Below are positions 1 through 64,000 of a stretch of DNA of 64,000 nucleotides, one piece after another (the first letter of the stretch is position 1; every line of letters begins with the position of its first letter). The position numbers and the translations under genes were made by a program. The notes below the pieces were generated by a model. The model was not told the origin of the DNA and made no database searches. It was given only the letters and a program-made list of their open reading frames with translations. The stretch comes from Maricaulaceae bacterium (GTDB lineage Bacteria; Pseudomonadota; Alphaproteobacteria; Caulobacterales; Maricaulaceae): the NCBI GenBank assembly GCA_026126205.1, contig JAHCJP010000002.1, positions 124,001 through 188,000 of the forward strand, given 5' to 3'.

Positions 1-608
1 CCCGCCGCTTCTTCCTGCGCCGGGTTCAGGGCCAGGCCCGGCCGCTCCGGGTCCGGCGCCGCGAAAGGCGGGTCGGCGGGGCGGACAATCTTCTCCAGCC
101 CCCCGGCGGCGGCCAGCGCCGTCACCACCCTGGGGTTGACCCCGGCCGCGCGGGCGATGTCGGCCGCGCCCGCCTCGCCCAGTTTCGCGGCTGCGGCGAG
201 GACGCGCTTCCGGGCGGGCGTCAGGCGTAGCATGGAGTGAGCCTCTGACACCCTATAGAAGACGACGCTGGATGGGGGGGTAAGCGGGGCCTCTCCGCGC
301 AGCGCCATGCGCAGCACCGGACCTGGCCATTGCGCCAGGTAACGCGCTGTAAAGTCTATGAAATTGCGGAATCCTTCGCCCATCGGCGCGCCGGGCAGCT
401 TCTCCGCCAGCGGCTTCAGCGCCCGCCCGGTTTCGCCCTCGCCTATCCCCCACGCCACCCCCTGCGCCAGCCGCTTGCCCAAAGGCGCGCGCACATGGTC
501 GCCGGGATGGATATCCATGCCGTCCGGAACCGCGTAATCGAACGCTTCGGGCAGCGGCAGGGGGAAAAGCACCGACGCCCGGCGGGGGTTATCCTGCTTG
601 CGACTCAT
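1..608 (-). CDS. priA: Primosomal protein N' (PriA), N-terminal part, cut by window edge
   Basis: PriA is the superfamily 2 helicase that recognises stalled or recombined forks and reloads the replicative helicase. Only about 200 N-terminal residues lie in the window; the helicase core is beyond position 1. Reading leftwards from the ATG at 608, the protein begins MSRKQDNPRRASVLFPLPLP, then EAFDYAVPDG and VRAPLGKRLAQGVAWG. This is the typical start of the PriA 3'-DNA-binding domain. A winged-helix-like stretch follows (LTPARKRVLAAAAKLGEAG). An in-frame ATG at 620 would add four residues; neither start has a clear Shine-Dalgarno sequence. It is divergent from the DUF484 gene, and the ~110 bp between them must hold both promoters. 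Confidence 0.85.
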   Translation of the reverse strand, partial: MSRKQDNPRRASVLFPLPLPEAFDYAVPDGMDIHPGDHVRAPLGKRLAQGVAWGIGEGETGRALKPLAEKLPGAPMGEGFRNFIDFTARYLAQWPGPVLRMALRGEAPLTPPSSVVFYRVSEAHSMLRLTPARKRVLAAAAKLGEAGAADIARAAGVNPRVVTALAAAGGLEKIVRPADPPFAAPDPERPGLALNPAQEEAA

Positions 609-721
609 CGCATGAAGCATACGCGGCGCGCGCGAATTCACAGCCCCGTTAAGCAAAATCCAACACCCTTCGCGCAGGATGGCTCCAACGCAAAGACTGA
701 ACCAATTCAGCAAGCGGGTGG

Positions 722-1420
722 ATGGATATGATGGGTCTCGCGAAACGCGAAAGAACGACGCATGCCGGCATTGATGCAAGCGCCATCAGGGCCGCGGTGA
801 TGGCCGATCCGGCGTTGATCACCGGCGACGCCGAACTGCTGGCGCGCCTCGCCGGCGACGCTTCGGACGGCAATATCGTCGATCTCGGCGCGCGGGCGCG
901 CATGGCGCTTTGCTCTGAAAATCAACGGCTTAAATCCGAGATGCGCGAGTTCGCCGCCGCGGCGCGCGCCAATCTGGCCGTTCAGGCGCAGGCGCATATG
1001 GCGGTGCTGGCGGTGATGGAGGTCGAAAGCCTTGCGGCGCTGGACCGCGCGCTGTCCGGCCGCATCGCCGGGGCGCTGGGCGTCGACGCGGCGCGGGTGT
1101 TCATCGAGGGACAGGCGCAACCCGCCAACGCCCGCGCCGTGCTGGCCGCCGCGCCGGGCATGGCGGAAAAACTGCTGGGCGAGGGCGCGGAATATGTCGG
1201 CGAGGCCGCCCCCGCCACCGCGGCGGCGCTGTACGGGCCGCAGGGACCGCGCATCGCCTCGCACGCGCTGGTGCGGCTTTATGTGCGCGGGCGCGAGGGC
1301 GTTCTGGCGCTGGGCGCGCGCGATGCGCACGCCTTCCAGCCCGGCCAGGGCACGGAGCTGCTGAACTTCCTCGCCCGCGCCATCGAGCGCAGGATCGCGG
1401 CATGGATCGACCCGGCCTGA
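722..1420 (+). CDS. DUF484 family protein
   Basis: This is a cytoplasmic protein of 232 residues. It matches the DUF484 family, which has a GAF-like fold and lies beside xerC in many Proteobacteria; its molecular role is not established. The N-terminal part (about residues 15-45) carries the typical 'IRAAVMADPALI' start. A charged helix follows (SENQRLKSEMREF), then an alanine-rich GAF-like half. The 3' end overlaps xerC by 19 bp, so the two genes are probably co-transcribed and translationally coupled. Starts at 728 and 731 are also possible. The one at 722 has a GGGTGG sequence just upstream. Confidence 0.85.
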   Translation: MDMMGLAKRERTTHAGIDASAIRAAVMADPALITGDAELLARLAGDASDGNIVDLGARARMALCSENQRLKSEMREFAAAARANLAVQAQAHMAVLAVMEVESLAALDRALSGRIAGALGVDAARVFIEGQAQPANARAVLAAAPGMAEKLLGEGAEYVGEAAPATAAALYGPQGPRIASHALVRLYVRGREGVLALGARDAHAFQPGQGTELLNFLARAIERRIAAWIDPA

Positions 1421-2355
1421 GCGAAACCGATTCCCGCCTTGGCGCGGCGGCGGCGCTGACCGCCTGGGCGGAGCATCTGAGCGGCGAACGCCGGGCCAGT
1501 GTCAACACGCTGGCCGCCTATATGCGTGATCTTGAAGGCTTTATAGAATTTCTGTCCGGCCATCTGGGCCGGGTTCCGGATCTGGGTGATTTGCAGGCGC
1601 TGAAGGCGGCGGATTTCCGCGCCTTTCTGGCGCAGCGGCGGCGCGACGGCCTGTCGGCCCGATCGCTGGCGCGCACGCTGTCTTCCCTGCGAGGTTTCTA
1701 TCGCTATGCCGGGCGGCGCTGGGGGGTGGAGAACGCGGCCCTGACCCTGATCGAAGGGCCGAAACCGCCGCGCGCGCGGCCGAAACCGGTCAGCGAAAGC
1801 GCCGCCGCCGCCCTGATCGCCGAAACCGCGCAGCGCGGCGGCGAACAATGGGTCATGGCCCGCGACGCCGCGGTGCTGACCCTGCTTTACGGCTGCGGCC
1901 TGCGGATATCAGAGGCGCTGGCCCTGACCGGCGGCGACCGGCCGTTGCCGCCCGCCCTGCGCGTCATGGGCAAGGGCGGCAAGATGCGCCTCGCCCCGGT
2001 GCTGCCCGCCGTGCGCGAGGCGGTGGAGCAATACGCCGCCCTGTGCCCCTGGCCGCTCGGCGCCGCGGGACCTCTGTTCCGCGCCGCGCGCGGCGGGCCG
2101 CTGGGCCCGCGCGAGGTGCAGAAACGCATGCAGCATCTACGCTCGCGTCTCGGCCTCGCGCCAACTGCTACTCCACATGCCTTGCGTCATGCTTTCGCCA
2201 CCCATCTGCTCACCCATGGCGGCGATCTGCGCGCCATTCAGGAGTTGCTGGGCCATGCCAGCCTCTCGACCACGCAGATCTACGCCGAGGTGGAGCCGGC
2301 CCGGCTGCTGGCGATTCATGACAGCGCGCATCCGCGGGCGCGGCGCCAAGCCTAG
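1402..2355 (+). CDS. xerC: Tyrosine recombinase XerC
   Basis: This is a site-specific tyrosine recombinase which, with XerD, resolves chromosome dimers at dif during division. It has 317 residues, normal for the family. The N-terminal SAM-like core-binding domain covers about residues 15-110. The catalytic domain shows the expected residues: R168 (CGLRISE), K191 (MGKGGK), H259-x-x-R262 (HALRHAFATH), H285 (LLGHASLSTTQ) and nucleophile Y294 (IYAEV). All are intact, so it should be active. It overlaps DUF484 upstream and is convergent with aceB, with a palindromic repeat between them. XerD cannot be fully excluded, but the DUF484 linkage favours XerC. Confidence 0.93.
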   Translation: MDRPGLSETDSRLGAAAALTAWAEHLSGERRASVNTLAAYMRDLEGFIEFLSGHLGRVPDLGDLQALKAADFRAFLAQRRRDGLSARSLARTLSSLRGFYRYAGRRWGVENAALTLIEGPKPPRARPKPVSESAAAALIAETAQRGGEQWVMARDAAVLTLLYGCGLRISEALALTGGDRPLPPALRVMGKGGKMRLAPVLPAVREAVEQYAALCPWPLGAAGPLFRAARGGPLGPREVQKRMQHLRSRLGLAPTATPHALRHAFATHLLTHGGDLRAIQELLGHASLSTTQIYAEVEPARLLAIHDSAHPRARRQA

Positions 2356-2405
2356 ATCCGGATCGGTCTCACCTAATCGACCTGGCTCAAGAGTCTTTTG
2401 GGGTC

Positions 2406-2450
2406 GCGTGATCGAACCGGTGAACCGGTTCCCACGTCACCTGATCACGC
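2406..2450. repeat. Palindromic intergenic repeat between xerC and aceB
   Basis: The outer arms GCGTGATC (2406-2413) and GATCACGC (2443-2450) are perfect inverted repeats. Inside them GAACCGG (2414-2420) and CCGGTTC (2425-2431) form a second, contiguous stem with a TGAA loop. It resembles the large alphaproteobacterial family of about 50 bp palindromes of the type AGAGCRTGATC...GATCAYGCTCT. Its place between two convergent genes suggests a bidirectional terminator or mRNA-stabilising role. No second copy of this exact type was seen in the window. Confidence 0.7.
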
Positions 2451-2451
2451 T

Positions 2452-4083
2452 CTAATCGAACTCCACCAGCCGCATCGGGGTTTTCAGCCCGTCGGTGAGG
2501 CGATCATAGCCTGGTAGGGTCAGGAACTCGCCGAACGCCTCGGCCAGCACCAGCTCCTTCACCAGCGCCGCGGCGGCGGCGATGCGTCGTTTCAGCTCTT
2601 CGGACTCCCCGGCTTCCTTCAGCAGCACCTTTTCGGTTTCCGTGAAGGCTTTCTCCAGCCAGGCGGCGTCCAGCGCCGTTCCCTCTTCGGATTTCACGCC
2701 GTGCCGCCGCCATTGCCAGAGCTGCGCCCGCGCGATCTCGGCGGTGGCCGCATCCTCCATCATGTTGCGGATCGGCACGGCGCCGCGTCCCCCCAGCCAG
2801 GCCGCCATATAGCGTATGGCGACGTCGATATTCTCTTTCGCGCCCGCCTCGGTCACCGTTCCCTTCACCGGGGCCAGCAGTTGCGCCGGCCCGAAGGGCG
2901 CATCGGTCTGCAGCGCGATCTGGTTGGCGTCGGGCATCAGCCGGTCGAACACCGCCCTGACCGGCGCCACCAGGTCCGGATGCGCCACCCAGGCGCCGTC
3001 ATGGCCGTCTTTGGCCTCGCGCTGCTTGTCCGCCTTCACCTGCTCGAAGGCGCGCGCGTTCGCCGCCTCGTCGCCCCTGACCGGGATGAAGGCCGACATG
3101 CCGCCCATGGCGTGGGCGCCGCGGCGGTGGCAGACGCTGATCACCCGCTGCGAATAGGCGCGCATGAAAGGCGCCGTCATCGTCACCTGCGCCCGGTCGG
3201 GAAGCACCCGGTCCGGATGTGCGCTCAACCGCTTGATATAGCTGAAGATATAGTCCCAGCGCCCGCAGTTCAGGCCGACGCAGTAATCACGCAGTTCGTA
3301 CAGGATTTCGTCCAGCTCGAAGGCGGCGGTGAGGGTTTCGATCAGCACCGTGGCGCGGATGGTTCCGCGCTCCAGCCCCAGCGTCTCCTCGGCGTGCTGG
3401 AACACCAGCGCCCACAGCCGCGCCTCGAACCGGTTCTCCAGCTTCGGCAGGTAGAAATACGGCCCCGTGCCGCGCATCTCCAGCGCGGCGTGATTGTGAT
3501 AGAGATAGAGGCCGAAATCGAACAGCGAGGCCGATATCGGCGCGCCGTTAATCCGCAAATGCCGCTCCTCCAGATGCCAGCCGCGCGGGCGCACCAGCAG
3601 CGTCGCGGCGTCGGAATTGATCCGGTAGCGCTTGCCGGACTTTTCATCCGCGAAGTCGATCTTGCGGCGGATGGCGTCGCGCAGGTTCGCCTGCCCCTCG
3701 ATGATGTTCGCCCATGACGGCGCAGTGGCGTCCTCGAAATCGGCCATGAAACAGCGCGCGCCGGAATTGAGCGCGTTGACGATCATCTTGCGGTCGACCG
3801 GCCCGGTGATCTCCACCCGCCGGTCACGCAAATCGTGCGGCGCCGGGCGCACCTTCCAGTTCGAGGCGCGGATGTCCGCCGTCTCCTTCGGGAAATCGGG
3901 CAGTTCGCCGGCGTCGATGCGCTCCTGACGCGCCTCCCGCTCGGCCAGCAGGGCGAGGCGGCGGGCGTCGAAGCGCCGGTGCAGGCCGGCGAGAAAAGCC
4001 AGCGCATGCGGGGCCAGGATGCCACGATAGCCGGGCTCCAGATGGCCGATCACCTCGACGCCGGAAGGGGAGATATGGGTCAT
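2452..4083 (-). CDS. aceB: Malate synthase A
   Basis: This enzyme condenses glyoxylate with acetyl-CoA to malate, the second step of the glyoxylate shunt. The protein has 543 residues, the size of isoform A (isoform G is about 720). Recognisable blocks are the N-terminal 'LLAEREARQERIDAG' region, 'ARCFMADFEDATAPSW', the metal-site region 'TVLIETLTAAFELDEILYEL', 'NCGRWDYIFSYIK' and the C-terminal 'MEDAATAEIARAQLWQW'. It lies 20 bp downstream of aceA on the same strand, so aceA-aceB form an operon for growth on C2 compounds or fatty acids. Regulation is probably by the divergent regulator at 5550. Confidence 0.96.
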   Translation of the reverse strand: MTHISPSGVEVIGHLEPGYRGILAPHALAFLAGLHRRFDARRLALLAEREARQERIDAGELPDFPKETADIRASNWKVRPAPHDLRDRRVEITGPVDRKMIVNALNSGARCFMADFEDATAPSWANIIEGQANLRDAIRRKIDFADEKSGKRYRINSDAATLLVRPRGWHLEERHLRINGAPISASLFDFGLYLYHNHAALEMRGTGPYFYLPKLENRFEARLWALVFQHAEETLGLERGTIRATVLIETLTAAFELDEILYELRDYCVGLNCGRWDYIFSYIKRLSAHPDRVLPDRAQVTMTAPFMRAYSQRVISVCHRRGAHAMGGMSAFIPVRGDEAANARAFEQVKADKQREAKDGHDGAWVAHPDLVAPVRAVFDRLMPDANQIALQTDAPFGPAQLLAPVKGTVTEAGAKENIDVAIRYMAAWLGGRGAVPIRNMMEDAATAEIARAQLWQWRRHGVKSEEGTALDAAWLEKAFTETEKVLLKEAGESEELKRRIAAAAALVKELVLAEAFGEFLTLPGYDRLTDGLKTPMRLVEFD

Positions 4084-4103
4084 GGAGGTCGCCTTTCCGG
4101 CCG

Positions 4104-5402
4104 TTATTCCGCCGCCACGTGCGTGAACTGGGCGGCTTCGGTGGATTCGCCCATCGCCGTCGTCGACGAGTGGCCGCCAGTGATCGCCAGCGACACCTTG
4201 TCGAAATAACCGGTGCCCACTTCGCGCTGGTGGCGCGTGGCGGTGTAGCCGTTTTCCTCGGACGCGAACTCGGCGCGCTGAAGCTGGGAGTAGGCGGCCA
4301 TGCCGCGGTCCTTGTAGCCGCGGGCCAGCTCGAACATGGCGTGGTTCAGGCTGTGGAAGCCGGCCAGGGTCACGAACTGGAACTTGTAGCCCATCGCCCC
4401 CAGCTCTTTCTGGAACTTCGCGATGGTGGCGCGGTCCAGATTGGCTTCCCAGTTGAAGCTGGGCGAGCAGTTATAGGCCATCATCTTGCCGGGGTGATGT
4501 TTGTGGACCGCCTCGGCGAAGCGTTTCGCCTCATGCAGGTCCGGGGTCGAGGTCTCCCACCACAGCAGGTCGGCGTAGCGGGCGAAAGCCAGGCCGCGGG
4601 CGATGCAGTGATCGACGCCGGTTCCCTCTTTCAGGCGGTGGAAACCCTCCGGCGTGCGGCCGGCGGCGAAATCGATGAAGGGGTGGTCGCGCTCGTCGGC
4701 GTCCGAGGTGATCAGCCGCGCGCTCTCCGCGTCGGTGCGCGCCACGGTGAGAGTGGGAACCCCCATCACGTCTGCGGCCAGCCGCGCCGCAATCAGGTTG
4801 CGCTCGTGCGCCGAAGTGGGGATCAGCACCTTGCCGCCGAGATGGCCGCACTTTTTCTCGGACGCCAGCTGGTCCTCGAAATGCACGCCCGCGGCGCCGG
4901 CCTCGATATAGGCCTTCATGATCTCATAGCAGTTCAGCGGGCCGCCGAAGCCGGCCTCCGCATCGGCCACGATCGGCGCGAACCAGTCGCGCTTGACCAT
5001 GCCTTCGGCGCATTCGATCTGGTCGGCGCGCTGCAGGGTGCGGTTGATGCGCCGGGCCAGCTCCGGCCCGGAATTGGCGGGATAGAGCGACTGGTCGGGA
5101 TACATGGCGCCGGCGACATTGGCGTCGGCCGCCACCTGCCAGCCGGACAGGTAGATCGCCTTCAGCCCGGCGCGCACCATCTGCATCGCCTGGTTGCCGG
5201 TCAGCGCGCCGAGCGCGTTGACATACGGTTCTTCCTTCAACAGCGCCCACAGCCGGTTGGCGCCGCGCTCGGCCAACGTCTGGGCGATAGGGAAGGAGCC
5301 GCGCAGGCGCAGCACCTCTTCCGGCGAATAAGGGCGCTCGATTCCGTCGAAGCGCCCTTTCGGCGCGTTGGGAACCAGTTGCTCGAAGGTTTGCGTCGTC
5401 AT
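4104..5402 (-). CDS. aceA: Isocitrate lyase
   Basis: Cleaves isocitrate to succinate and glyoxylate, diverting carbon from the TCA cycle. It has 432 residues, as usual for the bacterial short form. The catalytic signature KKCGH is at residues 183-187 (nucleophilic C185). Other family blocks are present, such as '[17 protein letters not shown]' and '[12 protein letters not shown]'. It is the first gene of the aceA-aceB operon and is transcribed away from the ScfR-type regulator, with a 147 bp AT-richer spacer between them. Confidence 0.97.
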
Positions 5403-5549
5403 CGCCTTGCGTCTCCCTGAATGCGTCAGCTTGCCCGCAACGCTGTCAAACAGCGGGGGTGTTGTCGATATAGCCTTTCAGGGAAAGAGGTCTTCATGTA
5501 TGATCTTTGCAATTGTCGATTGGTAATTATGTAAATTAACGGACAAAGC
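5403..5549. promoter_or_regulatory. Divergent promoter region of aceA and the ScfR-type regulator
   Basis: This spacer is strikingly AT-rich for the window (roughly 5495-5540). It contains TTTGCAA at 5506-5512, similar to the half-site of RamB-type regulators, and an AATTATGTAAATTAA stretch just before the regulator gene. It must hold both promoters and presumably the regulator's operator. No convincing -35/-10 pair could be fixed by eye. Confidence 0.5.
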
Positions 5550-6980
5550 ATGACTCCCACCCCTGACGCCCGCCCGACGGAAAAAGTGTTCGCCGGCGCG
5601 CGCCTGCGCCGCCTGCGCCGCGAACGCGGCCTGACCCAGGGCGAGGCGGCCGAGGCGCTGGGCCTGTCGGCCAGCTATCTGAACCTGCTGGAGCGCAACC
5701 AGCGCCCGGTGACGGCGCGGGTGCTGCTGGCGCTGGCCGATGTGTTCGACATCGACGTGCGCGGCTTCGCGCAGGAATCCGACAAGCAGCTGGTCGCCGA
5801 TCTGGAAGAGGCCGCCGCTGACCCGGCGCTGGCCCCGGTGGGGCTGGACCGGGTGGAGCTGGCCGAACTGGCCGAATCGCAGCCGCGCGCGGCCGAGGCA
5901 TTCGCAAGGCTCTATCAAGCCTATCGCGACTCCACCGGCGCGGCGGCGGACTTGATCGGCCGTATCTCCACTGGCGGCGGCGGCGCCGGCGCGGCGGCCG
6001 AAGCGGTGCGCGACGCTCTCGACGCCGGCCACAACCACTTCCCCGAGCTGGAGGAGGCGGCCGACGCCCTGCGCGAAGCCATCGGCCTGACCGCGCGCAA
6101 CCGCATGGCGGCGCTGGAGACGCGCCTGCAGGAGGGGCATGGCGTCGTCACCCGCGTGTTCGGAGAGGAGGTGATGGGCGGCGTGCGGCGGCGGCTGGAC
6201 CTGCACGCCCGTCGGCTGATGCTGTCGGATTCGCTGCCGATGGAATCGCGCCCGTTCCACATGGCCGCCTGCCTCGCCCTGCTGGAGGCGGGCGAGCTGA
6301 TCGACCGGCTGGCCGACGCGCCCGGATTTCAGACCAAAGAGGCGCGGGCGATGTATCGCATCAGCCTGGCGGGGTATTTCGCCGGGGCGCTGCTTATGCC
6401 CTACGCCGATTTTCTGAAGGCGGCGGAGGACAGCCGTTACGACATCGCCGTGCTGATGCGCCGGTTCGAAGCCGGCTTCGAGACTGTCTGCCACCGGCTG
6501 ACGACCCTGAACCGCCCCGGCGCGCGCGGGGTCAGCTTCTTCCTGATCCGCGTCGATGCGGCCGGCAATGTGTCGAAGCGCCATGGCGGCGGCGTGCTGC
6601 CCTTCGCGCGCGCCGGCGGCGGCTGCCCGAAATGGTCGCTGTACGAGACCTTCCGCGCGCCGGAACGGATCATCGCCCAGAGCTTCGAACTGCCGGACGG
6701 ATCGCGCTATCTGTCGGCCGCGAAAGCCGTGATCCGCGATGGCGCGCCGGGCGAACCGCCGGTGATGCAGGCCGTCGCCGTCGGCTGCGACTGGGCCGAC
6801 GCCGGCAAGGTGGTCTACGCCGACGCGCTGAAAGACGCGGCGCCCGCGAAAACCGGGCTCGCCTGCCGGGTGTGCGAACGGGCCGATTGCGGCCATCGCG
6901 CCTTTCCGCCGCTGAACCGCAAGCTGCTGCTCGACCCGTGGCGGCGCGACGTCAGCCCGTACGCCTTCGAGCCGGACTAG
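5550..6980 (+). CDS. ScfR/RamB-type transcriptional regulator (XRE HTH + ImmA/IrrE-like + C-terminal DUF2083)
   Basis: This is a 476-residue regulator of the short-chain fatty acyl-CoA family. An XRE helix-turn-helix is at about residues 14-75 (LRRLRRERGLTQGEAAEALGLSASYLN). A central region follows, resembling the degenerate IrrE/DUF955 domain (GYFAGALLMPYADFLKAAE). The C-terminal Cys-containing segment CRVCERADCGHRAFPP is diagnostic of the family. Characterised members (RamB, PccR, MccR) sense acyl-CoAs and control glyoxylate-shunt or propionyl-CoA genes. The divergent position next to aceA makes aceAB the likely target. It is convergent with sucB, with a 7 bp gap. Confidence 0.85.
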   Translation: MTPTPDARPTEKVFAGARLRRLRRERGLTQGEAAEALGLSASYLNLLERNQRPVTARVLLALADVFDIDVRGFAQESDKQLVADLEEAAADPALAPVGLDRVELAELAESQPRAAEAFARLYQAYRDSTGAAADLIGRISTGGGGAGAAAEAVRDALDAGHNHFPELEEAADALREAIGLTARNRMAALETRLQEGHGVVTRVFGEEVMGGVRRRLDLHARRLMLSDSLPMESRPFHMAACLALLEAGELIDRLADAPGFQTKEARAMYRISLAGYFAGALLMPYADFLKAAEDSRYDIAVLMRRFEAGFETVCHRLTTLNRPGARGVSFFLIRVDAAGNVSKRHGGGVLPFARAGGGCPKWSLYETFRAPERIIAQSFELPDGSRYLSAAKAVIRDGAPGEPPVMQAVAVGCDWADAGKVVYADALKDAAPAKTGLACRVCERADCGHRAFPPLNRKLLLDPWRRDVSPYAFEPD

Positions 6981-6987
6981 GCTGTAT

Positions 6988-8556
<1,569 letters not shown>

Positions 8557-8588
8557 GGCGGTCTCTTTCCTGCGTTGGGGCGTGGCGG

Positions 8589-11537
8589 TCAGTCCAGCGC
8601 CTCGGCGATCAGCGCGTCCTGTTCCTGCTTGTGGCGATAGGCGACGCCGGTGGCGGTCGATGCGGCAGCCGGCCGCCCGGCATAGCGGGCGCGGGGATGC
8701 CTGGCCTCGATCTGGCCCAGCACCCATTCCAGGTTCGGCTCCATGAAGGACCAGGCGCCCATGTTCTTCGGCTCTTCCTGACACCAGACCATCTCGGCCT
8801 GCGAAAAGCGTTTCAGTTCGTGCATCAGCGAGCGGGCGGGGATGGGGTAATACTGCTCGACCCGCAACAGGTAGATGTCGTCGATCCCGCGCGTCTCGCG
8901 CGCTTCCAGCAGGTCGTAATAGACCTTGCCGGAACAGATCACCACCCGGCGGATTTTATCATCCGCGACCAGGCCGGTTCCGCCATCTTTCGCGTCGGCG
9001 CCGTCCCACAGCACGCGGTGGAAGGACGAGTCCGGCCCCATGTCGGCGAGGGTGGAGACGCAGCGCTTGTGACGCAGCAGCGATTTCGGCGTCATCACGA
9101 TCAGCGGTTTGCGGAAATTGCGGTGAATCTGCCGCCGCAGGGCGTGAAAATAGTTCGCCGGCGTGGTGCAGTTCACCACCTGCATATTGTCCTGCGCGCA
9201 GGATTGCAGGAAGCGCTCGAGGCGGGCGGAGGAATGCTCCGGCCCCTGGCCCTCGTATCCGTGCGGCAGCAGCATCACCAGCCCCGACATGCGCAGCCAT
9301 TTGCGCTCGCCCGAGGCGATGAACTGGTCGATCAGCACCTGCGCGCCGTTGACGAAGTCGCCGAACTGGGCCTCCCACATCACCAGCGTGTTGGGCGCCG
9401 ACAGCGAATAGCCGTATTCGAAGCCGAGCACGGCCTCTTCCGACAGCATCGAGTCGATCACCTCATACCGCGCTTGATTCTCCGACAAATGGTTGAGGAA
9501 GGTGTGGCGCTCCTCCGTCTCCTGGTCGACGAGGTGGGAATGGCGCTGCGAGAAAGTGCCGCGGCCCGAATCCTGCCCCGACAGGCGCACGGGAAAGCCC
9601 TCGTCCAGCAGTGTGGCGAAGGCCAGGTGCTCCGCCGTGGCCCAGTCGATGCCCTCGCCGGCCTCTATCGCCTCGCGCCGCGCCTCGATCACCCGTTTCA
9701 GCGTGCGGTGGATGCTGTAATTTTCCGGGATCGCGGTCATGCGGCGGCCCAGATCGCGCAGGCGCTCCACATCAACGCCGGTGACGCCGCGGCGCTCGTC
9801 CTCCTCCGGCAGGCCAAGGCCCGACCATTGCCCGTCCAGCCAGTCGGCCTTTTTGGGCTTGAACGCCTTGCCGGCCTCGTACTCGTCGTCGAGATAGGCG
9901 TCGAACTGGCGGGCCATGCCCTCGGCCCCGGCCTCGTCGATCACGCCTTCTTCAATCAGGCGCGCCTGATAGATTTCCCGGGTCGAGGGGTGGTCCTTGA
10001 TCAGCCGGTACATGATCGGCTGGGTGAAGGACGGGTCATCGCCCTCGTTATGGCCGAAGCGGCGATAGCAGAACATGTCGACGACCACGTCCTTGCCGAA
10101 GATCTGCCGGTATTCGGCGGCGATGCGCGCGGCGTGGACCACGGCCTCGGGGTCGTCGCCGTTCACATGGAAGATCGGCGCCTGCACCATCAGCGCCACG
10201 TCGGACGGATAGGGCGATGAGCGCGAATCGCGCGGATTGGTGGTGAAGCCGATCTGGTTATTGACGATGAAGTGGATGGCGCCGCCGGTGCGATGCCCCT
10301 TCAGCCCCGACAGACCGAAGCATTCGGCGACGATGCCCTGACCGGCGAAGGCGGCGTCGCCATGCAGCAGCAGCGGCAGCACCTTCGGAAACGGGTTGTC
10401 GTCGCCCAGACGGCGCAGCTTGGTCTGCTTGGCGCGCGCCTTGCCCAGCACCACCGGGTTCACGGCCTCAAGGTGTGACGGGTTGGCGGTGAGCGACAGA
10501 TGCACCGTATTGCCGTCGAACTCGCGGTCGGACGAGGCGCCGAGATGGTACTTCACGTCGCCGGAGCCGAACTCGTCCTCGCCCTGCGTATTGCCGCCCT
10601 GGAACTCGTGGAAGATCTGGTGATAGGGCTTGCCCATCACCGCGCCCAGCACGTTCAGCCGGCCGCGGTGCGGCATGCCGATGATGATGTCGCTCACCCC
10701 CATGGCGCCGCCGCGCTTGATGATCTGCTCCAGCGCCGGAACCATCGCCTCGCCGCCGTCGAGGCCGAAGCGCTTGGTGCCGGGATAGCGCTTGTGCAGG
10801 AAGCGCTCGAAGGCCTCGGCCTCGACCAGCTTCATCAGGATCGCCGTCTTGCCTTCCGGGGTGAAGGAAATCTCCTTGTCCGGCCCCTCGAAGCGCTCCT
10901 GCAGCCAGGCTTTCTCCTGCGGGTTGGAGATGTGCATGAACTCCACGCCGATGGAGCCGCAATAAGTGCGCCGCAGAATGTCCAGCATCCTGCGGGGCGT
11001 GGCGGTCTCCAGCCCCAGATAGCCGTCGATGAAAATCTCGCGGTCCATCGCCGCGCCGTTGAAGCCGTAGCTGGCGGGGTCCAGCTCCGGCTGCGGGCCG
11101 AAAGTCGCCATGCCCAGCGGGTCCAGCTTCGCGGCCAGATGCCCGCGCATGCGGTAGGCGCGGATCATCATGATGGCGCGGATCGAATCCTGCGTCGCGG
11201 CGCGCACCGCATCCGGGTCCGCGCCCGGCATGCGCCCGGCCACTTTCTTGGGCAGGTCCGGCCCGGCCATCGCCTCCAGCACGCCCAGCGCCTCGGCCAG
11301 TTCGCCGTTCACGGCGCGCGCCGGGCGTTTCCAGCTCGCGCCCTTCGCCGCACGGTCCGCCGCCTCGGCGCTGTCGCCCAGCCCGTCGAAAAAGGCGCGC
11401 CATTCGGCCGAGACCGCATTGGGGTCGCGGGCGTGGATCGCCGCCATCTGCTCGATGAAGCTGGCGTTGCCGCCATACAGGAAGGCAGTGTCGAGGAAGG
11501 CCTGGTTGCGGTTGGTGCGTGACGTGTCGGTCATCAT
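8589..11537 (-). CDS. sucA: 2-oxoglutarate dehydrogenase E1 component
   Basis: This is the thiamine-diphosphate-dependent decarboxylase that commits 2-oxoglutarate to succinyl-CoA. It has 982 residues, typical length. Recognisable segments are the N-terminal E2-binding stretch ([17 protein letters not shown]), the active-site region [13 protein letters not shown], the TPP/Mg site [23 protein letters not shown], and the C-terminal '[14 protein letters not shown]'. It begins with two ATGs (11537 and 11534). It lies between sucD (107 bp upstream) and sucB, as expected for the TCA operon. Confidence 0.97.
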
Positions 11538-11644
11538 GGGTCCGGAGAGGAAAGAATCACATGATTCGCCTTCTGAGGGCGTTCTGCTTGACGATCCATT
11601 TAGAAGCCCGGCGAACGCCGCGCCATATGAACCGGACAGGCGGA

Positions 11645-12556
11645 TCAGGCTTTCAGCAGATCGGCCAGCGTGGCGCCGATGCGCGCCGGGCTGTCCGACA
11701 CCGTGATCCCGGCCGATTTCATCGCCTCTATCTTGTCCTCTGCCCCGCCCTTGCCGCCGGAGATGACGGCCCCAGCATGGCCCATGCGGCGGCCTGGCGG
11801 CGCGGTGCGCCCGGCGATGAAACCGACCACGGGCTTCTTGCGACCCTTCTTCGCCTCGGCCTTCAGGAAGTCCGCAGCCTCTTCCTCGGCAGAGCCGCCG
11901 ATCTCGCCGATCATCACGATGGATCCGGTTTTCGGGTCGCCCAGGAACAGGTCCAGACAGTCGATGAAATTGGTGCCGTTCACCGGGTCGCCGCCGATGC
12001 CGATGCAGGTCGACTGGCCAAGGCCGGCGTCGGTGGTCTGCTTGACGGCTTCATAGGTCAGCGTGCCGGAGCGCGAGACGATGCCGACCGAGCCGGGCTT
12101 GTGGATATGGCCGGGCATGATGCCGATCTTGCATTCGCCCGGCGTGATCACGCCGGGGCAGTTCGGCCCGACCAGGCGCGAGGCCGAGCCGGAAAGCGCG
12201 CGTTTGACCTTGACCATGTCGATCACCGGAACCCCCTCGGTGATGGTCACGATCAGTTCGATGCCAGCGTCGATGGCTTCCAGGATCGCGTCGGCCGCGA
12301 AGGGCGGGGGAACATAGATGACGCTGGCGTTGGCGCCGGTCCTGGCCCGCGCCTCGGCCACGGTGTCGAACACCGGCAGGCCGGCCTTCTTGCCGTCGCC
12401 CAGGTCGCCCTGCCAGCCGGTTCCGCCCTTGCCGGGCGTGACGCCGCCGACCATGGCGGTGCCATAGAGGATCGCCTGTTCGGTGTGGAAGGTGCCGTTC
12501 TTGCCGGTGATACCCTGGCAGATGACTTTGGTGTTTTTGTCGACGAGAACGGACAT
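11645..12556 (-). CDS. sucD: Succinyl-CoA synthetase, alpha subunit
   Basis: Together with SucC it interconverts succinyl-CoA and succinate with substrate-level phosphorylation. It has 303 residues. The N-terminal CoA-binding Rossmann domain includes [19 protein letters not shown] and [15 protein letters not shown]. The phosphohistidine is in the MGHAGAVI segment (around residue 249), preceded by [10 protein letters not shown]. It is unusual in not being adjacent to sucC: about 1.9 kb with five other genes lies between the two subunit genes. Confidence 0.97.
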
Positions 12557-12584
12557 GCGGGATTCCTTGCGGCGGGCGCGGTGT

Positions 12585-13022
12585 TCAGGCCGCAGCCGTC
12601 TTACGCTGCGGCGGGGTTATTTCAAGGGCCTCTATCGCCTCGATGAAGGCGGGCGGCGGCGGCGCGGGGGTTTTCGTGCCCTTGATGGCGTTGACATAGG
12701 TCAGCACCCCCTCGGTCAGCAGCTCCTCGCCGCGGAAGATGGCGAAGGCGAACTCCAGCGAGGTGTTGCCGATGCGCATGCAGCGCACGCCGATGTCGAC
12801 CAGGTCGTCGGCGGCCGCCGGGGCGCGGAAATCGGTGCGGGCGTTGACGATGAACAGCTCCACCATCCCGCCGCCGCTGAAACCGATCTTGCGCAGGTAT
12901 TCCGTCACCGCGACGTCGAAATACAGCAGATAGTTGGCGTTGAAGACGATGCCCTGCGGGTCGCATTCGGCCCAGCGCACCCGCAGCGGATGGAAGAAGG
13001 CGAACTGGTCACGCGCGGTCAT
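12585..13022 (-). CDS. YbgC-like hot-dog acyl-CoA thioesterase
   Basis: From the ATG at 13022 the product has 145 residues. It has the 4-hydroxybenzoyl-CoA thioesterase signature [21 protein letters not shown], with the catalytic Asp at residue 21, and so should hydrolyse short-chain or aromatic acyl-CoAs in the cytoplasm. The start overlaps the stop of the membrane protein upstream as ATGA, indicating translational coupling, and a G-rich Shine-Dalgarno-like sequence precedes it. It lies 28 bp before sucD, so it may be expressed with the TCA genes. It is not beside tol-pal, where the Tol-associated YbgC usually sits, so its substrate is open. Confidence 0.85.
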
Positions 13023-13351
13023 TCCCCACCCCCGGTGAACTTGAAGCCCAGCGCCCCGCCCAGCCAGCCGAACCCGGCGGCGACCCCGGCCAGCAATGGC
13101 CAGACCAGCGCCTCCGCCCCCGGACAGTCTTGCGACGCGGCGCCCTGGCGGCACTCGGCGATCGCCGCCTCGACCGGGCCGACGAGGGCGAGGCTGACCA
13201 GCTGGCCCAGCAGCAGCGGGGCCAGCGCCCCCACCATCAGCGCGAACAGCAGGATGTTCCAGCGCATGGCGCGCAGCCGGGCACGCAGAAACCAGGCGGC
13301 GAACACGCCGATGGCGGCGGGCAGGGCGAAGTAGAGCAGGGTTTCAAGCAC
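13019..13351 (-). CDS. Small hypothetical membrane protein
   Basis: The most plausible start is the GTG at 13351, giving 110 residues; the open frame extends further upstream but only across vapC. The sequence begins with a hydrophobic helix (LLYFALPAAIGVFAAWFL), followed by basic residues (RARLRAMR). A second helix follows (ILLFALMVGALAPLLLGQLVSLAL), and a third, Gly/Ala-rich segment lies near the C-terminus. Two cysteines (ECRQGAASQDC) lie between helices 2 and 3. No family was recognised. It is coupled by ATGA overlap to the thioesterase. The lack of a Shine-Dalgarno sequence keeps the start uncertain. Confidence 0.6.
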   Translation of the reverse strand: MLETLLYFALPAAIGVFAAWFLRARLRAMRWNILLFALMVGALAPLLLGQLVSLALVGPVEAAIAECRQGAASQDCPGAEALVWPLLAGVAAGFGWLGGALGFKFTGGGE

Positions 13352-13365
13352 GGGGCGGACCGCAG

Positions 13366-13776
13366 TTACAGGAACGGATTGACGGCGCGGACCGGACCAT
13401 AGCTCTGCCCGTGCCCGAGGTCTTCGGTATACAGCGTCTCCGCGCCAAGGCGCTCGGCCGCTGCGACGATGGCTGCGTCGTAATAGGAAATCTTGTGGCG
13501 CCGGGAAAGCCGTATCGCTTCTCTCACCAGCAGATCGTCCAGCGGCTGGCATGTGTGTTCGGCCAGGCGCTCAATCCATTCCAGCGCGGCGCGCGGGGAA
13601 AGCCGATGTTCGGCCTTTCTGACGGCGACGGCGTAAAATTCCTGCAGGACCTGCGCCGACAGGGTGAAATCAGCGGCGATGATCCCCATCGCCCGCGTCT
13701 TCTTCGAAGCCTCCTGCGGGCTCCGCGACGCCGCGTAGATCAGGATGTTGGTGTCCACGAAGGGAGGGGCGGTCAT
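13366..13776 (-). CDS. vapC: PIN-domain ribonuclease toxin (VapC-like)
   Basis: The 136-residue protein has the PIN nuclease layout. It begins FVDTNILIYAA (D8), has a middle acidic residue E46 (SAQVLQEFYAV), D100 in SYYDAAIVAAAERLGAE, and a C-terminal acidic pair E118/D119 (LYTEDLGHGQ). VapC toxins are Mg-dependent RNases that often cut tRNA or rRNA. GAGGACC seven bases before the ATG serves as a ribosome-binding site inside the antitoxin gene. The gene lies inside the sucC-sucD interval on the same strand. All acidic residues are intact, so it should be active. Confidence 0.9.
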   Translation of the reverse strand: MTAPPFVDTNILIYAASRSPQEASKKTRAMGIIAADFTLSAQVLQEFYAVAVRKAEHRLSPRAALEWIERLAEHTCQPLDDLLVREAIRLSRRHKISYYDAAIVAAAERLGAETLYTEDLGHGQSYGPVRAVNPFL

Positions 13777-14002
13777 AAAGGTCCTCGCGGTTCCATTTCC
13801 AGCCGCCGGTGTCGAACGTGTAATCCTCCGACCGCGCCATCTCAGCCAGTTCGCGCCGGGCCTGCGCCGCCCGGTCGTGCCGGCTTGTCAGGCGGGTGAG
13901 GTGTTCCCGGATCAGGGCGTTGACGGTCGTGCCCTGCGCCGCCGCGAAGGCGCGCGCCTTCGCCAGCAGGCGGGCGTCGATGCGAAGCGTAAGATTGCCC
14001 AT
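13670..14002 (-). CDS. Ribbon-helix-helix antitoxin of the PIN toxin, with C-terminal overprinted extension
   Basis: From the ATG at 14002 the protein has 110 residues. Residues 1-45 (GNLTLRIDARLLAKARAFA...TTVNALIREHLTRL) form a ribbon-helix-helix DNA-binding domain. The segment GGWKWNREDLYD (about 66-77) is the usual toxin-binding tail of this antitoxin type. Normally the gene stops about there. Here no stop occurs and the frame runs 107 bp into vapC, adding about 33 residues of low-confidence sequence. A start at 14026 is open but lies across the likely promoter. An operator-like palindrome sits immediately upstream, fitting autorepression. Confidence 0.85.
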   Translation of the reverse strand: MGNLTLRIDARLLAKARAFAAAQGTTVNALIREHLTRLTSRHDRAAQARRELAEMARSEDYTFDTGGWKWNREDLYDRPSLRGHQHPDLRGVAEPAGGFEEDAGDGDHRR

Positions 14003-14036
14003 ACGCACATAATATGTGCAACGCACGGGTTTTCAA
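14003..14036 (-). promoter_or_regulatory. Promoter/operator of the toxin-antitoxin pair, probably leaderless
   Basis: On the minus strand TTGAAA (14036-14031) and TATTAT (14014-14009) are separated by 16 bp, a good sigma70-type promoter. The -10 box lies inside a perfect 15 bp palindrome, GCACATAATATGTGC (14005-14019), a likely antitoxin operator. Only six bases separate the -10 box from the antitoxin ATG at 14002. Transcription would therefore start at or next to the start codon, giving a leaderless mRNA. Confidence 0.65.
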
Positions 14037-14437
14037 TCGCCGGCAGGCGGGAAGACTTCGAGCGCGCAATGGCCCGTTGCGGGGTCAAGATGGGTGACGC
14101 GCCAGCGGAACCCTTGTCTTTCCTCGGGCTTCCAGGGGTGTGCGCTGTCAACGCCGGTCTTGGGGTTTCCCTTTACAATCACGACGTCCACCCAACCATC
14201 GAACGCGTCCAAGGCGTGTTGCAGATGGTCGATACGCTTTCTGTTGCCGGGCTTTCGCTCCCAGTCCGGAAGTGGGTCGGCGCATGTGCGCGAATCGAAA
14301 TACGGGCGGCCTTGTTGCCAGGCGAGTTCTTTTTCCCACAGGCTGACGCAGACGCCGTGGTCCGCAGTCGCGGTCCAGTCGGTTCGTGGAGCCGCCAAAT
14401 GGTACCCTAGGGACTGAAACGCCTCGCCGTATTGCAT
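14033..14437 (-). CDS. Hypothetical protein, 134 aa, between sucC and the toxin-antitoxin pair
   Basis: I do not recognise this protein. From the ATG at 14437 it has 134 residues, is soluble and rich in Trp and Asp, and starts MQYGEAFQSLGYHLAAPRTD. It contains GVCVSLWEKELAWQQGRPYFDSR, a basic segment KPGNRKRIDHLQHALDAF, a strand-like WVDVVIVKG, and ends FRWRVTHLDPATGHCALEVFPPAGD. The C-terminal ~60 residues look like a compact beta-rich domain. Codon use resembles its neighbours, but GC is slightly lower than in sucC. It follows sucC by 26 bp, so it is probably read from the sucC promoter. Its stop lies just upstream of the antitoxin promoter. Confidence 0.65.
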   Translation of the reverse strand: MQYGEAFQSLGYHLAAPRTDWTATADHGVCVSLWEKELAWQQGRPYFDSRTCADPLPDWERKPGNRKRIDHLQHALDAFDGWVDVVIVKGNPKTGVDSAHPWKPEERQGFRWRVTHLDPATGHCALEVFPPAGD

Positions 14438-14463
14438 GCCCAACGGTCCTTTTAGCGGCGCGC

Positions 14464-15657
<1,194 letters not shown>

Positions 15658-15701
15658 GGATCGGGTCTCGCCGCGCTGGCAGGGTGGGAAGGACGGCCCC
15701 G

Positions 15702-15729
15702 CTTATAACACCGCGCCGCAGGCGCGCAA
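15702..15729 (-). promoter_or_regulatory. Candidate sigma70 promoter of the sucC operon
   Basis: On the minus strand TTGCGC (15729-15724) and TATAAG (15707-15702) are separated by 16 bp. The predicted transcript would start near 15695 with a leader of about 38 nt before the sucC ATG at 15657. This is the only AT-rich patch in the sucC upstream region. Confidence 0.5.
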
Positions 15730-15751
15730 CGCGTCTGGGCCGGGCCCGCCG

Positions 15752-17089
15752 TCAGCGGCGCGGCGACCCGTCATCCTCGCCGGAATCCCCGGGCCATCCA
15801 TCGTCGCCGGCGTTTTCAGCCGGCTCATCGCCATCATCGACAAGCGCAGCGGAAGTAGCGTGCAGATTGACGAACTCCTCGCGCTCCTCCGGCATGGGCG
15901 CCGGGCGCTCCTTGCTGCGCCACAGCATCAGCGCGGTCAGCGCAACGGCGCTGACGCCGGCGAACAGGAACACGCCGCGCGCGCCCAGCGGGCTGGCGAA
16001 AAACGCGCCGGCGATCACCGGGCCGATCACCGAGCCCGCCGCCCACACCATCAGCATGCCCGACGCCATCGCCGGCAGGTTCTCCAGCGCCGAGCGGTCG
16101 GCCGCATGAGCGACCGCGATGGCGTAGAAGCCCAGCGAGCAGGCGCCCCACAGCGAGATCAGGACCACGCCCAGCGCCACCCCCGGCCCCGGCAGCAGCG
16201 CCAGCAGCAGCGCCAGCGCGCCGGAAGCCGCGGCTAGCCCGGCGACCACCAGCCGCCGGTCAAGGCTGTCCGATATCTTGCCCGCCGGCCATTGCGCGGC
16301 CATTGAGGCGGCGTAGATGCCGGCCATCACCAGCGCCGCGGCGCCGGCCCCAGCGCCGATGACCGCGCCCACAGCCTCATCGGCGGCGTTCTCCGGCGCC
16401 GCGCCGGCCAGCCCCTCGGCCCAGATCGGCACGAAGGCCAGAACGCCGGTGTTGATAAGCCCGGCGGCGAACACCGCCGCCACCGCGGCGGGGGCGATGC
16501 CCAACAGGTGCGTGATCGACACTCGCGCAGCGCTGGGCGGGCGCGGCTGCTGGCGCCGCGTCGCGGTGATCGGCGCCAGCGCCAGCGCGACGAAGGCGCC
16601 GGCGATGATGAAGCTCTTGGTCAGGTCGATGCCCGGCAGCGCGATCAGGAACGGGCCGACGATCAGCCCGGCGCGGCCGAGAATCTGGTAGACGGCGATC
16701 ACCGCGCCGCGGCGTTCGGATGGCGTGGCGTCGGCGATCCAGCTTTCGGCGACCGCGAACAGCACCGCATTGCAGACGCCGAAGCCGAACCGCGCCACGG
16801 ACCAGCCAGCCTCGGAGGTGTCGAGCCCCAGGAACAGGGTCAGCGCCGCCGCCACGCCCGCGAAGGCGGCGAAGGCGCGGATATGGCCGATGGCCCGGAT
16901 CGCGGAAGGCGCCATCCAGGCGCCGAACATGAAGCCCGCCGCATAGGCCGCCGCCACCGCGCCAATCACCAGCCCGGACCAGCCCTCTCCCGCCATCGCC
17001 AGCGGCAGGGCGACGCCCAGCGCGCCGGTGGCCACCTGCAGCAGGGCGACCGACAGCATCAGCGCGGCGACATTGCGGTAGAAGATCAC
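15752..17089 (-). CDS. MFS transporter (YcaD/DHA-like)
   Basis: With a GTG start at 17089 the protein has 445 residues and about 12 hydrophobic segments, typical of a major facilitator superfamily permease of the inner membrane. Helix 1 is VAALMLSVALLQVATGALGV. A motif-A-like loop is near FGAWMAPSAIRAIGHIRAFA, and 'VAESWIADATPSERRGAVIAVYQ' resembles YcaD-type transporters. A hydrophilic acidic C-terminal tail follows the last helix (PAPMPEEREEFVNLHA...). The substrate cannot be inferred. The open frame continues upstream of 17089, but that part lacks hydrophobic character and runs over the divergent YceI-like gene. Confidence 0.8.
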   Translation of the reverse strand: MIFYRNVAALMLSVALLQVATGALGVALPLAMAGEGWSGLVIGAVAAAYAAGFMFGAWMAPSAIRAIGHIRAFAAFAGVAAALTLFLGLDTSEAGWSVARFGFGVCNAVLFAVAESWIADATPSERRGAVIAVYQILGRAGLIVGPFLIALPGIDLTKSFIIAGAFVALALAPITATRRQQPRPPSAARVSITHLLGIAPAAVAAVFAAGLINTGVLAFVPIWAEGLAGAAPENAADEAVGAVIGAGAGAAALVMAGIYAASMAAQWPAGKISDSLDRRLVVAGLAAASGALALLLALLPGPGVALGVVLISLWGACSLGFYAIAVAHAADRSALENLPAMASGMLMVWAAGSVIGPVIAGAFFASPLGARGVFLFAGVSAVALTALMLWRSKERPAPMPEEREEFVNLHATSAALVDDGDEPAENAGDDGWPGDSGEDDGSPRR

Positions 17090-17174
17090 GGGCGCTCTCG
17101 CAGTCCGGCGCCGGGGGCGGACAAGGCCGCGCCCGGCGGTTATGCTTCCCAGAGAAACAACACGGGAGACGGCG

Positions 17175-17774
17175 ATGTTCAAGCGCTTCGCGCCTGCCGG
17201 CGCAGTCCTGGCCCTGCTGCTCGCCGCCTGCGGCGGGCCGCAGCCCCTGTCCGGAGACTGGTCGCTGGACGGGGCCGCGTCCTCCATCGCTTTCGCATCG
17301 GTGAAGAACGGCGACGTGGCCGAGACGCATCACTTCCGCGTCATCGAGGGCCGGGTGGACTCCGACGGCCGCGCGCGTCTGACCATTCCGGTCTCCGGCC
17401 TGGAAACCCATGTGCCGGAGCGCAACGAGAACATGCTGCAGCACCTGTTCCGCGCCGCGCAGTTTCCCGCCGCCGAGGTCGCCGCCGCCGTGAACCCCGG
17501 CGAATGGACCGGTCTCGCCATCGGCGAGACCCGCCGCGGCGAGGTGGAGGCGCATGTCACCATCGCCGGCGTCACGCGCACGGTCTGGGCCGATGTCATA
17601 GTCACCCGGGCCGGCGAGCACGCCGTGATCGTCGCCAGCGCCGAGCCGGTGCTGCTCGACATGCGCGATTTCGGCTTCGAGGCGGCGGTGGAGACGCTGC
17701 GCGACATCGTTGCGCTGGAATCAATTACGCCTGCCTCCCCGGCGAGCTTCCACCTGGTGTTCCGGCGCGACTAG
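17175..17774 (+). CDS. YceI-like lipoprotein
   Basis: From the ATG at 17175 the protein has 199 residues. A lipoprotein signal peptide ends in LLLAAC (Cys19). The mature part resembles the YceI lipocalin-like beta-barrel: WSLDGAASSIAFASVKNGDVAETHHF, SGLETHVPERNENMLQHLF and VTIAGVTRTVWADVIV. YceI-fold proteins bind amphiphilic ligands such as polyisoprenoids. Lipidation is less common than secretion for this family. It is convergent with the DoxX-like gene, 10 bp apart. Confidence 0.8.
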   Translation: MFKRFAPAGAVLALLLAACGGPQPLSGDWSLDGAASSIAFASVKNGDVAETHHFRVIEGRVDSDGRARLTIPVSGLETHVPERNENMLQHLFRAAQFPAAEVAAAVNPGEWTGLAIGETRRGEVEAHVTIAGVTRTVWADVIVTRAGEHAVIVASAEPVLLDMRDFGFEAAVETLRDIVALESITPASPASFHLVFRRD

Positions 17775-17784
17775 GGTCAGGACC

Positions 17785-18243
17785 CTAGCGCGCCGTCAGC
17801 CCTGCGGCGTAGTCGAGCGAGATCGCGCCGGGTCCGCGTAGCGCCAGATACGCCGCCGGCGCCGCGACCAGCAGCGCCGAGGACCAGCCCTCTGGCGCGA
17901 CCCAGGCCGCGAAGGCGCCGCAACCGAGCAGCACCGCGACCGCGGCCAGCCGGGTGAAGAAGCCGGCGGCGAGCAGCGCCGCGCACAGATGCGCCCCCCA
18001 CACCGCGGCCCCGGCGACGGCGGCCGGGTCCAGCACCGGCAGCGCCCAGACCTCCGCCGCGGCGACCATGCCGGGGTCGACCCCGGTCCAGCCGTCGGCG
18101 CCGGACCGGCCCCACAGCCATAGCGCCGGGGCCAGGCCCGCGCGCATGATCAGACCGGCGAGCGCGTTCAGCAGCCGGCGCTCGCCCCGCGCCCCCAGCG
18201 CCTGTTCGCGCGCCGCCGCCATTTCGGATTCGCTGATCGTCAT
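17785..18243 (-). CDS. DoxX-like membrane protein
   Basis: The protein has 152 residues with about four hydrophobic helices. It has a DoxX-type arrangement: RLLNALAGLIMRAGLAPALWLW, AVWGAHLCAALLAAGFFTRLAAVAVLLGCGAF and SSALLVAAPAAYLALRGPGAISLDYA. The C-terminal 'L-x-x-x-GPGAISLDYA' is typical of DoxX/SURF4-type proteins. The function of these inner-membrane proteins is mostly unknown; some members act with redox partners. No clear partner is next to it here. Confidence 0.75.
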   Translation of the reverse strand: MTISESEMAAAREQALGARGERRLLNALAGLIMRAGLAPALWLWGRSGADGWTGVDPGMVAAAEVWALPVLDPAAVAGAAVWGAHLCAALLAAGFFTRLAAVAVLLGCGAFAAWVAPEGWSSALLVAAPAAYLALRGPGAISLDYAAGLTAR

Positions 18244-18329
18244 GCCCCCTCCAGCGTCCGGGGGCGAGAGTGCCGAAGCCCGCCGCGCGCTTCAACGCGG
18301 CGCCCCTGTGGGGCGAATGTGGATGCATC

Positions 18330-19220
18330 CTAGTCCATCGCCGTCAGGTCGAGGGTGAAGCGCGACACGCCGCGGGCGAAGCGGATTTCGCGGAACGGGG
18401 CGGACCATTGCCCCTCCGGGCAGTCCCGGCCGCCGGTCAGGCTGTCCTCGGGCTGGGAGAGATCAAAATGCTCACTGGTCACGCACAGCCGGTGCGGACG
18501 GCCGGCCATCGGGCTGCGCCCGTCGATCTGGGCGTGCACATAGGCGACGCTCGCGGGCGGGAAGCCCTGCATCAGCTCGCCGCATTCGCCCGCCGGCAGG
18601 GAATACCAGCCCGAGACCAGGACCTCGCCGTCGCCCGGCGGCCACGCCACCGCCGTCAGCGCCGTCGAGCCGGTGCGGTTGCACACCTCCAGCACCCGCA
18701 GGGGTGTCGCGAAACCGTCGCGATCACGCGGCGTGACCCGGCACAGTTCGGCGGATTCCCCCGCAAGATCGGCGCAGCCGACGCGCCACGACCCGCGCGC
18801 CCAGCCGGTGCGGAAAGCGCGCAGGGGAACGGCGGTGAAGCGCGACAGGCGCGTTTCCTCGCTCTCGCAGGGCGGGCGCGCCGCCGCCTGCAGGAAGGAG
18901 TAATAGGGGGCGCAGTACTCGGCGCCGCCCGAGGCCGGCCAGGTCCATTCGCCCGAGCGGGCATGCAACAGGATTTCGTCGCCGACGACGCCGTCAATCG
19001 CGCCTTCAATGCAGGAATTGGCCTCGACCCGGAACCAGCCGCGCGTCATGCGCCGTCCGGATGGATCTACGGCGTAGGAAGCGGCGACGCCGATGGCGAA
19101 ATGGGCGTCGTTGCAGAAGGTCATCAGCGCCTGGCGCGCGGCCTGGGCCTGAGCGGGAGCGGACAGGCCGCCAAGGGCCAGCGCCGCGGTGCACATGAAC
19201 AGGCTGAAACGCAGTCCCAT
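18330..19220 (-). CDS. Secreted protein with two DUF1036 domains
   Basis: The protein has 296 residues with a signal peptide (MGLRFSLFMCTAALALGGLSAPAQAQA). Two copies of the DUF1036 pattern are visible: FCNDAHFAIGVAASYAV followed by RGWFRVEANSC (about residues 35-75), and VCNRTGSTALTAVAWP followed by SGWYSLPAGEC (about 180-215). The family is periplasmic or extracytoplasmic and of unknown function. Ten or more cysteines suggest disulfides. The 113-residue secreted protein next to it, 19 bp upstream on the same strand, may be co-transcribed. Confidence 0.8.
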   Translation of the reverse strand: MGLRFSLFMCTAALALGGLSAPAQAQAARQALMTFCNDAHFAIGVAASYAVDPSGRRMTRGWFRVEANSCIEGAIDGVVGDEILLHARSGEWTWPASGGAEYCAPYYSFLQAAARPPCESEETRLSRFTAVPLRAFRTGWARGSWRVGCADLAGESAELCRVTPRDRDGFATPLRVLEVCNRTGSTALTAVAWPPGDGEVLVSGWYSLPAGECGELMQGFPPASVAYVHAQIDGRSPMAGRPHRLCVTSEHFDLSQPEDSLTGGRDCPEGQWSAPFREIRFARGVSRFTLDLTAMD

Positions 19221-19239
19221 CGCGCCTCCTTCCCGGCGT

Positions 19240-19581
19240 CTAGCCCTCGCCCTCCCCGAAGCCGCAGGCGGCGGCGATATCGGGCTGCGCCTCGCGCATC
19301 CGCGTCTGCAGGGCCATGATCTCCTCCATGGTCATGCCCGACGCCAGCACATGCGCCAGGATGACCGTCGGGTCGGAGCGATCGATTCCGGCGGTGGAGG
19401 CGACGAAGGCCGCCTCGCGCTCGCTCAGCCGTTCGGCGGTTTCGCGGGCGGCGCAGGCGCATTGCAGATCGGTGGCGTGCGAGGGTCGGTTTTCGAGGCA
19501 TACCGCCTCGAGCACGCTAGCGGCGTCCTGGTCGGACGCGCTGGTCAGGAAAGCGGCGAGAATGACGAAAAGGCCGGTCAT
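19240..19581 (-). CDS. Small secreted hypothetical protein
   Basis: This 113-residue protein has a short hydrophobic N-terminus (MTGLFVILAAFLTSASDQDA) that looks like a signal peptide. Four cysteines are present (EAVCLENR, QCACAARE, AACGFGE). The rest is predicted helical and alanine-rich (ETAERLSEREAAFVASTAG). No family was recognised. It lies just upstream of the DUF1036 gene on the same strand. Confidence 0.65.
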   Translation of the reverse strand: MTGLFVILAAFLTSASDQDAASVLEAVCLENRPSHATDLQCACAARETAERLSEREAAFVASTAGIDRSDPTVILAHVLASGMTMEEIMALQTRMREAQPDIAAACGFGEGEG

Positions 19582-19729
19582 GAAAAACTCCGTCGGGCGA
19601 TCGCCCCCGCGAAAGCGTTACCCAGCGGCGGCGGCGCGCGCAAGCGGCGCGACCGGCGCGCTCTGGCGCATCAGCGAATTTCACGCCATAATAGAACCTT
19701 GCGGGGACAAGCGGAATGGAGTGCGAACC

Positions 19730-20263
19730 ATGCTTCGCGTGTTAGCTGTTTGCGCCGGACTAGCCCTTGTCACGGCCTGCGCCGGCCCCACCCCCTATCA
19801 GCCCGCCGACACGGCCGGGCGGGGCTATCAGGAAGTGCGGATCGAGCAGGACCGCTACCGCGTCTCCTTCTCCGGCAACACCCTGACCGACCGCGAGACG
19901 GTGGAGACCTATCTGCTCTACCGCGCCGCCGAACTGACGCTGGAGCGCGGCTTTGACCATTTCTCGGTCGTGCAGCGCGCCACCGACACCGAACGGCGCA
20001 CCCAGGCCACCGGCCCCTATTACGGTCCCTGGCACCATAGCGGTTTCTGGGTGCACTACCGGTATTTCCACCCGCGCTATGGCTGGTATGGCTGGTACGA
20101 TCCCTTCTGGGACGACCGCCGCTATCGCGAGACCACGCGCTACGAGGCCAGCGCCGAGATCGTGATGGGCCGTGGCGCGCGCCCGGACGGCGTGGAGTAT
20201 TTCGACGCCCGCGAGGTGACGTCGAATCTCGGCCCGCGCATTCAGCGTCCGGTGGAAAGCTAG
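19730..20263 (+). CDS. CC0125/CC1285-family lipoprotein
   Basis: From the ATG at 19730 this is a 177-residue lipoprotein (lipobox VTAC, Cys17). The mature part has the typical pattern YQEVRIEQDRYRVSFSGNTLTDRETVETYLLYRAAELTLERGFDHFSVV, followed by a Tyr/Trp/His-rich stretch (YYGPWHHSGFWVHYRYFHPRYGWYG) and a C-terminal 'YEASAEIVMGRG' strand. The family is widespread in Caulobacterales and relatives and its role is unknown. It is monocistronic and faces the CPBP gene. Confidence 0.85.
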   Translation: MLRVLAVCAGLALVTACAGPTPYQPADTAGRGYQEVRIEQDRYRVSFSGNTLTDRETVETYLLYRAAELTLERGFDHFSVVQRATDTERRTQATGPYYGPWHHSGFWVHYRYFHPRYGWYGWYDPFWDDRRYRETTRYEASAEIVMGRGARPDGVEYFDAREVTSNLGPRIQRPVES

Positions 20264-20313
20264 GGTCCCGCCAGCTTCCGGTGGTGAGCTTGAGTGGCGG
20301 CGAAGCCCGCATC

Positions 20314-21132
20314 TCAGGTCACCCGCTCCAGTTCAGCCGTCGCCGCCGCCTCGCGGCGGAACAGGTCCGGCCGCAGGATGACGGTCAGTACGGCGGCGAG
20401 CGTCACCAGCGCCGTCCATACGGTCATGGTGTCTCCCGCCACGCCCAGAACCCAGGGCAGGTTGATCGCCCAGTGCGCGAAAAAGGCCGGCGCCACCGCC
20501 CCGCGCGAGGCGTTCAGGATCGCGGCCAGAATCACCGAAATCGCCATCGTCTGCACGAAGAACCGCGCCGTCGACAGCCAGGCGGGCAGGCTTGCGTCAT
20601 ATTGCGGGAAGGCGGGGCTGAGGATCACCGGCAAGTGCCAGACCCCCCAGATCAGACCCAGAACCAGCGCCGCGGGCAGCGGCGACAGCCGCTCCTGCAA
20701 CAACGGTTGCAGCCAGCCGCGCCAGCCCGGCTCCTCCATTGAGCCGGGATTGGACAGCGGCGAGATGAACAGCGCCAGCAGAAACGCCCCGGCGCCGGAA
20801 TAGGGCCAGAGCGGCGTATCGATTCCCACCGCCCATGTAAGCAGCACGGCCAGCGCCTGCAGGATCAGGAACAGCCCGGCGGCGATCAGGATCCAGCGCC
20901 AGACCGGCGCGACCAGGAACAGCCGGGCGATGAAGGCCCGCCACGCCGCCTTTCCGCAGGCCGCGGCGGCGGCGAAGGCGCCGAAGGCCGGCGCATAGAC
21001 GGCGATGAAAAACAGCGGCGCGGCGAACCGTCCTTCCAGCAGGCCGGGAACGGCGTATAGCCCCAGCGCCCCTATCCCCCAGGAAATCCCGAAGGTTACG
21101 GCGAGAAACACCCACAGCCCGCGCCAGAACAT
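20314..21132 (-). CDS. CPBP-family intramembrane glutamic endopeptidase
   Basis: This is a 272-residue inner-membrane protein with about eight hydrophobic segments. The three CPBP (Abi/Rce1) motifs are present: EEPGWRG (E133, E134, R138), GVWHLP (H166) and HWAIN near the C-terminus. These residues form the intramembrane glutamyl-protease site. The ATG at 21132 is preceded by AAGGG; another ATG at 21171 would add 13 residues. It is divergent from hslV. Bacterial members can act in immunity to bacteriocins or in processing of peptides, but no partner is seen here. Confidence 0.87.
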   Translation of the reverse strand: MFWRGLWVFLAVTFGISWGIGALGLYAVPGLLEGRFAAPLFFIAVYAPAFGAFAAAAACGKAAWRAFIARLFLVAPVWRWILIAAGLFLILQALAVLLTWAVGIDTPLWPYSGAGAFLLALFISPLSNPGSMEEPGWRGWLQPLLQERLSPLPAALVLGLIWGVWHLPVILSPAFPQYDASLPAWLSTARFFVQTMAISVILAAILNASRGAVAPAFFAHWAINLPWVLGVAGDTMTVWTALVTLAAVLTVILRPDLFRREAAATAELERVT

Positions 21133-21152
21133 GCCCGCGCCCTTGCTTGTAG

Positions 21153-21180
21153 TTTGCGCTGACCCAATCACACCCTAGAT
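21153..21180 (+). promoter_or_regulatory. Candidate RpoH (heat-shock) promoter of hslV
   Basis: TTTG at 21153-21156 and CCTAGAT at 21174-21180 are separated by 17 bp. The alphaproteobacterial RpoH consensus is about CTTG-N17/18-CYTATNT, so this is a 3/4 and 6/7 match. It ends about 36 bp before the hslV ATG. HslVU is a known RpoH regulon member in Proteobacteria. Confidence 0.45.
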
Positions 21181-21216
21181 TGGCCTTTCCCGCCACCCCG
21201 AAAGGATCTTCTGACG

Positions 21217-21768
21217 ATGCGCGAAACCCCACCCCCCGGCTGGCGCGGCACGACGATACTCGGCGTGCGCAAGAACAGCCGTTTCGTGCTGGCCGGCGAC
21301 GGTCAGGTCAGCGTCGGTCCGACGGTGGTGAAATCCAACGCCAAAAAGGTGCGCAAGCTGGCGGACGGCAAGGTGCTGGCCGGTTTCGCCGGGGCCACGG
21401 CCGACGCTTTCGCCCTGTTCGAACGGCTGGAGGCGAAGCTGGAGCAGCATTCCGGGCAGCTGGCGCGCGCCTGCGTCGAACTGGCCAAGGACTGGCGCAC
21501 CGACCGCTATCTGCGCCGTCTCGACGCCATGCTGATCGTCGGCGACGCCGAGACGACCTTCCTGATCACCGGCGCCGGCGACGTTCTGGAGCCGGAAGGC
21601 GGGCTGGTCGCCGTCGGCTCCGGCGGCAATTACGCGCTGGCGGCGGCGCGGGCGCTCTTTGATTACGAAGACGACCCCGAGGCGCTGGCCCGCAAGGCCA
21701 TGGCCATCGCGGCCGATATCTGCGTCTACACCAACGGGTCGCTGACGGTGGAAACCCTCGGCGGCTAG
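21217..21768 (+). CDS. hslV: ATP-dependent protease subunit HslV (ClpQ)
   Basis: This is the threonine-protease core of the HslUV (ClpYQ) complex, which degrades misfolded and regulatory proteins in the cytoplasm. It has 183 residues. The catalytic threonine is T12, exposed after removal of the short propeptide at G11/T12 ([11 protein letters not shown]). The conserved GDGQVS and '[14 protein letters not shown]' segments are present. The partner hslU is displaced by the mgtE gene. Confidence 0.97.
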
Positions 21769-21819
21769 GGCTAGACAGGGCGGCGAACCGCAACGCAACC
21801 CGGAAAAGGGAGCGCCGCC

Positions 21820-23148
21820 ATGAACGCCACCAGCGCCACGATCAGCTTCGAGGACTTTCAGGACGCCCACCCGGCGGACATCGCCGCCGCGCTGGCCGAG
21901 CTGAGTCCGCAGGCGGCGCTGACCCTGCTGTCCGGCTTTCCGGTCAACGACCAGGCCGAGGTGTTCGGATATGTCGAGGAGGAGCGGCAGGCCGAACTGC
22001 TGGGGCTGATGACGCGCACCCAGATTTCGAAACTGGTCAGCGCCATGAACGCCGACGAACGGGCCGACCTCTACAACCACCTGCCCGAGGAGATGCAGGA
22101 AATCATCCTGCCGGGTCTCGCCCATGTCGAGCGCGAGGACATGCGGGCGCTGGCCGCGCACGAGGAAGGCACGGCCGGGGCGATCATGACCTCCGACTAC
22201 GCGGTGCTGGCGCCGGACCTCACGGCGCGCGAGGCGATCGACAAGCTGCGCCGCGAGGCGCCGGAGAAAGAGACCATCTATCGCACCTATGTGGTGGACG
22301 GGGAGCGCCGCCTGATCGGCTCGGTGCGGCTGCAGGAACTGATCCTGGCCGATCCGCGCAAGAAAGTGGCGAACCTGATGGAGGAAGACCCCCTGTTCGC
22401 CCGCGTCGACGAGGACCAGGAGGAGGTGGCACGCAAGATCGCCCGCTATGACGTCATCGCCATTCCGGTGGTCGATTCCGAACACCGCCTGGTCGGCATC
22501 GTCACCCATGACGACGCCATCGACGCGCTGGAAGAGGAGGCCACAGAGGACTTCCACAAGCTGGGCGGCGCGGTGTCGCTGGATGAAAGCGTGCGCACCG
22601 CCGGGCTGGTGACGCTGTATCGCGCCCGCATCGTCTGGCTGGTGGTGCTGGTGTTCGGCAATCTGCTGTCCGGTCTCGGCATCGCCTATTACGAAGACAC
22701 CATCGCCGCGCACCTGGCGCTGGTGTTCTTCCTGCCGCTGCTTATCGCCTCGGGCGGCAATGCCGGCGCGCAGGCCGCGACGCTGATGGTGCGGGCGCTG
22801 GCCACCGGCGATGTGCGCCCGAAGGACTGGGGGTTGATGCTGGGCCGCGAGTTTCTGGTCGCCGCGGCGCTGGGCCTGACCATGGCGGCCGCCGTCTCCG
22901 GCATCGGCTTTTTCCGCGGCGGGCCTGACATCGCCGGCGTGGTCGCCGCCTCGATGATCATCATCGTCATCATCGGCAGCATCATCGGCATGAGCCTGCC
23001 CTTCATCCTGTCGCGTCTGCGCCTGGACCCGGCCACGGCCAGCGCGCCGCTGGTAACCTCGATCGCCGACGCCACCGGCGTGGTGATCTATTTCGCCATC
23101 GCCACCTTCTGGTTCATGCGCAATGGCGCAGCGGCGGGGCTTGGGTAG
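21820..23148 (+). CDS. mgtE: Magnesium transporter MgtE
   Basis: This is a Mg2+ channel of the inner membrane, 442 residues. Domains in order: N-terminal superhelical Mg-sensor domain (residues 1-125, DFQDAHPADIAAALAELSP), two CBS domains (about 130-250, GAIMTSDYAVLAPDLTAREAI and AIPVVDSEHRLVGIVTHDDAID), and five transmembrane helices. The pore region is recognisable at LLIASGGNAGAQAATLMVRALATGDV. It is sandwiched between hslV and hslU on the same strand, with gaps of 51 and 54 bp, so it is probably in the same transcript. Confidence 0.95.
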   Translation: MNATSATISFEDFQDAHPADIAAALAELSPQAALTLLSGFPVNDQAEVFGYVEEERQAELLGLMTRTQISKLVSAMNADERADLYNHLPEEMQEIILPGLAHVEREDMRALAAHEEGTAGAIMTSDYAVLAPDLTAREAIDKLRREAPEKETIYRTYVVDGERRLIGSVRLQELILADPRKKVANLMEEDPLFARVDEDQEEVARKIARYDVIAIPVVDSEHRLVGIVTHDDAIDALEEEATEDFHKLGGAVSLDESVRTAGLVTLYRARIVWLVVLVFGNLLSGLGIAYYEDTIAAHLALVFFLPLLIASGGNAGAQAATLMVRALATGDVRPKDWGLMLGREFLVAAALGLTMAAAVSGIGFFRGGPDIAGVVAASMIIIVIIGSIIGMSLPFILSRLRLDPATASAPLVTSIADATGVVIYFAIATFWFMRNGAAAGLG

Positions 23149-23202
23149 GCGCGGTTTCCGGCCTACATCCCGGCTTTCGCCCGTCAGCAAACGGATGCAC
23201 GC

Positions 23203-24510
23203 ATGACCGACTTCTCCCCCCGCGAGATCGTCTCGGAGCTGGACCGGCACATCATCGGCCAGTCGGCGGCCAAGAAGGCCGTGGCCATCGCCCTGCGCAA
23301 CCGCTGGCGGCGGCGCCAGCTCGAGGACGACCTGAAGGAGGAGGTGACGCCGAAGAACATCCTGATGATCGGCCCCACCGGGGTGGGCAAGACCGAGATT
23401 TCACGCCGCCTCGCCAAACTGGCGCGGGCGCCGTTCATCAAGGTGGAGGCGACCAAGTTCACCGAGGTCGGCTATGTCGGCCGCGATGTCGACCAGATCG
23501 CCCGCGACCTTGTGGAGGCGGCCATCGTCATGGTGCGCGAACGGCGGCGCGAAGAGGTGCGCGCCCGCGCCCACGCCGCGGCGGAAGACCGGGTGCTGAA
23601 CGCCCTTGTCGGTCCGAACGCGCAGGCGAGCACGCGCGAGGCGTTCCGCAAGCAATTGCGCGACGGCGCGCTGGACGGCAAGGAGATCGAGATCGACCTC
23701 GCCGACACCGCCTCGCCCTTCCAGACGCTGGACATTCCGGGCCTGCCCGGCGGCGGAGCCGGGGTGCTGAATCTCGGCGACCTACTGGGCAAGGGCTTCG
23801 GCGGCCGCCGCAAGACCGTGCGCACCACGGTCAAGGCCGCCTATGAACCCTTGATCGCCGAAGAGGCCGACAAGCTGATCGACGATTCCGCAATCGCCGC
23901 CGAGGCGATCCGGCTGGCCGAGAATGACGGCATCGTGTTCCTGGACGAGATCGACAAGATCACCGCCCGTTCCGACGCCCGCGGCGCCGATGTCAGCCGC
24001 GAGGGCGTGCAGCGCGACCTGCTGCCGCTGATCGAGGGCGCGACCGTGGCCACCAAGTACGGCCCGGTGCGCACCGACCACGTGCTGTTCATCGCGTCCG
24101 GCGCCTTTCACATCGCCAAGCCGTCGGACCTGCTGCCGGAGCTGCAGGGCCGGCTGCCGATCCGGGTCGAGCTGCGGGCGCTGACCAAGGATGATTTCAA
24201 GCGCATCCTGACCGAGACCGAGGCCAATCTGACCCGCCAGTACGTGGCGCTGATGGCGACCGAGGGCGTGACGCTGGCCTTCACCGAAGACGCGGTGGAC
24301 GCGATTGCGGAGGCGGCGGTGGAGGTGAACTCAAGCGTCGAGAATATCGGCGCCCGGCGGCTGCAAACGGTGATGGAGAAACTGGTGGAGGAGATCAGCT
24401 TCTCCGCCTCCGACCGCGCCGGTGAAACCGTGACCGTCGATGCGGCCTATGTGGCTGAACATATTGGCGAACTGGCGAAAAACGCCGACCTGTCGAAGTT
24501 CATTCTCTAG
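23203..24510 (+). CDS. hslU: ATP-dependent protease ATPase subunit HslU (ClpY)
   Basis: This AAA+ unfoldase feeds substrates to HslV. It has 435 residues. Walker A is GPTGVGKT (57-64), followed by the GYVG pore loop ([16 protein letters not shown]). The inserted I-domain covers about 110-235. Walker B is VFLDEIDKI, and the sensor-2 region is [13 protein letters not shown]. The C-terminus LSKFIL is the HslV-docking tail. All motifs are intact. Confidence 0.97.
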
Positions 24511-24514
24511 GGTT

Positions 24515-25123
24515 TCAGCGCGCTTTCAGCAGCACGTAGAACGCGCCTTCGCCGCCATGGCGGCGGTGGGCGGGGGAATAGCCGGAGACGATGGCGCGCA
24601 GATCCGGCTCGGCCAGCCATTGCGGCAGGCGGCGGCGCAGGATTCCCGGTTCGGATTCAAACACATCGCGCGCCCGGTCCGCCGGCCTTCCGCCCTTGCC
24701 GGTGATCACCAGGACCGAGCGCAGCCCGCGCGCCTTGGCCGAGTGCAGAAAGCGGCCCAGCGCGGCGCGGGCCTGGTCCTGCGTCAGGCCGTGCAGGTCG
24801 GCGCGGGCCTCTATCTCTATGTTTCCGCGGCGTAATTTCCGCTCCGCCGAGCGGTCGGCGGGGGCGGGGGCGGGCCGGAGATCGCCGCGCCCCGGCGCGC
24901 TGTTCCCCCCTGCCCATACCTCCTGCTTCATTCCACCTTCAACCGCTGTTCCACCCCCCTTTTCACCCCCCCTTTCACCCCCTGTTTTTCCCCCTTGCGT
25001 CACCCTGGGCGCGTCCGGCGCCTCCGGCGCGCGGTTCCGGGACCCCGGCAGAGGCCGCGCCGTGCGCGCCACCCGGCGCCAGAGCGCGCGTTCCGATGGC
25101 GTGAGATCGCGGCCGCGGGCCAT
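24515..25123 (-). CDS. Smr-domain protein (MutS2 C-terminal type)
   Basis: From the ATG at 25123 the protein has 202 residues. The C-terminal Smr domain (about 115-200) shows the motif ADLHGLTQDQARAAL and the glycine motif VLVITGKGGR. Smr domains are nickases or RNases. The N-terminus (DLTPSERALWRRVARTARPL) is the usual alphaproteobacterial start of this protein. Residues around 45-75 are a low-complexity Gly/Glu/Lys linker encoded by five G-tracts of 5-7 bases. The start overlaps the mltA stop (TGATG), so the genes are coupled. It is convergent with hslU. Confidence 0.88.
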   Translation of the reverse strand: MARGRDLTPSERALWRRVARTARPLPGSRNRAPEAPDAPRVTQGGKTGGERGGEKGGGTAVEGGMKQEVWAGGNSAPGRGDLRPAPAPADRSAERKLRRGNIEIEARADLHGLTQDQARAALGRFLHSAKARGLRSVLVITGKGGRPADRARDVFESEPGILRRRLPQWLAEPDLRAIVSGYSPAHRRHGGEGAFYVLLKAR

Positions 25124-26373
25124 CACGCCGGCGGCGGGGCGAGGCGGGCGGCGAGGGCGTGCGGCAGCAGCAGCGTCCAGCGCGCCTGCGCCCGGGTCGA
25201 GCCGGCGCGCCGGTCGGCGTCCTCGCCCCAGCCCCAGAAGAAATCGCCGCGCAGCGGGCCGGTGATCGCCCCGCCCGCGTCCTGGATCACCACCAGCCCG
25301 CGCCAGCCCGGCGCCTCGGGCAGATCGGCCTCCACCCACACCGGAACGCCGTGGGCGTGAAAGGCCGGGTCGGCGGCGATGGACGCCATGGGGGTGAGCG
25401 GCAGGCCCGCCGCGCCGCGCGGGCCGAGAGCGGGGTCGCCAATCGGTTCGGCGGCGAAAAACGCGTAGCGCGGGTTTTCGTTGAACAGCGCCCGCGCCGC
25501 GCCCGGCCCGGCGCGGTTCAGCCATTCCTCGATCCCGGCCTTCGAGGCCTGGTGCAATTCCATCTCGCCGCGCTCGACGAGGATGCGGCCGATAGAGCGG
25601 TAGGGCAGGCCGTTATGGGCGGCGAAGGCGGCGCGGGCCTGCGCGCCGTCCGGATACACCAGCCGGCCGGAGCCCTGGATCTGCAGGAAGAACACGTCGA
25701 CGGGCCGGCCAAAGGCGAAGGGTTCGCCCGCGCCGTCTTCCTCGATCGCCGCGCGGTCGCGATAGGGGATGAACCGGTCCCCCGCCGCCATGCCGACAAT
25801 GCGCCGCCCGGCCAGGCTTTCGTCGAACATCCCCAGATCGGCGCTCAACAGGTCGTCCGGCCTGCCGCGCAGCGGCGCGGTGAACGGCGGTTCCGGCGCG
25901 CGGCGCACCTCGACATAGGGTTCGTAATAGCCGGTCATCAGGCCGGTCCCGCCGGCTTCGGTGAAGGCGCGCACCGGGGTGAAGGCGGCCTCGAACGCCG
26001 CCCGCGCCGCGGCTTCGTCCCCGCCATCGGCGGCGCGCAGCCGGGCGCAGGCCTGCCGCCAGTCGGCGGCGGTTCCGGCATAGGGCGCGCGCGGGTTCAT
26101 CGCCTGTCCGTCGGGGCGCGCGGCGATGGCGGCGCAGGAGCGCAGGGCGGCGGAGAGCGCTGCGCGAACATCGGCGCCCTCCCATCCCGTCACCGCGTCC
26201 CACGCCGCCGGGGCCAGCAGCAGTTCCGACGGCGGCGGGGGCGGCGGCGCTTCCGGCTCGGGCTCCGGCTCAGGCGCGCGCGGCTGGCAGGCGGCGAGGG
26301 CGAGCGCGGCGGCGAGGGCGAACGCGATGGCGGGCGTGCGGATGACGATGCGGGCGGCGGGGCGCGGCGGCAT
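25123..26373 (-). CDS. mltA: Membrane-bound lytic murein transglycosylase A
   Basis: Cleaves peptidoglycan between MurNAc and GlcNAc with formation of 1,6-anhydro ends; anchored to the outer membrane. It has 416 residues. The lipobox is LAAC (Cys29), followed by a Pro/Glu-rich linker. The MltA domain includes LMTGYYEPYVEVRRAPEP and the VDVFFLQIQGSGRLVYPDG block. The C-terminal 3D domain shows VVIQDAGGAITGPLRGDFFWGWGEDA, with the catalytic Asp in this region. It lies in the conserved Tim44-like/MltA/Smr order. Confidence 0.93.
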   Translation of the reverse strand: MPPRPAARIVIRTPAIAFALAAALALAACQPRAPEPEPEPEAPPPPPPSELLLAPAAWDAVTGWEGADVRAALSAALRSCAAIAARPDGQAMNPRAPYAGTAADWRQACARLRAADGGDEAAARAAFEAAFTPVRAFTEAGGTGLMTGYYEPYVEVRRAPEPPFTAPLRGRPDDLLSADLGMFDESLAGRRIVGMAAGDRFIPYRDRAAIEEDGAGEPFAFGRPVDVFFLQIQGSGRLVYPDGAQARAAFAAHNGLPYRSIGRILVERGEMELHQASKAGIEEWLNRAGPGAARALFNENPRYAFFAAEPIGDPALGPRGAAGLPLTPMASIAADPAFHAHGVPVWVEADLPEAPGWRGLVVIQDAGGAITGPLRGDFFWGWGEDADRRAGSTRAQARWTLLLPHALAARLAPPPA

Positions 26374-26457
26374 GGCGGGTCCGTGACGTGGCGAAACCGA
26401 ATCGGCGTCCAGCCTAACCGCGCCCCCCGCCCGCGCCTAACGAGGGGTGTACTGAAG

Positions 26458-26581
26458 CCCTCGTCCTTCGTGGCTCTGCGCCTTCGGCGCATCGCACCTC
26501 AGGATGAGGGGGATAGTGCAAGCCACAACACCCTCATCCTGAGGAGTCCCGGCCGTCAGGCCGGGCCACGAAGGACGAGGG
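26458..26581. repeat. Composite nested inverted repeat between mltA and the Tim44-like gene
   Basis: The outer arms are a perfect 17 bp inverted repeat: CCCTCGTCCTTCGTGGC (26458-26474) and its complement (26565-26581). The inner arms are a perfect 14 bp inverted repeat: CCTCAGGATGAGGG (26497-26510) and its complement (26531-26544). Small hairpins lie between: GCGCC-TTC-GGCGC (26478-26490) and CCCGGCC-GTCA-GGCCGGG (26548-26565). The CCTCAGGATGAGGG / GAAGGACGAGGG type is a common REP-like intergenic element in Alphaproteobacteria. Here two units face each other. No transposase is nearby. Confidence 0.75.
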
Positions 26582-26623
26582 AATCCCGAAAGCGCCGGGC
26601 CGCGCGGCGGCTGTCCACAGACC

Positions 26624-27244
26624 CTAGACCGGCCGCACGCCGGAGAGCACCCAGTTCGGATCGGGGCTGGCGGCCGGGCGCTCGAAGGTCCAGACCTCCT
26701 CGACCGGGGTGAGGCGGTTGAGATCGCCGGCGATGCGTTCGCCGTCCTTGCCGCGGGTCTCGGTGGCGATGTCGGCGCGGAAGCGCACCTTCACCTTCGC
26801 GACCCCGTCCTGCACCCCGGCGCCGTGAATCTCGGCGGCGGCCAGGCGCTCGATCTCGGTGGTCACGGCCTGCCCGGCCTTTTCGCGATCTCCGATGGCC
26901 TTGTCGTAGCTGGCGAACACTTTCGGCGACAGCAACGGGCGCAGGGCGTCGCGGTCGCCCTTGGCGAAGCCCTCGACGATCATGCCATAGGCGGCCTTGG
27001 CGCCATCCAGGAACACGCCGGGGTCGAAGCCGGGGTCGTGACGGGCGATCTCGGTCAGCCCCGCCCCGGCGGGGCCGGCGAAGCGCGGCGCGGCGGCCGG
27101 TTCGGCGGCGGGCGCGCGGTCCTGCGCCGGGGCCGGGCGCGGCTCCGGCGTATGGCCGGTGCGCTTGCCCAGCACCTGGTACAGGCGGAAGGCGAAGAAC
27201 ACCGCCACGGCGGCGAAGAAGATCAGCGGCAGAAAATCCATCAT
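26624..27244 (-). CDS. Tim44/TimA family inner-membrane adaptor protein
   Basis: This 206-residue protein begins with one hydrophobic helix (MMDFLPLIFFAAVAVFFAFRLYQVLGKRTG). A Pro/Ala-rich linker follows, then a Tim44-like domain (VFLDGAKAAYGMIVEGFAKGDRDALRPLLSPKVFASYDKAI ... VEEVWTFERP). This NTF2-like fold is homologous to the mitochondrial import component Tim44. The alphaproteobacterial members are thought to be adaptors at the inner membrane, probably in envelope stress or protein transport. It sits divergent from secB, the usual arrangement. ATGs at 27244 and 27241 are both possible. Confidence 0.85.
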   Translation of the reverse strand: MMDFLPLIFFAAVAVFFAFRLYQVLGKRTGHTPEPRPAPAQDRAPAAEPAAAPRFAGPAGAGLTEIARHDPGFDPGVFLDGAKAAYGMIVEGFAKGDRDALRPLLSPKVFASYDKAIGDREKAGQAVTTEIERLAAAEIHGAGVQDGVAKVKVRFRADIATETRGKDGERIAGDLNRLTPVEEVWTFERPAASPDPNWVLSGVRPV

Positions 27245-27402
27245 GCGATCCCGTTTGCGATACAGATATAGACGCTGCAAGCGCCCGCGTCAGCCGCAAG
27301 CGGCGCCGCGCTTGCCCCGGCGGCGCGGCCATGCTACCGCGCCCGCCTCACATTTCCGGCGCCCGCGCGCCTGTCCTGACCAGTTTTCCGGAGAGATTTC
27401 CC

Positions 27403-27909
27403 ATGGCCGACACGCCCCCCGCCGGCGACCCGAACGCCAACCTGCCGCAAATGCGCGTGATGGTGCATTACGTGAAGGATCTGTCCTTCGAGAACCCCGG
27501 CGCGCCGGAAGGCCTGCGCGGCGGCGAGCCGCCGCAGTTCGACCTCGGCGTCGACATCCAGGGCCGCAAGCTGCACGGCGAGGTGCACGAGGTGCAGCTG
27601 CTGATCAACGCCACCGCCACCCGCGGCGGCAAAACGCTGTTCATCGCCGAACTGAGCTTCGCCGGCCTGTTCGAGCTGGTGAATTTCGACGATGCGATGC
27701 GCGAACAGGTGCTGCTGATCGAATGCCCGCGCCTGCTGTTCCCCTTCGCCCGCCGGGTGCTGGCCGACGCCGTGCAGGACGGCGGCTATCCGCCGCTGAT
27801 GCTGGAGCCGATCGACTTCGCCGGCCTCTACCGCCAGCAGAAGGGTCAGGGCCAGACGCAACCGCTGCAGGACGAAAGCGGCGGCGAACCCCCGGCCGGA
27901 AACGCCTGA
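27403..27909 (+). CDS. secB: Protein-export chaperone SecB
   Basis: Tetrameric cytoplasmic chaperone that keeps preproteins unfolded and passes them to SecA. It has 168 residues from the ATG at 27403. Family segments are VHYVKDLSFENPGAPE, FDLGVDIQGRKL, VHEVQLLINATA, ECPRLLFPFARRVLADAVQDGGYPPLMLEPIDFAGLY. The tail is Gln- and Gly-rich. An upstream in-frame ATG exists but extends into the spacer with Tim44 and has no conserved sequence. Confidence 0.96.
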   Translation: MADTPPAGDPNANLPQMRVMVHYVKDLSFENPGAPEGLRGGEPPQFDLGVDIQGRKLHGEVHEVQLLINATATRGGKTLFIAELSFAGLFELVNFDDAMREQVLLIECPRLLFPFARRVLADAVQDGGYPPLMLEPIDFAGLYRQQKGQGQTQPLQDESGGEPPAGNA

Positions 27910-28007
27910 CCGGGGCTTTCAGGGCTTCCAGCCGCGCCGCCGATCAAAAACCAGGCGCCGTCATTGCGTGCGCGGCGCGATCAATCCTCCCCCTTGAATG
28001 ACCTCCC

Positions 28008-28943
28008 CTACCCCGCCGGCTGGGGCGGGGCGGCCTTTTTCGCCTTGCGGCGGCGCAGGGCGCGCAGGCCCAGCCAAAGCAGCAGGATCAGGATGATCGC
28101 GAAGGGCAGCAGGAAGGCGGCGGCCTCGACCAGGAAGGCCAGCGCCCGCACCGTGTTCGCCACCGCGCCGTCGAGGGCGTCCTTCAGCGGCCGGAACACG
28201 TCGCGGCCCACCGGCGAGGGGCGCGACTGGTAGGAAATATCCAGCCGCGACATGTCCACCCGCGCCCGCATCACCGCGATCTGGGCGCGCGCCGAGTCGA
28301 TGCCGCCCTGCACACGGGCCAGTTCGCGCTCCACCTGCAGCAGGTCGCCGACCGTGCCGGACTGGCGGTCGAGCAGCGCCAGCAGGCGGTCGCGCAGGCG
28401 CTCCTGCGCCTCCAGCCGCGCCTCGGTGTCGGTGATCTGCCGGGTCAGGTCCTCGGTGGAGGTCGACAGGCTGACCAGCCGGCCGCCGGCGGCCTCGGCG
28501 TCGCCGCGCAGGCCGTCGCGGAAATTCTGCAGCCAGCGCGGATCGGCGCGGATCGACAGCGCGCCGCGCACATTGTCCTCGCCCCAGGCGTTCACCGAGC
28601 CGCCGGTGACGACGCAGACCTGCGGCCCGGCGGCGCGGCACGCGCCCTCATGGGCCTCCATCAGGCCGCGCACGGCGGCGCCCGGGGCCTCGACCGTCGC
28701 CGCATAGGCGTAGGCGAGCAGCATGCCCGCGGGGTGGATGGATTCGCCATCGCCGGCTGTCTCGCTGTCCGTAACGGCTTCCCGGGCCGCGACGCCGCCA
28801 GAGGGCGCGGCGGCCATGCGGGCGCGCGTTACGCTGTCCGGGGCGGCCTGCGGCGCGGGTTCGGCGTAATGCTCGGGCCCGCCTTCGCAAGCGGACAGCG
28901 CCAGCGCCGCCGCAAGGGCCGCGCAGATCACGGATAGTCGCAT
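28008..28943 (-). CDS. DUF4349 lipoprotein with C-terminal membrane helix
   Basis: This 311-residue protein has a lipoprotein signal (LALSAC, Cys19). The DUF4349 domain covers about 75-285. It contains a conserved 'LSIRADPRWLQNFRDGLRGDAEAAGGRLVSLSTSTEDLTRQI' and a long coiled-coil stretch (DTEARLEAQERLRDRLLALLDRQSGTVGDLLQVERELARVQGGIDSAR). A C-terminal transmembrane helix (FLLPFAIILILLLWLGLRAL) and a basic tail follow. The function of the family is unknown. An opening lipid anchor with a closing helix implies a periplasmic domain held at both ends. Confidence 0.83.
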   Translation of the reverse strand: MRLSVICAALAAALALSACEGGPEHYAEPAPQAAPDSVTRARMAAAPSGGVAAREAVTDSETAGDGESIHPAGMLLAYAYAATVEAPGAAVRGLMEAHEGACRAAGPQVCVVTGGSVNAWGEDNVRGALSIRADPRWLQNFRDGLRGDAEAAGGRLVSLSTSTEDLTRQITDTEARLEAQERLRDRLLALLDRQSGTVGDLLQVERELARVQGGIDSARAQIAVMRARVDMSRLDISYQSRPSPVGRDVFRPLKDALDGAVANTVRALAFLVEAAAFLLPFAIILILLLWLGLRALRRRKAKKAAPPQPAG

Positions 28944-29010
28944 CTGAAGTCTCCTCCCTGTCCCGGCCCGGCGCGAACCCTTCTCCGCAAATGCGGCGCG
29001 GATTGGGCGG

Positions 29011-30063
29011 TCAGCCGCGCGGGCAGATCAGCACATGGCCGTCGAACACCGCGCCGACGACCATGACGCCGCCGCGGACGGCGGCGACGGACGAGGCCGA
29101 CAGGATGCGGCCGTCGTCATAGAGCACGGTTTCGGTCTCGCCGCTTTCGGGGTCGATGCGCACCACCTGCGACGGCGCGGGAACGCTCTCGTCCGCCGCG
29201 TGGGCGACGAAATCGAATATGCGCGGATGGCCGCCGGTCCACAGATGGCCGTTCTCGTCCAGCTCCAGATTGTCCGGCGCGGTGGGGACGCGGATGGCGC
29301 GGACGCGCCGCAGCGCGCCGGTCTCCGGGTCGCGGTCATAGACGGTGATGCGGCGGCCGATGATCTCGGCGACATAGAGCGTGCGGCCGTCGGCCGACAG
29401 CGTGACGCCGTTGGCGTAGATCAGGCCGCGGGCGGCGATGTGGCCGCGCTCGCCGTCGAAATGACTGACCGAGGCCAGCGGCAGACCGAAATACGCCTCA
29501 AGCGTTCCCATGATCCCGTCCGGGAAGCGGCGGTCATTGCTGGCGTAGAAGCTGCGCGGGCCCGTGGCGGCGAGATCGTTGGGCGAGGCCAGTTCCGGAT
29601 AGCTGATGGTCTCCACATGGGTGAGGGTGAAGCCGTCCCACAGGGCGTCGAACACCTCCACCGTATGCCCGCCGGCGCGGGGATGGTTGATCACGAACAG
29701 CCGCCGGCCGCCCGCCGGCCCGGCGCCCTCGCCGCGCCACAGGCTGATCCCGTGCGGCATGAAATCTTCCGGCGCGCCGTGCGAGACCAGCGCCAGCGTT
29801 CCTTCCGGGTCGTCGACATGGAAGGCGTAAATGCCGCCGGAGCCCTGCGCCGCCCGCCGCGGCGCGGCGGAAACGAACACCACCCCGGTCTCCGGGTCGA
29901 TGGTCACGTCCTCGGCCCCCGGCGCCACGTCGAGGCGGCGGCACTGGTCGGCCAGCAGCGGTTCATGGCTGGCCAGCACGCCGGAGCCCGGTATCGCCAC
30001 CGTCGCCAGCCGGACCAGCGCGGCCAGCACCACCACGCCCACAATGATCAGGATCACGCGCAT
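29011..30063 (-). CDS. SMP-30/paraoxonase-like (arylesterase) six-bladed beta-propeller protein
   Basis: This 350-residue protein starts with one N-terminal membrane or signal helix (MRVILIIVGVVVLAALVRLATV). The body has beta-propeller repeats of the SMP-30/paraoxonase type, including GAEDVTIDPETGVVFVSA, ELASPNDLAATGPRSFYASND, YANGVTLSADGRTLYVAE and APDNLELDENGHLWTGGHP. The Asn/Asp residues in these blocks (SPND, DN) match the calcium-binding positions of paraoxonases. Lactonase or arylesterase activity is inferred from family membership. It is divergent from the S9 peptidase. Confidence 0.8.
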   Translation of the reverse strand: MRVILIIVGVVVLAALVRLATVAIPGSGVLASHEPLLADQCRRLDVAPGAEDVTIDPETGVVFVSAAPRRAAQGSGGIYAFHVDDPEGTLALVSHGAPEDFMPHGISLWRGEGAGPAGGRRLFVINHPRAGGHTVEVFDALWDGFTLTHVETISYPELASPNDLAATGPRSFYASNDRRFPDGIMGTLEAYFGLPLASVSHFDGERGHIAARGLIYANGVTLSADGRTLYVAEIIGRRITVYDRDPETGALRRVRAIRVPTAPDNLELDENGHLWTGGHPRIFDFVAHAADESVPAPSQVVRIDPESGETETVLYDDGRILSASSVAAVRGGVMVVGAVFDGHVLICPRG

Positions 30064-30179
30064 GTCAGTCCCTCCCGTCGGTTTCGCCGCCCATAAGCCT
30101 CGACCCGGCGCGCGCGCTTGTCTAGCCTGTCCGTAAAGGCTCCGGCCGGCCCGGAGCGCATCACGGGAGGGCGACAGCC

Positions 30180-32213
30180 ATGAAACACCAGTTCCGGTTC
30201 GCCGCGTCGGCGGCGGCCTTCGTGCTCGTCTGCGCGGCGCCGGCCGCCGCGCAACAGCCGCTGAGCATCGAGGACCTGTTCCGTATCGAGCAGGTGGGCG
30301 CCGCGGCGATCAGCCCCGACGGGGCGCGCGTCGCCTACACCGTCTCCACGCCGCGCAACATCATCGAGGGCGCCGATGACGGCCCGCCGGATTCCAGCCT
30401 GTGGATCGCCGCCGGGCCCGGCCAGGGGTTCCGCTATCTGTCCGGCGCGGCCGGCGGCGTCGCCTGGCGCCCGGACGGATCGTCCGTCAGCTTCACCGTC
30501 CGCCGCGACGGCGACAGCCATGCGGCGCTGTACGAAATCCCGGTGCATGGCGGCGAGGCGCGGCGGCTGTACGCCCATGAAGCGGCGATCCGCGGCTATG
30601 CCTGGGCGCCGCAGGGCGACGCCGTGTTCATCATCGCCACCGAGCGCGCCGACCCGATGCGGGCGCGGCTGGCGGCGCGCGGGTTCCGCGCCCGCGTCTA
30701 TGAGCAGGACCAGCCCTTCGCCCATGTCTGGCGCGTCAATATCGCCGGCGGCGAGGCCTCGCGGCTGGACCTGCCCGGCCACGCCAGCGACATCGCCATC
30801 AGCCCGGACGGGGCGCGCATCGCCGTGCAGCTGGCGCCGACACCGCTGATCGACGACGCGATGATGGAGCAGCGCTGGCATGTCTCCGCCCCGGACGGGC
30901 GCGGGCGGGTGGAAATCGCCACCCCCGGCAAGGTCGGCTCCGCCGCCTTCTCGCCGGACGGGTCGCAACTGGCCTTCCTGGCCGCCATCGACCGCGCCGA
31001 CTCCATCGCCGCCACGCTGCACGTCGCCGATGCGCGCACCGGCCAGTACGCCGCCATCGCCGCCGGCGCCGAACAGCATGTGCAGAGCTTCGCCTGGACG
31101 GAGGACGGAAACATCTTCGCGCTGGTGCATTCCGGCGTGAACAGCGCCTTCGTCACCTACAGCGCCGCGGGCGAGGAGCTGTCCCGCGCGCCGCATCTGG
31201 GCCGCGTGGCGCGGTCGATCGACCTCAACGCCGCCTCCGGCCGCGTCGCGGTGGTCGCCGACGCCGCCCGCCACCCGCGCGAGCTGTTCGTGGCCGACGC
31301 CGGCGGCGACGGAAGCCTGGAGCGCTGGACCGACCATAACCCCTGGCTTTCGTCGCGCGCCTTCGGCGAGCAGAGCGTGTTCCGCTATGAAGCCCGCGAC
31401 GGGGTGGAGGTGGAAGGCGTGCTGATCCTGCCCACGGGGCCGATGCCGCGCGCCGGCTGGCCGCTGGTGTTCGTGGTGCATGGCGGGCCGGAGGCGCATG
31501 ACTCCGACGGCTGGCTGACCGGCTACAGCCGACCCGGCCATATCTTCGCCAGCCGCGGCATCGCCGTGGCTTACGTCAATTACCGCGGCTCCACCGGGCG
31601 CGGGGCGGACTTCATCCGCCTCGACCACGCCGATCCGCCGGGCGACGAGTTCTACGACCTGGTCGACGCCATCGGCTATCTGTCGCAACGGGGGCTGGTG
31701 AACCGCCAGCGCGTGGGCATCACCGGCGGCTCCTATGGCGGCTTCGCCTCGGCCTGGGGCGCGACCATCGCCACCGAGCACTTCGCGGTCTCGGTGCCGT
31801 TCGTGGCGCTGACCAACCTGATCAGCTTCCACGGCACCACCGAGATCCCGATCGAGATGGTGGACGTGCACTTCATCCAGGCGCCGTGGGACGACTGGGA
31901 GATGTATCTGGACAAGAGCCCGATCCGCCATGCGCAGGGGTCGCGCACGCCGACCCTGATCCTGCATGGCGAGGCCGACACCCGGGTCGACCCGTCCCAG
32001 TCCTTCGAGCTGTACCGTTATCTGCAGCAGACGGGCGAGGCGCCGGTGCGGCTGATCCTCTATCCCGGCGAGGGCCACGGCAACCGCAACGCCGCGGCGC
32101 AATATGACTACGCCTTGCGGTCCTTCCGCTGGCTGGAGCACTACCTGACCGGCCCGGGCGGCGAGCCGCCGCCGCACGAACTGCCGCTGCCGCAGCTTCT
32201 GGGCATGGACTAG
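30180..32213 (+). CDS. S9 family prolyl-oligopeptidase-like (acylaminoacyl-peptidase type) serine peptidase
   Basis: This 677-residue secreted protein has a signal peptide (FAASAAAFVLVCAAPAAAQQ). An N-terminal beta-propeller of repeated 'ISPDGARIAV' blades covers about 25-400. The C-terminal alpha/beta-hydrolase domain holds the triad S518 (GGSYGGFASAWG), D600 (HGEADTRVD) and H633 (GEGHGNRN). It probably degrades peptides in the periplasm. It ends with a good hairpin terminator. Convergent with a TonB-dependent receptor, which may import its products or supply its substrates. Confidence 0.93.
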   Translation: MKHQFRFAASAAAFVLVCAAPAAAQQPLSIEDLFRIEQVGAAAISPDGARVAYTVSTPRNIIEGADDGPPDSSLWIAAGPGQGFRYLSGAAGGVAWRPDGSSVSFTVRRDGDSHAALYEIPVHGGEARRLYAHEAAIRGYAWAPQGDAVFIIATERADPMRARLAARGFRARVYEQDQPFAHVWRVNIAGGEASRLDLPGHASDIAISPDGARIAVQLAPTPLIDDAMMEQRWHVSAPDGRGRVEIATPGKVGSAAFSPDGSQLAFLAAIDRADSIAATLHVADARTGQYAAIAAGAEQHVQSFAWTEDGNIFALVHSGVNSAFVTYSAAGEELSRAPHLGRVARSIDLNAASGRVAVVADAARHPRELFVADAGGDGSLERWTDHNPWLSSRAFGEQSVFRYEARDGVEVEGVLILPTGPMPRAGWPLVFVVHGGPEAHDSDGWLTGYSRPGHIFASRGIAVAYVNYRGSTGRGADFIRLDHADPPGDEFYDLVDAIGYLSQRGLVNRQRVGITGGSYGGFASAWGATIATEHFAVSVPFVALTNLISFHGTTEIPIEMVDVHFIQAPWDDWEMYLDKSPIRHAQGSRTPTLILHGEADTRVDPSQSFELYRYLQQTGEAPVRLILYPGEGHGNRNAAAQYDYALRSFRWLEHYLTGPGGEPPPHELPLPQLLGMD

Positions 32214-32239
32214 GACGCAGGCCTTTGAAATCGAACCGG

Positions 32240-32270
32240 CCCGGCCCCGCCAGCGGGGCCGGGCTTTCGT
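32240..32270 (+). terminator. Hairpin terminator after the S9 peptidase gene
   Basis: A perfect 10 bp stem, CCCGGCCCCG (32240-32249) and CGGGGCCGGG (32254-32263), with a CCAG loop, is followed by CTTTCGTT. The T-run is short but the stem is strong. It lies 27 bp after the stop codon. Confidence 0.7.
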
Positions 32271-32343
32271 TACCACCCGTTCCGGAAAGCAAGGGGCCGC
32301 GGCGTTTCCGCCCCGGCCCCCGAGCCCCCGCTTTGTCCGGGTT

Positions 32344-35300
32344 CTAGAATGTCACGTCGACGCCCATGAAGAAGAAGCGTCCGCGCGGGCCGACCGGCCA
32401 GGACTGCGTGCTCATGAAGGGCGCGCGGTTCTCGACATTGTTGACCCCGCCATAGATGCGCACGTGATCGCGCAGGTCGTAGGAGAAGCTGAAATTGTGG
32501 ACAAAGCTCTCCCCCGCCATGCCGTCCGGGCCAAACAGGTTGTCGATGGTCTCGATCTCCACTCCGACATGGGCCTGGTCGCTCTGGTACTGGGTCTGCC
32601 AGCCGAGCATCAGCGGTCCGCGGCGGAACGCCAGATTGCCGGTTATGGCCCATTCCGGGCTGCGGAACTCGCGCAGCGCCGGATCGACCGCGGTCGGGTC
32701 GGTGCGGCTGGTGAAGAAGTCCAGCCGCTCCTGCTTGGTGCCGATGACGCGAAGGGCGATATCGTTCTGACCGATCGAGAACCCGTAGGCGGCGGCGAAA
32801 TCATAACCCCGCGCCTCGATACGGGCGAAGTTGACGAAGGTCTGGTTCAGGAAGCGGAAGCCCCCGAACTGCGCCGACCCCGGATCGGTCTCGCGCGTGA
32901 ACAGCGTACAGAAGACGTTGTTCGGGAAATCGGTCGCATCATAGCAGGTGTCGACGATCTCCTGGGCGCTGACTGTCGAAATACCGTCGCGGATGCTGAC
33001 GTTCCAGTAGTCAGCCGTCAGCGAGAAGCGCGGCAGGAAGTTCGGCGTGAACACGAAGCCGATAGTGGTGGTGTCCGCCGTCTCCTCCGTCAGATCCGGA
33101 TTGCCGCCCACCACGCCGCCGAAACGGGCGGTCAGCGGGTCGGTGAAGCCTGGCGGCAGCGCCGGCAGGCCGTTGCCGCCCGCCTGGCAGTTCGCCTCGC
33201 GCAGGGCCGGGTCGGCCGCGTTGGCCAGTTCGGCCGCGTCGCACGGGTCGATGGGGCGGAACACCGCCGGATTGGTGATGAAGGTTTCGCGCAGGTTCGG
33301 CGCGCGAATCGCCTGCGACCGCGTGGCCCGGAAGCTGATGTCGTCGACCGGGGTCCACAACAGGCCAAGATTCCAGGTGCCCACCGTGCCCGTGTTGTTG
33401 GAATAATCGGCGACCCGGTAGGAGGCGTTGAAGGTCAGCTCCTCGGCAAGGGGCTGGTTGGCGAGCAATGGCACGGACGCCTCGCCATAAACCTCGGCGA
33501 CGTTATAGCCGCCCTGCGAGTCGCGGAAGACGAACAGCGCGTTGAAGCCCAGCGAATTGTTGTCGCTGACGTCGGCGATATTCGTGCCTGCCGGGAAGGG
33601 AGATTCCGCCGGCAGGTCGCCCTTCAGCCAGGGGTCGCGCTCGGACCGGGCGTTCTCGGTGCGGTATTCGGCGCCGAAGGCGAACTGGATCGGTCCGGCC
33701 GGCAAGTTGAGGAAGTCCGCTGTGTCGCCGGCCATGGCGGCGGTGAAAACCGACTGGCGCAGCTGGATGCGCTCATGCGTGGTCTGCGAGAAAAAGTCCC
33801 GCGATTCCTGGCTGATCGAGTTGGGGCCGCCCCAGATATTGGCCGGCTGGCACTGCCCGCTGCCCGGCGTAAAGCTGAAGATTCCGGGGTTGAACTCCGG
33901 AATGCCGAACAGGGTGGTGAAAGGGATGTGGTTGTTGTCCAGCTCCACCCGGCAGACCGGCTGGCCGCCCGGTCCCATCACCGCGTCGATGGCGGCGAAG
34001 AACCGGTCAAGGATCACTTCCGTACCGTAAATGTCCTGCGTGTACTGGCCGTGGTTGGCCGCGACCTCCCAGGTCCAGCCATTGCCCAGTTCACCGCGGA
34101 AACCGCCGATGACCTGATAGGTCTCGCGGTCCACGTCGGTATTGGCGCCGCCGGTATCGATCGGGTCGCGGGTGATGAACAGGCCGCCAGGCAGGCCGGT
34201 TATGAAGCCGGCGAAACCGCCCGGCGCCATGGCGCTGGTGCCTATCAGCTCCTGTGGCAGGAACGGGTTGTCCGGCGCGCCGTACAGCAGGTCGAAGAAG
34301 CCGTTCTGGATCACCCGCCGCTCGCTGCGGCCGGTGGAGTACTTCAGTTCCAGAAAACCGGTGAGGGTGGCGGTGAAATCATAGCGGGCGTTGAAGGTGA
34401 AGGTGGCCTGCTCGGTCTGCGGCAACAGATAGTCGCGATCATAGCGGTCCGGAACGCCGTCGCCGCCAAACTGGTTGAAGGCGCTGGCGATCAGGCCGTC
34501 GACATAGGGCCGCAGACTGCCGTCCGGATTCACGGTCCAGCAGCCGCCGGCGTAATCGAGGCCGAAAATGCCGTCCTGCGTTCCCGCGCCCCAGTTGAAC
34601 TGGTTCTGCCAGCCGACAAAGGACTGGTCGCAATCCGGCACCCCGTCGCCGTCCAGGTCTATGGAGTGGAACAGGTCCATGTTGAACGGCGAGATGATTC
34701 CGGCCGCGTTGCTGATCGAGAATGTCGGCTGCCGCAGGAGCGCCCGGGTGGGCGAGGTGTTGCGCCGCTGGATCAGCGCCAGCTCGGCAGAGCTGAGATC
34801 CGCCGTGGTCAGGCTGGTTCCGAACCAGGCATTGTAGCGGTTGATGAACGCCTCAGGGTCGTTGGGGATCAGCAGACCGACCGGGTAGCGGCCCTCGTTG
34901 ATGTTGTAGAACTGAAAGAACAGCGGCGTGGACGCGGCCGAAATGTCGCCCGCCTGGAAGCGCAGCGCCGGATTGGCCTGGGCGCGGGCGATGCCGTTGT
35001 CGGCCGCCCAGTCGCGATCGCCGACGCGCAGCACGTTGTCGCGGCGGTAATCGACGCTGAAAGTCACATTGCCGCGCCGGTTATCGAAATTATGGCCGGC
35101 GGTGACCTGGGCGCTGAAGGTTTCGCCGCCGTTTCCGTCGGCCATGCCGGCGCGGAAATCGCCGCGGATGCCCTCGAAATCATCGCGCAGGATGAAGTTG
35201 ATCACCCCGGTCACGGCGTCAGAGCCATAGATGGCCGATGCGCCGCCGGTCATCACCTCGACGCGCTCCACCAGCGGGGTGGGGATCGCGCCGATGTCGA

Positions 35301-35706
35301 CGGCGCTGCTGCCTTCCAGTCCGCCGACATGGCGGCGGCCGTTGACGAGGGTCAGCGTGCGCACCGAGCCGAGGCCGCGAAGGTTCAACACATTGATGCC
35401 CGAGATGCTGCTCTCGCTCGTCGTCGAGTTCAGCAGCGCCGGCAGGCGCGCCAAGGTTTCGGCCATGCCGAGCTGTCCGGACAGGCGGAAGTCGTCTTCG
35501 GCCACGGACTGCACCGGAACCGGCGCGACAAGATTAGGATCGCGGGCGATGCGCGTGCCGGTGATGGTGATGGTTTCCGCCGGCTGCGCGGCGGCATCGT
35601 CTTCCGCGTCTTGCGTCAGCGCCGCGCCCGGCGCGGCCAGGGCGATTGCGGCGGTCGCCGCGCCCCCAAGAAGATAGCGGCGAATGCTCGCAATACTCGT
35701 TGCCAT
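32344..35706 (-). CDS. TonB-dependent outer-membrane receptor
   Basis: This 1120-residue protein has an N-terminal signal region (MATSIASIRRYLLGGAATAAIALAAPGAAL). A TonB-box-like segment (ETITITGTRIAR) and a plug domain follow (LSGQLGMAETLARLPAL ... VERVEVMTGGASAIYGSDAVTGVINFIL). The long C-terminal part carries alternating beta-strand patterns of a 22-stranded barrel. It ends in GRFFFMGVDVTF, a terminal aromatic typical of BAM substrates. It belongs to the large alphaproteobacterial class with a 'SDAVTGVINFILRDDFEG' plug; the substrate (peptide, sugar or siderophore) is not clear. The upstream region is long and AT-rich. Confidence 0.92.
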   Translation of the reverse strand: MATSIASIRRYLLGGAATAAIALAAPGAALTQDAEDDAAAQPAETITITGTRIARDPNLVAPVPVQSVAEDDFRLSGQLGMAETLARLPALLNSTTSESSISGINVLNLRGLGSVRTLTLVNGRRHVGGLEGSSAVDIGAIPTPLVERVEVMTGGASAIYGSDAVTGVINFILRDDFEGIRGDFRAGMADGNGGETFSAQVTAGHNFDNRRGNVTFSVDYRRDNVLRVGDRDWAADNGIARAQANPALRFQAGDISAASTPLFFQFYNINEGRYPVGLLIPNDPEAFINRYNAWFGTSLTTADLSSAELALIQRRNTSPTRALLRQPTFSISNAAGIISPFNMDLFHSIDLDGDGVPDCDQSFVGWQNQFNWGAGTQDGIFGLDYAGGCWTVNPDGSLRPYVDGLIASAFNQFGGDGVPDRYDRDYLLPQTEQATFTFNARYDFTATLTGFLELKYSTGRSERRVIQNGFFDLLYGAPDNPFLPQELIGTSAMAPGGFAGFITGLPGGLFITRDPIDTGGANTDVDRETYQVIGGFRGELGNGWTWEVAANHGQYTQDIYGTEVILDRFFAAIDAVMGPGGQPVCRVELDNNHIPFTTLFGIPEFNPGIFSFTPGSGQCQPANIWGGPNSISQESRDFFSQTTHERIQLRQSVFTAAMAGDTADFLNLPAGPIQFAFGAEYRTENARSERDPWLKGDLPAESPFPAGTNIADVSDNNSLGFNALFVFRDSQGGYNVAEVYGEASVPLLANQPLAEELTFNASYRVADYSNNTGTVGTWNLGLLWTPVDDISFRATRSQAIRAPNLRETFITNPAVFRPIDPCDAAELANAADPALREANCQAGGNGLPALPPGFTDPLTARFGGVVGGNPDLTEETADTTTIGFVFTPNFLPRFSLTADYWNVSIRDGISTVSAQEIVDTCYDATDFPNNVFCTLFTRETDPGSAQFGGFRFLNQTFVNFARIEARGYDFAAAYGFSIGQNDIALRVIGTKQERLDFFTSRTDPTAVDPALREFRSPEWAITGNLAFRRGPLMLGWQTQYQSDQAHVGVEIETIDNLFGPDGMAGESFVHNFSFSYDLRDHVRIYGGVNNVENRAPFMSTQSWPVGPRGRFFFMGVDVTF

Positions 35707-36044
35707 GACAACCCCCTGGAATGATTATTCGTGACGTTCGATCCATGCTGCGATGAAAGCAACGCGCCATGGTTTCCCACGCAGACAGGCCTGTCCATGA
35801 CAATTTGTTGATATTATCGTGAGTGTTGCAGATTTGCAGTGCGATCAATTGTGTGAGCTGGGTTGAAAAACCGGTTTAATTTCACATAATTGTGATTGCC
35901 GTCGTATAGTATTGTTCTGCCCGGCGCCGCCCCATGCAGAAAAACAAGTCCGGGGCACGCAACGTGTCCGTAGCGGGTGAAAATCGGGCTTCGCCCGGGG
36001 GACGCAGGGGCGCCACGGCGCCCCGGGCGATTCCGGCTATGCGG
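35707..36044. promoter_or_regulatory. AT-rich intergenic region upstream of the TonB receptor
   Basis: About 340 bp without a gene. On the minus strand GATAAT (35818-35813) could be the receptor's -10 box, about 107-112 bp upstream of its ATG. A perfect 12 bp palindrome, GACAGGCCTGTC (35784-35795), lies between it and the gene, and TCACA-N4-TGTGA (35882-35895) lies upstream. Either could be an operator. The region after 35940 is GC-rich and shows nothing clear; it ends at the stop of the SDR gene. Confidence 0.4.
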
Positions 36045-36827
36045 TCAGCGCGGCGGCAGGCGCGTGGCGCCGTCAAGCCGGATGCTCTCGCCGTTCAGAT
36101 ACACCTGCCGGCAGATGCCCAGAACCAGCCCGGCGTATTCCTCGGGCCGGCCGAACCGGTTGGGGAACTGCACATTGCGGCGCAGCGCCTCCTTCACCTC
36201 CGGCTTGATCTGTTCGTAGATCGGGGTCTCGAACAGGCCGGGCAGGATGGTGTTGATGCGCACGCCCTCGGGCGCGAGATCGCGCGCGATCGGCAGCGTC
36301 ATGCCCACCAGCCCGCCCTTGGAGGCCGAATAGGCCGCCTGGCCGATCTGGCCGTCCTGCGCCGCGACCGAGGCGGTGTTGACGATCACGCCGCGCTCGC
36401 CGTCTTCCAGCGGCTCCAGCGCCAGCATGCCGGCGGCGGCCTTGGCGGCGCAGGAGAAGCTGCCGATCAGGTTGACCGCGACCACTTTCGCGAAGGCGCT
36501 GGTGTCATGGGCCTTGATCGAGCCGTCGGTCTTGGAGCGCGCGGCGGTCTTCATGCCGACGGCGATGCCGGCGCAATTGACCAGGATCCGCTCCTGCCCG
36601 TGCGCCTTGCGGGCGATCTCGAAGCCGGCGTCGACGCTGGCCTCGTCGGCGACATTGACCTTGGCGAACACGCCGCCGATCTCCTTCGCCACACGGTTTC
36701 CGCGCTCTTCATTCAGGTCGAAGACCGCCACCTTGACGCCCTCGGCGGCCAGCGCCCGCGCCGTCGCCTCGCCAAGGCCAGAAGCCCCGCCCGTCACCAC
36801 CGCCGCGATCGATCCGTCCAGTCTCAT
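36045..36827 (-). CDS. SDR-family 3-hydroxyacyl-CoA dehydrogenase (type II, HSD10-like)
   Basis: This 260-residue protein has the NAD-binding motif VVTGGASGLGEATARALAAEG (residues 10-30), the catalytic Tyr-x-x-x-Lys in AAYSASKGGL, and the C-terminal 'YLNGESIRLDGATRLPPR'. The 'DGERGVIVNTASVAAQDGQIGQAAYSASKGG' block and 'LPGLFETPIYEQIKPEVKEAL' match 3-hydroxyacyl-CoA dehydrogenases of the HSD17B10 type rather than FabG. It probably acts in beta-oxidation or isoleucine breakdown. It stands alone on the minus strand. Confidence 0.85.
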   Translation of the reverse strand: MRLDGSIAAVVTGGASGLGEATARALAAEGVKVAVFDLNEERGNRVAKEIGGVFAKVNVADEASVDAGFEIARKAHGQERILVNCAGIAVGMKTAARSKTDGSIKAHDTSAFAKVVAVNLIGSFSCAAKAAAGMLALEPLEDGERGVIVNTASVAAQDGQIGQAAYSASKGGLVGMTLPIARDLAPEGVRINTILPGLFETPIYEQIKPEVKEALRRNVQFPNRFGRPEEYAGLVLGICRQVYLNGESIRLDGATRLPPR

Positions 36828-36931
36828 GCCCCGCTCCCTTGTCTGGCGTGGAACTCCGTCGCGACAGGGGATAGCCCGCCGCGCGGGAAAAGCAAACGCC
36901 CCGCGCGGGCGGGCATGCAGGGTTGAAGGGG

Positions 36932-37324
36932 TTAGCCGACCTTCAGCACTTTCAGCGCATGCGCGCGCCCGTCGCGGCCGGTCCAGGTCATGGTCTGGCC
37001 TTCGGCGAGGCCGATCAGCGCCGTTCCCACCGGGGTCAGCACCGACACCTTGCCCTTGGCGATGTCGGCGTCCTGCGGCCAGACCAGCGTCACGCGCCGC
37101 GTTTCGCCGCCGGAGACGTATTCCACCGTTCCGCCCATGCGCACGACGCGCGGCGGAACCTGCCCGGCGGGGCGGATGTCGGCGCGGGCCAACTCGTCAA
37201 GCAGCGCCTCGGCGACGGCGGGCAGGCGCGCGCCGGCGGCGTCGGCCAGGTCGGTCAGACGGTCATGGTCGGCTTCGCTGATGATGATGTCGGGCTTTTG
37301 AAAGCCGCTGATTTGTTCGGTCAT
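36932..37324 (-). CDS. rnk: Rnk-type nucleoside diphosphate kinase regulator (GreA/GreB fold)
   Basis: From the ATG at 37324 the protein has 130 residues. An N-terminal short helical region (DIIISEADHDRLTDLADAAGARLPAVAEALLDEL) is followed by the GreA/B C-terminal FKBP-like domain: VRMGGTVEYVSGGETRRVTLVWPQDADIAKGKVSVLTPVGTALIGLAEGQTM. Rnk binds RNA polymerase and competes with Gre factors. The shortened coiled-coil fits Rnk rather than GreA. The open frame continues upstream of 37324, but without homology. Confidence 0.87.
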   Translation of the reverse strand: MTEQISGFQKPDIIISEADHDRLTDLADAAGARLPAVAEALLDELARADIRPAGQVPPRVVRMGGTVEYVSGGETRRVTLVWPQDADIAKGKVSVLTPVGTALIGLAEGQTMTWTGRDGRAHALKVLKVG

Positions 37325-37676
37325 GGTCCTGGTTCCAGTGGGCCGCCGGCGCCCCGGCGGCGAAATCATTGGCCGCGGCCCGGCGGGCCGGGCGGCGGGT
37401 TTCAAGCTTGCTTTTGGGATGCCCCCGGGCGCGGAACTCGCGCAGGCCTCAGCGCGCCCGGGGCGCGGGGCGTGCGAGCAGACTGCCTGCGTTCAGCAGG
37501 AAGCGGGGGGGCCGAAGGCCGGTCATGACCTGAAGCTGGGGGTGCGGCGCCGGGAAGTCAATGCGGCGGACCCGCGACGAAAGCGCCCCGCGCCGGCGGC
37601 GCGGGGCGTGATCGGCAGTCTTCGCCTTTCCTGGCCAGGCCCGGCGGCAGGGTCAGGAAGGGCGAGGGGAGGCGTC
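37325..37676. other. Gene-poor spacer between rnk and rpsP
   Basis: This 352 bp stretch holds no convincing gene on either strand. It contains several G/C-rich hairpins, including the terminator-like one listed at 37584-37608. In many Alphaproteobacteria rimM-trmD-rplS follow rpsP; none of them is here. The remaining sequence shows nothing recognisable. Confidence 0.6.
37584..37608 (-). terminator. Hairpin after rpsP
   Basis: A perfect 11 bp stem, CGCCCCGCGCC (37584-37594) and GGCGCGGGGCG (37598-37608), with a 3-base loop. On the minus strand it is followed by CTTTCG, a weak U-tract. It lies about 70 bp after the rpsP stop and probably ends the ffh-rpsP transcript. Confidence 0.6.
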
Positions 37677-38282
37677 TTACGCCTTTTCCTTGGCCTCGCC
37701 GTCTTCAGCGGGAGCCTCTTCGGCCGGGGCTTCCTCGGCCGGGGCTTCCTCGGCCTTCGGTTCCTCAGCGGCGGCCTCTTCGGCTTTCGGCTCTTCGGCG
37801 GGCGGGGCTTCAGCCGCCGCTTCCGCAGCCGGGGCCTCTTCGGCGGCCACGTCTTCAGCCGGCGCCTCGGCGGGGGCTTCTTCAGCGGCGGTTTCTTCGA
37901 CAGCCGGGGCGGCCTTGGCCTCCTCGGCGGCGGCCTTCTTCGCCGCTTCGCGCTCGGCGCGTTCGGCCATCAGCGCCTTGGCCTTCTCGCCCGGCTCGCC
38001 CTTCTTCGGGTTGTTCCCGTGCGTCCAGGTCACCAGCTTCGGGTCGGCCTGGTGGATGAAGCGGGCGACGCGGTCGGTCGGCTGCGCGCCCTTCCTGATC
38101 CACTCGGCGATCTTCTCGAGGTCCAGCTTCACGCGCTCGGCGGCTTTCGGCAGCATCGGATCGTAGGAGCCGACCTTGTCGATGAAACGGCCGTCGCGCG
38201 GGGCGCGGCTGTCGGCGACGACGACGCGGTAATAGGGGCGCTTCTTGGCGCCGCCGCGGGAGAGGCGAATTTTCAGAGCCAT
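37677..38282 (-). CDS. rpsP: 30S ribosomal protein S16 with long acidic Ala/Glu/Pro tail
   Basis: S16 is a small-subunit assembly protein. Residues 1-85 are the normal core ([51 protein letters not shown]). The protein is 201 residues, against about 80-90 in enterobacteria and often 110-165 in Alphaproteobacteria. The tail first carries a basic/alanine stretch ([24 protein letters not shown]). About 70 residues of imperfect EEAPAE / PKAEEAA repeats follow, ending [15 protein letters not shown] precedes the start. It lies 52 bp after ffh on the same strand. Confidence 0.96.
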
Positions 38283-38334
38283 TGCAATTTTTCCTTTGGT
38301 TTCAGTCAGTTGTTCTGGTTTTCAGGTTCGGGTT

Positions 38335-39861
38335 TCAGTCTTTTTTCGGTAGTCCTATCGGCAGGCCGTCGGGGCCGAGCCGAGGCGCGCCTCCCCCGAG
38401 GCCGGGCAGGGCGGAACCGCCCGCCGCGCCGGAGCCGGGAAGGCCGGGCAGGCCGCCGCCCGCCGCGCCGCCCTGCATTTTCTGCAGCAGCGCCGGGTCA
38501 GGCCCGCGGCCCATGCCGCCCATGCCGCCGAGCGCGCCCATCAGGCCGCCCTTGCTCTTGCCGGCGCGTTTCATCATGTCGGCCATCTGGCGGTGCATTT
38601 TCAAAAGCCGGTTGACCTCGGCCACATCAACGCCGGAGCCGGCGGCGACGCGGCGCTTGCGCGAGGCCTTCAGGATGTCCGGCTTCTTGCGCTCCTTGCG
38701 GGTCATCGACAGGATGATCGCCTCCTGCCGTTTCAGCATGCTGTCGTCCATGCCGGCGGCGGCCATCTGGCTCTGCGCGGCCTTGTTCATGCCGGGCAGC
38801 AGGCCCATCAGCCCGCCGAGCCCGCCCATTTTCTGCAACTGCCGCAACTGGTCGGCGAGATCGTCGAGATCGAAATCGCCCTTGGCCATCTTCCTGGCCA
38901 TGCGGGCGGCTTTTTCCTGGTCCACCTCTCCGGCGGCCTTTTCGACCAGGCTGACGATGTCGCCGCGGCCGAGAATGCGTCCGGCGAGACGGCGGGCGTC
39001 GAAGGCGTCCAGCCCGTCCAGCTTCTCGCCGGTGCCGAGGAACTTCACCGGCAGGCCGGTGACATGGCGCATCGACAGCGCCGCGCCGCCGCGGGCGTCG
39101 CCGTCCATCCGCGTCAGCACCAGGCCGGTCAGCGGCAGACGCTCGTGAAAGCGCCGCGCCGTCTCCACCGCGTCCTGACCGGTCAGCGCGTCGGCGACCA
39201 GCAGCGCCTCGCGTGGGCGGGCGATGTCGGAAATCGCCTTCGCCTCGGCCATCATCTCCTCGTCGATCGAGGTGCGGCCGGCGGTGTCGAGGATCACCAC
39301 GTCATAGCCCTGCAGGCGCGCCGCGCTCATCGCGCGTTTGGCGATGTCGGTCGCGGTCTGGCCGGGCACGATGGGCAGGAAGCCGGCCTCGGCCTGCGCC
39401 GCCAGTTGCTGCAACTGCTCCATCGCCGCCGGGCGGCGGGTGTCGAGCGAGGCGAGCAGAACCTTTTTCTTGTCTCTGGCCTGGATGCGGCGGGCCAGCT
39501 TCGCCGCCGTGGTGGTCTTGCCCGAGCCCTGCAGGCCGGCCATCAGGATCGCCACCGGCGGCTCGCCGTCCAGGTCCAGCCCCGCCGGCTCGCCGTCGCC
39601 GCCCAGCAGTTCGACCAGCCCGTCATGGACGATCTTGATCACCTGCTGGCCGGGCGCGACGGCGCGGATCACGTCCTCGCCCACGGCGCGTTCGCGGATC
39701 TGTTCGATCGCCGCCTTGACGGCGGGCAGGGCGACATCGGCCTCCAGCAGCGCGACGCGGATCTCGCGGAGCGCCGCGTCGACGTCCTTCTCGGTCAGGA
39801 CGCCGCGGCCGGTCAGGCGGTTGAACACCCCTGAAAGCCGTTCTGTCAGCGCGTCGAACAT
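38335..39861 (-). CDS. ffh: Signal recognition particle GTPase Ffh (SRP54)
   Basis: Binds signal sequences and 4.5S RNA to target membrane proteins to FtsY. It has 508 residues. The N domain is 1-85; the G domain has the P-loop GLQGSGKTT and 'VILDTAGRTSIDEEMMAE'. The C-terminal M domain (about 300-450) is Met-rich. The last ~60 residues are Gly/Pro-rich (LLQKMQGGAAGGGLPGLPGSGAAGG), a tail seen in many alphaproteobacterial Ffh proteins. It is the first gene of the ffh-rpsP unit. Confidence 0.97.
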   Translation of the reverse strand: MFDALTERLSGVFNRLTGRGVLTEKDVDAALREIRVALLEADVALPAVKAAIEQIRERAVGEDVIRAVAPGQQVIKIVHDGLVELLGGDGEPAGLDLDGEPPVAILMAGLQGSGKTTTAAKLARRIQARDKKKVLLASLDTRRPAAMEQLQQLAAQAEAGFLPIVPGQTATDIAKRAMSAARLQGYDVVILDTAGRTSIDEEMMAEAKAISDIARPREALLVADALTGQDAVETARRFHERLPLTGLVLTRMDGDARGGAALSMRHVTGLPVKFLGTGEKLDGLDAFDARRLAGRILGRGDIVSLVEKAAGEVDQEKAARMARKMAKGDFDLDDLADQLRQLQKMGGLGGLMGLLPGMNKAAQSQMAAAGMDDSMLKRQEAIILSMTRKERKKPDILKASRKRRVAAGSGVDVAEVNRLLKMHRQMADMMKRAGKSKGGLMGALGGMGGMGRGPDPALLQKMQGGAAGGGLPGLPGSGAAGGSALPGLGGGAPRLGPDGLPIGLPKKD

Positions 39862-40040
39862 GCCGGCCCTTCCGCCGTGAAAACCGTTTCAGGCAAACGC
39901 AAAACCACCCCGGTGAGCGAAACCTCGCCGACCGGGGGACCTCGCCCGCGTCGCGCGCGGGTCAAGGCAAGCGCGTCACGCTTGCTCCGAAGCCGCGGGA
40001 GATACGGGCGCCGCGCCGCCGAGTCAAGGAAAAGGACGGG

Positions 40041-40508
40041 TCAGGCCACGTCGCTGGCCGGTTCACCGCCCAGCACGGCCTGCAGGGCGTCGGCGTCGGG
40101 CGCGCTGCGCAGGCGCTCGCGCATGTCCTCGCGGCGCAGCAGGCGCGAGACGCGGGCCAGCGCCTTCAGGTGCTCGGCTCCGGCGTCTTCGGGCGCCAGC
40201 AGCAGGAACACCAGGTCCGCCGGGCGGCCGTCTATGGCGTCGAAATCCACCGGGTTACGCAGCCGCGCGAACAGGCCGATGACGCGCTCAAGCCCCTTGA
40301 TGCGAGCATGTGGAATCGCCACGCCCTCGCCGACGCCGGTGGAGCCAAGGCGTTCGCGCTCCAGCACCGCGTCGAATATCGGGCGGGCCTTCAGGCCGGT
40401 GATGGCGGCGGCTTGTTCCGCCAGCATCTGCAGCGCCTGCTTTCGGCTGGACACGCCAAGATCGGCGTGGACGCCGCCTTCGGGAATCAGGTCCGATAAA
40501 GCCATCAT
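40041..40508 (-). CDS. ptsN: PTS nitrogen-regulatory EIIA (PtsN)
   Basis: Phosphoryl acceptor of the nitrogen PTS, which modulates potassium uptake and RpoN-linked functions. It has 155 residues. The phosphorylated His67 is in GEGVAIPHARIKG, with the typical N-terminal 'LGVSSRKQALQMLAEQAA' and 'DLVFLLLAPEDAGAEHLKAL'. It lies 24 bp after hpf in the conserved rpoN-hpf-ptsN order. An inverted repeat GCAAGCG-CGTCA-CGCTTGC (39967-39985) lies about 55 bp downstream, without a U-tract. Confidence 0.95.
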   Translation of the reverse strand: MMALSDLIPEGGVHADLGVSSRKQALQMLAEQAAAITGLKARPIFDAVLERERLGSTGVGEGVAIPHARIKGLERVIGLFARLRNPVDFDAIDGRPADLVFLLLAPEDAGAEHLKALARVSRLLRREDMRERLRSAPDADALQAVLGGEPASDVA

Positions 40509-40532
40509 GTCCGTTTCTTGCGAACTCGGCGC

Positions 40533-41150
40533 CTAGCCGGCCTTGCGCGCCGCGCGCTCGGGATCGATCCAGCCGACGTTTCCGTCTGGGCGCATGTAGA
40601 CAATGTTGACGCCGCCATGCGCGGCGTTGCGGAACACCAGGAAGGGGGCGCTGGCGGCCTCCAGCTCCATCACCGCCGTCGAGACGGTCAGCGTGCGCAC
40701 CTCGCCCGGGGTTTCGGCGATGATCACCGGCTCGCCGCCGGGATCGACGGCGCCGTCATCCTCGTCCTCGTCCTCGTCTCCGGCCGCGCCCCAGCCGCTG
40801 CCCTGCAGGACCACGAACGGGGTCTCGGCCGCCGGCAGGTCCGGCTTCTGGGTGTTGTGGTGGTTTTTCAGCCTGCGTTTGTAGCGGCGCAGGCGTTTTT
40901 CCAGTTTCGACAGCGCGCCTTCCGCGGCGCGGTAAGCGTCGCCGCCTTCGCCCTGGGCGTTCAGGATCACGCCCGAAGGCAGGTGCAGCGAACAGTCGAC
41001 GCGGAACCCCGCGCCCTCGCGCGCGACGGCGACAACGGCGTCGCCGGGGCGGCTGAAATACTTGCCGACCACTTCCTCGACGCGGCCCATGATCTCCTCG
41101 CGCAGCGCCTCGGAGACATCAATGCCCTTGCTGACGACCTGTATGTGCAT
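40533..41150 (-). CDS. hpf: Ribosome hibernation promoting factor, long form
   Basis: Dimerises and inactivates 70S ribosomes (100S) in stationary phase. It has 205 residues, the long-form length. The N-terminal S30AE domain (1-100, MHIQVVSKGIDVSEALREEI ... GDAYRAAEGALSKLEKRLRRYKRRLKNHH) is followed by a variable acidic linker (DEDEDEDDGAVD). The C-terminal dimerisation domain (FRNAAHGGVNIVYMRPDGNVGWIDPE) completes the protein. It is downstream of rpoN, after a 169 bp spacer with its own promoter-like sequence. Confidence 0.95.
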   Translation of the reverse strand: MHIQVVSKGIDVSEALREEIMGRVEEVVGKYFSRPGDAVVAVAREGAGFRVDCSLHLPSGVILNAQGEGGDAYRAAEGALSKLEKRLRRYKRRLKNHHNTQKPDLPAAETPFVVLQGSGWGAAGDEDEDEDDGAVDPGGEPVIIAETPGEVRTLTVSTAVMELEAASAPFLVFRNAAHGGVNIVYMRPDGNVGWIDPERAARKAG

Positions 41151-41224
41151 GGAAACCCTTCCCGCCGGCGCCTTGCCCGGCCGATGAGGCGTTTGTCGAA
41201 CCCGCCCTCCCCGGAAGCGGGCGG

Positions 41225-41254
41225 AACCTATGCCTGCCCCGGCGGAGGAGTCAA
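41225..41254 (-). promoter_or_regulatory. Candidate promoter of hpf-ptsN
   Basis: On the minus strand TTGACT (41254-41249) is followed, after 17 bp, by ATAGGT (41231-41226). It lies in the rpoN-hpf spacer, giving a leader of about 65 nt. An AT-rich palindromic stretch (TTTTAGCTTAAAA, about 41287-41299) lies further upstream. Confidence 0.45.
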
Positions 41255-41319
41255 TGCGCCGATCCTAACGGATTCAGCGGCGCGATTTTAGCTTAAAACG
41301 CTGTGAGATTCAGAACCGG

Positions 41320-42813
41320 TCAGCCCGCTTTCAGGATGCGGCGGCGCTGGACCGAGGAGGGGATGTTCATCGCTTCGCGGTATTTGGCGACGGTGCGGCG
41401 GGCGATCTCGACGCCCTCCTCGCGCAGGCGGTCGACCAGCGCGTCGTCGGACAGCACCTCGGCGGCGCCCTCCTGGTCGATCAGCGCCTTGATGCGGTGG
41501 CGCACCGCCTCGGCGGAGTGCGCCTCGCCGCCGCCCGCGGACGGGATCGAGGAAGTGAAGAAATACTTCATCTCGAACAGGCCGCGCTGCGTGGCGACAT
41601 ACTTGTTCGAGGTGACGCGGGAAACGGTGGATTCGTGCATGCCGATGGCGTCGGCGACGGTCTTCAGGTTCAGCGGCCGCAGATAGGCGACGCCGCGGGC
41701 CAGGAACAGATCCTGCTGACGCACGATCTCGCTCGCCACCTTCAGGATGGTGCGGGCGCGCTGGTCCAGCGATTTGACCAGCCAGCTGGCGTTGGCGCCG
41801 CATTCGCTGATGAAGGTCTTCTCCTCATCGCTGCGCGCCGCCTTGCTGACCTGGGCGAAATAGCGCTGGTTGACCAGCACCCGCGGCAGGGTTTCGGTGT
41901 TCAGCTCCACCGCCCAGCCGCCGTCCGGCGCCTCGCGCACATAGACGTCGGGCTCCACGGCCCGCGCCGAATCGCCGCCGAAGGCCAGGCCCGGTTTCGG
42001 CGTCAGGGCGCGCACCTCGGCGATCATCTCGTTGAGATCCTCGGCGTCGACGCCGCACAATGCGCGCAGCGCCGGATAGTCGTGGCGGGCGAGACGCTCC
42101 AGATTGTCCAGCAGCGCCGCCATCGCCGGATCCAGCCGGTCGCGCTCCTTCAGCTGCAGGGCGAGACATTCCGACAGGCTGCGCGCCATCACGCCGGCGG
42201 GCTCGAAGGTCTGCAGCAGGGCCAGCGCCTCCTCCACCCGCGCCCGCGCCACCCCGAGACGTTCGGAGACATCGTCGAGATCGGCGCGCAGATAGCCGTC
42301 CTCGTCGGCGAGATCGATCAGATGCGCGCCGATCAGGCGCTGCACCGGATCGGCGGTGGCCATGCTCAGCTGGTCGTGCAGGTGTTCGTACAGCGACTTG
42401 TCGCGGCTGGCGTTGGCGGCGGCGTCATACTCGCCGCCGTCGAAGCTTCCGCCCTTGCCGGCGCGCGACCAGTCGGTAGCGCCGGCGCCGGGCGCGCCGG
42501 CCATGTCGGCGGCGGAATCGCCGCGGCTGAGGGTTTCGGCGTCGGCGTCGACAGCGTCTTCGGCGGCGGCCGAATCACGGTCCAGCGCCAGCTCCTGCGG
42601 CCCGGAATCGTCGCGTTCGGGGGTTTCGGGCGCGGCGGCCTCGTCCTCGCGCTCGTCGCGCTCCAGCAGCGGGTTGCGCTCCAGCTCGGCCTCGACGAAG
42701 GCCGCAAGCTCGATATTCGACAGCTGCAACAGCTTGATCGCCTGCTGCAGCTGCGGCGTCATCACCAGGGACTGGCCCTGGCGCATTTCGAGTTTCTGGT
42801 GAAGCCCCGCCAT
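41320..42813 (-). CDS. rpoN: RNA polymerase sigma-54 factor
   Basis: Recognises -24/-12 promoters with activator ATPases. It has 497 residues. Region I (residues 1-50) is Gln-rich: MAGLHQKLEMRQGQSLVMTPQLQQAIKLLQLSN. An acidic region II follows (about 55-130, DEREDEAAAPETPERDD). The core-binding region and the HTH lead to the C-terminal RpoN box (ARRTVAKYREAMNIP). The gene sits between lptB and hpf, as in most Proteobacteria. Confidence 0.97.
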   Translation of the reverse strand: MAGLHQKLEMRQGQSLVMTPQLQQAIKLLQLSNIELAAFVEAELERNPLLERDEREDEAAAPETPERDDSGPQELALDRDSAAAEDAVDADAETLSRGDSAADMAGAPGAGATDWSRAGKGGSFDGGEYDAAANASRDKSLYEHLHDQLSMATADPVQRLIGAHLIDLADEDGYLRADLDDVSERLGVARARVEEALALLQTFEPAGVMARSLSECLALQLKERDRLDPAMAALLDNLERLARHDYPALRALCGVDAEDLNEMIAEVRALTPKPGLAFGGDSARAVEPDVYVREAPDGGWAVELNTETLPRVLVNQRYFAQVSKAARSDEEKTFISECGANASWLVKSLDQRARTILKVASEIVRQQDLFLARGVAYLRPLNLKTVADAIGMHESTVSRVTSNKYVATQRGLFEMKYFFTSSIPSAGGGEAHSAEAVRHRIKALIDQEGAAEVLSDDALVDRLREEGVEIARRTVAKYREAMNIPSSVQRRRILKAG

Positions 42814-42852
42814 TGCGCGCCCTGAAACCGTGGTCAGACGGCGCGATGTTAA

Positions 42853-43623
42853 TCAGCCAAAGCTTTCACCGAGATAAACGCGCCGCACGTCCGGATTGGC
42901 GCGGATGGCGGCCGGCGGCCCCTCGAACAGCACCTCGCCCTCGTGGATGATGGTGGCGCGGTCGGTGATCTCCAGCGTCTCGCGGACATTGTGGTCGGTG
43001 ATCAGGATGCCGATGCCGCGGTTCTTCAGGAAGCGGATCAGGTCGCGGATGTCGGAGATGGCCAGCGGGTCGATGCCGGCGAAGGGCTCGTCCAGCAGCA
43101 TGAAGGACGGCCGCGTGGCCAGCGCGCGGGCGATCTCCACCCGCCGCCGCTCGCCGCCGGACAGCGACAGCGCCGGCGCGTCGGCCAGGTGCGACACGCG
43201 CAGCTCCTCCAGCAGCTGGCCGACGATCTCGGCGCGTTTCCTGGCGTTCTTTTCGGTGATCTCGGCCACGCCCATGACATTGTCGTAGACGCTGAGGCCG
43301 CGGAAGATCGACGCTTCCTGCGGCAGATAGCCGATGCCGAGCCGCGCGCGCTGGTACATCGGCAGGCGGGTGATGTCCTCGCCGTCCAGCAGGATGCGCC
43401 CGTAATCGGCCTCCACCAGGCCGGTGATCATGTAGAAACAGGTGGTCTTGCCGGCGCCGTTCGGCCCCAGCAGGCCGGCCACCTCGCCGCGGTGCAGGTG
43501 CAGCGACACGCCCTTGACCACCGGCCGGCGGCGATAGGTCTTGCCGATATTGTCGACGACCAGTCCGTCGCGCGCGGCGGGCGCGGCGCGTGGCGCGTCG
43601 AGCCTGTCTTCGGCGAACGCCAT
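42853..43623 (-). CDS. lptB: LPS export ABC transporter ATP-binding protein LptB
   Basis: ATPase of the LptB2FGC complex that extracts LPS from the inner membrane. From the ATG at 43623 it has 256 residues, with a short N-terminal extension (FAEDRLDAPRAAPAARDG). Walker A is GPNGAGKTT, the ABC signature LSGGERRRVEIARAL, and Walker B FMLLDEPFAGIDPLA. The start overlaps the lptA stop as TGATG. Confidence 0.96.
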   Translation of the reverse strand: MAFAEDRLDAPRAAPAARDGLVVDNIGKTYRRRPVVKGVSLHLHRGEVAGLLGPNGAGKTTCFYMITGLVEADYGRILLDGEDITRLPMYQRARLGIGYLPQEASIFRGLSVYDNVMGVAEITEKNARKRAEIVGQLLEELRVSHLADAPALSLSGGERRRVEIARALATRPSFMLLDEPFAGIDPLAISDIRDLIRFLKNRGIGILITDHNVRETLEITDRATIIHEGEVLFEGPPAAIRANPDVRRVYLGESFG

Positions 43624-44192
43624 CAGCGGGCGCCGGGTGCTGGCTGGGCCCGGGGATGGGCGGGGGGGCGGCACTCGTCCTCGGGCCGGCGCTCCTCGCC
43701 GGTGAAGAACACGCTGCGCACGCGCTGGCCCTCGGCCTGCCCGCCGATCAGCTGCGAGCGCCCCTCGCCGATATTCACCACCAGCCGTGCGCCGGTCGAC
43801 ACGTTACAGCCCTGGGTCAGCACCACATCGCCGGTCATGGTGATGGTTTCGCTGGCGATCTCGTAGACGCCGCGGTCGGCGCGGATGATCTCGCGCGGGG
43901 TAACGTAGAACACGTCTCCGGTCGCCACCAGGCGCACCACCTCGCCCCAGCCCGAGCCCGCCGCGCCGGGGCCGAAGAACACCTCCACCCGGTCGGCGCG
44001 CAGACGGACATCGCCCTGGATGGCGTCGACATCGCCGGAGTAGACGACGCGGCGCTCGGCGTCGAACACCTCGGACCGGTCGGCGCCGACGTCCAGCGGC
44101 GCCCGCGAATCGCCCAGCTGGGCATGCGCCGCGCCACAGGCCAGAAACGCCGCGGCGGCCGCAACCGGCCGGATACAAGCAAGCCAACGCAT
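43623..44192 (-). CDS. lptA: LPS transport periplasmic protein LptA (OstA-like)
   Basis: Forms the periplasmic bridge for LPS between LptC and LptD. It has 189 residues with a signal peptide (CIRPVAAAAAFLACGAAHAQ). The OstA-like fold is visible in VFDAERRVVYSGDVDAIQGDVRLRADRVEVFF and 'REIIRADRGVYEIASETITMTGDVVLTQG'. The stop and start overlap lptB and lptC respectively, so lptC-lptA-lptB are translationally coupled. Confidence 0.9.
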   Translation of the reverse strand: MRWLACIRPVAAAAAFLACGAAHAQLGDSRAPLDVGADRSEVFDAERRVVYSGDVDAIQGDVRLRADRVEVFFGPGAAGSGWGEVVRLVATGDVFYVTPREIIRADRGVYEIASETITMTGDVVLTQGCNVSTGARLVVNIGEGRSQLIGGQAEGQRVRSVFFTGEERRPEDECRPPAHPRAQPAPGAR

Positions 44193-44905
44193 CAGTTTTC
44201 TCCTTCAGGCGTATCGTGCTGCGCGCCGCCCGTTTCGCCGCGCCGGTTGTATATCCGCGTCCGCACGTCGCCTTCAAATATCACATGATCGCCGCCGTCG
44301 CGCACTTCGAAGCTGTTGGCGGAAATCGCGCCCATCGGCCCCTCGCCCATCACGGGGCTTGTCCCCTCCACCCGGTTGTCGCGCAGGTGCAGCCGCGCGT
44401 TCTCGGTGACGAACACATAGCCGGTGCGGGTGCGGAAATTGACATTGGCGCGCAGGTCCAGCGTGCGGTCCAGCGAATCGTAGAGGCCGGAATCGGCCAG
44501 CACGCCCTCCACGCCGGCGGCGGTCTCGAGCATGTCGTAATCGAGCCGCGGATTCTCCAGCTCGGTCAGGTGGGCGGCGTCGCCGCGCCGGCGCACGGCG
44601 TAATCGGCGGTGACCACGAAAGGCGCCCCGGCGGCGTCGCGCCCGGTGAAGCGCGGATTGGTCATCCGCACGTCCTCGCTGACGATCTCGGCCTCGGCCT
44701 CGCCGCGCGGGATCGCCCCCAAGGCCAGTTGCACCACGATCCAGCCGGCCAGCGCCGCCGCCAGCGCGAGCAGGGCGACGCGCAGCCCGCGCACGAAAGC
44801 CGAGCGCCGCCGCGCCACCGACAGGTGCATGGCGCGCCGCGGCTCCCACCGCGCATGGCGGGGCGCCTGCAGCGCCGAAAGGCCGTCCGTTGTCGCCGCC
44901 GTCAT
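44192..44905 (-). CDS. lptC: LPS export protein LptC
   Basis: Single-span inner-membrane component that receives LPS from LptBFG. It has 237 residues. The N-terminal cytoplasmic stretch is followed by a membrane helix (RVALLALAAALAGWIVVQLALGAI). The periplasmic domain shows the pattern VRMTNPRFTGRDAAGAPFVVTADYAVRR ... VEGTSPVMGEGPMGAISANSFEV. It is the first gene of the coupled lptC-lptA-lptB unit, 65 bp after the RNase D gene. Confidence 0.87.
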   Translation of the reverse strand: MTAATTDGLSALQAPRHARWEPRRAMHLSVARRRSAFVRGLRVALLALAAALAGWIVVQLALGAIPRGEAEAEIVSEDVRMTNPRFTGRDAAGAPFVVTADYAVRRRGDAAHLTELENPRLDYDMLETAAGVEGVLADSGLYDSLDRTLDLRANVNFRTRTGYVFVTENARLHLRDNRVEGTSPVMGEGPMGAISANSFEVRDGGDHVIFEGDVRTRIYNRRGETGGAQHDTPEGEN

Positions 44906-44970
44906 GCCGCGTCCGCTCCGGTCATGGCCGCATCAGGCCCCGCCGCCGCGGCGGATTCATGGCGAAGGCG

Positions 44971-45585
44971 TCAGCCATGTGCGAAAACGTCATCCTCGGG
45001 CCAGCCGGCCATGTCGAGCCGCGCCCGCCAGGGCAGGAATTCGAAACAGGCCCGCGCCAGCTCCAGCCGTCCCTCGCGCTGCAGCATCTCCGTCAGCCTG
45101 TCACGCAGGGCGTGCAGATACAGCACGTCGGCGGCGGCGTATTCCAGCTGCGCCTCGCTGAGGGTTTTCGCCCCCCAGTCGGAGCTTTGCTGCTGTTTGG
45201 AGATCTCGACGCCCAGCAGTTCGCGGGTCACGTCCTTCAGCCCGTGGCGGTCGGTATAGGTGCGCGCCAGTTTCGAGGCGGTGCGGGTGCAGAACACCGG
45301 GGCCATGGCGACGCCGAGATGGGTCTCGACCATCGCCAGGTCGAAGCGCGCGAAATGCAGGATTTTCTCGGTCTTCGGGTCGGCGAGCACCGCCTTCAGG
45401 TTCGGGCAGTCATAGCCGGGCCGGTTCAGCCGCACCACGTGCGCGTCGCCGTCGCCGGCCGACAATTGCACCACGCACAACGCGTCGCGCGTCAGCGACA
45501 GGCCCATGGTCTCGGTGTCCACCGCAACCGCGGCGCCGAACCCGGCGCCCTTCGGCAGGTCGCCCTCGTGAAAATGGATCGTCAT
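44971..45585 (-). CDS. rnd: RNase D-like 3'-5' exonuclease
   Basis: This 204-residue protein contains only the DEDDy exonuclease domain: motif I VAVDTETMGLSL, motif II FARFDLAMVETHL, motif III QLEYAAADVLYLHAL. The HRDC domains of full-length RNase D (about 370 residues) are absent, which is common for this alphaproteobacterial short form next to lptC. It probably trims tRNA or other small RNAs in the cytoplasm. Confidence 0.9.
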   Translation of the reverse strand: MTIHFHEGDLPKGAGFGAAVAVDTETMGLSLTRDALCVVQLSAGDGDAHVVRLNRPGYDCPNLKAVLADPKTEKILHFARFDLAMVETHLGVAMAPVFCTRTASKLARTYTDRHGLKDVTRELLGVEISKQQQSSDWGAKTLSEAQLEYAAADVLYLHALRDRLTEMLQREGRLELARACFEFLPWRARLDMAGWPEDDVFAHG

Positions 45586-45657
45586 CGCCGCAACCGCTCC
45601 GTATGCTCAAGCCGTCCTAGCCCCGGCGCGGGCGCGGGGCAAGCGCGGGGAGGAATG

Positions 45658-46476
45658 ATGAGCGCAGGTCAGGAACAGGACGCCGCCGGGCCGACCGGGC
45701 TCGACGCCTACAAGCCGGCCGAGATCGGACGGCTGATCCAGGGCGCGGGCGTGGCCAAGGCGAGGCTGGCCTTGATCCCGCTGGCGGCGCTGGGCGCGCT
45801 GGCCGGGGCGTTCATCGCCTTCGGGGCGATGTTCTTCCTGGCGGTGATGACCGGGGCGGATCCGGCCAGCGGCCTGACGCGGCTGGCGGCCGGAATCGCC
45901 TTCTCGCTGGGCCTGATCCTGGTCATCGTCGGCGGGGCGGAGCTGTTCACCGGCAACGCGCTGCTGGTGATGGCGTGGGTGGACCGGCGGGTGACGGGGC
46001 TGCAGGTGCTGCGCAACTGGGCGGTCGTCTATCCGGCGAATTTCGCCGGGGCGCTGGTCATCGTCGCGCTGGCCTGGCTGGCGGGCATGGCCGCGGGGCC
46101 GTTCGGCGATGCCGCGGCGATGGTGGCGGCGCACAAGGCGGCGCTGCCGGCGGGCGAGCTGTTTTTCCGCGGCGTGCTGTGCAACGTGCTGGTCTGCCTG
46201 GCGGTCTGGCTCAGCTTCGCGGCGCGCGACGCGGCCGGGAAGGTGCTGGTGATCATCCCGCCCATCGCGGCCTTCGTGGCGCTGGGTTTCGAACACAGCA
46301 TCGCCAACATGTTCCTGCTGCCCTTCGGGGCGCTGGCGGGGGCCGGGATCGGGGCCGCGGCCATCGCCCATAACCTGTTCTGGGTGACGCTGGGCAATCT
46401 CGTGGGCGGCGCCGGCGGAGTGGGGCTCAGCTACTGGGCGGCGTGGCGCGCGCCGGGCGGAACGCCGAAGGCCTGA
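45658..46476 (+). CDS. Formate/nitrite (FNT) family channel
   Basis: This 272-residue inner-membrane protein has six hydrophobic segments. FNT signatures are visible: AFIAFGAMFFLAVMTG, 'LILVIVGGAELFTGNALLVMAW', 'RNWAVVYPANFAGALVI', 'FFRGVLCNVLVCLAVWLSFAARDAAGKVLVIIPPIAAFVALGFEHSIANMF' (with the pore histidine in FEHSIANM) and 'HNLFWVTLGNLVGG'. It transports formate, nitrite, hydrosulfide or a related anion; the substrate cannot be fixed. The ATG at 45658 is spaced four bases from AGGA; 45655 would be too close. Confidence 0.92.
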   Translation: MSAGQEQDAAGPTGLDAYKPAEIGRLIQGAGVAKARLALIPLAALGALAGAFIAFGAMFFLAVMTGADPASGLTRLAAGIAFSLGLILVIVGGAELFTGNALLVMAWVDRRVTGLQVLRNWAVVYPANFAGALVIVALAWLAGMAAGPFGDAAAMVAAHKAALPAGELFFRGVLCNVLVCLAVWLSFAARDAAGKVLVIIPPIAAFVALGFEHSIANMFLLPFGALAGAGIGAAAIAHNLFWVTLGNLVGGAGGVGLSYWAAWRAPGGTPKA

Positions 46477-46503
46477 TCCCTAAGCCACCGGGCGGACGGC
46501 CCC

Positions 46504-46793
46504 TCAGGCTTCGTCTTCGCGGGCGGCGTCCGGTTGAGCGCCAGCCTCCGGCTCAGCCGCGCCGGTCCCGGCCGCATCGGCCCCGGCATCCGGCGGCGGC
46601 GGGCCGGCATGGCGCGGGCGTGGCGGCAAGGGCGGGGCGTCGACGCCGTCCGCCGCCAGCTCCTCGATCAGCGCCCGCACCTCGAACGGGTCCGGCGCCA
46701 CGCGGCGGCAAACCTCCAGCAGCCGCTCCGCCTGCGGCGTGCCCGCCTCTATCGTCCACGACCCGCCTGAAATCTCGGACCAGAGGGTGAGGC
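46504..46793 (-). repeat. Near-identical 3' block, copy in paralog A
   Basis: This block matches 47741-48034. In the central stretch of about 200 bp, from the PPPPDA codons to the LTLWSEISGG codons, only about three bases differ. The 3' ends (acidic tail) differ more and by one codon. Outside the block, the two genes are only distantly related. Confidence 0.85.
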
Positions 46794-47667
46794 GGATTGC
46801 GTCGATCAAAGGGATGCGTGACCCCGGATTTGCGCCTTGCTCGGCAGCCTCCAGCAGGCGCGCGACATGAGTCAGCCATTCGTCTGGAAGCGGGCCGCTG
46901 ACGCTCTCCGGCAGGCCCGAAGCGTCACCGAAACGCCGCGAGTCAAGTAACGCGCCTGGAGACATGGCGTTCGATGCCGCACCCAACGCGCTAAGCACGG
47001 CGCAGTGCTCGTACAGAAAAGCTGCCGTCTCCTCATAGACGAACCCGGCGTCCGGTCCCGCCCCCCGTCTGTCGCTCAGCCCCACCCGGGCAGCCGCCGC
47101 CAGCAGGTGGTAGAATTCGTGAACATGCCCGCCAGCTTTCCACGTCTCCCGCGAAGCATCGTCCAGCTCACTCGTCTCCAAGTAGAAACGGAGCCTCCAG
47201 GCCTCGCCCGGGCGCCGCAGGCGCCACCCGGCGCGCGACAGGCGCACGCCGGGTTCAACGAGAATGATCGTGAACTCCGCCCGTGCATCCCGGCCGGGCC
47301 AGATTTCCGCCACGGCATAGGCTGCGGCGGCGGTGAGGCTTTCCGCATACCGCCCCGCGGCGGTGTCCATCGCCGGATCATCCGACAGGACCTGGACGGA
47401 AATCCCCCGGGCCCCGGCCTGCGCGGCGATGCGTTGCGGGTCCGGCGGCGGCGCAGTGCGACCGCCGATCACTGTTCCCGTCATGTAGAGCCGCGGTCCG
47501 CCGCCCAGCCGCGACTGCTCGTGCACCAGAACGAAGTCGTGCGTGATATCGGAACCCGTATACGGCGACTCCGCCACATATGGCGAGACAACATCGATGT
47601 CCCTGACACCCGAGCAGGCGGCAAGAACGCAAGAGAGGAACGCTGTGGCGGTCAGAGCAGGCCGCAT
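46504..47667 (-). CDS. Lipoprotein with HExxH (gluzincin-like) motif, paralog A
   Basis: Unknown 387-residue lipoprotein (lipobox LAAC, Cys18). The middle has HEFYH at 183-187, and E212/E213 lie 25-26 residues later (FVYEETAAFLYEHC). This layout fits a zinc metallopeptidase of the gluzincin type. The N-terminal half (TGTVIGGRTAPP ... EIWPGRDARAEFTIILVEPG) has no recognised fold. The C-terminal ~97 residues (IRLTLWSEISGGSWTIEAGT ... PRPRHAGPPPPDA, then an Ala/Glu/Asp tail) are almost identical to paralog B. Protease activity is inferred from the motif only. It follows B by 73 bp on the same strand. Confidence 0.75.
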   Translation of the reverse strand: MRPALTATAFLSCVLAACSGVRDIDVVSPYVAESPYTGSDITHDFVLVHEQSRLGGGPRLYMTGTVIGGRTAPPPDPQRIAAQAGARGISVQVLSDDPAMDTAAGRYAESLTAAAAYAVAEIWPGRDARAEFTIILVEPGVRLSRAGWRLRRPGEAWRLRFYLETSELDDASRETWKAGGHVHEFYHLLAAAARVGLSDRRGAGPDAGFVYEETAAFLYEHCAVLSALGAASNAMSPGALLDSRRFGDASGLPESVSGPLPDEWLTHVARLLEAAEQGANPGSRIPLIDAIRLTLWSEISGGSWTIEAGTPQAERLLEVCRRVAPDPFEVRALIEELAADGVDAPPLPPRPRHAGPPPPDAGADAAGTGAAEPEAGAQPDAAREDEA

Positions 47668-47740
47668 CAGCGCCCCCGCATAACACGCCCTGATTGAACT
47701 TTATTAGTAGGCCGGACGCAAGTTGATGATCCCGCCTAGC

Positions 47741-48034
47741 TCAGGCGGCGCCGTCTTCGGGGGCGGCGTCCGGTTGATCGCCAGCCTCTGGCTCGGCCGC
47801 GCCGGTCCCGGCGGCGCCAGTCTCCGCGTCCGGCGGCGGCGGGCCGGCATGGCGCGGGCGTGGCGGCAAGGGCGGGGCGTCGACGCCGTTCGACGCCAGC
47901 TCCTCGATCAGCGCCCGCACCTCGAACGGGTCCGGCGCCACGCGGCGGCAAACCTCCAGCAGCCGCTCCGCCTGCGGCGTGCCCGCCTCTATCGTCCACG
48001 ACCCGCCGGAAATCTCGGACCAGAGGGTGAGGCG
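47741..48034 (-). repeat. Near-identical 3' block, copy in paralog B
   Basis: Partner of the block at 46504-46793. Identity drops abruptly after the GGTGAGGCG at its right end (48026-48034), and GC content drops there too. This sharp border points to gene conversion or unequal recombination rather than uniform divergence of the two genes. Confidence 0.85.
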
Positions 48035-48976
48035 AATCCCAGCCACCGCTACCGCCATTCCGCCGAATCGACTCCCATCCGGATCCAGAAGCATCCCGTG
48101 CAAGTGGGTGACAAGATAATCCGGGAACGGAGCTGATACCGTTCTATCGATTTGCGATGGGCCGTCCGAAGCATAAATATCCACTTCCGATGCAGGCTCA
48201 CTATATACAGAAGCAACACCAAATTCATGAACAACAGAGCACTGTTGGTATAAAAAGGCGCTTATTTCTTCATAAAAGTATGCGGCGACAGACAAGTCCT
48301 GCGCCCTGGGGTCGCGCCTTCCCAGCCGATTTTCCGCCGCAAGTAAATGGTAGAGCTCATGAATGAAAGTGCTGGTTATTTCATTTGCTCTTGTTTCGGA
48401 ATATATTTCACGCGCTCGCCTGTAAAACCTTGGTATCCACGCGTCATCAAAGCCGCGCATTCTTCGTGTAAGTCTGGACACATCCACGTTATCGCCGACG
48501 AGGACTATTTCATATTCCACAGAGGTCGCGCGCCGTGGCCAGATCTCGCGTGTCACGAAATCCGCCGACGCCGCCAGTCTGCGCGCAAATACCTCTGCAG
48601 CTACATCGTCACTCGGATTATCTGTAAGGACAGTCACCGTTATGTCGCCCGAGCGCGCTTGAGCTCCGATGCGATCTGGGTCGGCGCCCATGCGTTCTCT
48701 ACCGGGCAGAATACTGCCCGTCAGATAGCGGTACGCTCCGCCGCGCTCGGAGACGGAAACGAAATGCGTATGCATGTGTTCAGAGGAAACGACATCGTCA
48801 TTATACGGCAGGCGGATTTGAGGTTCGTTCCTCATTGCACAACCGGCGATAGCGCCCGGCACGAGAGACAAGAGGACAATTGCGCGCAGCCCCGTGAAGC
48901 CCACCCTGAAGAGGCGGCTTCCCCGCAGGGTGGGCCGGGGTATTATTCGATGCATGCCGATTGATCGCCCTGACAT
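47741..48976 (-). CDS. Lipoprotein with HExxH (gluzincin-like) motif, paralog B
   Basis: Unknown lipoprotein, 411 residues from the ATG at 48976; an ATG at 48955 is also possible. GGAGG abuts the first ATG directly, so the start is uncertain. The lipobox is IAGC (Cys46 from 48976). HELYH is at 206-210 and E236/E237 follow (YFYEEISAFLYQQC), the same layout as paralog A. The N-terminal half (about 60-200) is alignable with A but strongly diverged. Its DNA (48035-48950) is clearly less GC-rich than the neighbourhood. The C-terminal block is nearly identical to A. The 5' end overlaps the frameshifted lipoprotein gene upstream. Confidence 0.73.
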   Translation of the reverse strand: MSGRSIGMHRIIPRPTLRGSRLFRVGFTGLRAIVLLSLVPGAIAGCAMRNEPQIRLPYNDDVVSSEHMHTHFVSVSERGGAYRYLTGSILPGRERMGADPDRIGAQARSGDITVTVLTDNPSDDVAAEVFARRLAASADFVTREIWPRRATSVEYEIVLVGDNVDVSRLTRRMRGFDDAWIPRFYRRAREIYSETRANEITSTFIHELYHLLAAENRLGRRDPRAQDLSVAAYFYEEISAFLYQQCSVVHEFGVASVYSEPASEVDIYASDGPSQIDRTVSAPFPDYLVTHLHGMLLDPDGSRFGGMAVAVAGIRLTLWSEISGGSWTIEAGTPQAERLLEVCRRVAPDPFEVRALIEELASNGVDAPPLPPRPRHAGPPPPDAETGAAGTGAAEPEAGDQPDAAPEDGAA

Positions 48977-49511
48977 CCTCCGGCGCCGCCTTGTGTCCAG
49001 ACCTCGGCTGTAACCCCGAGCGTTGTAGAGTCATACCGAAACTCGGCCATGAGTATATTCACCCCTGGTTGCGGTTGCACGAGAAACTCTACGGTTTCAA
49101 AGTCAAGCGAATCTACATTTTGCGGTAGCTGCTGCAACCACTGGGATGCGGCGTATGCATCATCAATGACGGCCACCGAGCCATTTCGGGTCCACGGGAA
49201 ACTCGCAAGCGAAACAGGAATGCCACTGGCATCTCTGGCCGTTACCGAGAAATAGCCTTGAATCGGCAGGGATACATTTGAGTTTGAGTAATCAACGGCA
49301 ACCTGCGATGGGTTGCCAAGGATGGGGGGATTCGGATTCTCATCCAAATTTTACAATCCCGTGGCGCAAACGGATCCATTATGTCAGGTTCCGGGCATTC
49401 TGAACCTATGTCTTTTATGTGCTCTGTAATTTCCTCTGGGCTGCATGCAAATAACATTAACCCCGACAAACAAACACCACCCATAAACGCAACTTTCCTC
49501 AAAACCGGCAT
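48943..49511 (-). pseudogene. Frameshifted lipoprotein gene upstream of the HExxH paralogs
   Basis: The first part starts at 49511 with GGGGAGG before the ATG: MPVLRKVAFMGGVCLSGLMLFAC (lipobox Cys23). It reads through CPEPDIMDPFAPRDCK in frame 0, then runs out of sense and stops at 49242. The natural continuation (DENPNPPILGNPSQVAVDYSNSN ... TQGGAGGCQGDQSACIE, stop at 48943) lies in another frame. Adding one A to the AAAA run at about 49351-49354 would join them as one protein of about 189 residues: ...PRDCKNLDENPNPP.... It could be a true frameshift mutation, an assembly error or a switchable tract. No family was recognised. Its 3' end overlaps paralog B. Confidence 0.6.
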
Positions 49512-49568
49512 CTCAGCCTCCCCGGCTTGGGCCGCGCCGCCTGGCGCGGCGGGTTGATGACGGTGAAG

Positions 49569-49599
49569 TTTACAATGTGAGGGTGTGTGTGTGTGTCAA
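49569..49599 (-). promoter_or_regulatory. Putative phase-variable promoter with (CA)7 spacer
   Basis: On the minus strand a perfect TTGACA (49599-49594) overlaps a tract of seven CA dinucleotides (49596-49583). The tract fills most of the spacer to a TGTAAA -10 candidate (49574-49569), giving 19 bp spacing. The ATG of the frameshifted lipoprotein is 58 bp further down. A hairpin in the leader, CCGCGCC-GCCT-GGCGCGG (49533-49550), lies between. Changing the tract by one unit would give 17 or 21 bp spacing. Confidence 0.5.
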
Positions 49600-49746
49600 C
49601 TCTGAAGTGGGCGTAGCGCGGTCCGCCACCTGTGGGCGCAGCTTTACATGGCGCCCGCATAAGCCCCCGGCGGCCTGCGCCGGGCCGGTCCCGGCGGAAT
49701 CGGTTCCGCTCCGGATTTTCCACGGATCGCGCAGCCGCCCCGCGCC

Positions 49747-50670
49747 CTACGCCGCCGGCAGGCCGATCTCGCGCAGGCGCTGGTTCAGGAATTCCCCGGC
49801 GGTGACCGGCGGCGGCGGGGGCCCGGCGTGCAGGCAGGAGGGCGGGCATTCCAGCACCACGTCCGAGCGCGGCTGCAGGAAGAAGGGCATGGAATAGCGG
49901 CTGACATTCGGGCCGGCCGGATTGACCACGCGATGGGTGGTGGCCGGGATCACGCCATTGGTCAGCCGCGCCATCATGTCGCCGCTGTCGACGATCAGAT
50001 GCCCGCGCGCCCCGGTCACCGGCAGCCAGCGGCCGTCGCGGTCCAGCAGCTCCAGCCCCGGCCCCTCCGCCGCCACCAGCAGGGTGATCAGGTTGATGTC
50101 CTCGTGCGCGGCGGCGCGCACGCAGCGCGGGTCGGCGCCCTCCGGCACCGGCGGATAGTGCAGCAGGCGCAGCAGCGACGTGCCGCCGCGCACCCGCGGC
50201 TCGAAATACTCCGTCTCCAGCGCCAGCCCCTCGGCCACGGCCCGCAGCACCTGGCGCCCGGCGCCGAACAGCCGGCCGAACAGCGCGGTGAAGGTGTCGC
50301 GGAACCCCTCCGGCGCGTCCGGCCAGACATTGGGATGCTCGGCCGGCCCGTCCGGGCCGTCGTCATGGCCGATCTGCCAGAACTCCTTCAGGTCCGGGGC
50401 GTCATGGTCCTTCGCATGCTCGACGCCGAAGGGCGTGTAGCCGCGCAGCGCCCCGGCGTAGCGGCGTTTCTCCGCCTCCGGCAGGGCGAAGAAGGCGGCG
50501 GACCTGGCGTAGCTGGCGTCCAGCAGCGCCGTATCGACGCCGTGGCCGGACAGGGTGAAGAAGCCATAGCGCTTCAGCCCCTCCATCAGCCGCGCCACGA
50601 AACCGGCGCGGCGGGCGGGATCGCCCGCGGTGAAATCGGCGAGGTCGAGATGCGCGATCGGCGCGCTCAT
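49747..50670 (-). CDS. Isopenicillin-N-synthase-like 2-oxoglutarate/Fe(II) oxygenase
   Basis: This 307-residue cytoplasmic protein has the N-terminal DIOX_N region (LDLADFTAGDPARRAGFVARL ... GFFTLSGHGVD) and the double-stranded beta-helix core. The iron ligands are H189 and D191 (AAHEDINLITLL) and H246 (TTHRVVNP). The 2OG-binding pair is R258/S260 (SRYSMPFF). The substrate is unknown. The start overlaps the ribokinase stop (ATGA), so it belongs to the nucleoside hydrolase-ribokinase operon. Confidence 0.9.
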   Translation of the reverse strand: MSAPIAHLDLADFTAGDPARRAGFVARLMEGLKRYGFFTLSGHGVDTALLDASYARSAAFFALPEAEKRRYAGALRGYTPFGVEHAKDHDAPDLKEFWQIGHDDGPDGPAEHPNVWPDAPEGFRDTFTALFGRLFGAGRQVLRAVAEGLALETEYFEPRVRGGTSLLRLLHYPPVPEGADPRCVRAAAHEDINLITLLVAAEGPGLELLDRDGRWLPVTGARGHLIVDSGDMMARLTNGVIPATTHRVVNPAGPNVSRYSMPFFLQPRSDVVLECPPSCLHAGPPPPPVTAGEFLNQRLREIGLPAA

Positions 50671-51539
50671 GGCCTGCTGTCTCCCGCCGCGAGGACTGCG
50701 TCAACATCGGCGCGCCGGGGCAGCGCCGGCTGCGCGCCGTGTTTCGCCGCCGCCAGCGCCCCGGCGGCGCAGGCGAAGGCCAGCGCCCGCGGCGGCTCCC
50801 GGCCCTCCAGCAGCGCCACGGTCAGCGCGGCGGCGAAGGCGTCTCCGGCCCCGGTGGCGTCCACGGCCGTCACCTTCGGCGGCGCGGCGCGGGCGATCTC
50901 CACCCCGTCGCGGTAGAGGATCGCGCCCTTCGCGCCCAGCGTCACCGCCGTCAGCCCGCCGGCGGCGAACAGCCGCTCCCGCCCATAGGCCTGCGCCTCG
51001 CCCTCGTTGACGATCAGCAGACCGGCGCGGGCCAGCAAATCCGACGGAACATCCACGGCCGGGGCGAGGTTCAGGGCGACGAGGCCGCTGGTCCGCCGCG
51101 CCGCCTCCGCCACGGTTTCGGCCGGGATCTCGAGCTGGGCCAGCAGCGCGCCCTCGATCCGCTGCGGCAGCCGGTCCGGCGTCATCCGCGCATTGGCGCC
51201 GGGGGCGACGACGATCTGGTTCTCGCCCGCCCCGTCGACGGCGATCAGGGCGACGCCGGTGGGCGCGTCCGCCAGCGCCGCGCAGCCGGCCAGGTCCACG
51301 CCCTCGGCGCGCAGCAGCGCCAGCGCCGCCGGCGCATGATCGTCCGTCCCGGTGCAGGCCAGCAGCGCTGCGTCCGCCCCCAGCCGCCGCGCCGCCAGCG
51401 CCTGGTTGGCGCCCTTGCCGCCGGGATGGCGGGCGAAATCCCCGCCCAGCACGGTCTCGCCCGGGGCCGGCAGGCGGGGCGCGCGGGCGGCGAGGTCGAG
51501 ATTGACCGACCCGGCGACGGTGAGTTTCGGCGCGCTCAT
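50667..51539 (-). CDS. rbsK: Ribokinase-type PfkB sugar kinase
   Basis: From the ATG at 51539 the protein has 290 residues. PfkB signature 1 is GGDFARHPGGKGANQALAARRLG, and signature 2 with the catalytic Asp is VDATGAGDAFAAAL. 'GSVNLDLAARAPRLPAPGET' is the ribokinase N-terminus. It would phosphorylate ribose released by the nucleoside hydrolase encoded just upstream. Both ends overlap neighbours by ATGA, giving a tightly coupled operon. Confidence 0.9.
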   Translation of the reverse strand: MSAPKLTVAGSVNLDLAARAPRLPAPGETVLGGDFARHPGGKGANQALAARRLGADAALLACTGTDDHAPAALALLRAEGVDLAGCAALADAPTGVALIAVDGAGENQIVVAPGANARMTPDRLPQRIEGALLAQLEIPAETVAEAARRTSGLVALNLAPAVDVPSDLLARAGLLIVNEGEAQAYGRERLFAAGGLTAVTLGAKGAILYRDGVEIARAAPPKVTAVDATGAGDAFAAALTVALLEGREPPRALAFACAAGALAAAKHGAQPALPRRADVDAVLAAGDSRP

Positions 51540-52480
51540 AACCGCGTCATCCTTTCCAGGATCAGGCTGAACGCCGCTTCGGCGTCGACCCCGTCCACCC
51601 AGACCGCGTTCGCCGGACGCTCCGGCCCCGGCGGCGAGACGCCGGCGTGACCGCGCATCGCCTCCGGCGCCGTCAGCAGCGCGACATGCGCCGGGCGGAC
51701 GGCGAACAGCTCCGGCCGCAGAAGATACGCGATCACGCACGGGTCGTGCAGGGCCGCGCCCTCGGCGCCATAGACCGCGCCATAGACGGCGTTGACATGG
51801 CCGATCATCGCGGCGGCGGCGCGGGTGACCGGCGTGTCCGCGGCGTGCAGCCGCGCCATGCGCGCCGCCGTGCAGCGCAGTTGCAGGGTCACGTCCAGTC
51901 CCAGAACGGTCAGTTTCAGGCCGCTCTGCATCACCGTCTGCGCCGCGTGCGGGTCGGCGTAGAAATTGAACTCGGCCTTCGGGGTGATGTTGCCGCCCGC
52001 CGCGTCCGCCCCGCCCATCAGCACCAGCTCGCGGACGCCGCGGGCGATCTCCGGCGCCCGGCGCAGCGCGGTGGCGATATTGGTCAGCGGCCCGGTGGGC
52101 GCCAGCGTCACTGAGGCCTCCGGCGCGCGGCGCAGCGTATCGATGATGAAATCCACCGCGTGCGCGTCCTGCAGCGGCCGGGCGGGTTCGGGTAGCGCCG
52201 CGTTCCCCAGCCCGGTTTCGCCGTGGATATGGTCGGCGAAGGCCGGCGCGACCCGCAGCGGCCGGTCGCAACCCCGGAACACCGGAACGTCCACGCGCCC
52301 GGCCAGCGCCGCGGCGCACAGCGCGTTTCGCGCGCAGACCTCGACCGGCACGTTGCCGGCGACGGTGGTGACGCCCAGCAGCTCGAACTCCGGAGAGGCG
52401 AAGGCGGCGAACAGGGCGATGCAGTCGTCCACCCCGGGGTCGCAATCAATGATCAAAGGGCGGGGCGAAGGTAGGGCCAA
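51536..52480 (-). CDS. Inosine-uridine preferring nucleoside hydrolase
   Basis: Cleaves the N-glycosidic bond of nucleosides to base and ribose. It has 314 residues. The Ca2+-binding motif is IIDCDPGVDDCIALF (D12, D14, D18, D19), with 'VTTVAGNVPVEVCARNAL', 'LAPTGPLTNIATALRR', 'LMGGADAAGGNITPKAEFNFYADPHAA' and a C-terminal 'HDPCVIAYLL'. The start is a TTG at 52480 without a good Shine-Dalgarno sequence; a later TTG about 24 bases downstream is possible. It is the first gene of the salvage operon. Confidence 0.9.
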   Translation of the reverse strand: MALPSPRPLIIDCDPGVDDCIALFAAFASPEFELLGVTTVAGNVPVEVCARNALCAAALAGRVDVPVFRGCDRPLRVAPAFADHIHGETGLGNAALPEPARPLQDAHAVDFIIDTLRRAPEASVTLAPTGPLTNIATALRRAPEIARGVRELVLMGGADAAGGNITPKAEFNFYADPHAAQTVMQSGLKLTVLGLDVTLQLRCTAARMARLHAADTPVTRAAAAMIGHVNAVYGAVYGAEGAALHDPCVIAYLLRPELFAVRPAHVALLTAPEAMRGHAGVSPPGPERPANAVWVDGVDAEAAFSLILERMTRL

Positions 52481-52545
52481 GGGTGGTTCTTGAGGGCTGC
52501 AGAGTGGATGGAGACACTAGCGCAGAGCGCCCCATCCGGAAACGC

Positions 52546-52568
52546 AAAAGCCCGGCGCGGGGCCGGGC
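52546..52568 (-). terminator. Rho-independent terminator after tRNA-Leu
   Basis: A stem GCCCGGC (52550-52556) and GCCGGGC (52562-52568) with a 5-base loop is followed on the minus strand by TTTTGC. It starts 16 bp after the tRNA. Confidence 0.75.
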
Positions 52569-52584
52569 CTGGTGTGTCTGGATA

Positions 52585-52671
<87 letters not shown>

Positions 52672-52737
52672 AGGCAAGCGAGCGGGCGAGATACGGCGCC
52701 CGCGCCCGCCCTGTCAACGCGCGCGTCAGCGCGGGGC

Positions 52738-53085
52738 TCACAATATCGCCAGCACCGCCTCCGGCGGGCGGCCCAGCGCCGCCTCGCCGCGGGCGAACAC
52801 CACCGGGCGCTCGATCAGTTTCGGATGCTTCGCCATCGCGGCCACCAGGGCGGCCTCGCTGGTCACCTCCTTCAGGCCGAGGGCCTTGTATTCCTCCTCG
52901 CCGGTGCGCATCAGCCCGCGGGCGCTGGCGAGGCCGAGCGCCTTCACCGCGGCGCGGATCTCGGCTTCGGAAGGGGCGTCGTCCAGATACAGGCGCACGG
53001 CCGGCTTCAGGCCGCGCCCCTCCAGCAGCGCCAGCGTCTGGCGGGATTTGGAGCAGCGCGGATTGTGCCAGATGGTCAGGGACAT
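52738..53085 (-). CDS. ArsC-family arsenate reductase-like protein
   Basis: This 115-residue thioredoxin-fold protein has the signature TIWHNPRCSKSRQTLALLE (Cys11) and the conserved RPVVF near the C-terminus, with 'LYLDDAPSEAEIRAAVKALG' between. It matches the glutaredoxin-linked ArsC/YfgD group. It could reduce arsenate with glutaredoxin, but no arsenic operon (arsB, arsR) is nearby, so a role as a YfgD-type protein of unknown function is possible. Confidence 0.85.
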   Translation of the reverse strand: MSLTIWHNPRCSKSRQTLALLEGRGLKPAVRLYLDDAPSEAEIRAAVKALGLASARGLMRTGEEEYKALGLKEVTSEAALVAAMAKHPKLIERPVVFARGEAALGRPPEAVLAIL

Positions 53086-53151
53086 GGAGGGACCTCACGG
53101 AATTGCAAAACGCCGGTTCGCGCGGCGTTGTTTAACGGCTATATCCGCGTC

Positions 53152-54021
53152 ATGCCACTCGCGCTCGTGCTGTCCAGCCATGTCGCCGGCTCCCGCGTCG
53201 GCGGGGGCGTGAGCGTCTCGACGCTGCAGGCGCGAGGCGTCGACGCCGCCTTCTGCCCCACGGTGCTGTTCGGCCGCCATCCCGGCTGGGGCGCGCCCGG
53301 CGGCGCGGCTGTCGGCGACGACATGTTCGCCGGCCAGCTTGAAGGCGTGGCGGCGCACGGGCTTTACCAACTGACCGACGCGGTGCTGACCGGATATTTC
53401 GCCAGCGCCGCGCAGGTGGAGATTGCGGCGCAGGCGATAGACGACGTGCGCGCCGCCCACCCGCGCGAACGCGAGGGCAGCAAAGCCTTCCTGTCCGCGC
53501 CGCTGGTCATGGTCGACCCGATTCTCGGCGACGAGCCGCACGGGCTGTATGTGAAGCCGGAAGTCGCCGCGGCGGTTAAAACCCTGCTGGTCCCGCGGGC
53601 GGACATCCTGGCCCCCAACGCCTTCGAGCTGGGCTGGCTGTCCGGGCGCAGCGTGACGGACGCCGGATCGGCGCTGGCCGCCGCCCGCGCGCTGGGGCGG
53701 CCGGTTCTGGCCTCGTCCATCCCCTGCGGCGATGAGATCGGCGTGCTGTACGCGGACGCGGATTCGGCCTGGCTGGTTCGCCATGCGCGTTTCGAGGGCG
53801 TGCCGAACGGAACCGGCGATTTTCTCGCCGCCGCCTTCCTGGCGGCGCGGATATATGGTGAGGCCCCGCGCGCGGCGCTGGAATCCGCGGCCTCCGCCGT
53901 CGCCGAAACCGCCCGCAAGGCGGTGGGATGGGGATCGTTCGAACTGCCGGACATCTCCGCCCGCGCCGCCCTGACCGCGCCGCAAACGCGGCTCAAGGCC
54001 GGGGCGTTTCCGCCACGCTGA
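53152..54021 (+). CDS. pdxY: Pyridoxal kinase PdxY-type
   Basis: Phosphorylates pyridoxal to PLP (B6 salvage). From the ATG at 53152 the protein has 289 residues. Segments: ALVLSSHVAGSRVGGGVSVSTLQARGVDAAFCPTVLFGRHPGWG, VMVDPILGDEPHGLYVKPEVA, 'ADILAPNAFELGWLSG' and the catalytic 'GVPNGTGDFLAAAFLAA' near the C-terminus. The family is in the ribokinase superfamily; PdxK is an alternative. It heads a run of plus-strand genes but is separate from the next by 57 bp. Confidence 0.9.
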   Translation: MPLALVLSSHVAGSRVGGGVSVSTLQARGVDAAFCPTVLFGRHPGWGAPGGAAVGDDMFAGQLEGVAAHGLYQLTDAVLTGYFASAAQVEIAAQAIDDVRAAHPREREGSKAFLSAPLVMVDPILGDEPHGLYVKPEVAAAVKTLLVPRADILAPNAFELGWLSGRSVTDAGSALAAARALGRPVLASSIPCGDEIGVLYADADSAWLVRHARFEGVPNGTGDFLAAAFLAARIYGEAPRAALESAASAVAETARKAVGWGSFELPDISARAALTAPQTRLKAGAFPPR

Positions 54022-54078
54022 TCCGAAAATGAACGCGCCCGCCTTGAGGGCGCCATGCTTGCATCCTAGCTGTTAAGG

Positions 54079-54711
54079 ATGACGAAGACCCTGCCCTCCG
54101 CCCTGCCGCTGTTCCCGCTTCCGGGGGCGATCCTGCTGCCCGGCGAAACGCTGCCGCTGAACGTGTTCGAGCCGCGCTATCTGAACATGGTCGACGACGC
54201 GCTGGCCGGGGCGCGCCTGATCGGCGTCGTGCAGACGCGCGACGGCGGAACCGCCGAGCGCCCCACGCTGGAAGCCATCGGCGGCGCCGGCCGCATCGTT
54301 TCGCACCGCGAAACGCCGGACGGGCGCTATCTGATCGAATTGGAGGGCGTCAGCCGGTTCCGCATCCTGGAGGAGCTTCCCGGCGCGCTGCCCTATCGCG
54401 TCTCCGAGGTGGATTACGAGCCCTTCGCCGCCGACCGCGCCCCGCCCGACGCCCTGCTGGGCGAGGACCGTGAGGGCCTGACCCGGCTGTTGCAGGGCTG
54501 GTTCTCGGCCGAGAAGATCGAGGCCGACTGGGAGTCGCTGACCGCCGCGCCGCTGGCGCGGGTGGTGGGGCGCGTCGCCATGGCCGCGCCGTTCGCGGCC
54601 AAGGAGAAGCAGGCGCTGCTGGAGGCCGAGGACGAGCGCGCGCGCCTCGCCCTGATGGCGGAGATCCTGTCGCGCAAGCTGGCCGAGGGCGCGGGCGGCC
54701 CGGCGAACTAG
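54079..54711 (+). CDS. Lon-protease substrate-binding domain protein
   Basis: This 210-residue protein carries only the N-terminal Lon (LAN/PUA-like) domain: LPLFPLPGAILLPGETLPLNVFEPRYLNMVDDAL, 'GVVQTRDGG' and 'GRYLIELEGVSRFRI'. The ATPase and protease domains of Lon are absent. The family is common in Alphaproteobacteria; its role is not known. Located upstream of a Trm112-like gene, a very common pairing in Alphaproteobacteria. Confidence 0.9.
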   Translation: MTKTLPSALPLFPLPGAILLPGETLPLNVFEPRYLNMVDDALAGARLIGVVQTRDGGTAERPTLEAIGGAGRIVSHRETPDGRYLIELEGVSRFRILEELPGALPYRVSEVDYEPFAADRAPPDALLGEDREGLTRLLQGWFSAEKIEADWESLTAAPLARVVGRVAMAAPFAAKEKQALLEAEDERARLALMAEILSRKLAEGAGGPAN

Positions 54712-54743
54712 ACCCGCCTTTCCACCCGCGCTAGGACAGGCGC

Positions 54744-54953
54744 ATGAGCGAAAGTACAGACAAAACCGCGCCCGGCGAGGTGGATCCGAAACTGCTGGAG
54801 ATCCTTGTCTGCCCGGTGACGCGCGGGCCGCTGCATTACGACCGCAAGAAGGGCGAGCTGGTCAGCCGCGCCGCGCGGCTGGCCTATCCGATCCGCGAGG
54901 GCGTGCCGGTGATGCTGGCCGAGGAGGCGCGCGAGCTGGGCGACGGCGAATGA
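54744..54953 (+). CDS. Trm112 family protein
   Basis: This 69-residue protein has the Trm112/UPF0434 pattern: [46 protein letters not shown]. In eukaryotes and archaea Trm112 activates methyltransferases; the bacterial role is open. Only one Cys remains of the zinc motif, which is usual for this group. It overlaps the DUF971 gene by 4 bp (ATGA). Confidence 0.92.
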
Positions 54954-55273
54954 ACGCCGCGGCCCGGCCCTGGCCCGTTTCCTTGAGATTCTCGCGCGCC
55001 GAGGCGGCGCTGGATATCGCCTATGATGACGGGATGGCGTTCCATATTCCCTTCGCTTTGCTGCGGGCCGAAAGCCCGTCGGCGGAGGTGCGCGGGCATG
55101 GCCCGGTCCGCAAGCCGTCCGCGCCCGTACGGCCGGACGTGCGGGTGACGGCGGCGGAGCCGGTGGGGCGTTACGCCGTGCGGCTGAGCTTCGACGACGG
55201 CCACGACACCGGCATCTATTCCTGGGATTATCTGCGCGAGCTGGGCGAGCGCGCGGCGCATGGGGAGAGCTGA
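54950..55273 (+). CDS. DUF971 (gamma-butyrobetaine hydroxylase-like N-terminal) protein
   Basis: This 107-residue protein has the DUF971 pattern: [40 protein letters not shown], '[28 protein letters not shown]'. The domain is related to the N-terminus of gamma-butyrobetaine hydroxylase and to Apd1/Mrp-linked iron-sulfur proteins. It is often in operons with Trm112-like genes. It is coupled to the gene before it (ATGA). Confidence 0.88.
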
Positions 55274-55275
55274 GC

Positions 55276-55554
55276 ATGGCCAAAAAAATCGGCGCGCAGG
55301 CGGCGGTCGCGAAACTGGATGGCTGGACCAGCGTGGTCGGCCGCGACGCGATCGAAAAGGTCTACCGCTTCAAGGATTTCAACGAGGCCTGGGGCTTCAT
55401 GAGCCGCGCGGCCATCAAGGCCGAGCAGATGAACCACCATCCGGAATGGTTCAACGTCTACAACCGTGTCGAGGTCATGCTGACCACCCATGACGCCGAT
55501 GGCGTGACCGAGCTGGACGTGACGCTGGCGCAGTTCATGGACGAGATCGCATGA
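55276..55554 (+). CDS. phhB: 4a-hydroxytetrahydrobiopterin dehydratase (pterin-4-alpha-carbinolamine dehydratase)
   Basis: This 92-residue protein has the PCD signature: [62 protein letters not shown]. The histidines of NHHPEW are the active-site ones. It recycles the pterin cofactor of aromatic amino acid hydroxylases, but no phhA was seen here; a DCoH-like moonlighting role is possible. It overlaps the next gene by 4 bp. Confidence 0.93.
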
Positions 55555-56342
55555 CCGGGGCCGCGCCGCGGCCGCTGGCGCTGGTCACCGGCGCCTCGTC
55601 CGGTATCGGTGCGGCGCTGGCGCTGGAGCTGGCCATAAACGGTTATGACCTGGCGCTGGCGGCGCGTTCCGCCGGCGCGCTGGAGACCGTGGCCGAGGAC
55701 TGCCGGGCGCTGGGCGCCGCGACGCATGTTTTCCCGGCCGACCTTTGCGCGCCGGACGGGCCGGCGAAACTGATGGCGGCGCTGTCAGCGCAAGGGTTGC
55801 AGATCGAATTGCTGGTCAATAACGCCGGTTTCGGGGATCTGGCGCCATTCCGCGACGCGCCGCCGGGCAAGCTGCTGGTGATGGTGGACCTGAATATCCG
55901 CGCGCTGACCGCGCTGTGCCACGCCGCGCTGCCGGGCCTGATCGCGCGCGGGCGTGGCGGAATCCTGAACGTCGCCTCCACCGCCGGTTTCCAGCCCGGG
56001 CCGGGCATGGCGGTGTATTACGCCAGCAAGGCCTATGTGCTGTCGCTGAGCGAGGCCCTGCATCACGAGCTGAAGCCGCACGGGCTGACGGTGACGGCGC
56101 TGTGCCCCGGTCCGGTGCAGACCGGCTTTCAGGCCGCGGCGGGCATGGAAGGGGCCGGGCTGATGAAACTGCCGCTGGTCAGCGCCGCCGAGGCGGCGCG
56201 GGTGGGCGTGAAGGGGTTTCTGCGCCGCAAGCGCATCGCCGTCCCCGGCTGGCCTTACAAGCTGCTGGCCGTGACGCGGGGGATCAGCCCCCGCTGGCTG
56301 ACTTTTCTCATTCTCGACCGGCTGCAGGGCGGTGGGCGCTAG
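55551..56342 (+). CDS. SDR-family oxidoreductase
   Basis: This 263-residue short-chain dehydrogenase has the NAD(P)-binding motif [21 protein letters not shown], the NNAG motif ([12 protein letters not shown]), the catalytic Ser/Tyr/Lys ([23 protein letters not shown]), and '[15 protein letters not shown]'. It is of the YqjQ/DltE-like type (substrate unknown). It is the last gene of the 54.7-56.3 kb run, overlapping phhB by 4 bp. Confidence 0.9.
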
Positions 56343-56401
56343 CACAAGTTTTCGCCCGCGCATCCACGCTTCCTTTACGCGCGTCTGGCAGGCTGGCTTG
56401 C

Positions 56402-56848
56402 ATGAGGATGCTGGTTCTGATTCTCGCCGCATGCGCGCTGGCCGCGCAGGCGCCGGCCGCCGCCGCGGCGCCGGGCGACAGCGCGCGTCCGGCGCAATCG
56501 GGCGGCGACCGCGACCGCCGCCGGGCGCTGACCCCGGCCGATACCTATGTCTCCCTGCCGCCGCTGACCGCCAGCGTGCAGAGTGATTTCCGCCTGCGCG
56601 GCGTGTTGCATATCGAGGCCGGACTGGACATTCCCGACGCCCGCCTGCGCGAGCGCGCCCGCACGCTGATGCCGCGCCTGCGCAACGCCTATGTCTCGGC
56701 GCTGGCGGTCTATGCCGGGTCGAATTACCGCTTCGGCGACGTGCCGGACGCCGAGCGCATCGCGTATCTGTTGCAGGACGCGACGGACGAGGTGCTGGGC
56801 GAAGGCGCCAGCGTGCTGCTGGGCATGGTGATCGTCCACGCCAACTAG
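56402..56848 (+). CDS. Secreted hypothetical protein
   Basis: From the ATG at 56402 this 148-residue protein has a signal peptide (MLVLILAACALAAQAPAAAAA). A Arg/Asp-rich linker follows (GGDRDRRRALTP). A domain of about 100 residues then begins TYVSLPPLTASVQSDFRLRGVLHIEAGLDIPDARLRERAR and ends 'VLGEGASVLLGMVIVHAN'. Similar proteins occur beside heat-shock genes in Caulobacterales and are usually named only as hypothetical. The domain has a faint resemblance to FliL. It is convergent with dnaJ, 10 bp apart. Confidence 0.65.
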   Translation: MRMLVLILAACALAAQAPAAAAAPGDSARPAQSGGDRDRRRALTPADTYVSLPPLTASVQSDFRLRGVLHIEAGLDIPDARLRERARTLMPRLRNAYVSALAVYAGSNYRFGDVPDAERIAYLLQDATDEVLGEGASVLLGMVIVHAN

Positions 56849-56858
56849 GGGTTGGTCC

Positions 56859-58031
56859 CTAGGCGTTCGGGCGGTCGTCGTCGCCGGTCAGATTGTCCCA
56901 GAAACGTTTCGCCTTGCCGACGAAACTGTCCGATTCCGGGTTGCAGCCGCCGCCGGACAGTTCGCAGAACTCGCGCAGCAGCTCCTTCTGGCGATCGGAG
57001 AGGTTGCGCGGGGTCTCCACGAACAGCTCGACGATCATGTCGCCGCGCGGGCCGCCGCGCAGGCGCGGCATGCCTTTGCCCTTCAGGCGCATGCGCTTGC
57101 CGGACTGCGACCCGGCGGGGATTTTCAGCTCCGCCCGCCCGCCGTCGATGATCGGCGCGCAAATCGATCCGCCCAGCGCGGCCGTGACCATCGGCACCGT
57201 GGCGCGGCAATAGAGATTGGGTCCGTCGCGCTCGAACAAGTCGTGCGGCCGCACCGAGACGAAAATGTAGAGATCGCCGCGCGGCCCGCCGCGTCCGCCG
57301 GCCTCGCCCTCGCCGGCGAGGCGGATGCGCATGCCGTCCTCCACCCCCGCCGGGATGTCGATGTTCAGCGTGCGCGTCTTGCGCACGCGGCCGGTGGCGT
57401 CGCAGTCCTGGCACGGCGTCTTGACGAACTGGCCGCGCCCGCCGCAGTGCGGACAGGTCTGCTCCATGGTGAAGAAGCCCTGGGTGCGGCGCAGGCGGCC
57501 TGAACCGCCGCAGGGGCTGCACGTCTCCATGCCGGTGCCCGGCTCGGCGCCGGTTCCGTCACAGCGCGAACATTGCAGCGTCGTCGGCACGCGGATGGTC
57601 TTGGAGACGCCCTCGAAGGACTCCTCCATGCTGATCTCAAGGTCATAGCGCATGTCGGCGCCGCGCGCCGGGCCGCGCTGGCCGCCGCGGCGGCCCATGC
57701 CGAAGGCGTCGCCGAACACCTGTTCGAAAATATCGGCGAAATCGGCCGCCGAACCGTTTCCGAACGGCCCGCCGCCGCCGAAGGGGCCGCCGCCGCCATG
57801 GCCGTTTTCGAACGCCGCATGGCCCATGCGGTCATAGGCGGCGCGCTTCTGGGCGTCGGAAAGAACGGCGTAGGCCTCGCCGACTTCCTTGAATTTCGCC
57901 TCGGCCGCCGCATCGCCGGGATTGCGATCGGGGTGATACTGCATGGCCAGCTTGCGATAGGCGGATTTCAGCGCCGCGGCGTCCGCCGCGCGCTCAACCC
58001 CCAGCACCTCGTAATAATCGCGCTTGGCCAT
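56859..58031 (-). CDS. dnaJ: Chaperone protein DnaJ
   Basis: DnaK co-chaperone. It has 390 residues. The J domain (1-70) contains H33-P-D35 (YHPDRNP). A Gly-rich region with [15 protein letters not shown] follows. Four CxxCxGxG zinc motifs ([32 protein letters not shown]) are at about 155-225. The C-terminal substrate-binding domains end in a dimerisation segment. It is 64 bp after dnaK, with a hairpin in the spacer. Confidence 0.97.
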
Positions 58032-58055
58032 TCGATTCGCCCCGCCTGAAGGCGT

Positions 58056-58082
58056 CCGCCCCGGCTTTCATGGCCGGGGCGG
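58056..58082. other. dnaK-dnaJ intercistronic hairpin
   Basis: A perfect 10 bp stem CCGCCCCGGC (58056-58065) and GCCGGGGCGG (58073-58082) with a 7-base loop lies between the dnaK stop and the dnaJ start. On the minus strand no U-run follows, so it is unlikely to be a full terminator. It may lower dnaJ expression or protect the dnaK transcript. Confidence 0.55.
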
Positions 58083-58095
58083 GTTGCTTTCGCGT

Positions 58096-60024
<1,929 letters not shown>

Positions 60025-60156
60025 GAGTCCCAGGTCTCCGTTTCTGGCGAGGTCCGGCCGGAATGCGGGCCCGAAGCGCCCTGCCCCTGTCGCCTTTGAC
60101 CCCCCGCCGGCGTTCCAAACAAGTTGCGGACGGCGATCCGTCCGGTCTGGCCAGCG

Positions 60157-60185
60157 ATTTAGGGGGCCGCCCGGAAACCCGCAAG
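60157..60185 (-). promoter_or_regulatory. Candidate RpoH heat-shock promoter of dnaK
   Basis: On the minus strand CTTG (60185-60182) and CCCTAAAT (60164-60157) are separated by 17 bp. This fits the alphaproteobacterial RpoH consensus CTTG-N17/18-CYTATNT with one mismatch (CCTAAAT). The transcript would start about 125 nt before the dnaK ATG. Confidence 0.65.
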
Positions 60186-60225
60186 GGGAGAGGGGATATT
60201 CGCGCCGATGCGGCGCAGCAGGATT

Positions 60226-60576
60226 TCACGGCGCGTTGGGCGATGTCAGCCACCAGCGCGCCGCTACGCCCAGCGCGATGATCACGAAAGTCGGCGCGCA
60301 GACCGGCAGGGTGCGCAGGGCCAGCGGCTCCGGCAGGAAGAAGATATCGCGCGCCCAGCCGTCCCCTGTTCCGCTCAGGCGTTTCGCCCAGGTTTGCAGG
60401 ATGCAGGTTCCACGATTCAGAACCAGGGCGATGAAAATCGCGACCGGAAAACCGATGAACAGCGGCAGCCAGCCCTGCAAGCGTCCGGTGAACGCGTAGA
60501 TGGCCATGCCGGCCAGCATGGCGATGGCCGCGGCGTAGATCAGGGTGTGGACAAGCCGCAGGATGAACAGCGCCAT
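60226..60576 (-). CDS. Hypothetical membrane protein
   Basis: Unknown 116-residue protein with three or four hydrophobic segments: FILRLVHTLIYAAAIAMLAGMAIYAFTG, WLPLFIGFPVAIFIALVLN and TFVIIALGVAARWWL. A conserved-looking 'NRGTCILQTWAKRLSG' loop and 'GWARDIFFLPEPLA' lie between. It stands alone upstream of dnaK on the same strand; the dnaK promoter lies just after its stop. Confidence 0.7.
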   Translation of the reverse strand: MALFILRLVHTLIYAAAIAMLAGMAIYAFTGRLQGWLPLFIGFPVAIFIALVLNRGTCILQTWAKRLSGTGDGWARDIFFLPEPLALRTLPVCAPTFVIIALGVAARWWLTSPNAP

Positions 60577-60695
60577 GCCGGAGGATGGGCATGAATCCGG
60601 CGCGGAATCTATCTTTCGGCCTGAGGCGGCGGCGTTGCGTTTGACCCCCGCGCCCCGGCCGCTAGGCTTTCCAGGCGCCGCAAAGGAAACCCGCC

Positions 60696-61361
60696 ATGTT
60701 CCGCCTGTCCGCCGCGCTGATCTGCGCCTTGCTGGTTTCGGCCTGCTGGGCGGACCGCGACCGTCCGCTGGCGCCGGAGACCTCGGGCCTCGTGCTGGAC
60801 GCGGCGAGCGGCGCTCCTGTCGCCGGCGCGGCGGCGGATTATCCGGATGTTCCGCAGGCTGGCGGGGCGGTCAGCGACGCGGCGGGGCGCTTTCAGTTGC
60901 CGGGTGCGGTGGAAAGCCGGCGCGAAATGCTGCTGCCGGGCAGCGGCGTCTATCGGGACGGCGCGCTGGTTCGCGTTCGCCATGACGATTACCCCGGCGC
61001 CTTCGCCTGGGCGGCGTTTCTCAGCGGCCTCGGCGCGCAGGAAGATTCCGTTCTGGTGCTGATGATCACGGACATGAACCCTTCCGCGGCGGGGCTGGAT
61101 GCGTATCTGGAGGGCTGCCAGCCCGAACCGGCGGAGCGTTACGCCCTGGCGCTGGCCGCCCTGCTGCCCGGCCTTGTAGAGCAGGACTGGTTCACGGCGC
61201 ATATCGCTGCGGATTATGAACCGGGCCAGCGGATCGAGGAGTTTCTCGACGTCATGCTGCGTACGCGCCTGTTGCGCCGCTGCGAGGCCGGCATAGCCGC
61301 CCAGGACGAACTGGACCGGCTGATCGAACCGCTGCGCCGCGCAGTCCGCGACACGCCCTGA
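60696..61361 (+). CDS. Lipoprotein with carboxypeptidase-regulatory-like domain
   Basis: From the ATG at 60696 this 221-residue lipoprotein has a lipobox VSAC (Cys17). Residues about 30-95 resemble a carboxypeptidase-regulatory (transthyretin-like) fold: SGLVLDAASGAPVAGAAADYPDVPQAGGAVSDAAGRFQLPGA. The second half is helical (ERYALALAALLPGLVEQ ... LLRRCEAGIAAQDELDRLIEPLRR) and contains two Cys. Function is unknown. alkB follows 6 bp downstream, so the two may be co-expressed. Confidence 0.7.
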   Translation: MFRLSAALICALLVSACWADRDRPLAPETSGLVLDAASGAPVAGAAADYPDVPQAGGAVSDAAGRFQLPGAVESRREMLLPGSGVYRDGALVRVRHDDYPGAFAWAAFLSGLGAQEDSVLVLMITDMNPSAAGLDAYLEGCQPEPAERYALALAALLPGLVEQDWFTAHIAADYEPGQRIEEFLDVMLRTRLLRRCEAGIAAQDELDRLIEPLRRAVRDTP

Positions 61362-61367
61362 GGCGCC

Positions 61368-61997
61368 GTGACGGGCCGCGCCGCTTTCCACCCGCCGCCG
61401 GGCTTCCGCCTGCTGCCAGGCTATTTCAGCCGCGCGCAGCAGCAGGCGCTGGCCGGAGCGGTCGAACAGGCGGCGGCGGCGGCCCCCTTCTACCGCCCGG
61501 CGATGCCGCGCACCGGCCAGCCGCTCAGCGTCGACATGACCAATTTCGGTCCGCTCGGCTGGGTGACCGACCGCGAGAAGGGTTATCGCTACGAACCCGC
61601 CCACCCCGTCACCGGCCGGCCCTGGCCGCCGATGCCGCAGATGCTGCTGGATTTGTGGGCGGACGTGTCAGGCTATCCCGCGCCGCCCGAGGCGTGCCTG
61701 GTCAATCTTTATGGCCCGGACAGCCGCATGGGCCTGCATGTCGACTGGGACGAGGAGGCGACGGACGCCGCCGTGGTGTCAGTCAGTCTCGGCGACCGGG
61801 CGCGCTTTCGCATCGGCGGCGTGCAGCGCAAGGGGCCGACGGCCTCGATGATCCTGTCTTCGGGCGACGTGGTGGTGCTGGGCGGCGCGGCGCGCCGCAG
61901 TTTTCACGGCGTCGACCGGATTTTTCCGGGCACTTCGAGCGTTATTAGAGGCGGAGGGCGGGTGAATCTCACCCTGCGCCGCGTGACGCGCCCCTGA
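61368..61997 (+). CDS. alkB: DNA/RNA alkylation repair dioxygenase AlkB
   Basis: Oxidative demethylase of 1-meA and 3-meC in DNA. It has 209 residues from a GTG start. The Fe ligands are H124 and D126 (GLHVDWDEE) and H180 (RSFHGVDRI). R198 and R204 (GRVNLTLRR) bind 2-oxoglutarate. The 'VDMTNFGPLGWVTDREKGYRYEPAHP' block is typical of bacterial AlkB. It stands apart from any ada gene. Confidence 0.93.
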   Translation: MTGRAAFHPPPGFRLLPGYFSRAQQQALAGAVEQAAAAAPFYRPAMPRTGQPLSVDMTNFGPLGWVTDREKGYRYEPAHPVTGRPWPPMPQMLLDLWADVSGYPAPPEACLVNLYGPDSRMGLHVDWDEEATDAAVVSVSLGDRARFRIGGVQRKGPTASMILSSGDVVVLGGAARRSFHGVDRIFPGTSSVIRGGGRVNLTLRRVTRP

Positions 61998-62109
61998 ACG
62001 GCGCCTGCCCGGCCGGGTCAGCTTCCATTCACCTCCGCGCGGGCATGGTGCCCGCGATTGTCCGGCCCCTTGCGGGGCGGACGACGGCAGACAAGGAGGC
62101 TTGAGAGCC

Positions 62110-62454
62110 ATGATCAGGAACGTTCTCATCGCCAGCGCGGCCGCCATCGGCCTTTCGGCCTGCGGCGCGACCACGCAAGGGGCGGTCACCGGCGGCGCGC
62201 TTGGCGCGGCCGCTGGGGCCGTGATCGGCAACAACACCGGCTCGGGCGACGCGCGCACCGGCGCCATCATCGGCGGCGTCGTCGGCGCGACGGCCGGCGC
62301 CTATATGGGCTGCCGCCATGACGGCGGCTGCCAGTGGAACCGCAACAACCGCCACCATTCGCAGCTGTATTACGACCAGCGCTATGGCCGCTATTACTAT
62401 GTCGACAGCCGCGACGGCCGCACTTACTGGCAGAACGGCGAGTTCCGCGGCTAA
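62110..62454 (+). CDS. Glycine-zipper lipoprotein
   Basis: From the ATG at 62110 (AAGGAGG ten bases upstream) the protein has 114 residues. The lipobox is LSAC (Cys18). A glycine zipper follows (GAVTGGALGAAAGAVIGNNTGSGDARTGAIIGGVVGATAGAYMG), then a Tyr/Arg-rich tail (YYDQRYGRYYYVDSRDGRTYWQNGEFRG). Such YMGG/OmpA-linked proteins sit in the outer membrane. It ends at a strong hairpin terminator. Confidence 0.85.
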   Translation: MIRNVLIASAAAIGLSACGATTQGAVTGGALGAAAGAVIGNNTGSGDARTGAIIGGVVGATAGAYMGCRHDGGCQWNRNNRHHSQLYYDQRYGRYYYVDSRDGRTYWQNGEFRG

Positions 62455-62476
62455 ACCGCCGCGCCGCCACGTACGG

Positions 62477-62512
62477 AACGCCGCCGGGATCCTCCCCTCC
62501 CGGCGGCGTTTT
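62477..62512 (+). terminator. Strong hairpin terminator after the glycine-zipper gene
   Basis: A perfect 13 bp stem AACGCCGCCGGGA (62477-62489) and its complement (62498-62510), with an 8-base loop. It ends in TTTT. It probably also ends the convergent grpE transcript in the other direction. Confidence 0.8.
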
Positions 62513-62593
62513 CGCGTCTGGACTCCGCCAACCCGTCCCGGCCCGGTCCCAATGACACGCGCCAGAGCGCGCAGGTAACGCGATTGGGGGCTC

Positions 62594-63283
62594 TTACGCC
62601 TTCACATCGATGCTGCCGCCCGGCGGCTTCGCCGGACCGTCTCCGCCGGCGCCATTGGTTTTCTTCGCCGCAGGGGCGGTTGCACCGCCGTCCGCCGCCT
62701 GCGCCGGGGCGCCGGAAGAGACCGCGACCATGGCCGCCCGCAGCGTGCGTTCGCCGATCACATAGCCCGGCGTCATTACCGCTGCGATGCTGCCCTCCGG
62801 CTGGTCCGAGGGAATCTGCGCCGCGGCCTGGTGCAGATGCGGGTCGAAAGCGTCGCCGGGGGCGGGGTCCAGCTTTTTGATCCCGTGCCGCTCGAAGGCC
62901 GAGAGAAGCGACCGCTCGGTCATCGCCACACCGTCGAGCAGGGCTTTCGCCGGCCCGTCCAGCGCCGCGCCCTTTGCGGCGTCGAGCGCGCGGGAGAAAT
63001 TGTCGGCCACCGCCAGCAGGTCACGCGCGAAGCCTGAGACGGCGTAGTCGCGGGCGTCCTTCACTTCGCGCTCGGCGCGCTTGCGGGTGTTCTGAACGTC
63101 GGCGACAGCGCGCAAAAGCCGGTCGCGCAGGTCATCCAGCTCGGCCTGCCATTGTTCGGCGCTCTTGCCGGTTTCGTCGTTATCGCTGGATGTAGCGGTT
63201 TGCGAACCTTCCCGCGCAACATCTTGTGGCGATTCGATTTCCTGAGTCGCGGTTTCGGCGTCCGACGTCTTGTCCTTGCTCAT
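62594..63283 (-). CDS. grpE: Nucleotide exchange factor GrpE
   Basis: Releases ADP from DnaK. It has 229 residues. An N-terminal acidic/variable part (SKDKTSDAETATQEIE ...) is followed by a long dimeric helix (QWQAELDDLRDRLLRAVADVQNTRKRAEREVKDARDYAVSGFARDLLAVADNFSRAL). The C-terminal beta-domain is DAFDPHLHQAAAQIPSDQPEGSIAAVMTPGYVIGERTLRAAMVAVS, ending in a Gly/Ala-rich tail. It follows hrcA by 28 bp. Confidence 0.96.
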   Translation of the reverse strand: MSKDKTSDAETATQEIESPQDVAREGSQTATSSDNDETGKSAEQWQAELDDLRDRLLRAVADVQNTRKRAEREVKDARDYAVSGFARDLLAVADNFSRALDAAKGAALDGPAKALLDGVAMTERSLLSAFERHGIKKLDPAPGDAFDPHLHQAAAQIPSDQPEGSIAAVMTPGYVIGERTLRAAMVAVSSGAPAQAADGGATAPAAKKTNGAGGDGPAKPPGGSIDVKA

Positions 63284-63311
63284 TATATTCCGTTCCGTTC
63301 CGTAATAGTTC

Positions 63312-64000
63312 TCAGGCGCGGCGCTCGTCGAGAAGCCGTCCGACGACGCGGGCGGTATAGTCGACCAGCGGGATCACCCGGGCGTAATTCAGCCGCGTCG
63401 GCCCGATCACGCCCAGCGCCCCGACGATGCGTTTCTCGGCGTTCATATAGGGTGCGACGATGACGCTGGAACCTGACAGCGAGAACATCGGGTTCTCGGC
63501 GCCGATGAACAGGCGCACGCCCTGACCGTCCTTCGCCCGGTCCAAAAGGGCGATCAGCTCCTGCTTCCTCTCCAGGTCGTCGAACAGCAGGCGGATGCGC
63601 TCCAGATCCTCGGCCGCCTCGACCGATTCCAGAAGTTTCGCCCGGCCGCGCACGATCAGGGCGCGGTCCTCGCCGCCGCCCCAGTCGGCCAGCCCCTTCT
63701 CGACCAGCGCGCTCGCCGCTTCGTCCAGCTGCGCCCGGCGTTCGGCGATTTCGGAGCGGATGTCGGTGATCGCCTCGGTCAGGCTGCGGCCCTTCAGACG
63801 GGCGGAGAGGTAGTTCCCGGCCTCGGCCAGCGCCGCGGGCGGCAAACCCTCCGGGGCGCGCATAAGCCGGTTCTCCACTCCGCCGTCGGCGAACACCAGA
63901 ACCGCCAGCGCCTCGGTGGCCGACAGCGGCACGAACTCGACATGGCGCAGCGGCGCCTCCTGCGCGGGCGCCAGCACCAGCCCGGCGCCGCCGGCGAGGC
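63312..64000 (-). CDS. hrcA: Heat-inducible transcription repressor HrcA, C-terminal part, cut by window edge
   Basis: Repressor that binds CIRCE elements upstream of heat-shock genes. The last ~229 residues are present: '[43 protein letters not shown]', '[17 protein letters not shown]', and the C-terminal '[62 protein letters not shown]'. The N-terminal HTH and any CIRCE element lie beyond position 64000. It forms an operon with grpE. Confidence 0.95.

Follow-up and report, generated by a model that had tools for sequence, protein, structure and literature searches.

A VapBC toxin-antitoxin lineage that recurs at the sucC/sucD junction of Alphaproteobacteria

In the window (the whole 64,000-nucleotide stretch of DNA analyzed here), the genes for the beta and alpha subunits of succinyl-CoA synthetase, sucC and sucD, are not neighbors; between them lies, among other genes, a pair encoding an RHH antitoxin (VapB) and a predicted PIN-domain toxin (VapC). 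Close relatives of this pair recur at the sucC/sucD junction in other Alphaproteobacteria, nearly always directly 5' of sucD, and because of this recurrence we read the pair as a site-faithful passenger: probably a horizontally exchanged type II toxin-antitoxin (TA) module that is faithful to one junction of a core operon and would bring with it an autoregulated promoter from which sucD is read. We regard the gene arrangement and the fact that it recurs at this junction as solid observations.

Alphaproteobacterial mdh/sucCDAB operons have the order sucC-sucD-sucA-sucB, usually with no genes between sucC and sucD. The window keeps this order but not the adjacency. On the minus strand it contains, in order, sucC (14464..15657; NCBIfam PRK00696, 586.6 bits), orf1 (14033..14437; 134 aa, matching neither Pfam nor NCBIfam and without an assigned family), vapB (13670..14002), vapC (13366..13776; 136 aa, Pfam PF01850, 58.8 bits where the cut-off is 23.6), a gene for a small membrane protein (13019..13351; 110 aa, GTG start), an acyl-CoA thioesterase gene of the 4HBT, YbgC/FadM type (12585..13022; TIGR00051, 72.6 bits), sucD (11645..12556; PRK05678, 460.7 bits), sucA for 2-oxoglutarate dehydrogenase E1 (8589..11537; PRK09404, 1367.5 bits), and sucB for E2 (longest open reading frame 6988..8784; PRK05704, 705.1 bits). 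The first-pass annotation had placed a TA pair and three other genes between sucC and sucD on one strand, and the gene calls and family matches confirm this. The genes are tightly packed: vapC is followed after 14 nt by the membrane gene, which overlaps the thioesterase gene by 4 nt, and 28 nt separate the latter from sucD, so that vapC and sucD lie 809 nt apart with two genes between them. The 2.54-Mb source genome encodes four PIN genes at E <= 0.001, the window vapC among them.

That sucC and sucD are normally adjacent, as the same annotation assumed, is borne out by 39 SucD loci from the class, taken as roughly every fourth among the matches listed: sucC lies 3 to 18 nt upstream in 37 of them; of the other two, one shows a gap of 935 nt and the other lacks an upstream sucC. 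The family of the window departs from this tight spacing. Its sucC/sucD gaps, with core genes on both sides and diverse cargo ORFs inside, exceed 180 nt in 45 of the 96 loci that have sucD downstream (a set that excludes the window and counts genome G001 twice).

The pair has the features of VapBC type II systems, namely a gene for an RHH antitoxin whose end overlaps the PIN toxin gene, retained acidic residues, and a palindrome at the promoter. All 19 aligned VapC toxins match PF01850. The window copy has D8, E46, D100, and E118, which we take to be the catalytic PIN residues; in the alignment (A1), D8, E46, and E118 are invariant in all 19 sequences and D100 is kept in at least 90% of them. 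The assignment of the antitoxin to the RHH class is weaker than the first-pass annotation implied, since the window copy itself scores just below the cut-off for its best Pfam match (DUF6364, 27.0 versus 27.3), but 17 of 18 aligned relatives match DUF6364 (E <= 0.01), with RHH_1 found in 7 and VapB_antitoxin in 4 of these sequences. The homologous part of VapB extends to about position 13766, and the frame, with no stop after the usual REDLYDR-like end, stays open to 13670, adding 34 residues and giving a 107-nt overlap with vapC, far larger than in most relatives. The only solved chain matching the VapC profile (A1) is PcrIIC1 (8wmm, E = 1.3e-9), presumably a pro-CRISPR factor, and an 83-aa ORF directly 5' of vapB in locus L070 (4861-4613, minus strand) appears by eye to encode another RHH-type protein. 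What sets this lineage apart from other VapBC type II systems is its almost exclusive residence at one junction of a core TCA operon, directly 5' of sucD. Another alphaproteobacterial VapBC, VapBC10 of Sinorhizobium (S.) meliloti, cuts two tRNA-Ser species, and the passages on it in PMC10945364 mention no suc linkage. Among the papers listed by PMC searches, we found nothing on vapBC within sucCD.

Within the family of the window, a VapC match at E <= 0.001 is found in 23 of 137 genomes and is strong (E < 1e-15) in 19. All 19 strong relatives lie 5' of sucD: in 16 loci sucC is on the other side, and in G011, G106, and G114 there is no adjacent sucC; the weaker matches are not near sucC wherever both places are known. 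The vapC stop is 3 to 24 nt from sucD in 18 of the 19 (two read by eye; the distance in L047 is about 9 nt from the sequence, the figure of 281 nt being due to a split SucD match), with the window as the exception. In G106 and G114, vapBC-sucD follows an ORF resembling an ECF sigma factor, and in G011 one resembling ubiE (by eye). The sucC gene of these three genomes lies 5' of a gene that by eye resembles ubiB, elsewhere or on another contig; the separation (L040, L083-L087) seems to reflect a rearrangement at the ubiE/ubiB junction, in which vapBC stayed with sucD. Four genera of the family (g5, g8, g11, and g14) contain carriers of the module beside noncarriers with clean 4- to 11-nt sucC/sucD gaps, which shows that a genome can lack the module with no visible ill effect.

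The same address is found beyond the family. Genome contigs were scanned with the 19-row VapC alignment, which gave 400 relatives; in the best 80 of these, suc genes are present in the flank of 60. By title, 59 of these 60 loci belong to Alphaproteobacteria or lower taxa within them, including Mesorhizobium, Rhodomicrobium, Methyloceanibacter, Aurantimonas, Jiella, Fulvimarina, Devosia, Brevundimonas, and others, and one is listed just as "bacterium"; the 20 unlinked loci among the best 80 are titled Acidobacteria, Verrucomicrobia, Planctomycetes, or Gammaproteobacteria, and none is alphaproteobacterial. VapC matches are present in 41 of 121 Brevundimonas genomes at E <= 1e-10, 32 of those at E <= 9.1e-55, and all 30 loci examined are at the sucC/sucD junction (29 with sucD seen, and L281 with sucC only). 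Among 146 Mesorhizobium genomes, 29 have a match at E <= 1e-30, every one at this junction, and 18 of these 29 loci (L349-L366) carry a second, clearly divergent vapC lineage. Each of 16 named linked genomes has a single VapC copy at E <= 2.6e-47. These counts share some genomes between samples, and the VapC queries came from members at the suc locus, so the ranking favors suc-linked members.

Position within the gap is polarized. The vapC stop is 2 to 95 nt from sucD in 55 of 59 loci measured; at the family, Brevundimonas, and Mesorhizobium loci the distance is usually 2 to 46 nt. Of 79 nonfamily loci in which both flanks are present, 57 have a spacing above 250 nt from sucC to vapB (with the vapB start set at 240 nt 5' of vapC), compared with 4 that have such a spacing from vapC to sucD. 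There are also 17 compact nonfamily loci in which sucC and vapB are at most 85 nt apart.

An even sample of the class shows the limits of this spread. A related PIN gene (E <= 1e-10) is found in 35 of 289 genomes; among 30 loci examined, the window alone is next to suc, the other 29 having no suc gene within 1.5 kb, so that the suc-linked module is seen in a single genome of the 289, that of the window itself. The arrangement is thus confined to some lineages, recurrent there and absent in most.

Closer to the window, SucC is present in 39 of 40 relatives examined, and eight loci from seven congeners have nothing in the gap except the genes for the membrane protein and the thioesterase. Among the congeners compared, orf1-vapB-vapC is confined to the species of the window, and the other two genes are genus-wide. 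Since all eight congeneric loci keep these two genes without it, orf1-vapBC appears to be a recent local arrival. In one congener (L038, genome G007), sucC and sucD are each split over frames, perhaps through sequencing errors. The first-pass annotation had proposed that finding the same gap without the toxin in close relatives would point to a neutral insertion. All seven congeners do have such a gap, but recurrence of the module lineage at this junction across several families speaks for something more than neutral, and a simple local neutral insertion as the whole story was dropped after the wider counts.

The history of the module was examined with a VapC tree of 124 rows and 141 columns, many forks of which are unresolved (L206, L223, and L230 were left out as duplicates and L216 and L237 as fragments; the second Mesorhizobium lineage is outside this tree). 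The suc-linked label requires 4 changes on the tree versus a mean of 38 after shuffling, and none of 500 shuffles gave so low a number. All 77 linked rows fall in one starred clade of 96, the 19 other members of which are nonalphaproteobacterial copies. Unlinked alphaproteobacterial copies lie outside this clade, and organisms are mixed inside it. A single clade for the family of the window (f1) is rejected (p-AU 0.0039, and 0.0011 in a 38-row test), as is a single clade for genus g5 (p-AU 9e-14, 38 chosen rows). A SucD tree, which is a quick tree, not clean for the family and with one long odd row, groups L070/L072/L079/L082, L073/L077, and L084/L085, and the VapCs of these loci belong to different deep lineages; in genus g5, sister SucDs carry different vapC lineages. 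Because the VapC phylogeny conflicts with both the organism and the SucD groupings, modules appear to have been exchanged into one same site, a conclusion that we consider well supported.

Hotspots of horizontal transfer between core genes that lack mobile elements and recombine at the flanking core genes are described (PMC5635113), and the sucC/sucD gap resembles them in its core flanks, high cargo turnover, and absence of mobile-element genes. Recombination through the flanks would be the simplest route and fits that model. Over the final 150 nt of sucC, the similarity among carriers from two genera is 84%, compared with 78% for carriers and noncarriers of one genus, which is at most a weak hint of flank recombination and may be shared descent. 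Other vehicles were sought. Transposase or integrase families are absent from the 45 gap ORFs, and no flanking direct repeat resembling a target duplication was seen. Searches for a plasmid vehicle returned 127 plasmid records, of which the 15 examined are 37 to 41% identical, several with AbrB-type partners. No phage record was found, and none of 8 weak relatives on viral contigs is near suc. One contig of a viral collection (L330) encodes a related pair of RHH and PIN proteins (49% identity), which is not near suc genes.

The other cargo of the gap is heterogeneous. Only 4 genomes of the 137 in the family have a relative of orf1, always 12 to 30 nt 3' of sucC. The structure model of orf1 is confident (mean pLDDT, 84.8) and gave no Foldseek match at E <= 0.001; VIA-align ranked SRA domains first, with Z scores from 6.5 to 5.0, below the convincing level, as a Z score under 8 may reflect merely a common fold arrangement. 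A resemblance to PUA/SRA-type barrels is therefore only tentatively suggested. The 45 gap ORFs include 8 weak Thioredoxin matches, 2 DUF2188 (PADLOC PDC-S16), 2 DUF6804, 1 Sulfotransfer_2, and 1 PDC-S42. The DUF2188 genes, candidates for PDC-S16 in PADLOC, share the sucC/sucD gap with vapBC in L072 and L073. PADLOC gave no match for at least 42 of the 45 gap ORFs or for orf1, vapB, vapC, the membrane gene, and the thioesterase gene of the window. Many other genera of the family have a relative of the small membrane protein directly 5' of sucC (L042, L046, L048, L072, L073, L078, L090, L094, and others), unlike the genus of the window, where the gene is 3' of sucC.

A promoter-like site, TTGAAA-16-TATTAT (14009..14036, minus strand), lies 5' of vapB and is the only sigma-70-like match in 11500-15900, where shuffled sequences lead one to expect 0.6. 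Its -10 element lies in a palindrome, GCACATATTATGTGC (14005..14019, minus strand), which ends 2 nt 5' of the vapB start and is a putative VapB operator; the general type of the palindrome 5' of vapB is CACAGTTACACATATACTGTG. A simple core motif of this palindrome is present 5' of vapB in 17 of 19 family loci, compared with 8 of 323 control windows; outside the family, 86 of 88 suc-linked loci have it, versus 50 of 1,015 controls; a sigma-70-like site accompanies vapB in 23 of these 88 loci versus 2 of the 1,015 controls. The motif also precedes 15 of 17 unlinked vapB copies, and since it is as frequent there, it is native to the TA module rather than evolved for suc. The same region has five terminator-like sites, close to the shuffle expectation (mean, 3.0; standard deviation, 1.8); two lie on the minus strand, within the membrane gene and sucD. 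The earlier interpretation is thus supported in part: a promoter-like site in a conserved palindrome is present 5' of vapB, and since the genes are so tightly packed, transcription from it should extend to sucD. The other effects that were considered, namely a toxin coupled to TCA expression, a costly loss of the module, and a changed SucC:SucD ratio, are hypothetical.

These data can be accommodated by several readings. It is possible, though in our view doubtful, that vapBC is a purely selfish or neutral passenger, which persists by addiction at a landing site that is tolerated and reached through conserved flanks, with no effect on suc. The absence of the module from congeners and from many sister species with clean 4- to 11-nt gaps would agree with this, as would a gap that accepts many unrelated small genes (45 ORFs), a promoter motif native to the module, and the existence of mobile-element-free hotspots with recombining core flanks (PMC5635113). 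Harder to reconcile with neutrality are the strong polarity, with other cargo 5' of vapB in 57 and between vapC and sucD in 4 of 79 loci, and the retention of vapBC beside sucD where sucC has left; a neutral site also gives no reason for the lack of related copies at other places in these genomes. The opposite extreme, a domesticated regulator in which VapBC tunes sucD-sucAB transcription by conditional cooperativity, for example raising it when starvation degrades VapB, draws on the conserved promoter-operator, the 2 to 46 nt between vapC and sucD, and the three genomes without an adjacent sucC in which vapBC heads the sucD-sucA run. We regard it as unlikely, given that the module is patchily distributed and has been replaced by divergent lineages, which does not suit a constant regulatory role, and that sucC normally precedes the module and would read through it.

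More improbable still is that the gap is a small phage-defense or accessory hotspot inside the operon with vapBC as one type of cargo. The two PDC-S16 candidates in L072 and L073, the PDC-S42 match, and the likeness of the orf1 model to SRA domains of modification-dependent nucleases (Z = 6.5) point that way, against which stand the lack of PADLOC matches for the five genes of the window's gap and for at least 42 of the 45 gap ORFs, and a Z score in the range (under 8) that a common fold arrangement may give. Vertical inheritance from an alphaproteobacterial ancestor followed by many losses would account for a site and orientation that are always the same, yet it is very improbable in view of the 3- to 18-nt spacing of sucC and sucD in 37 of 39 class loci and of the AU tests, which reject single-clade trees for the family of the window and for genus g5.

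On the reading that we favor, a site-faithful exchanged TA module, a VapBC lineage would be resident in Alphaproteobacteria at the sucC/sucD junction and would move between species to the same place. Incoming DNA would recombine via sucC and sucD, the conserved genes on either side, so that the module could be swapped in or out without an integrase of its own. In the window, orf1 and vapBC would have come recently between sucC and the older, genus-wide membrane and thioesterase genes. The module would bring a near-leaderless promoter-operator directly 5' of vapB, presumably repressed by VapB or VapBC, and with it the suc operon would gain an internal autoregulated promoter reading into sucD-sucA-sucB. 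Removal of vapB with vapC kept should be toxic. A bolder form of this proposal, which we hold only tentatively, is that the TA lineage is specialized on this one junction, is exchanged among Alphaproteobacteria by recombination in sucC and sucD, and leaves sucD-sucA-sucB partly dependent on a VapB-controlled promoter.

Why chromosomal TA modules persist is a long-standing open question. The lineage described here has one repeated address, in an operon where the two genes flanking it encode one enzyme, and the exchange hotspot is located inside the operon and not at its edge. Natural pairs of sister species with and without the module, for example in Brevundimonas, in Mesorhizobium, and in the genus of the window, let addiction, regulatory coupling, and neutral hitchhiking be distinguished in strains that are culturable and nonpathogenic. 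If the bolder proposal is true, the state of a toxin, the balance of the succinyl-CoA synthetase subunits, and the supply of 2-oxoglutarate dehydrogenase would be linked in the carriers.
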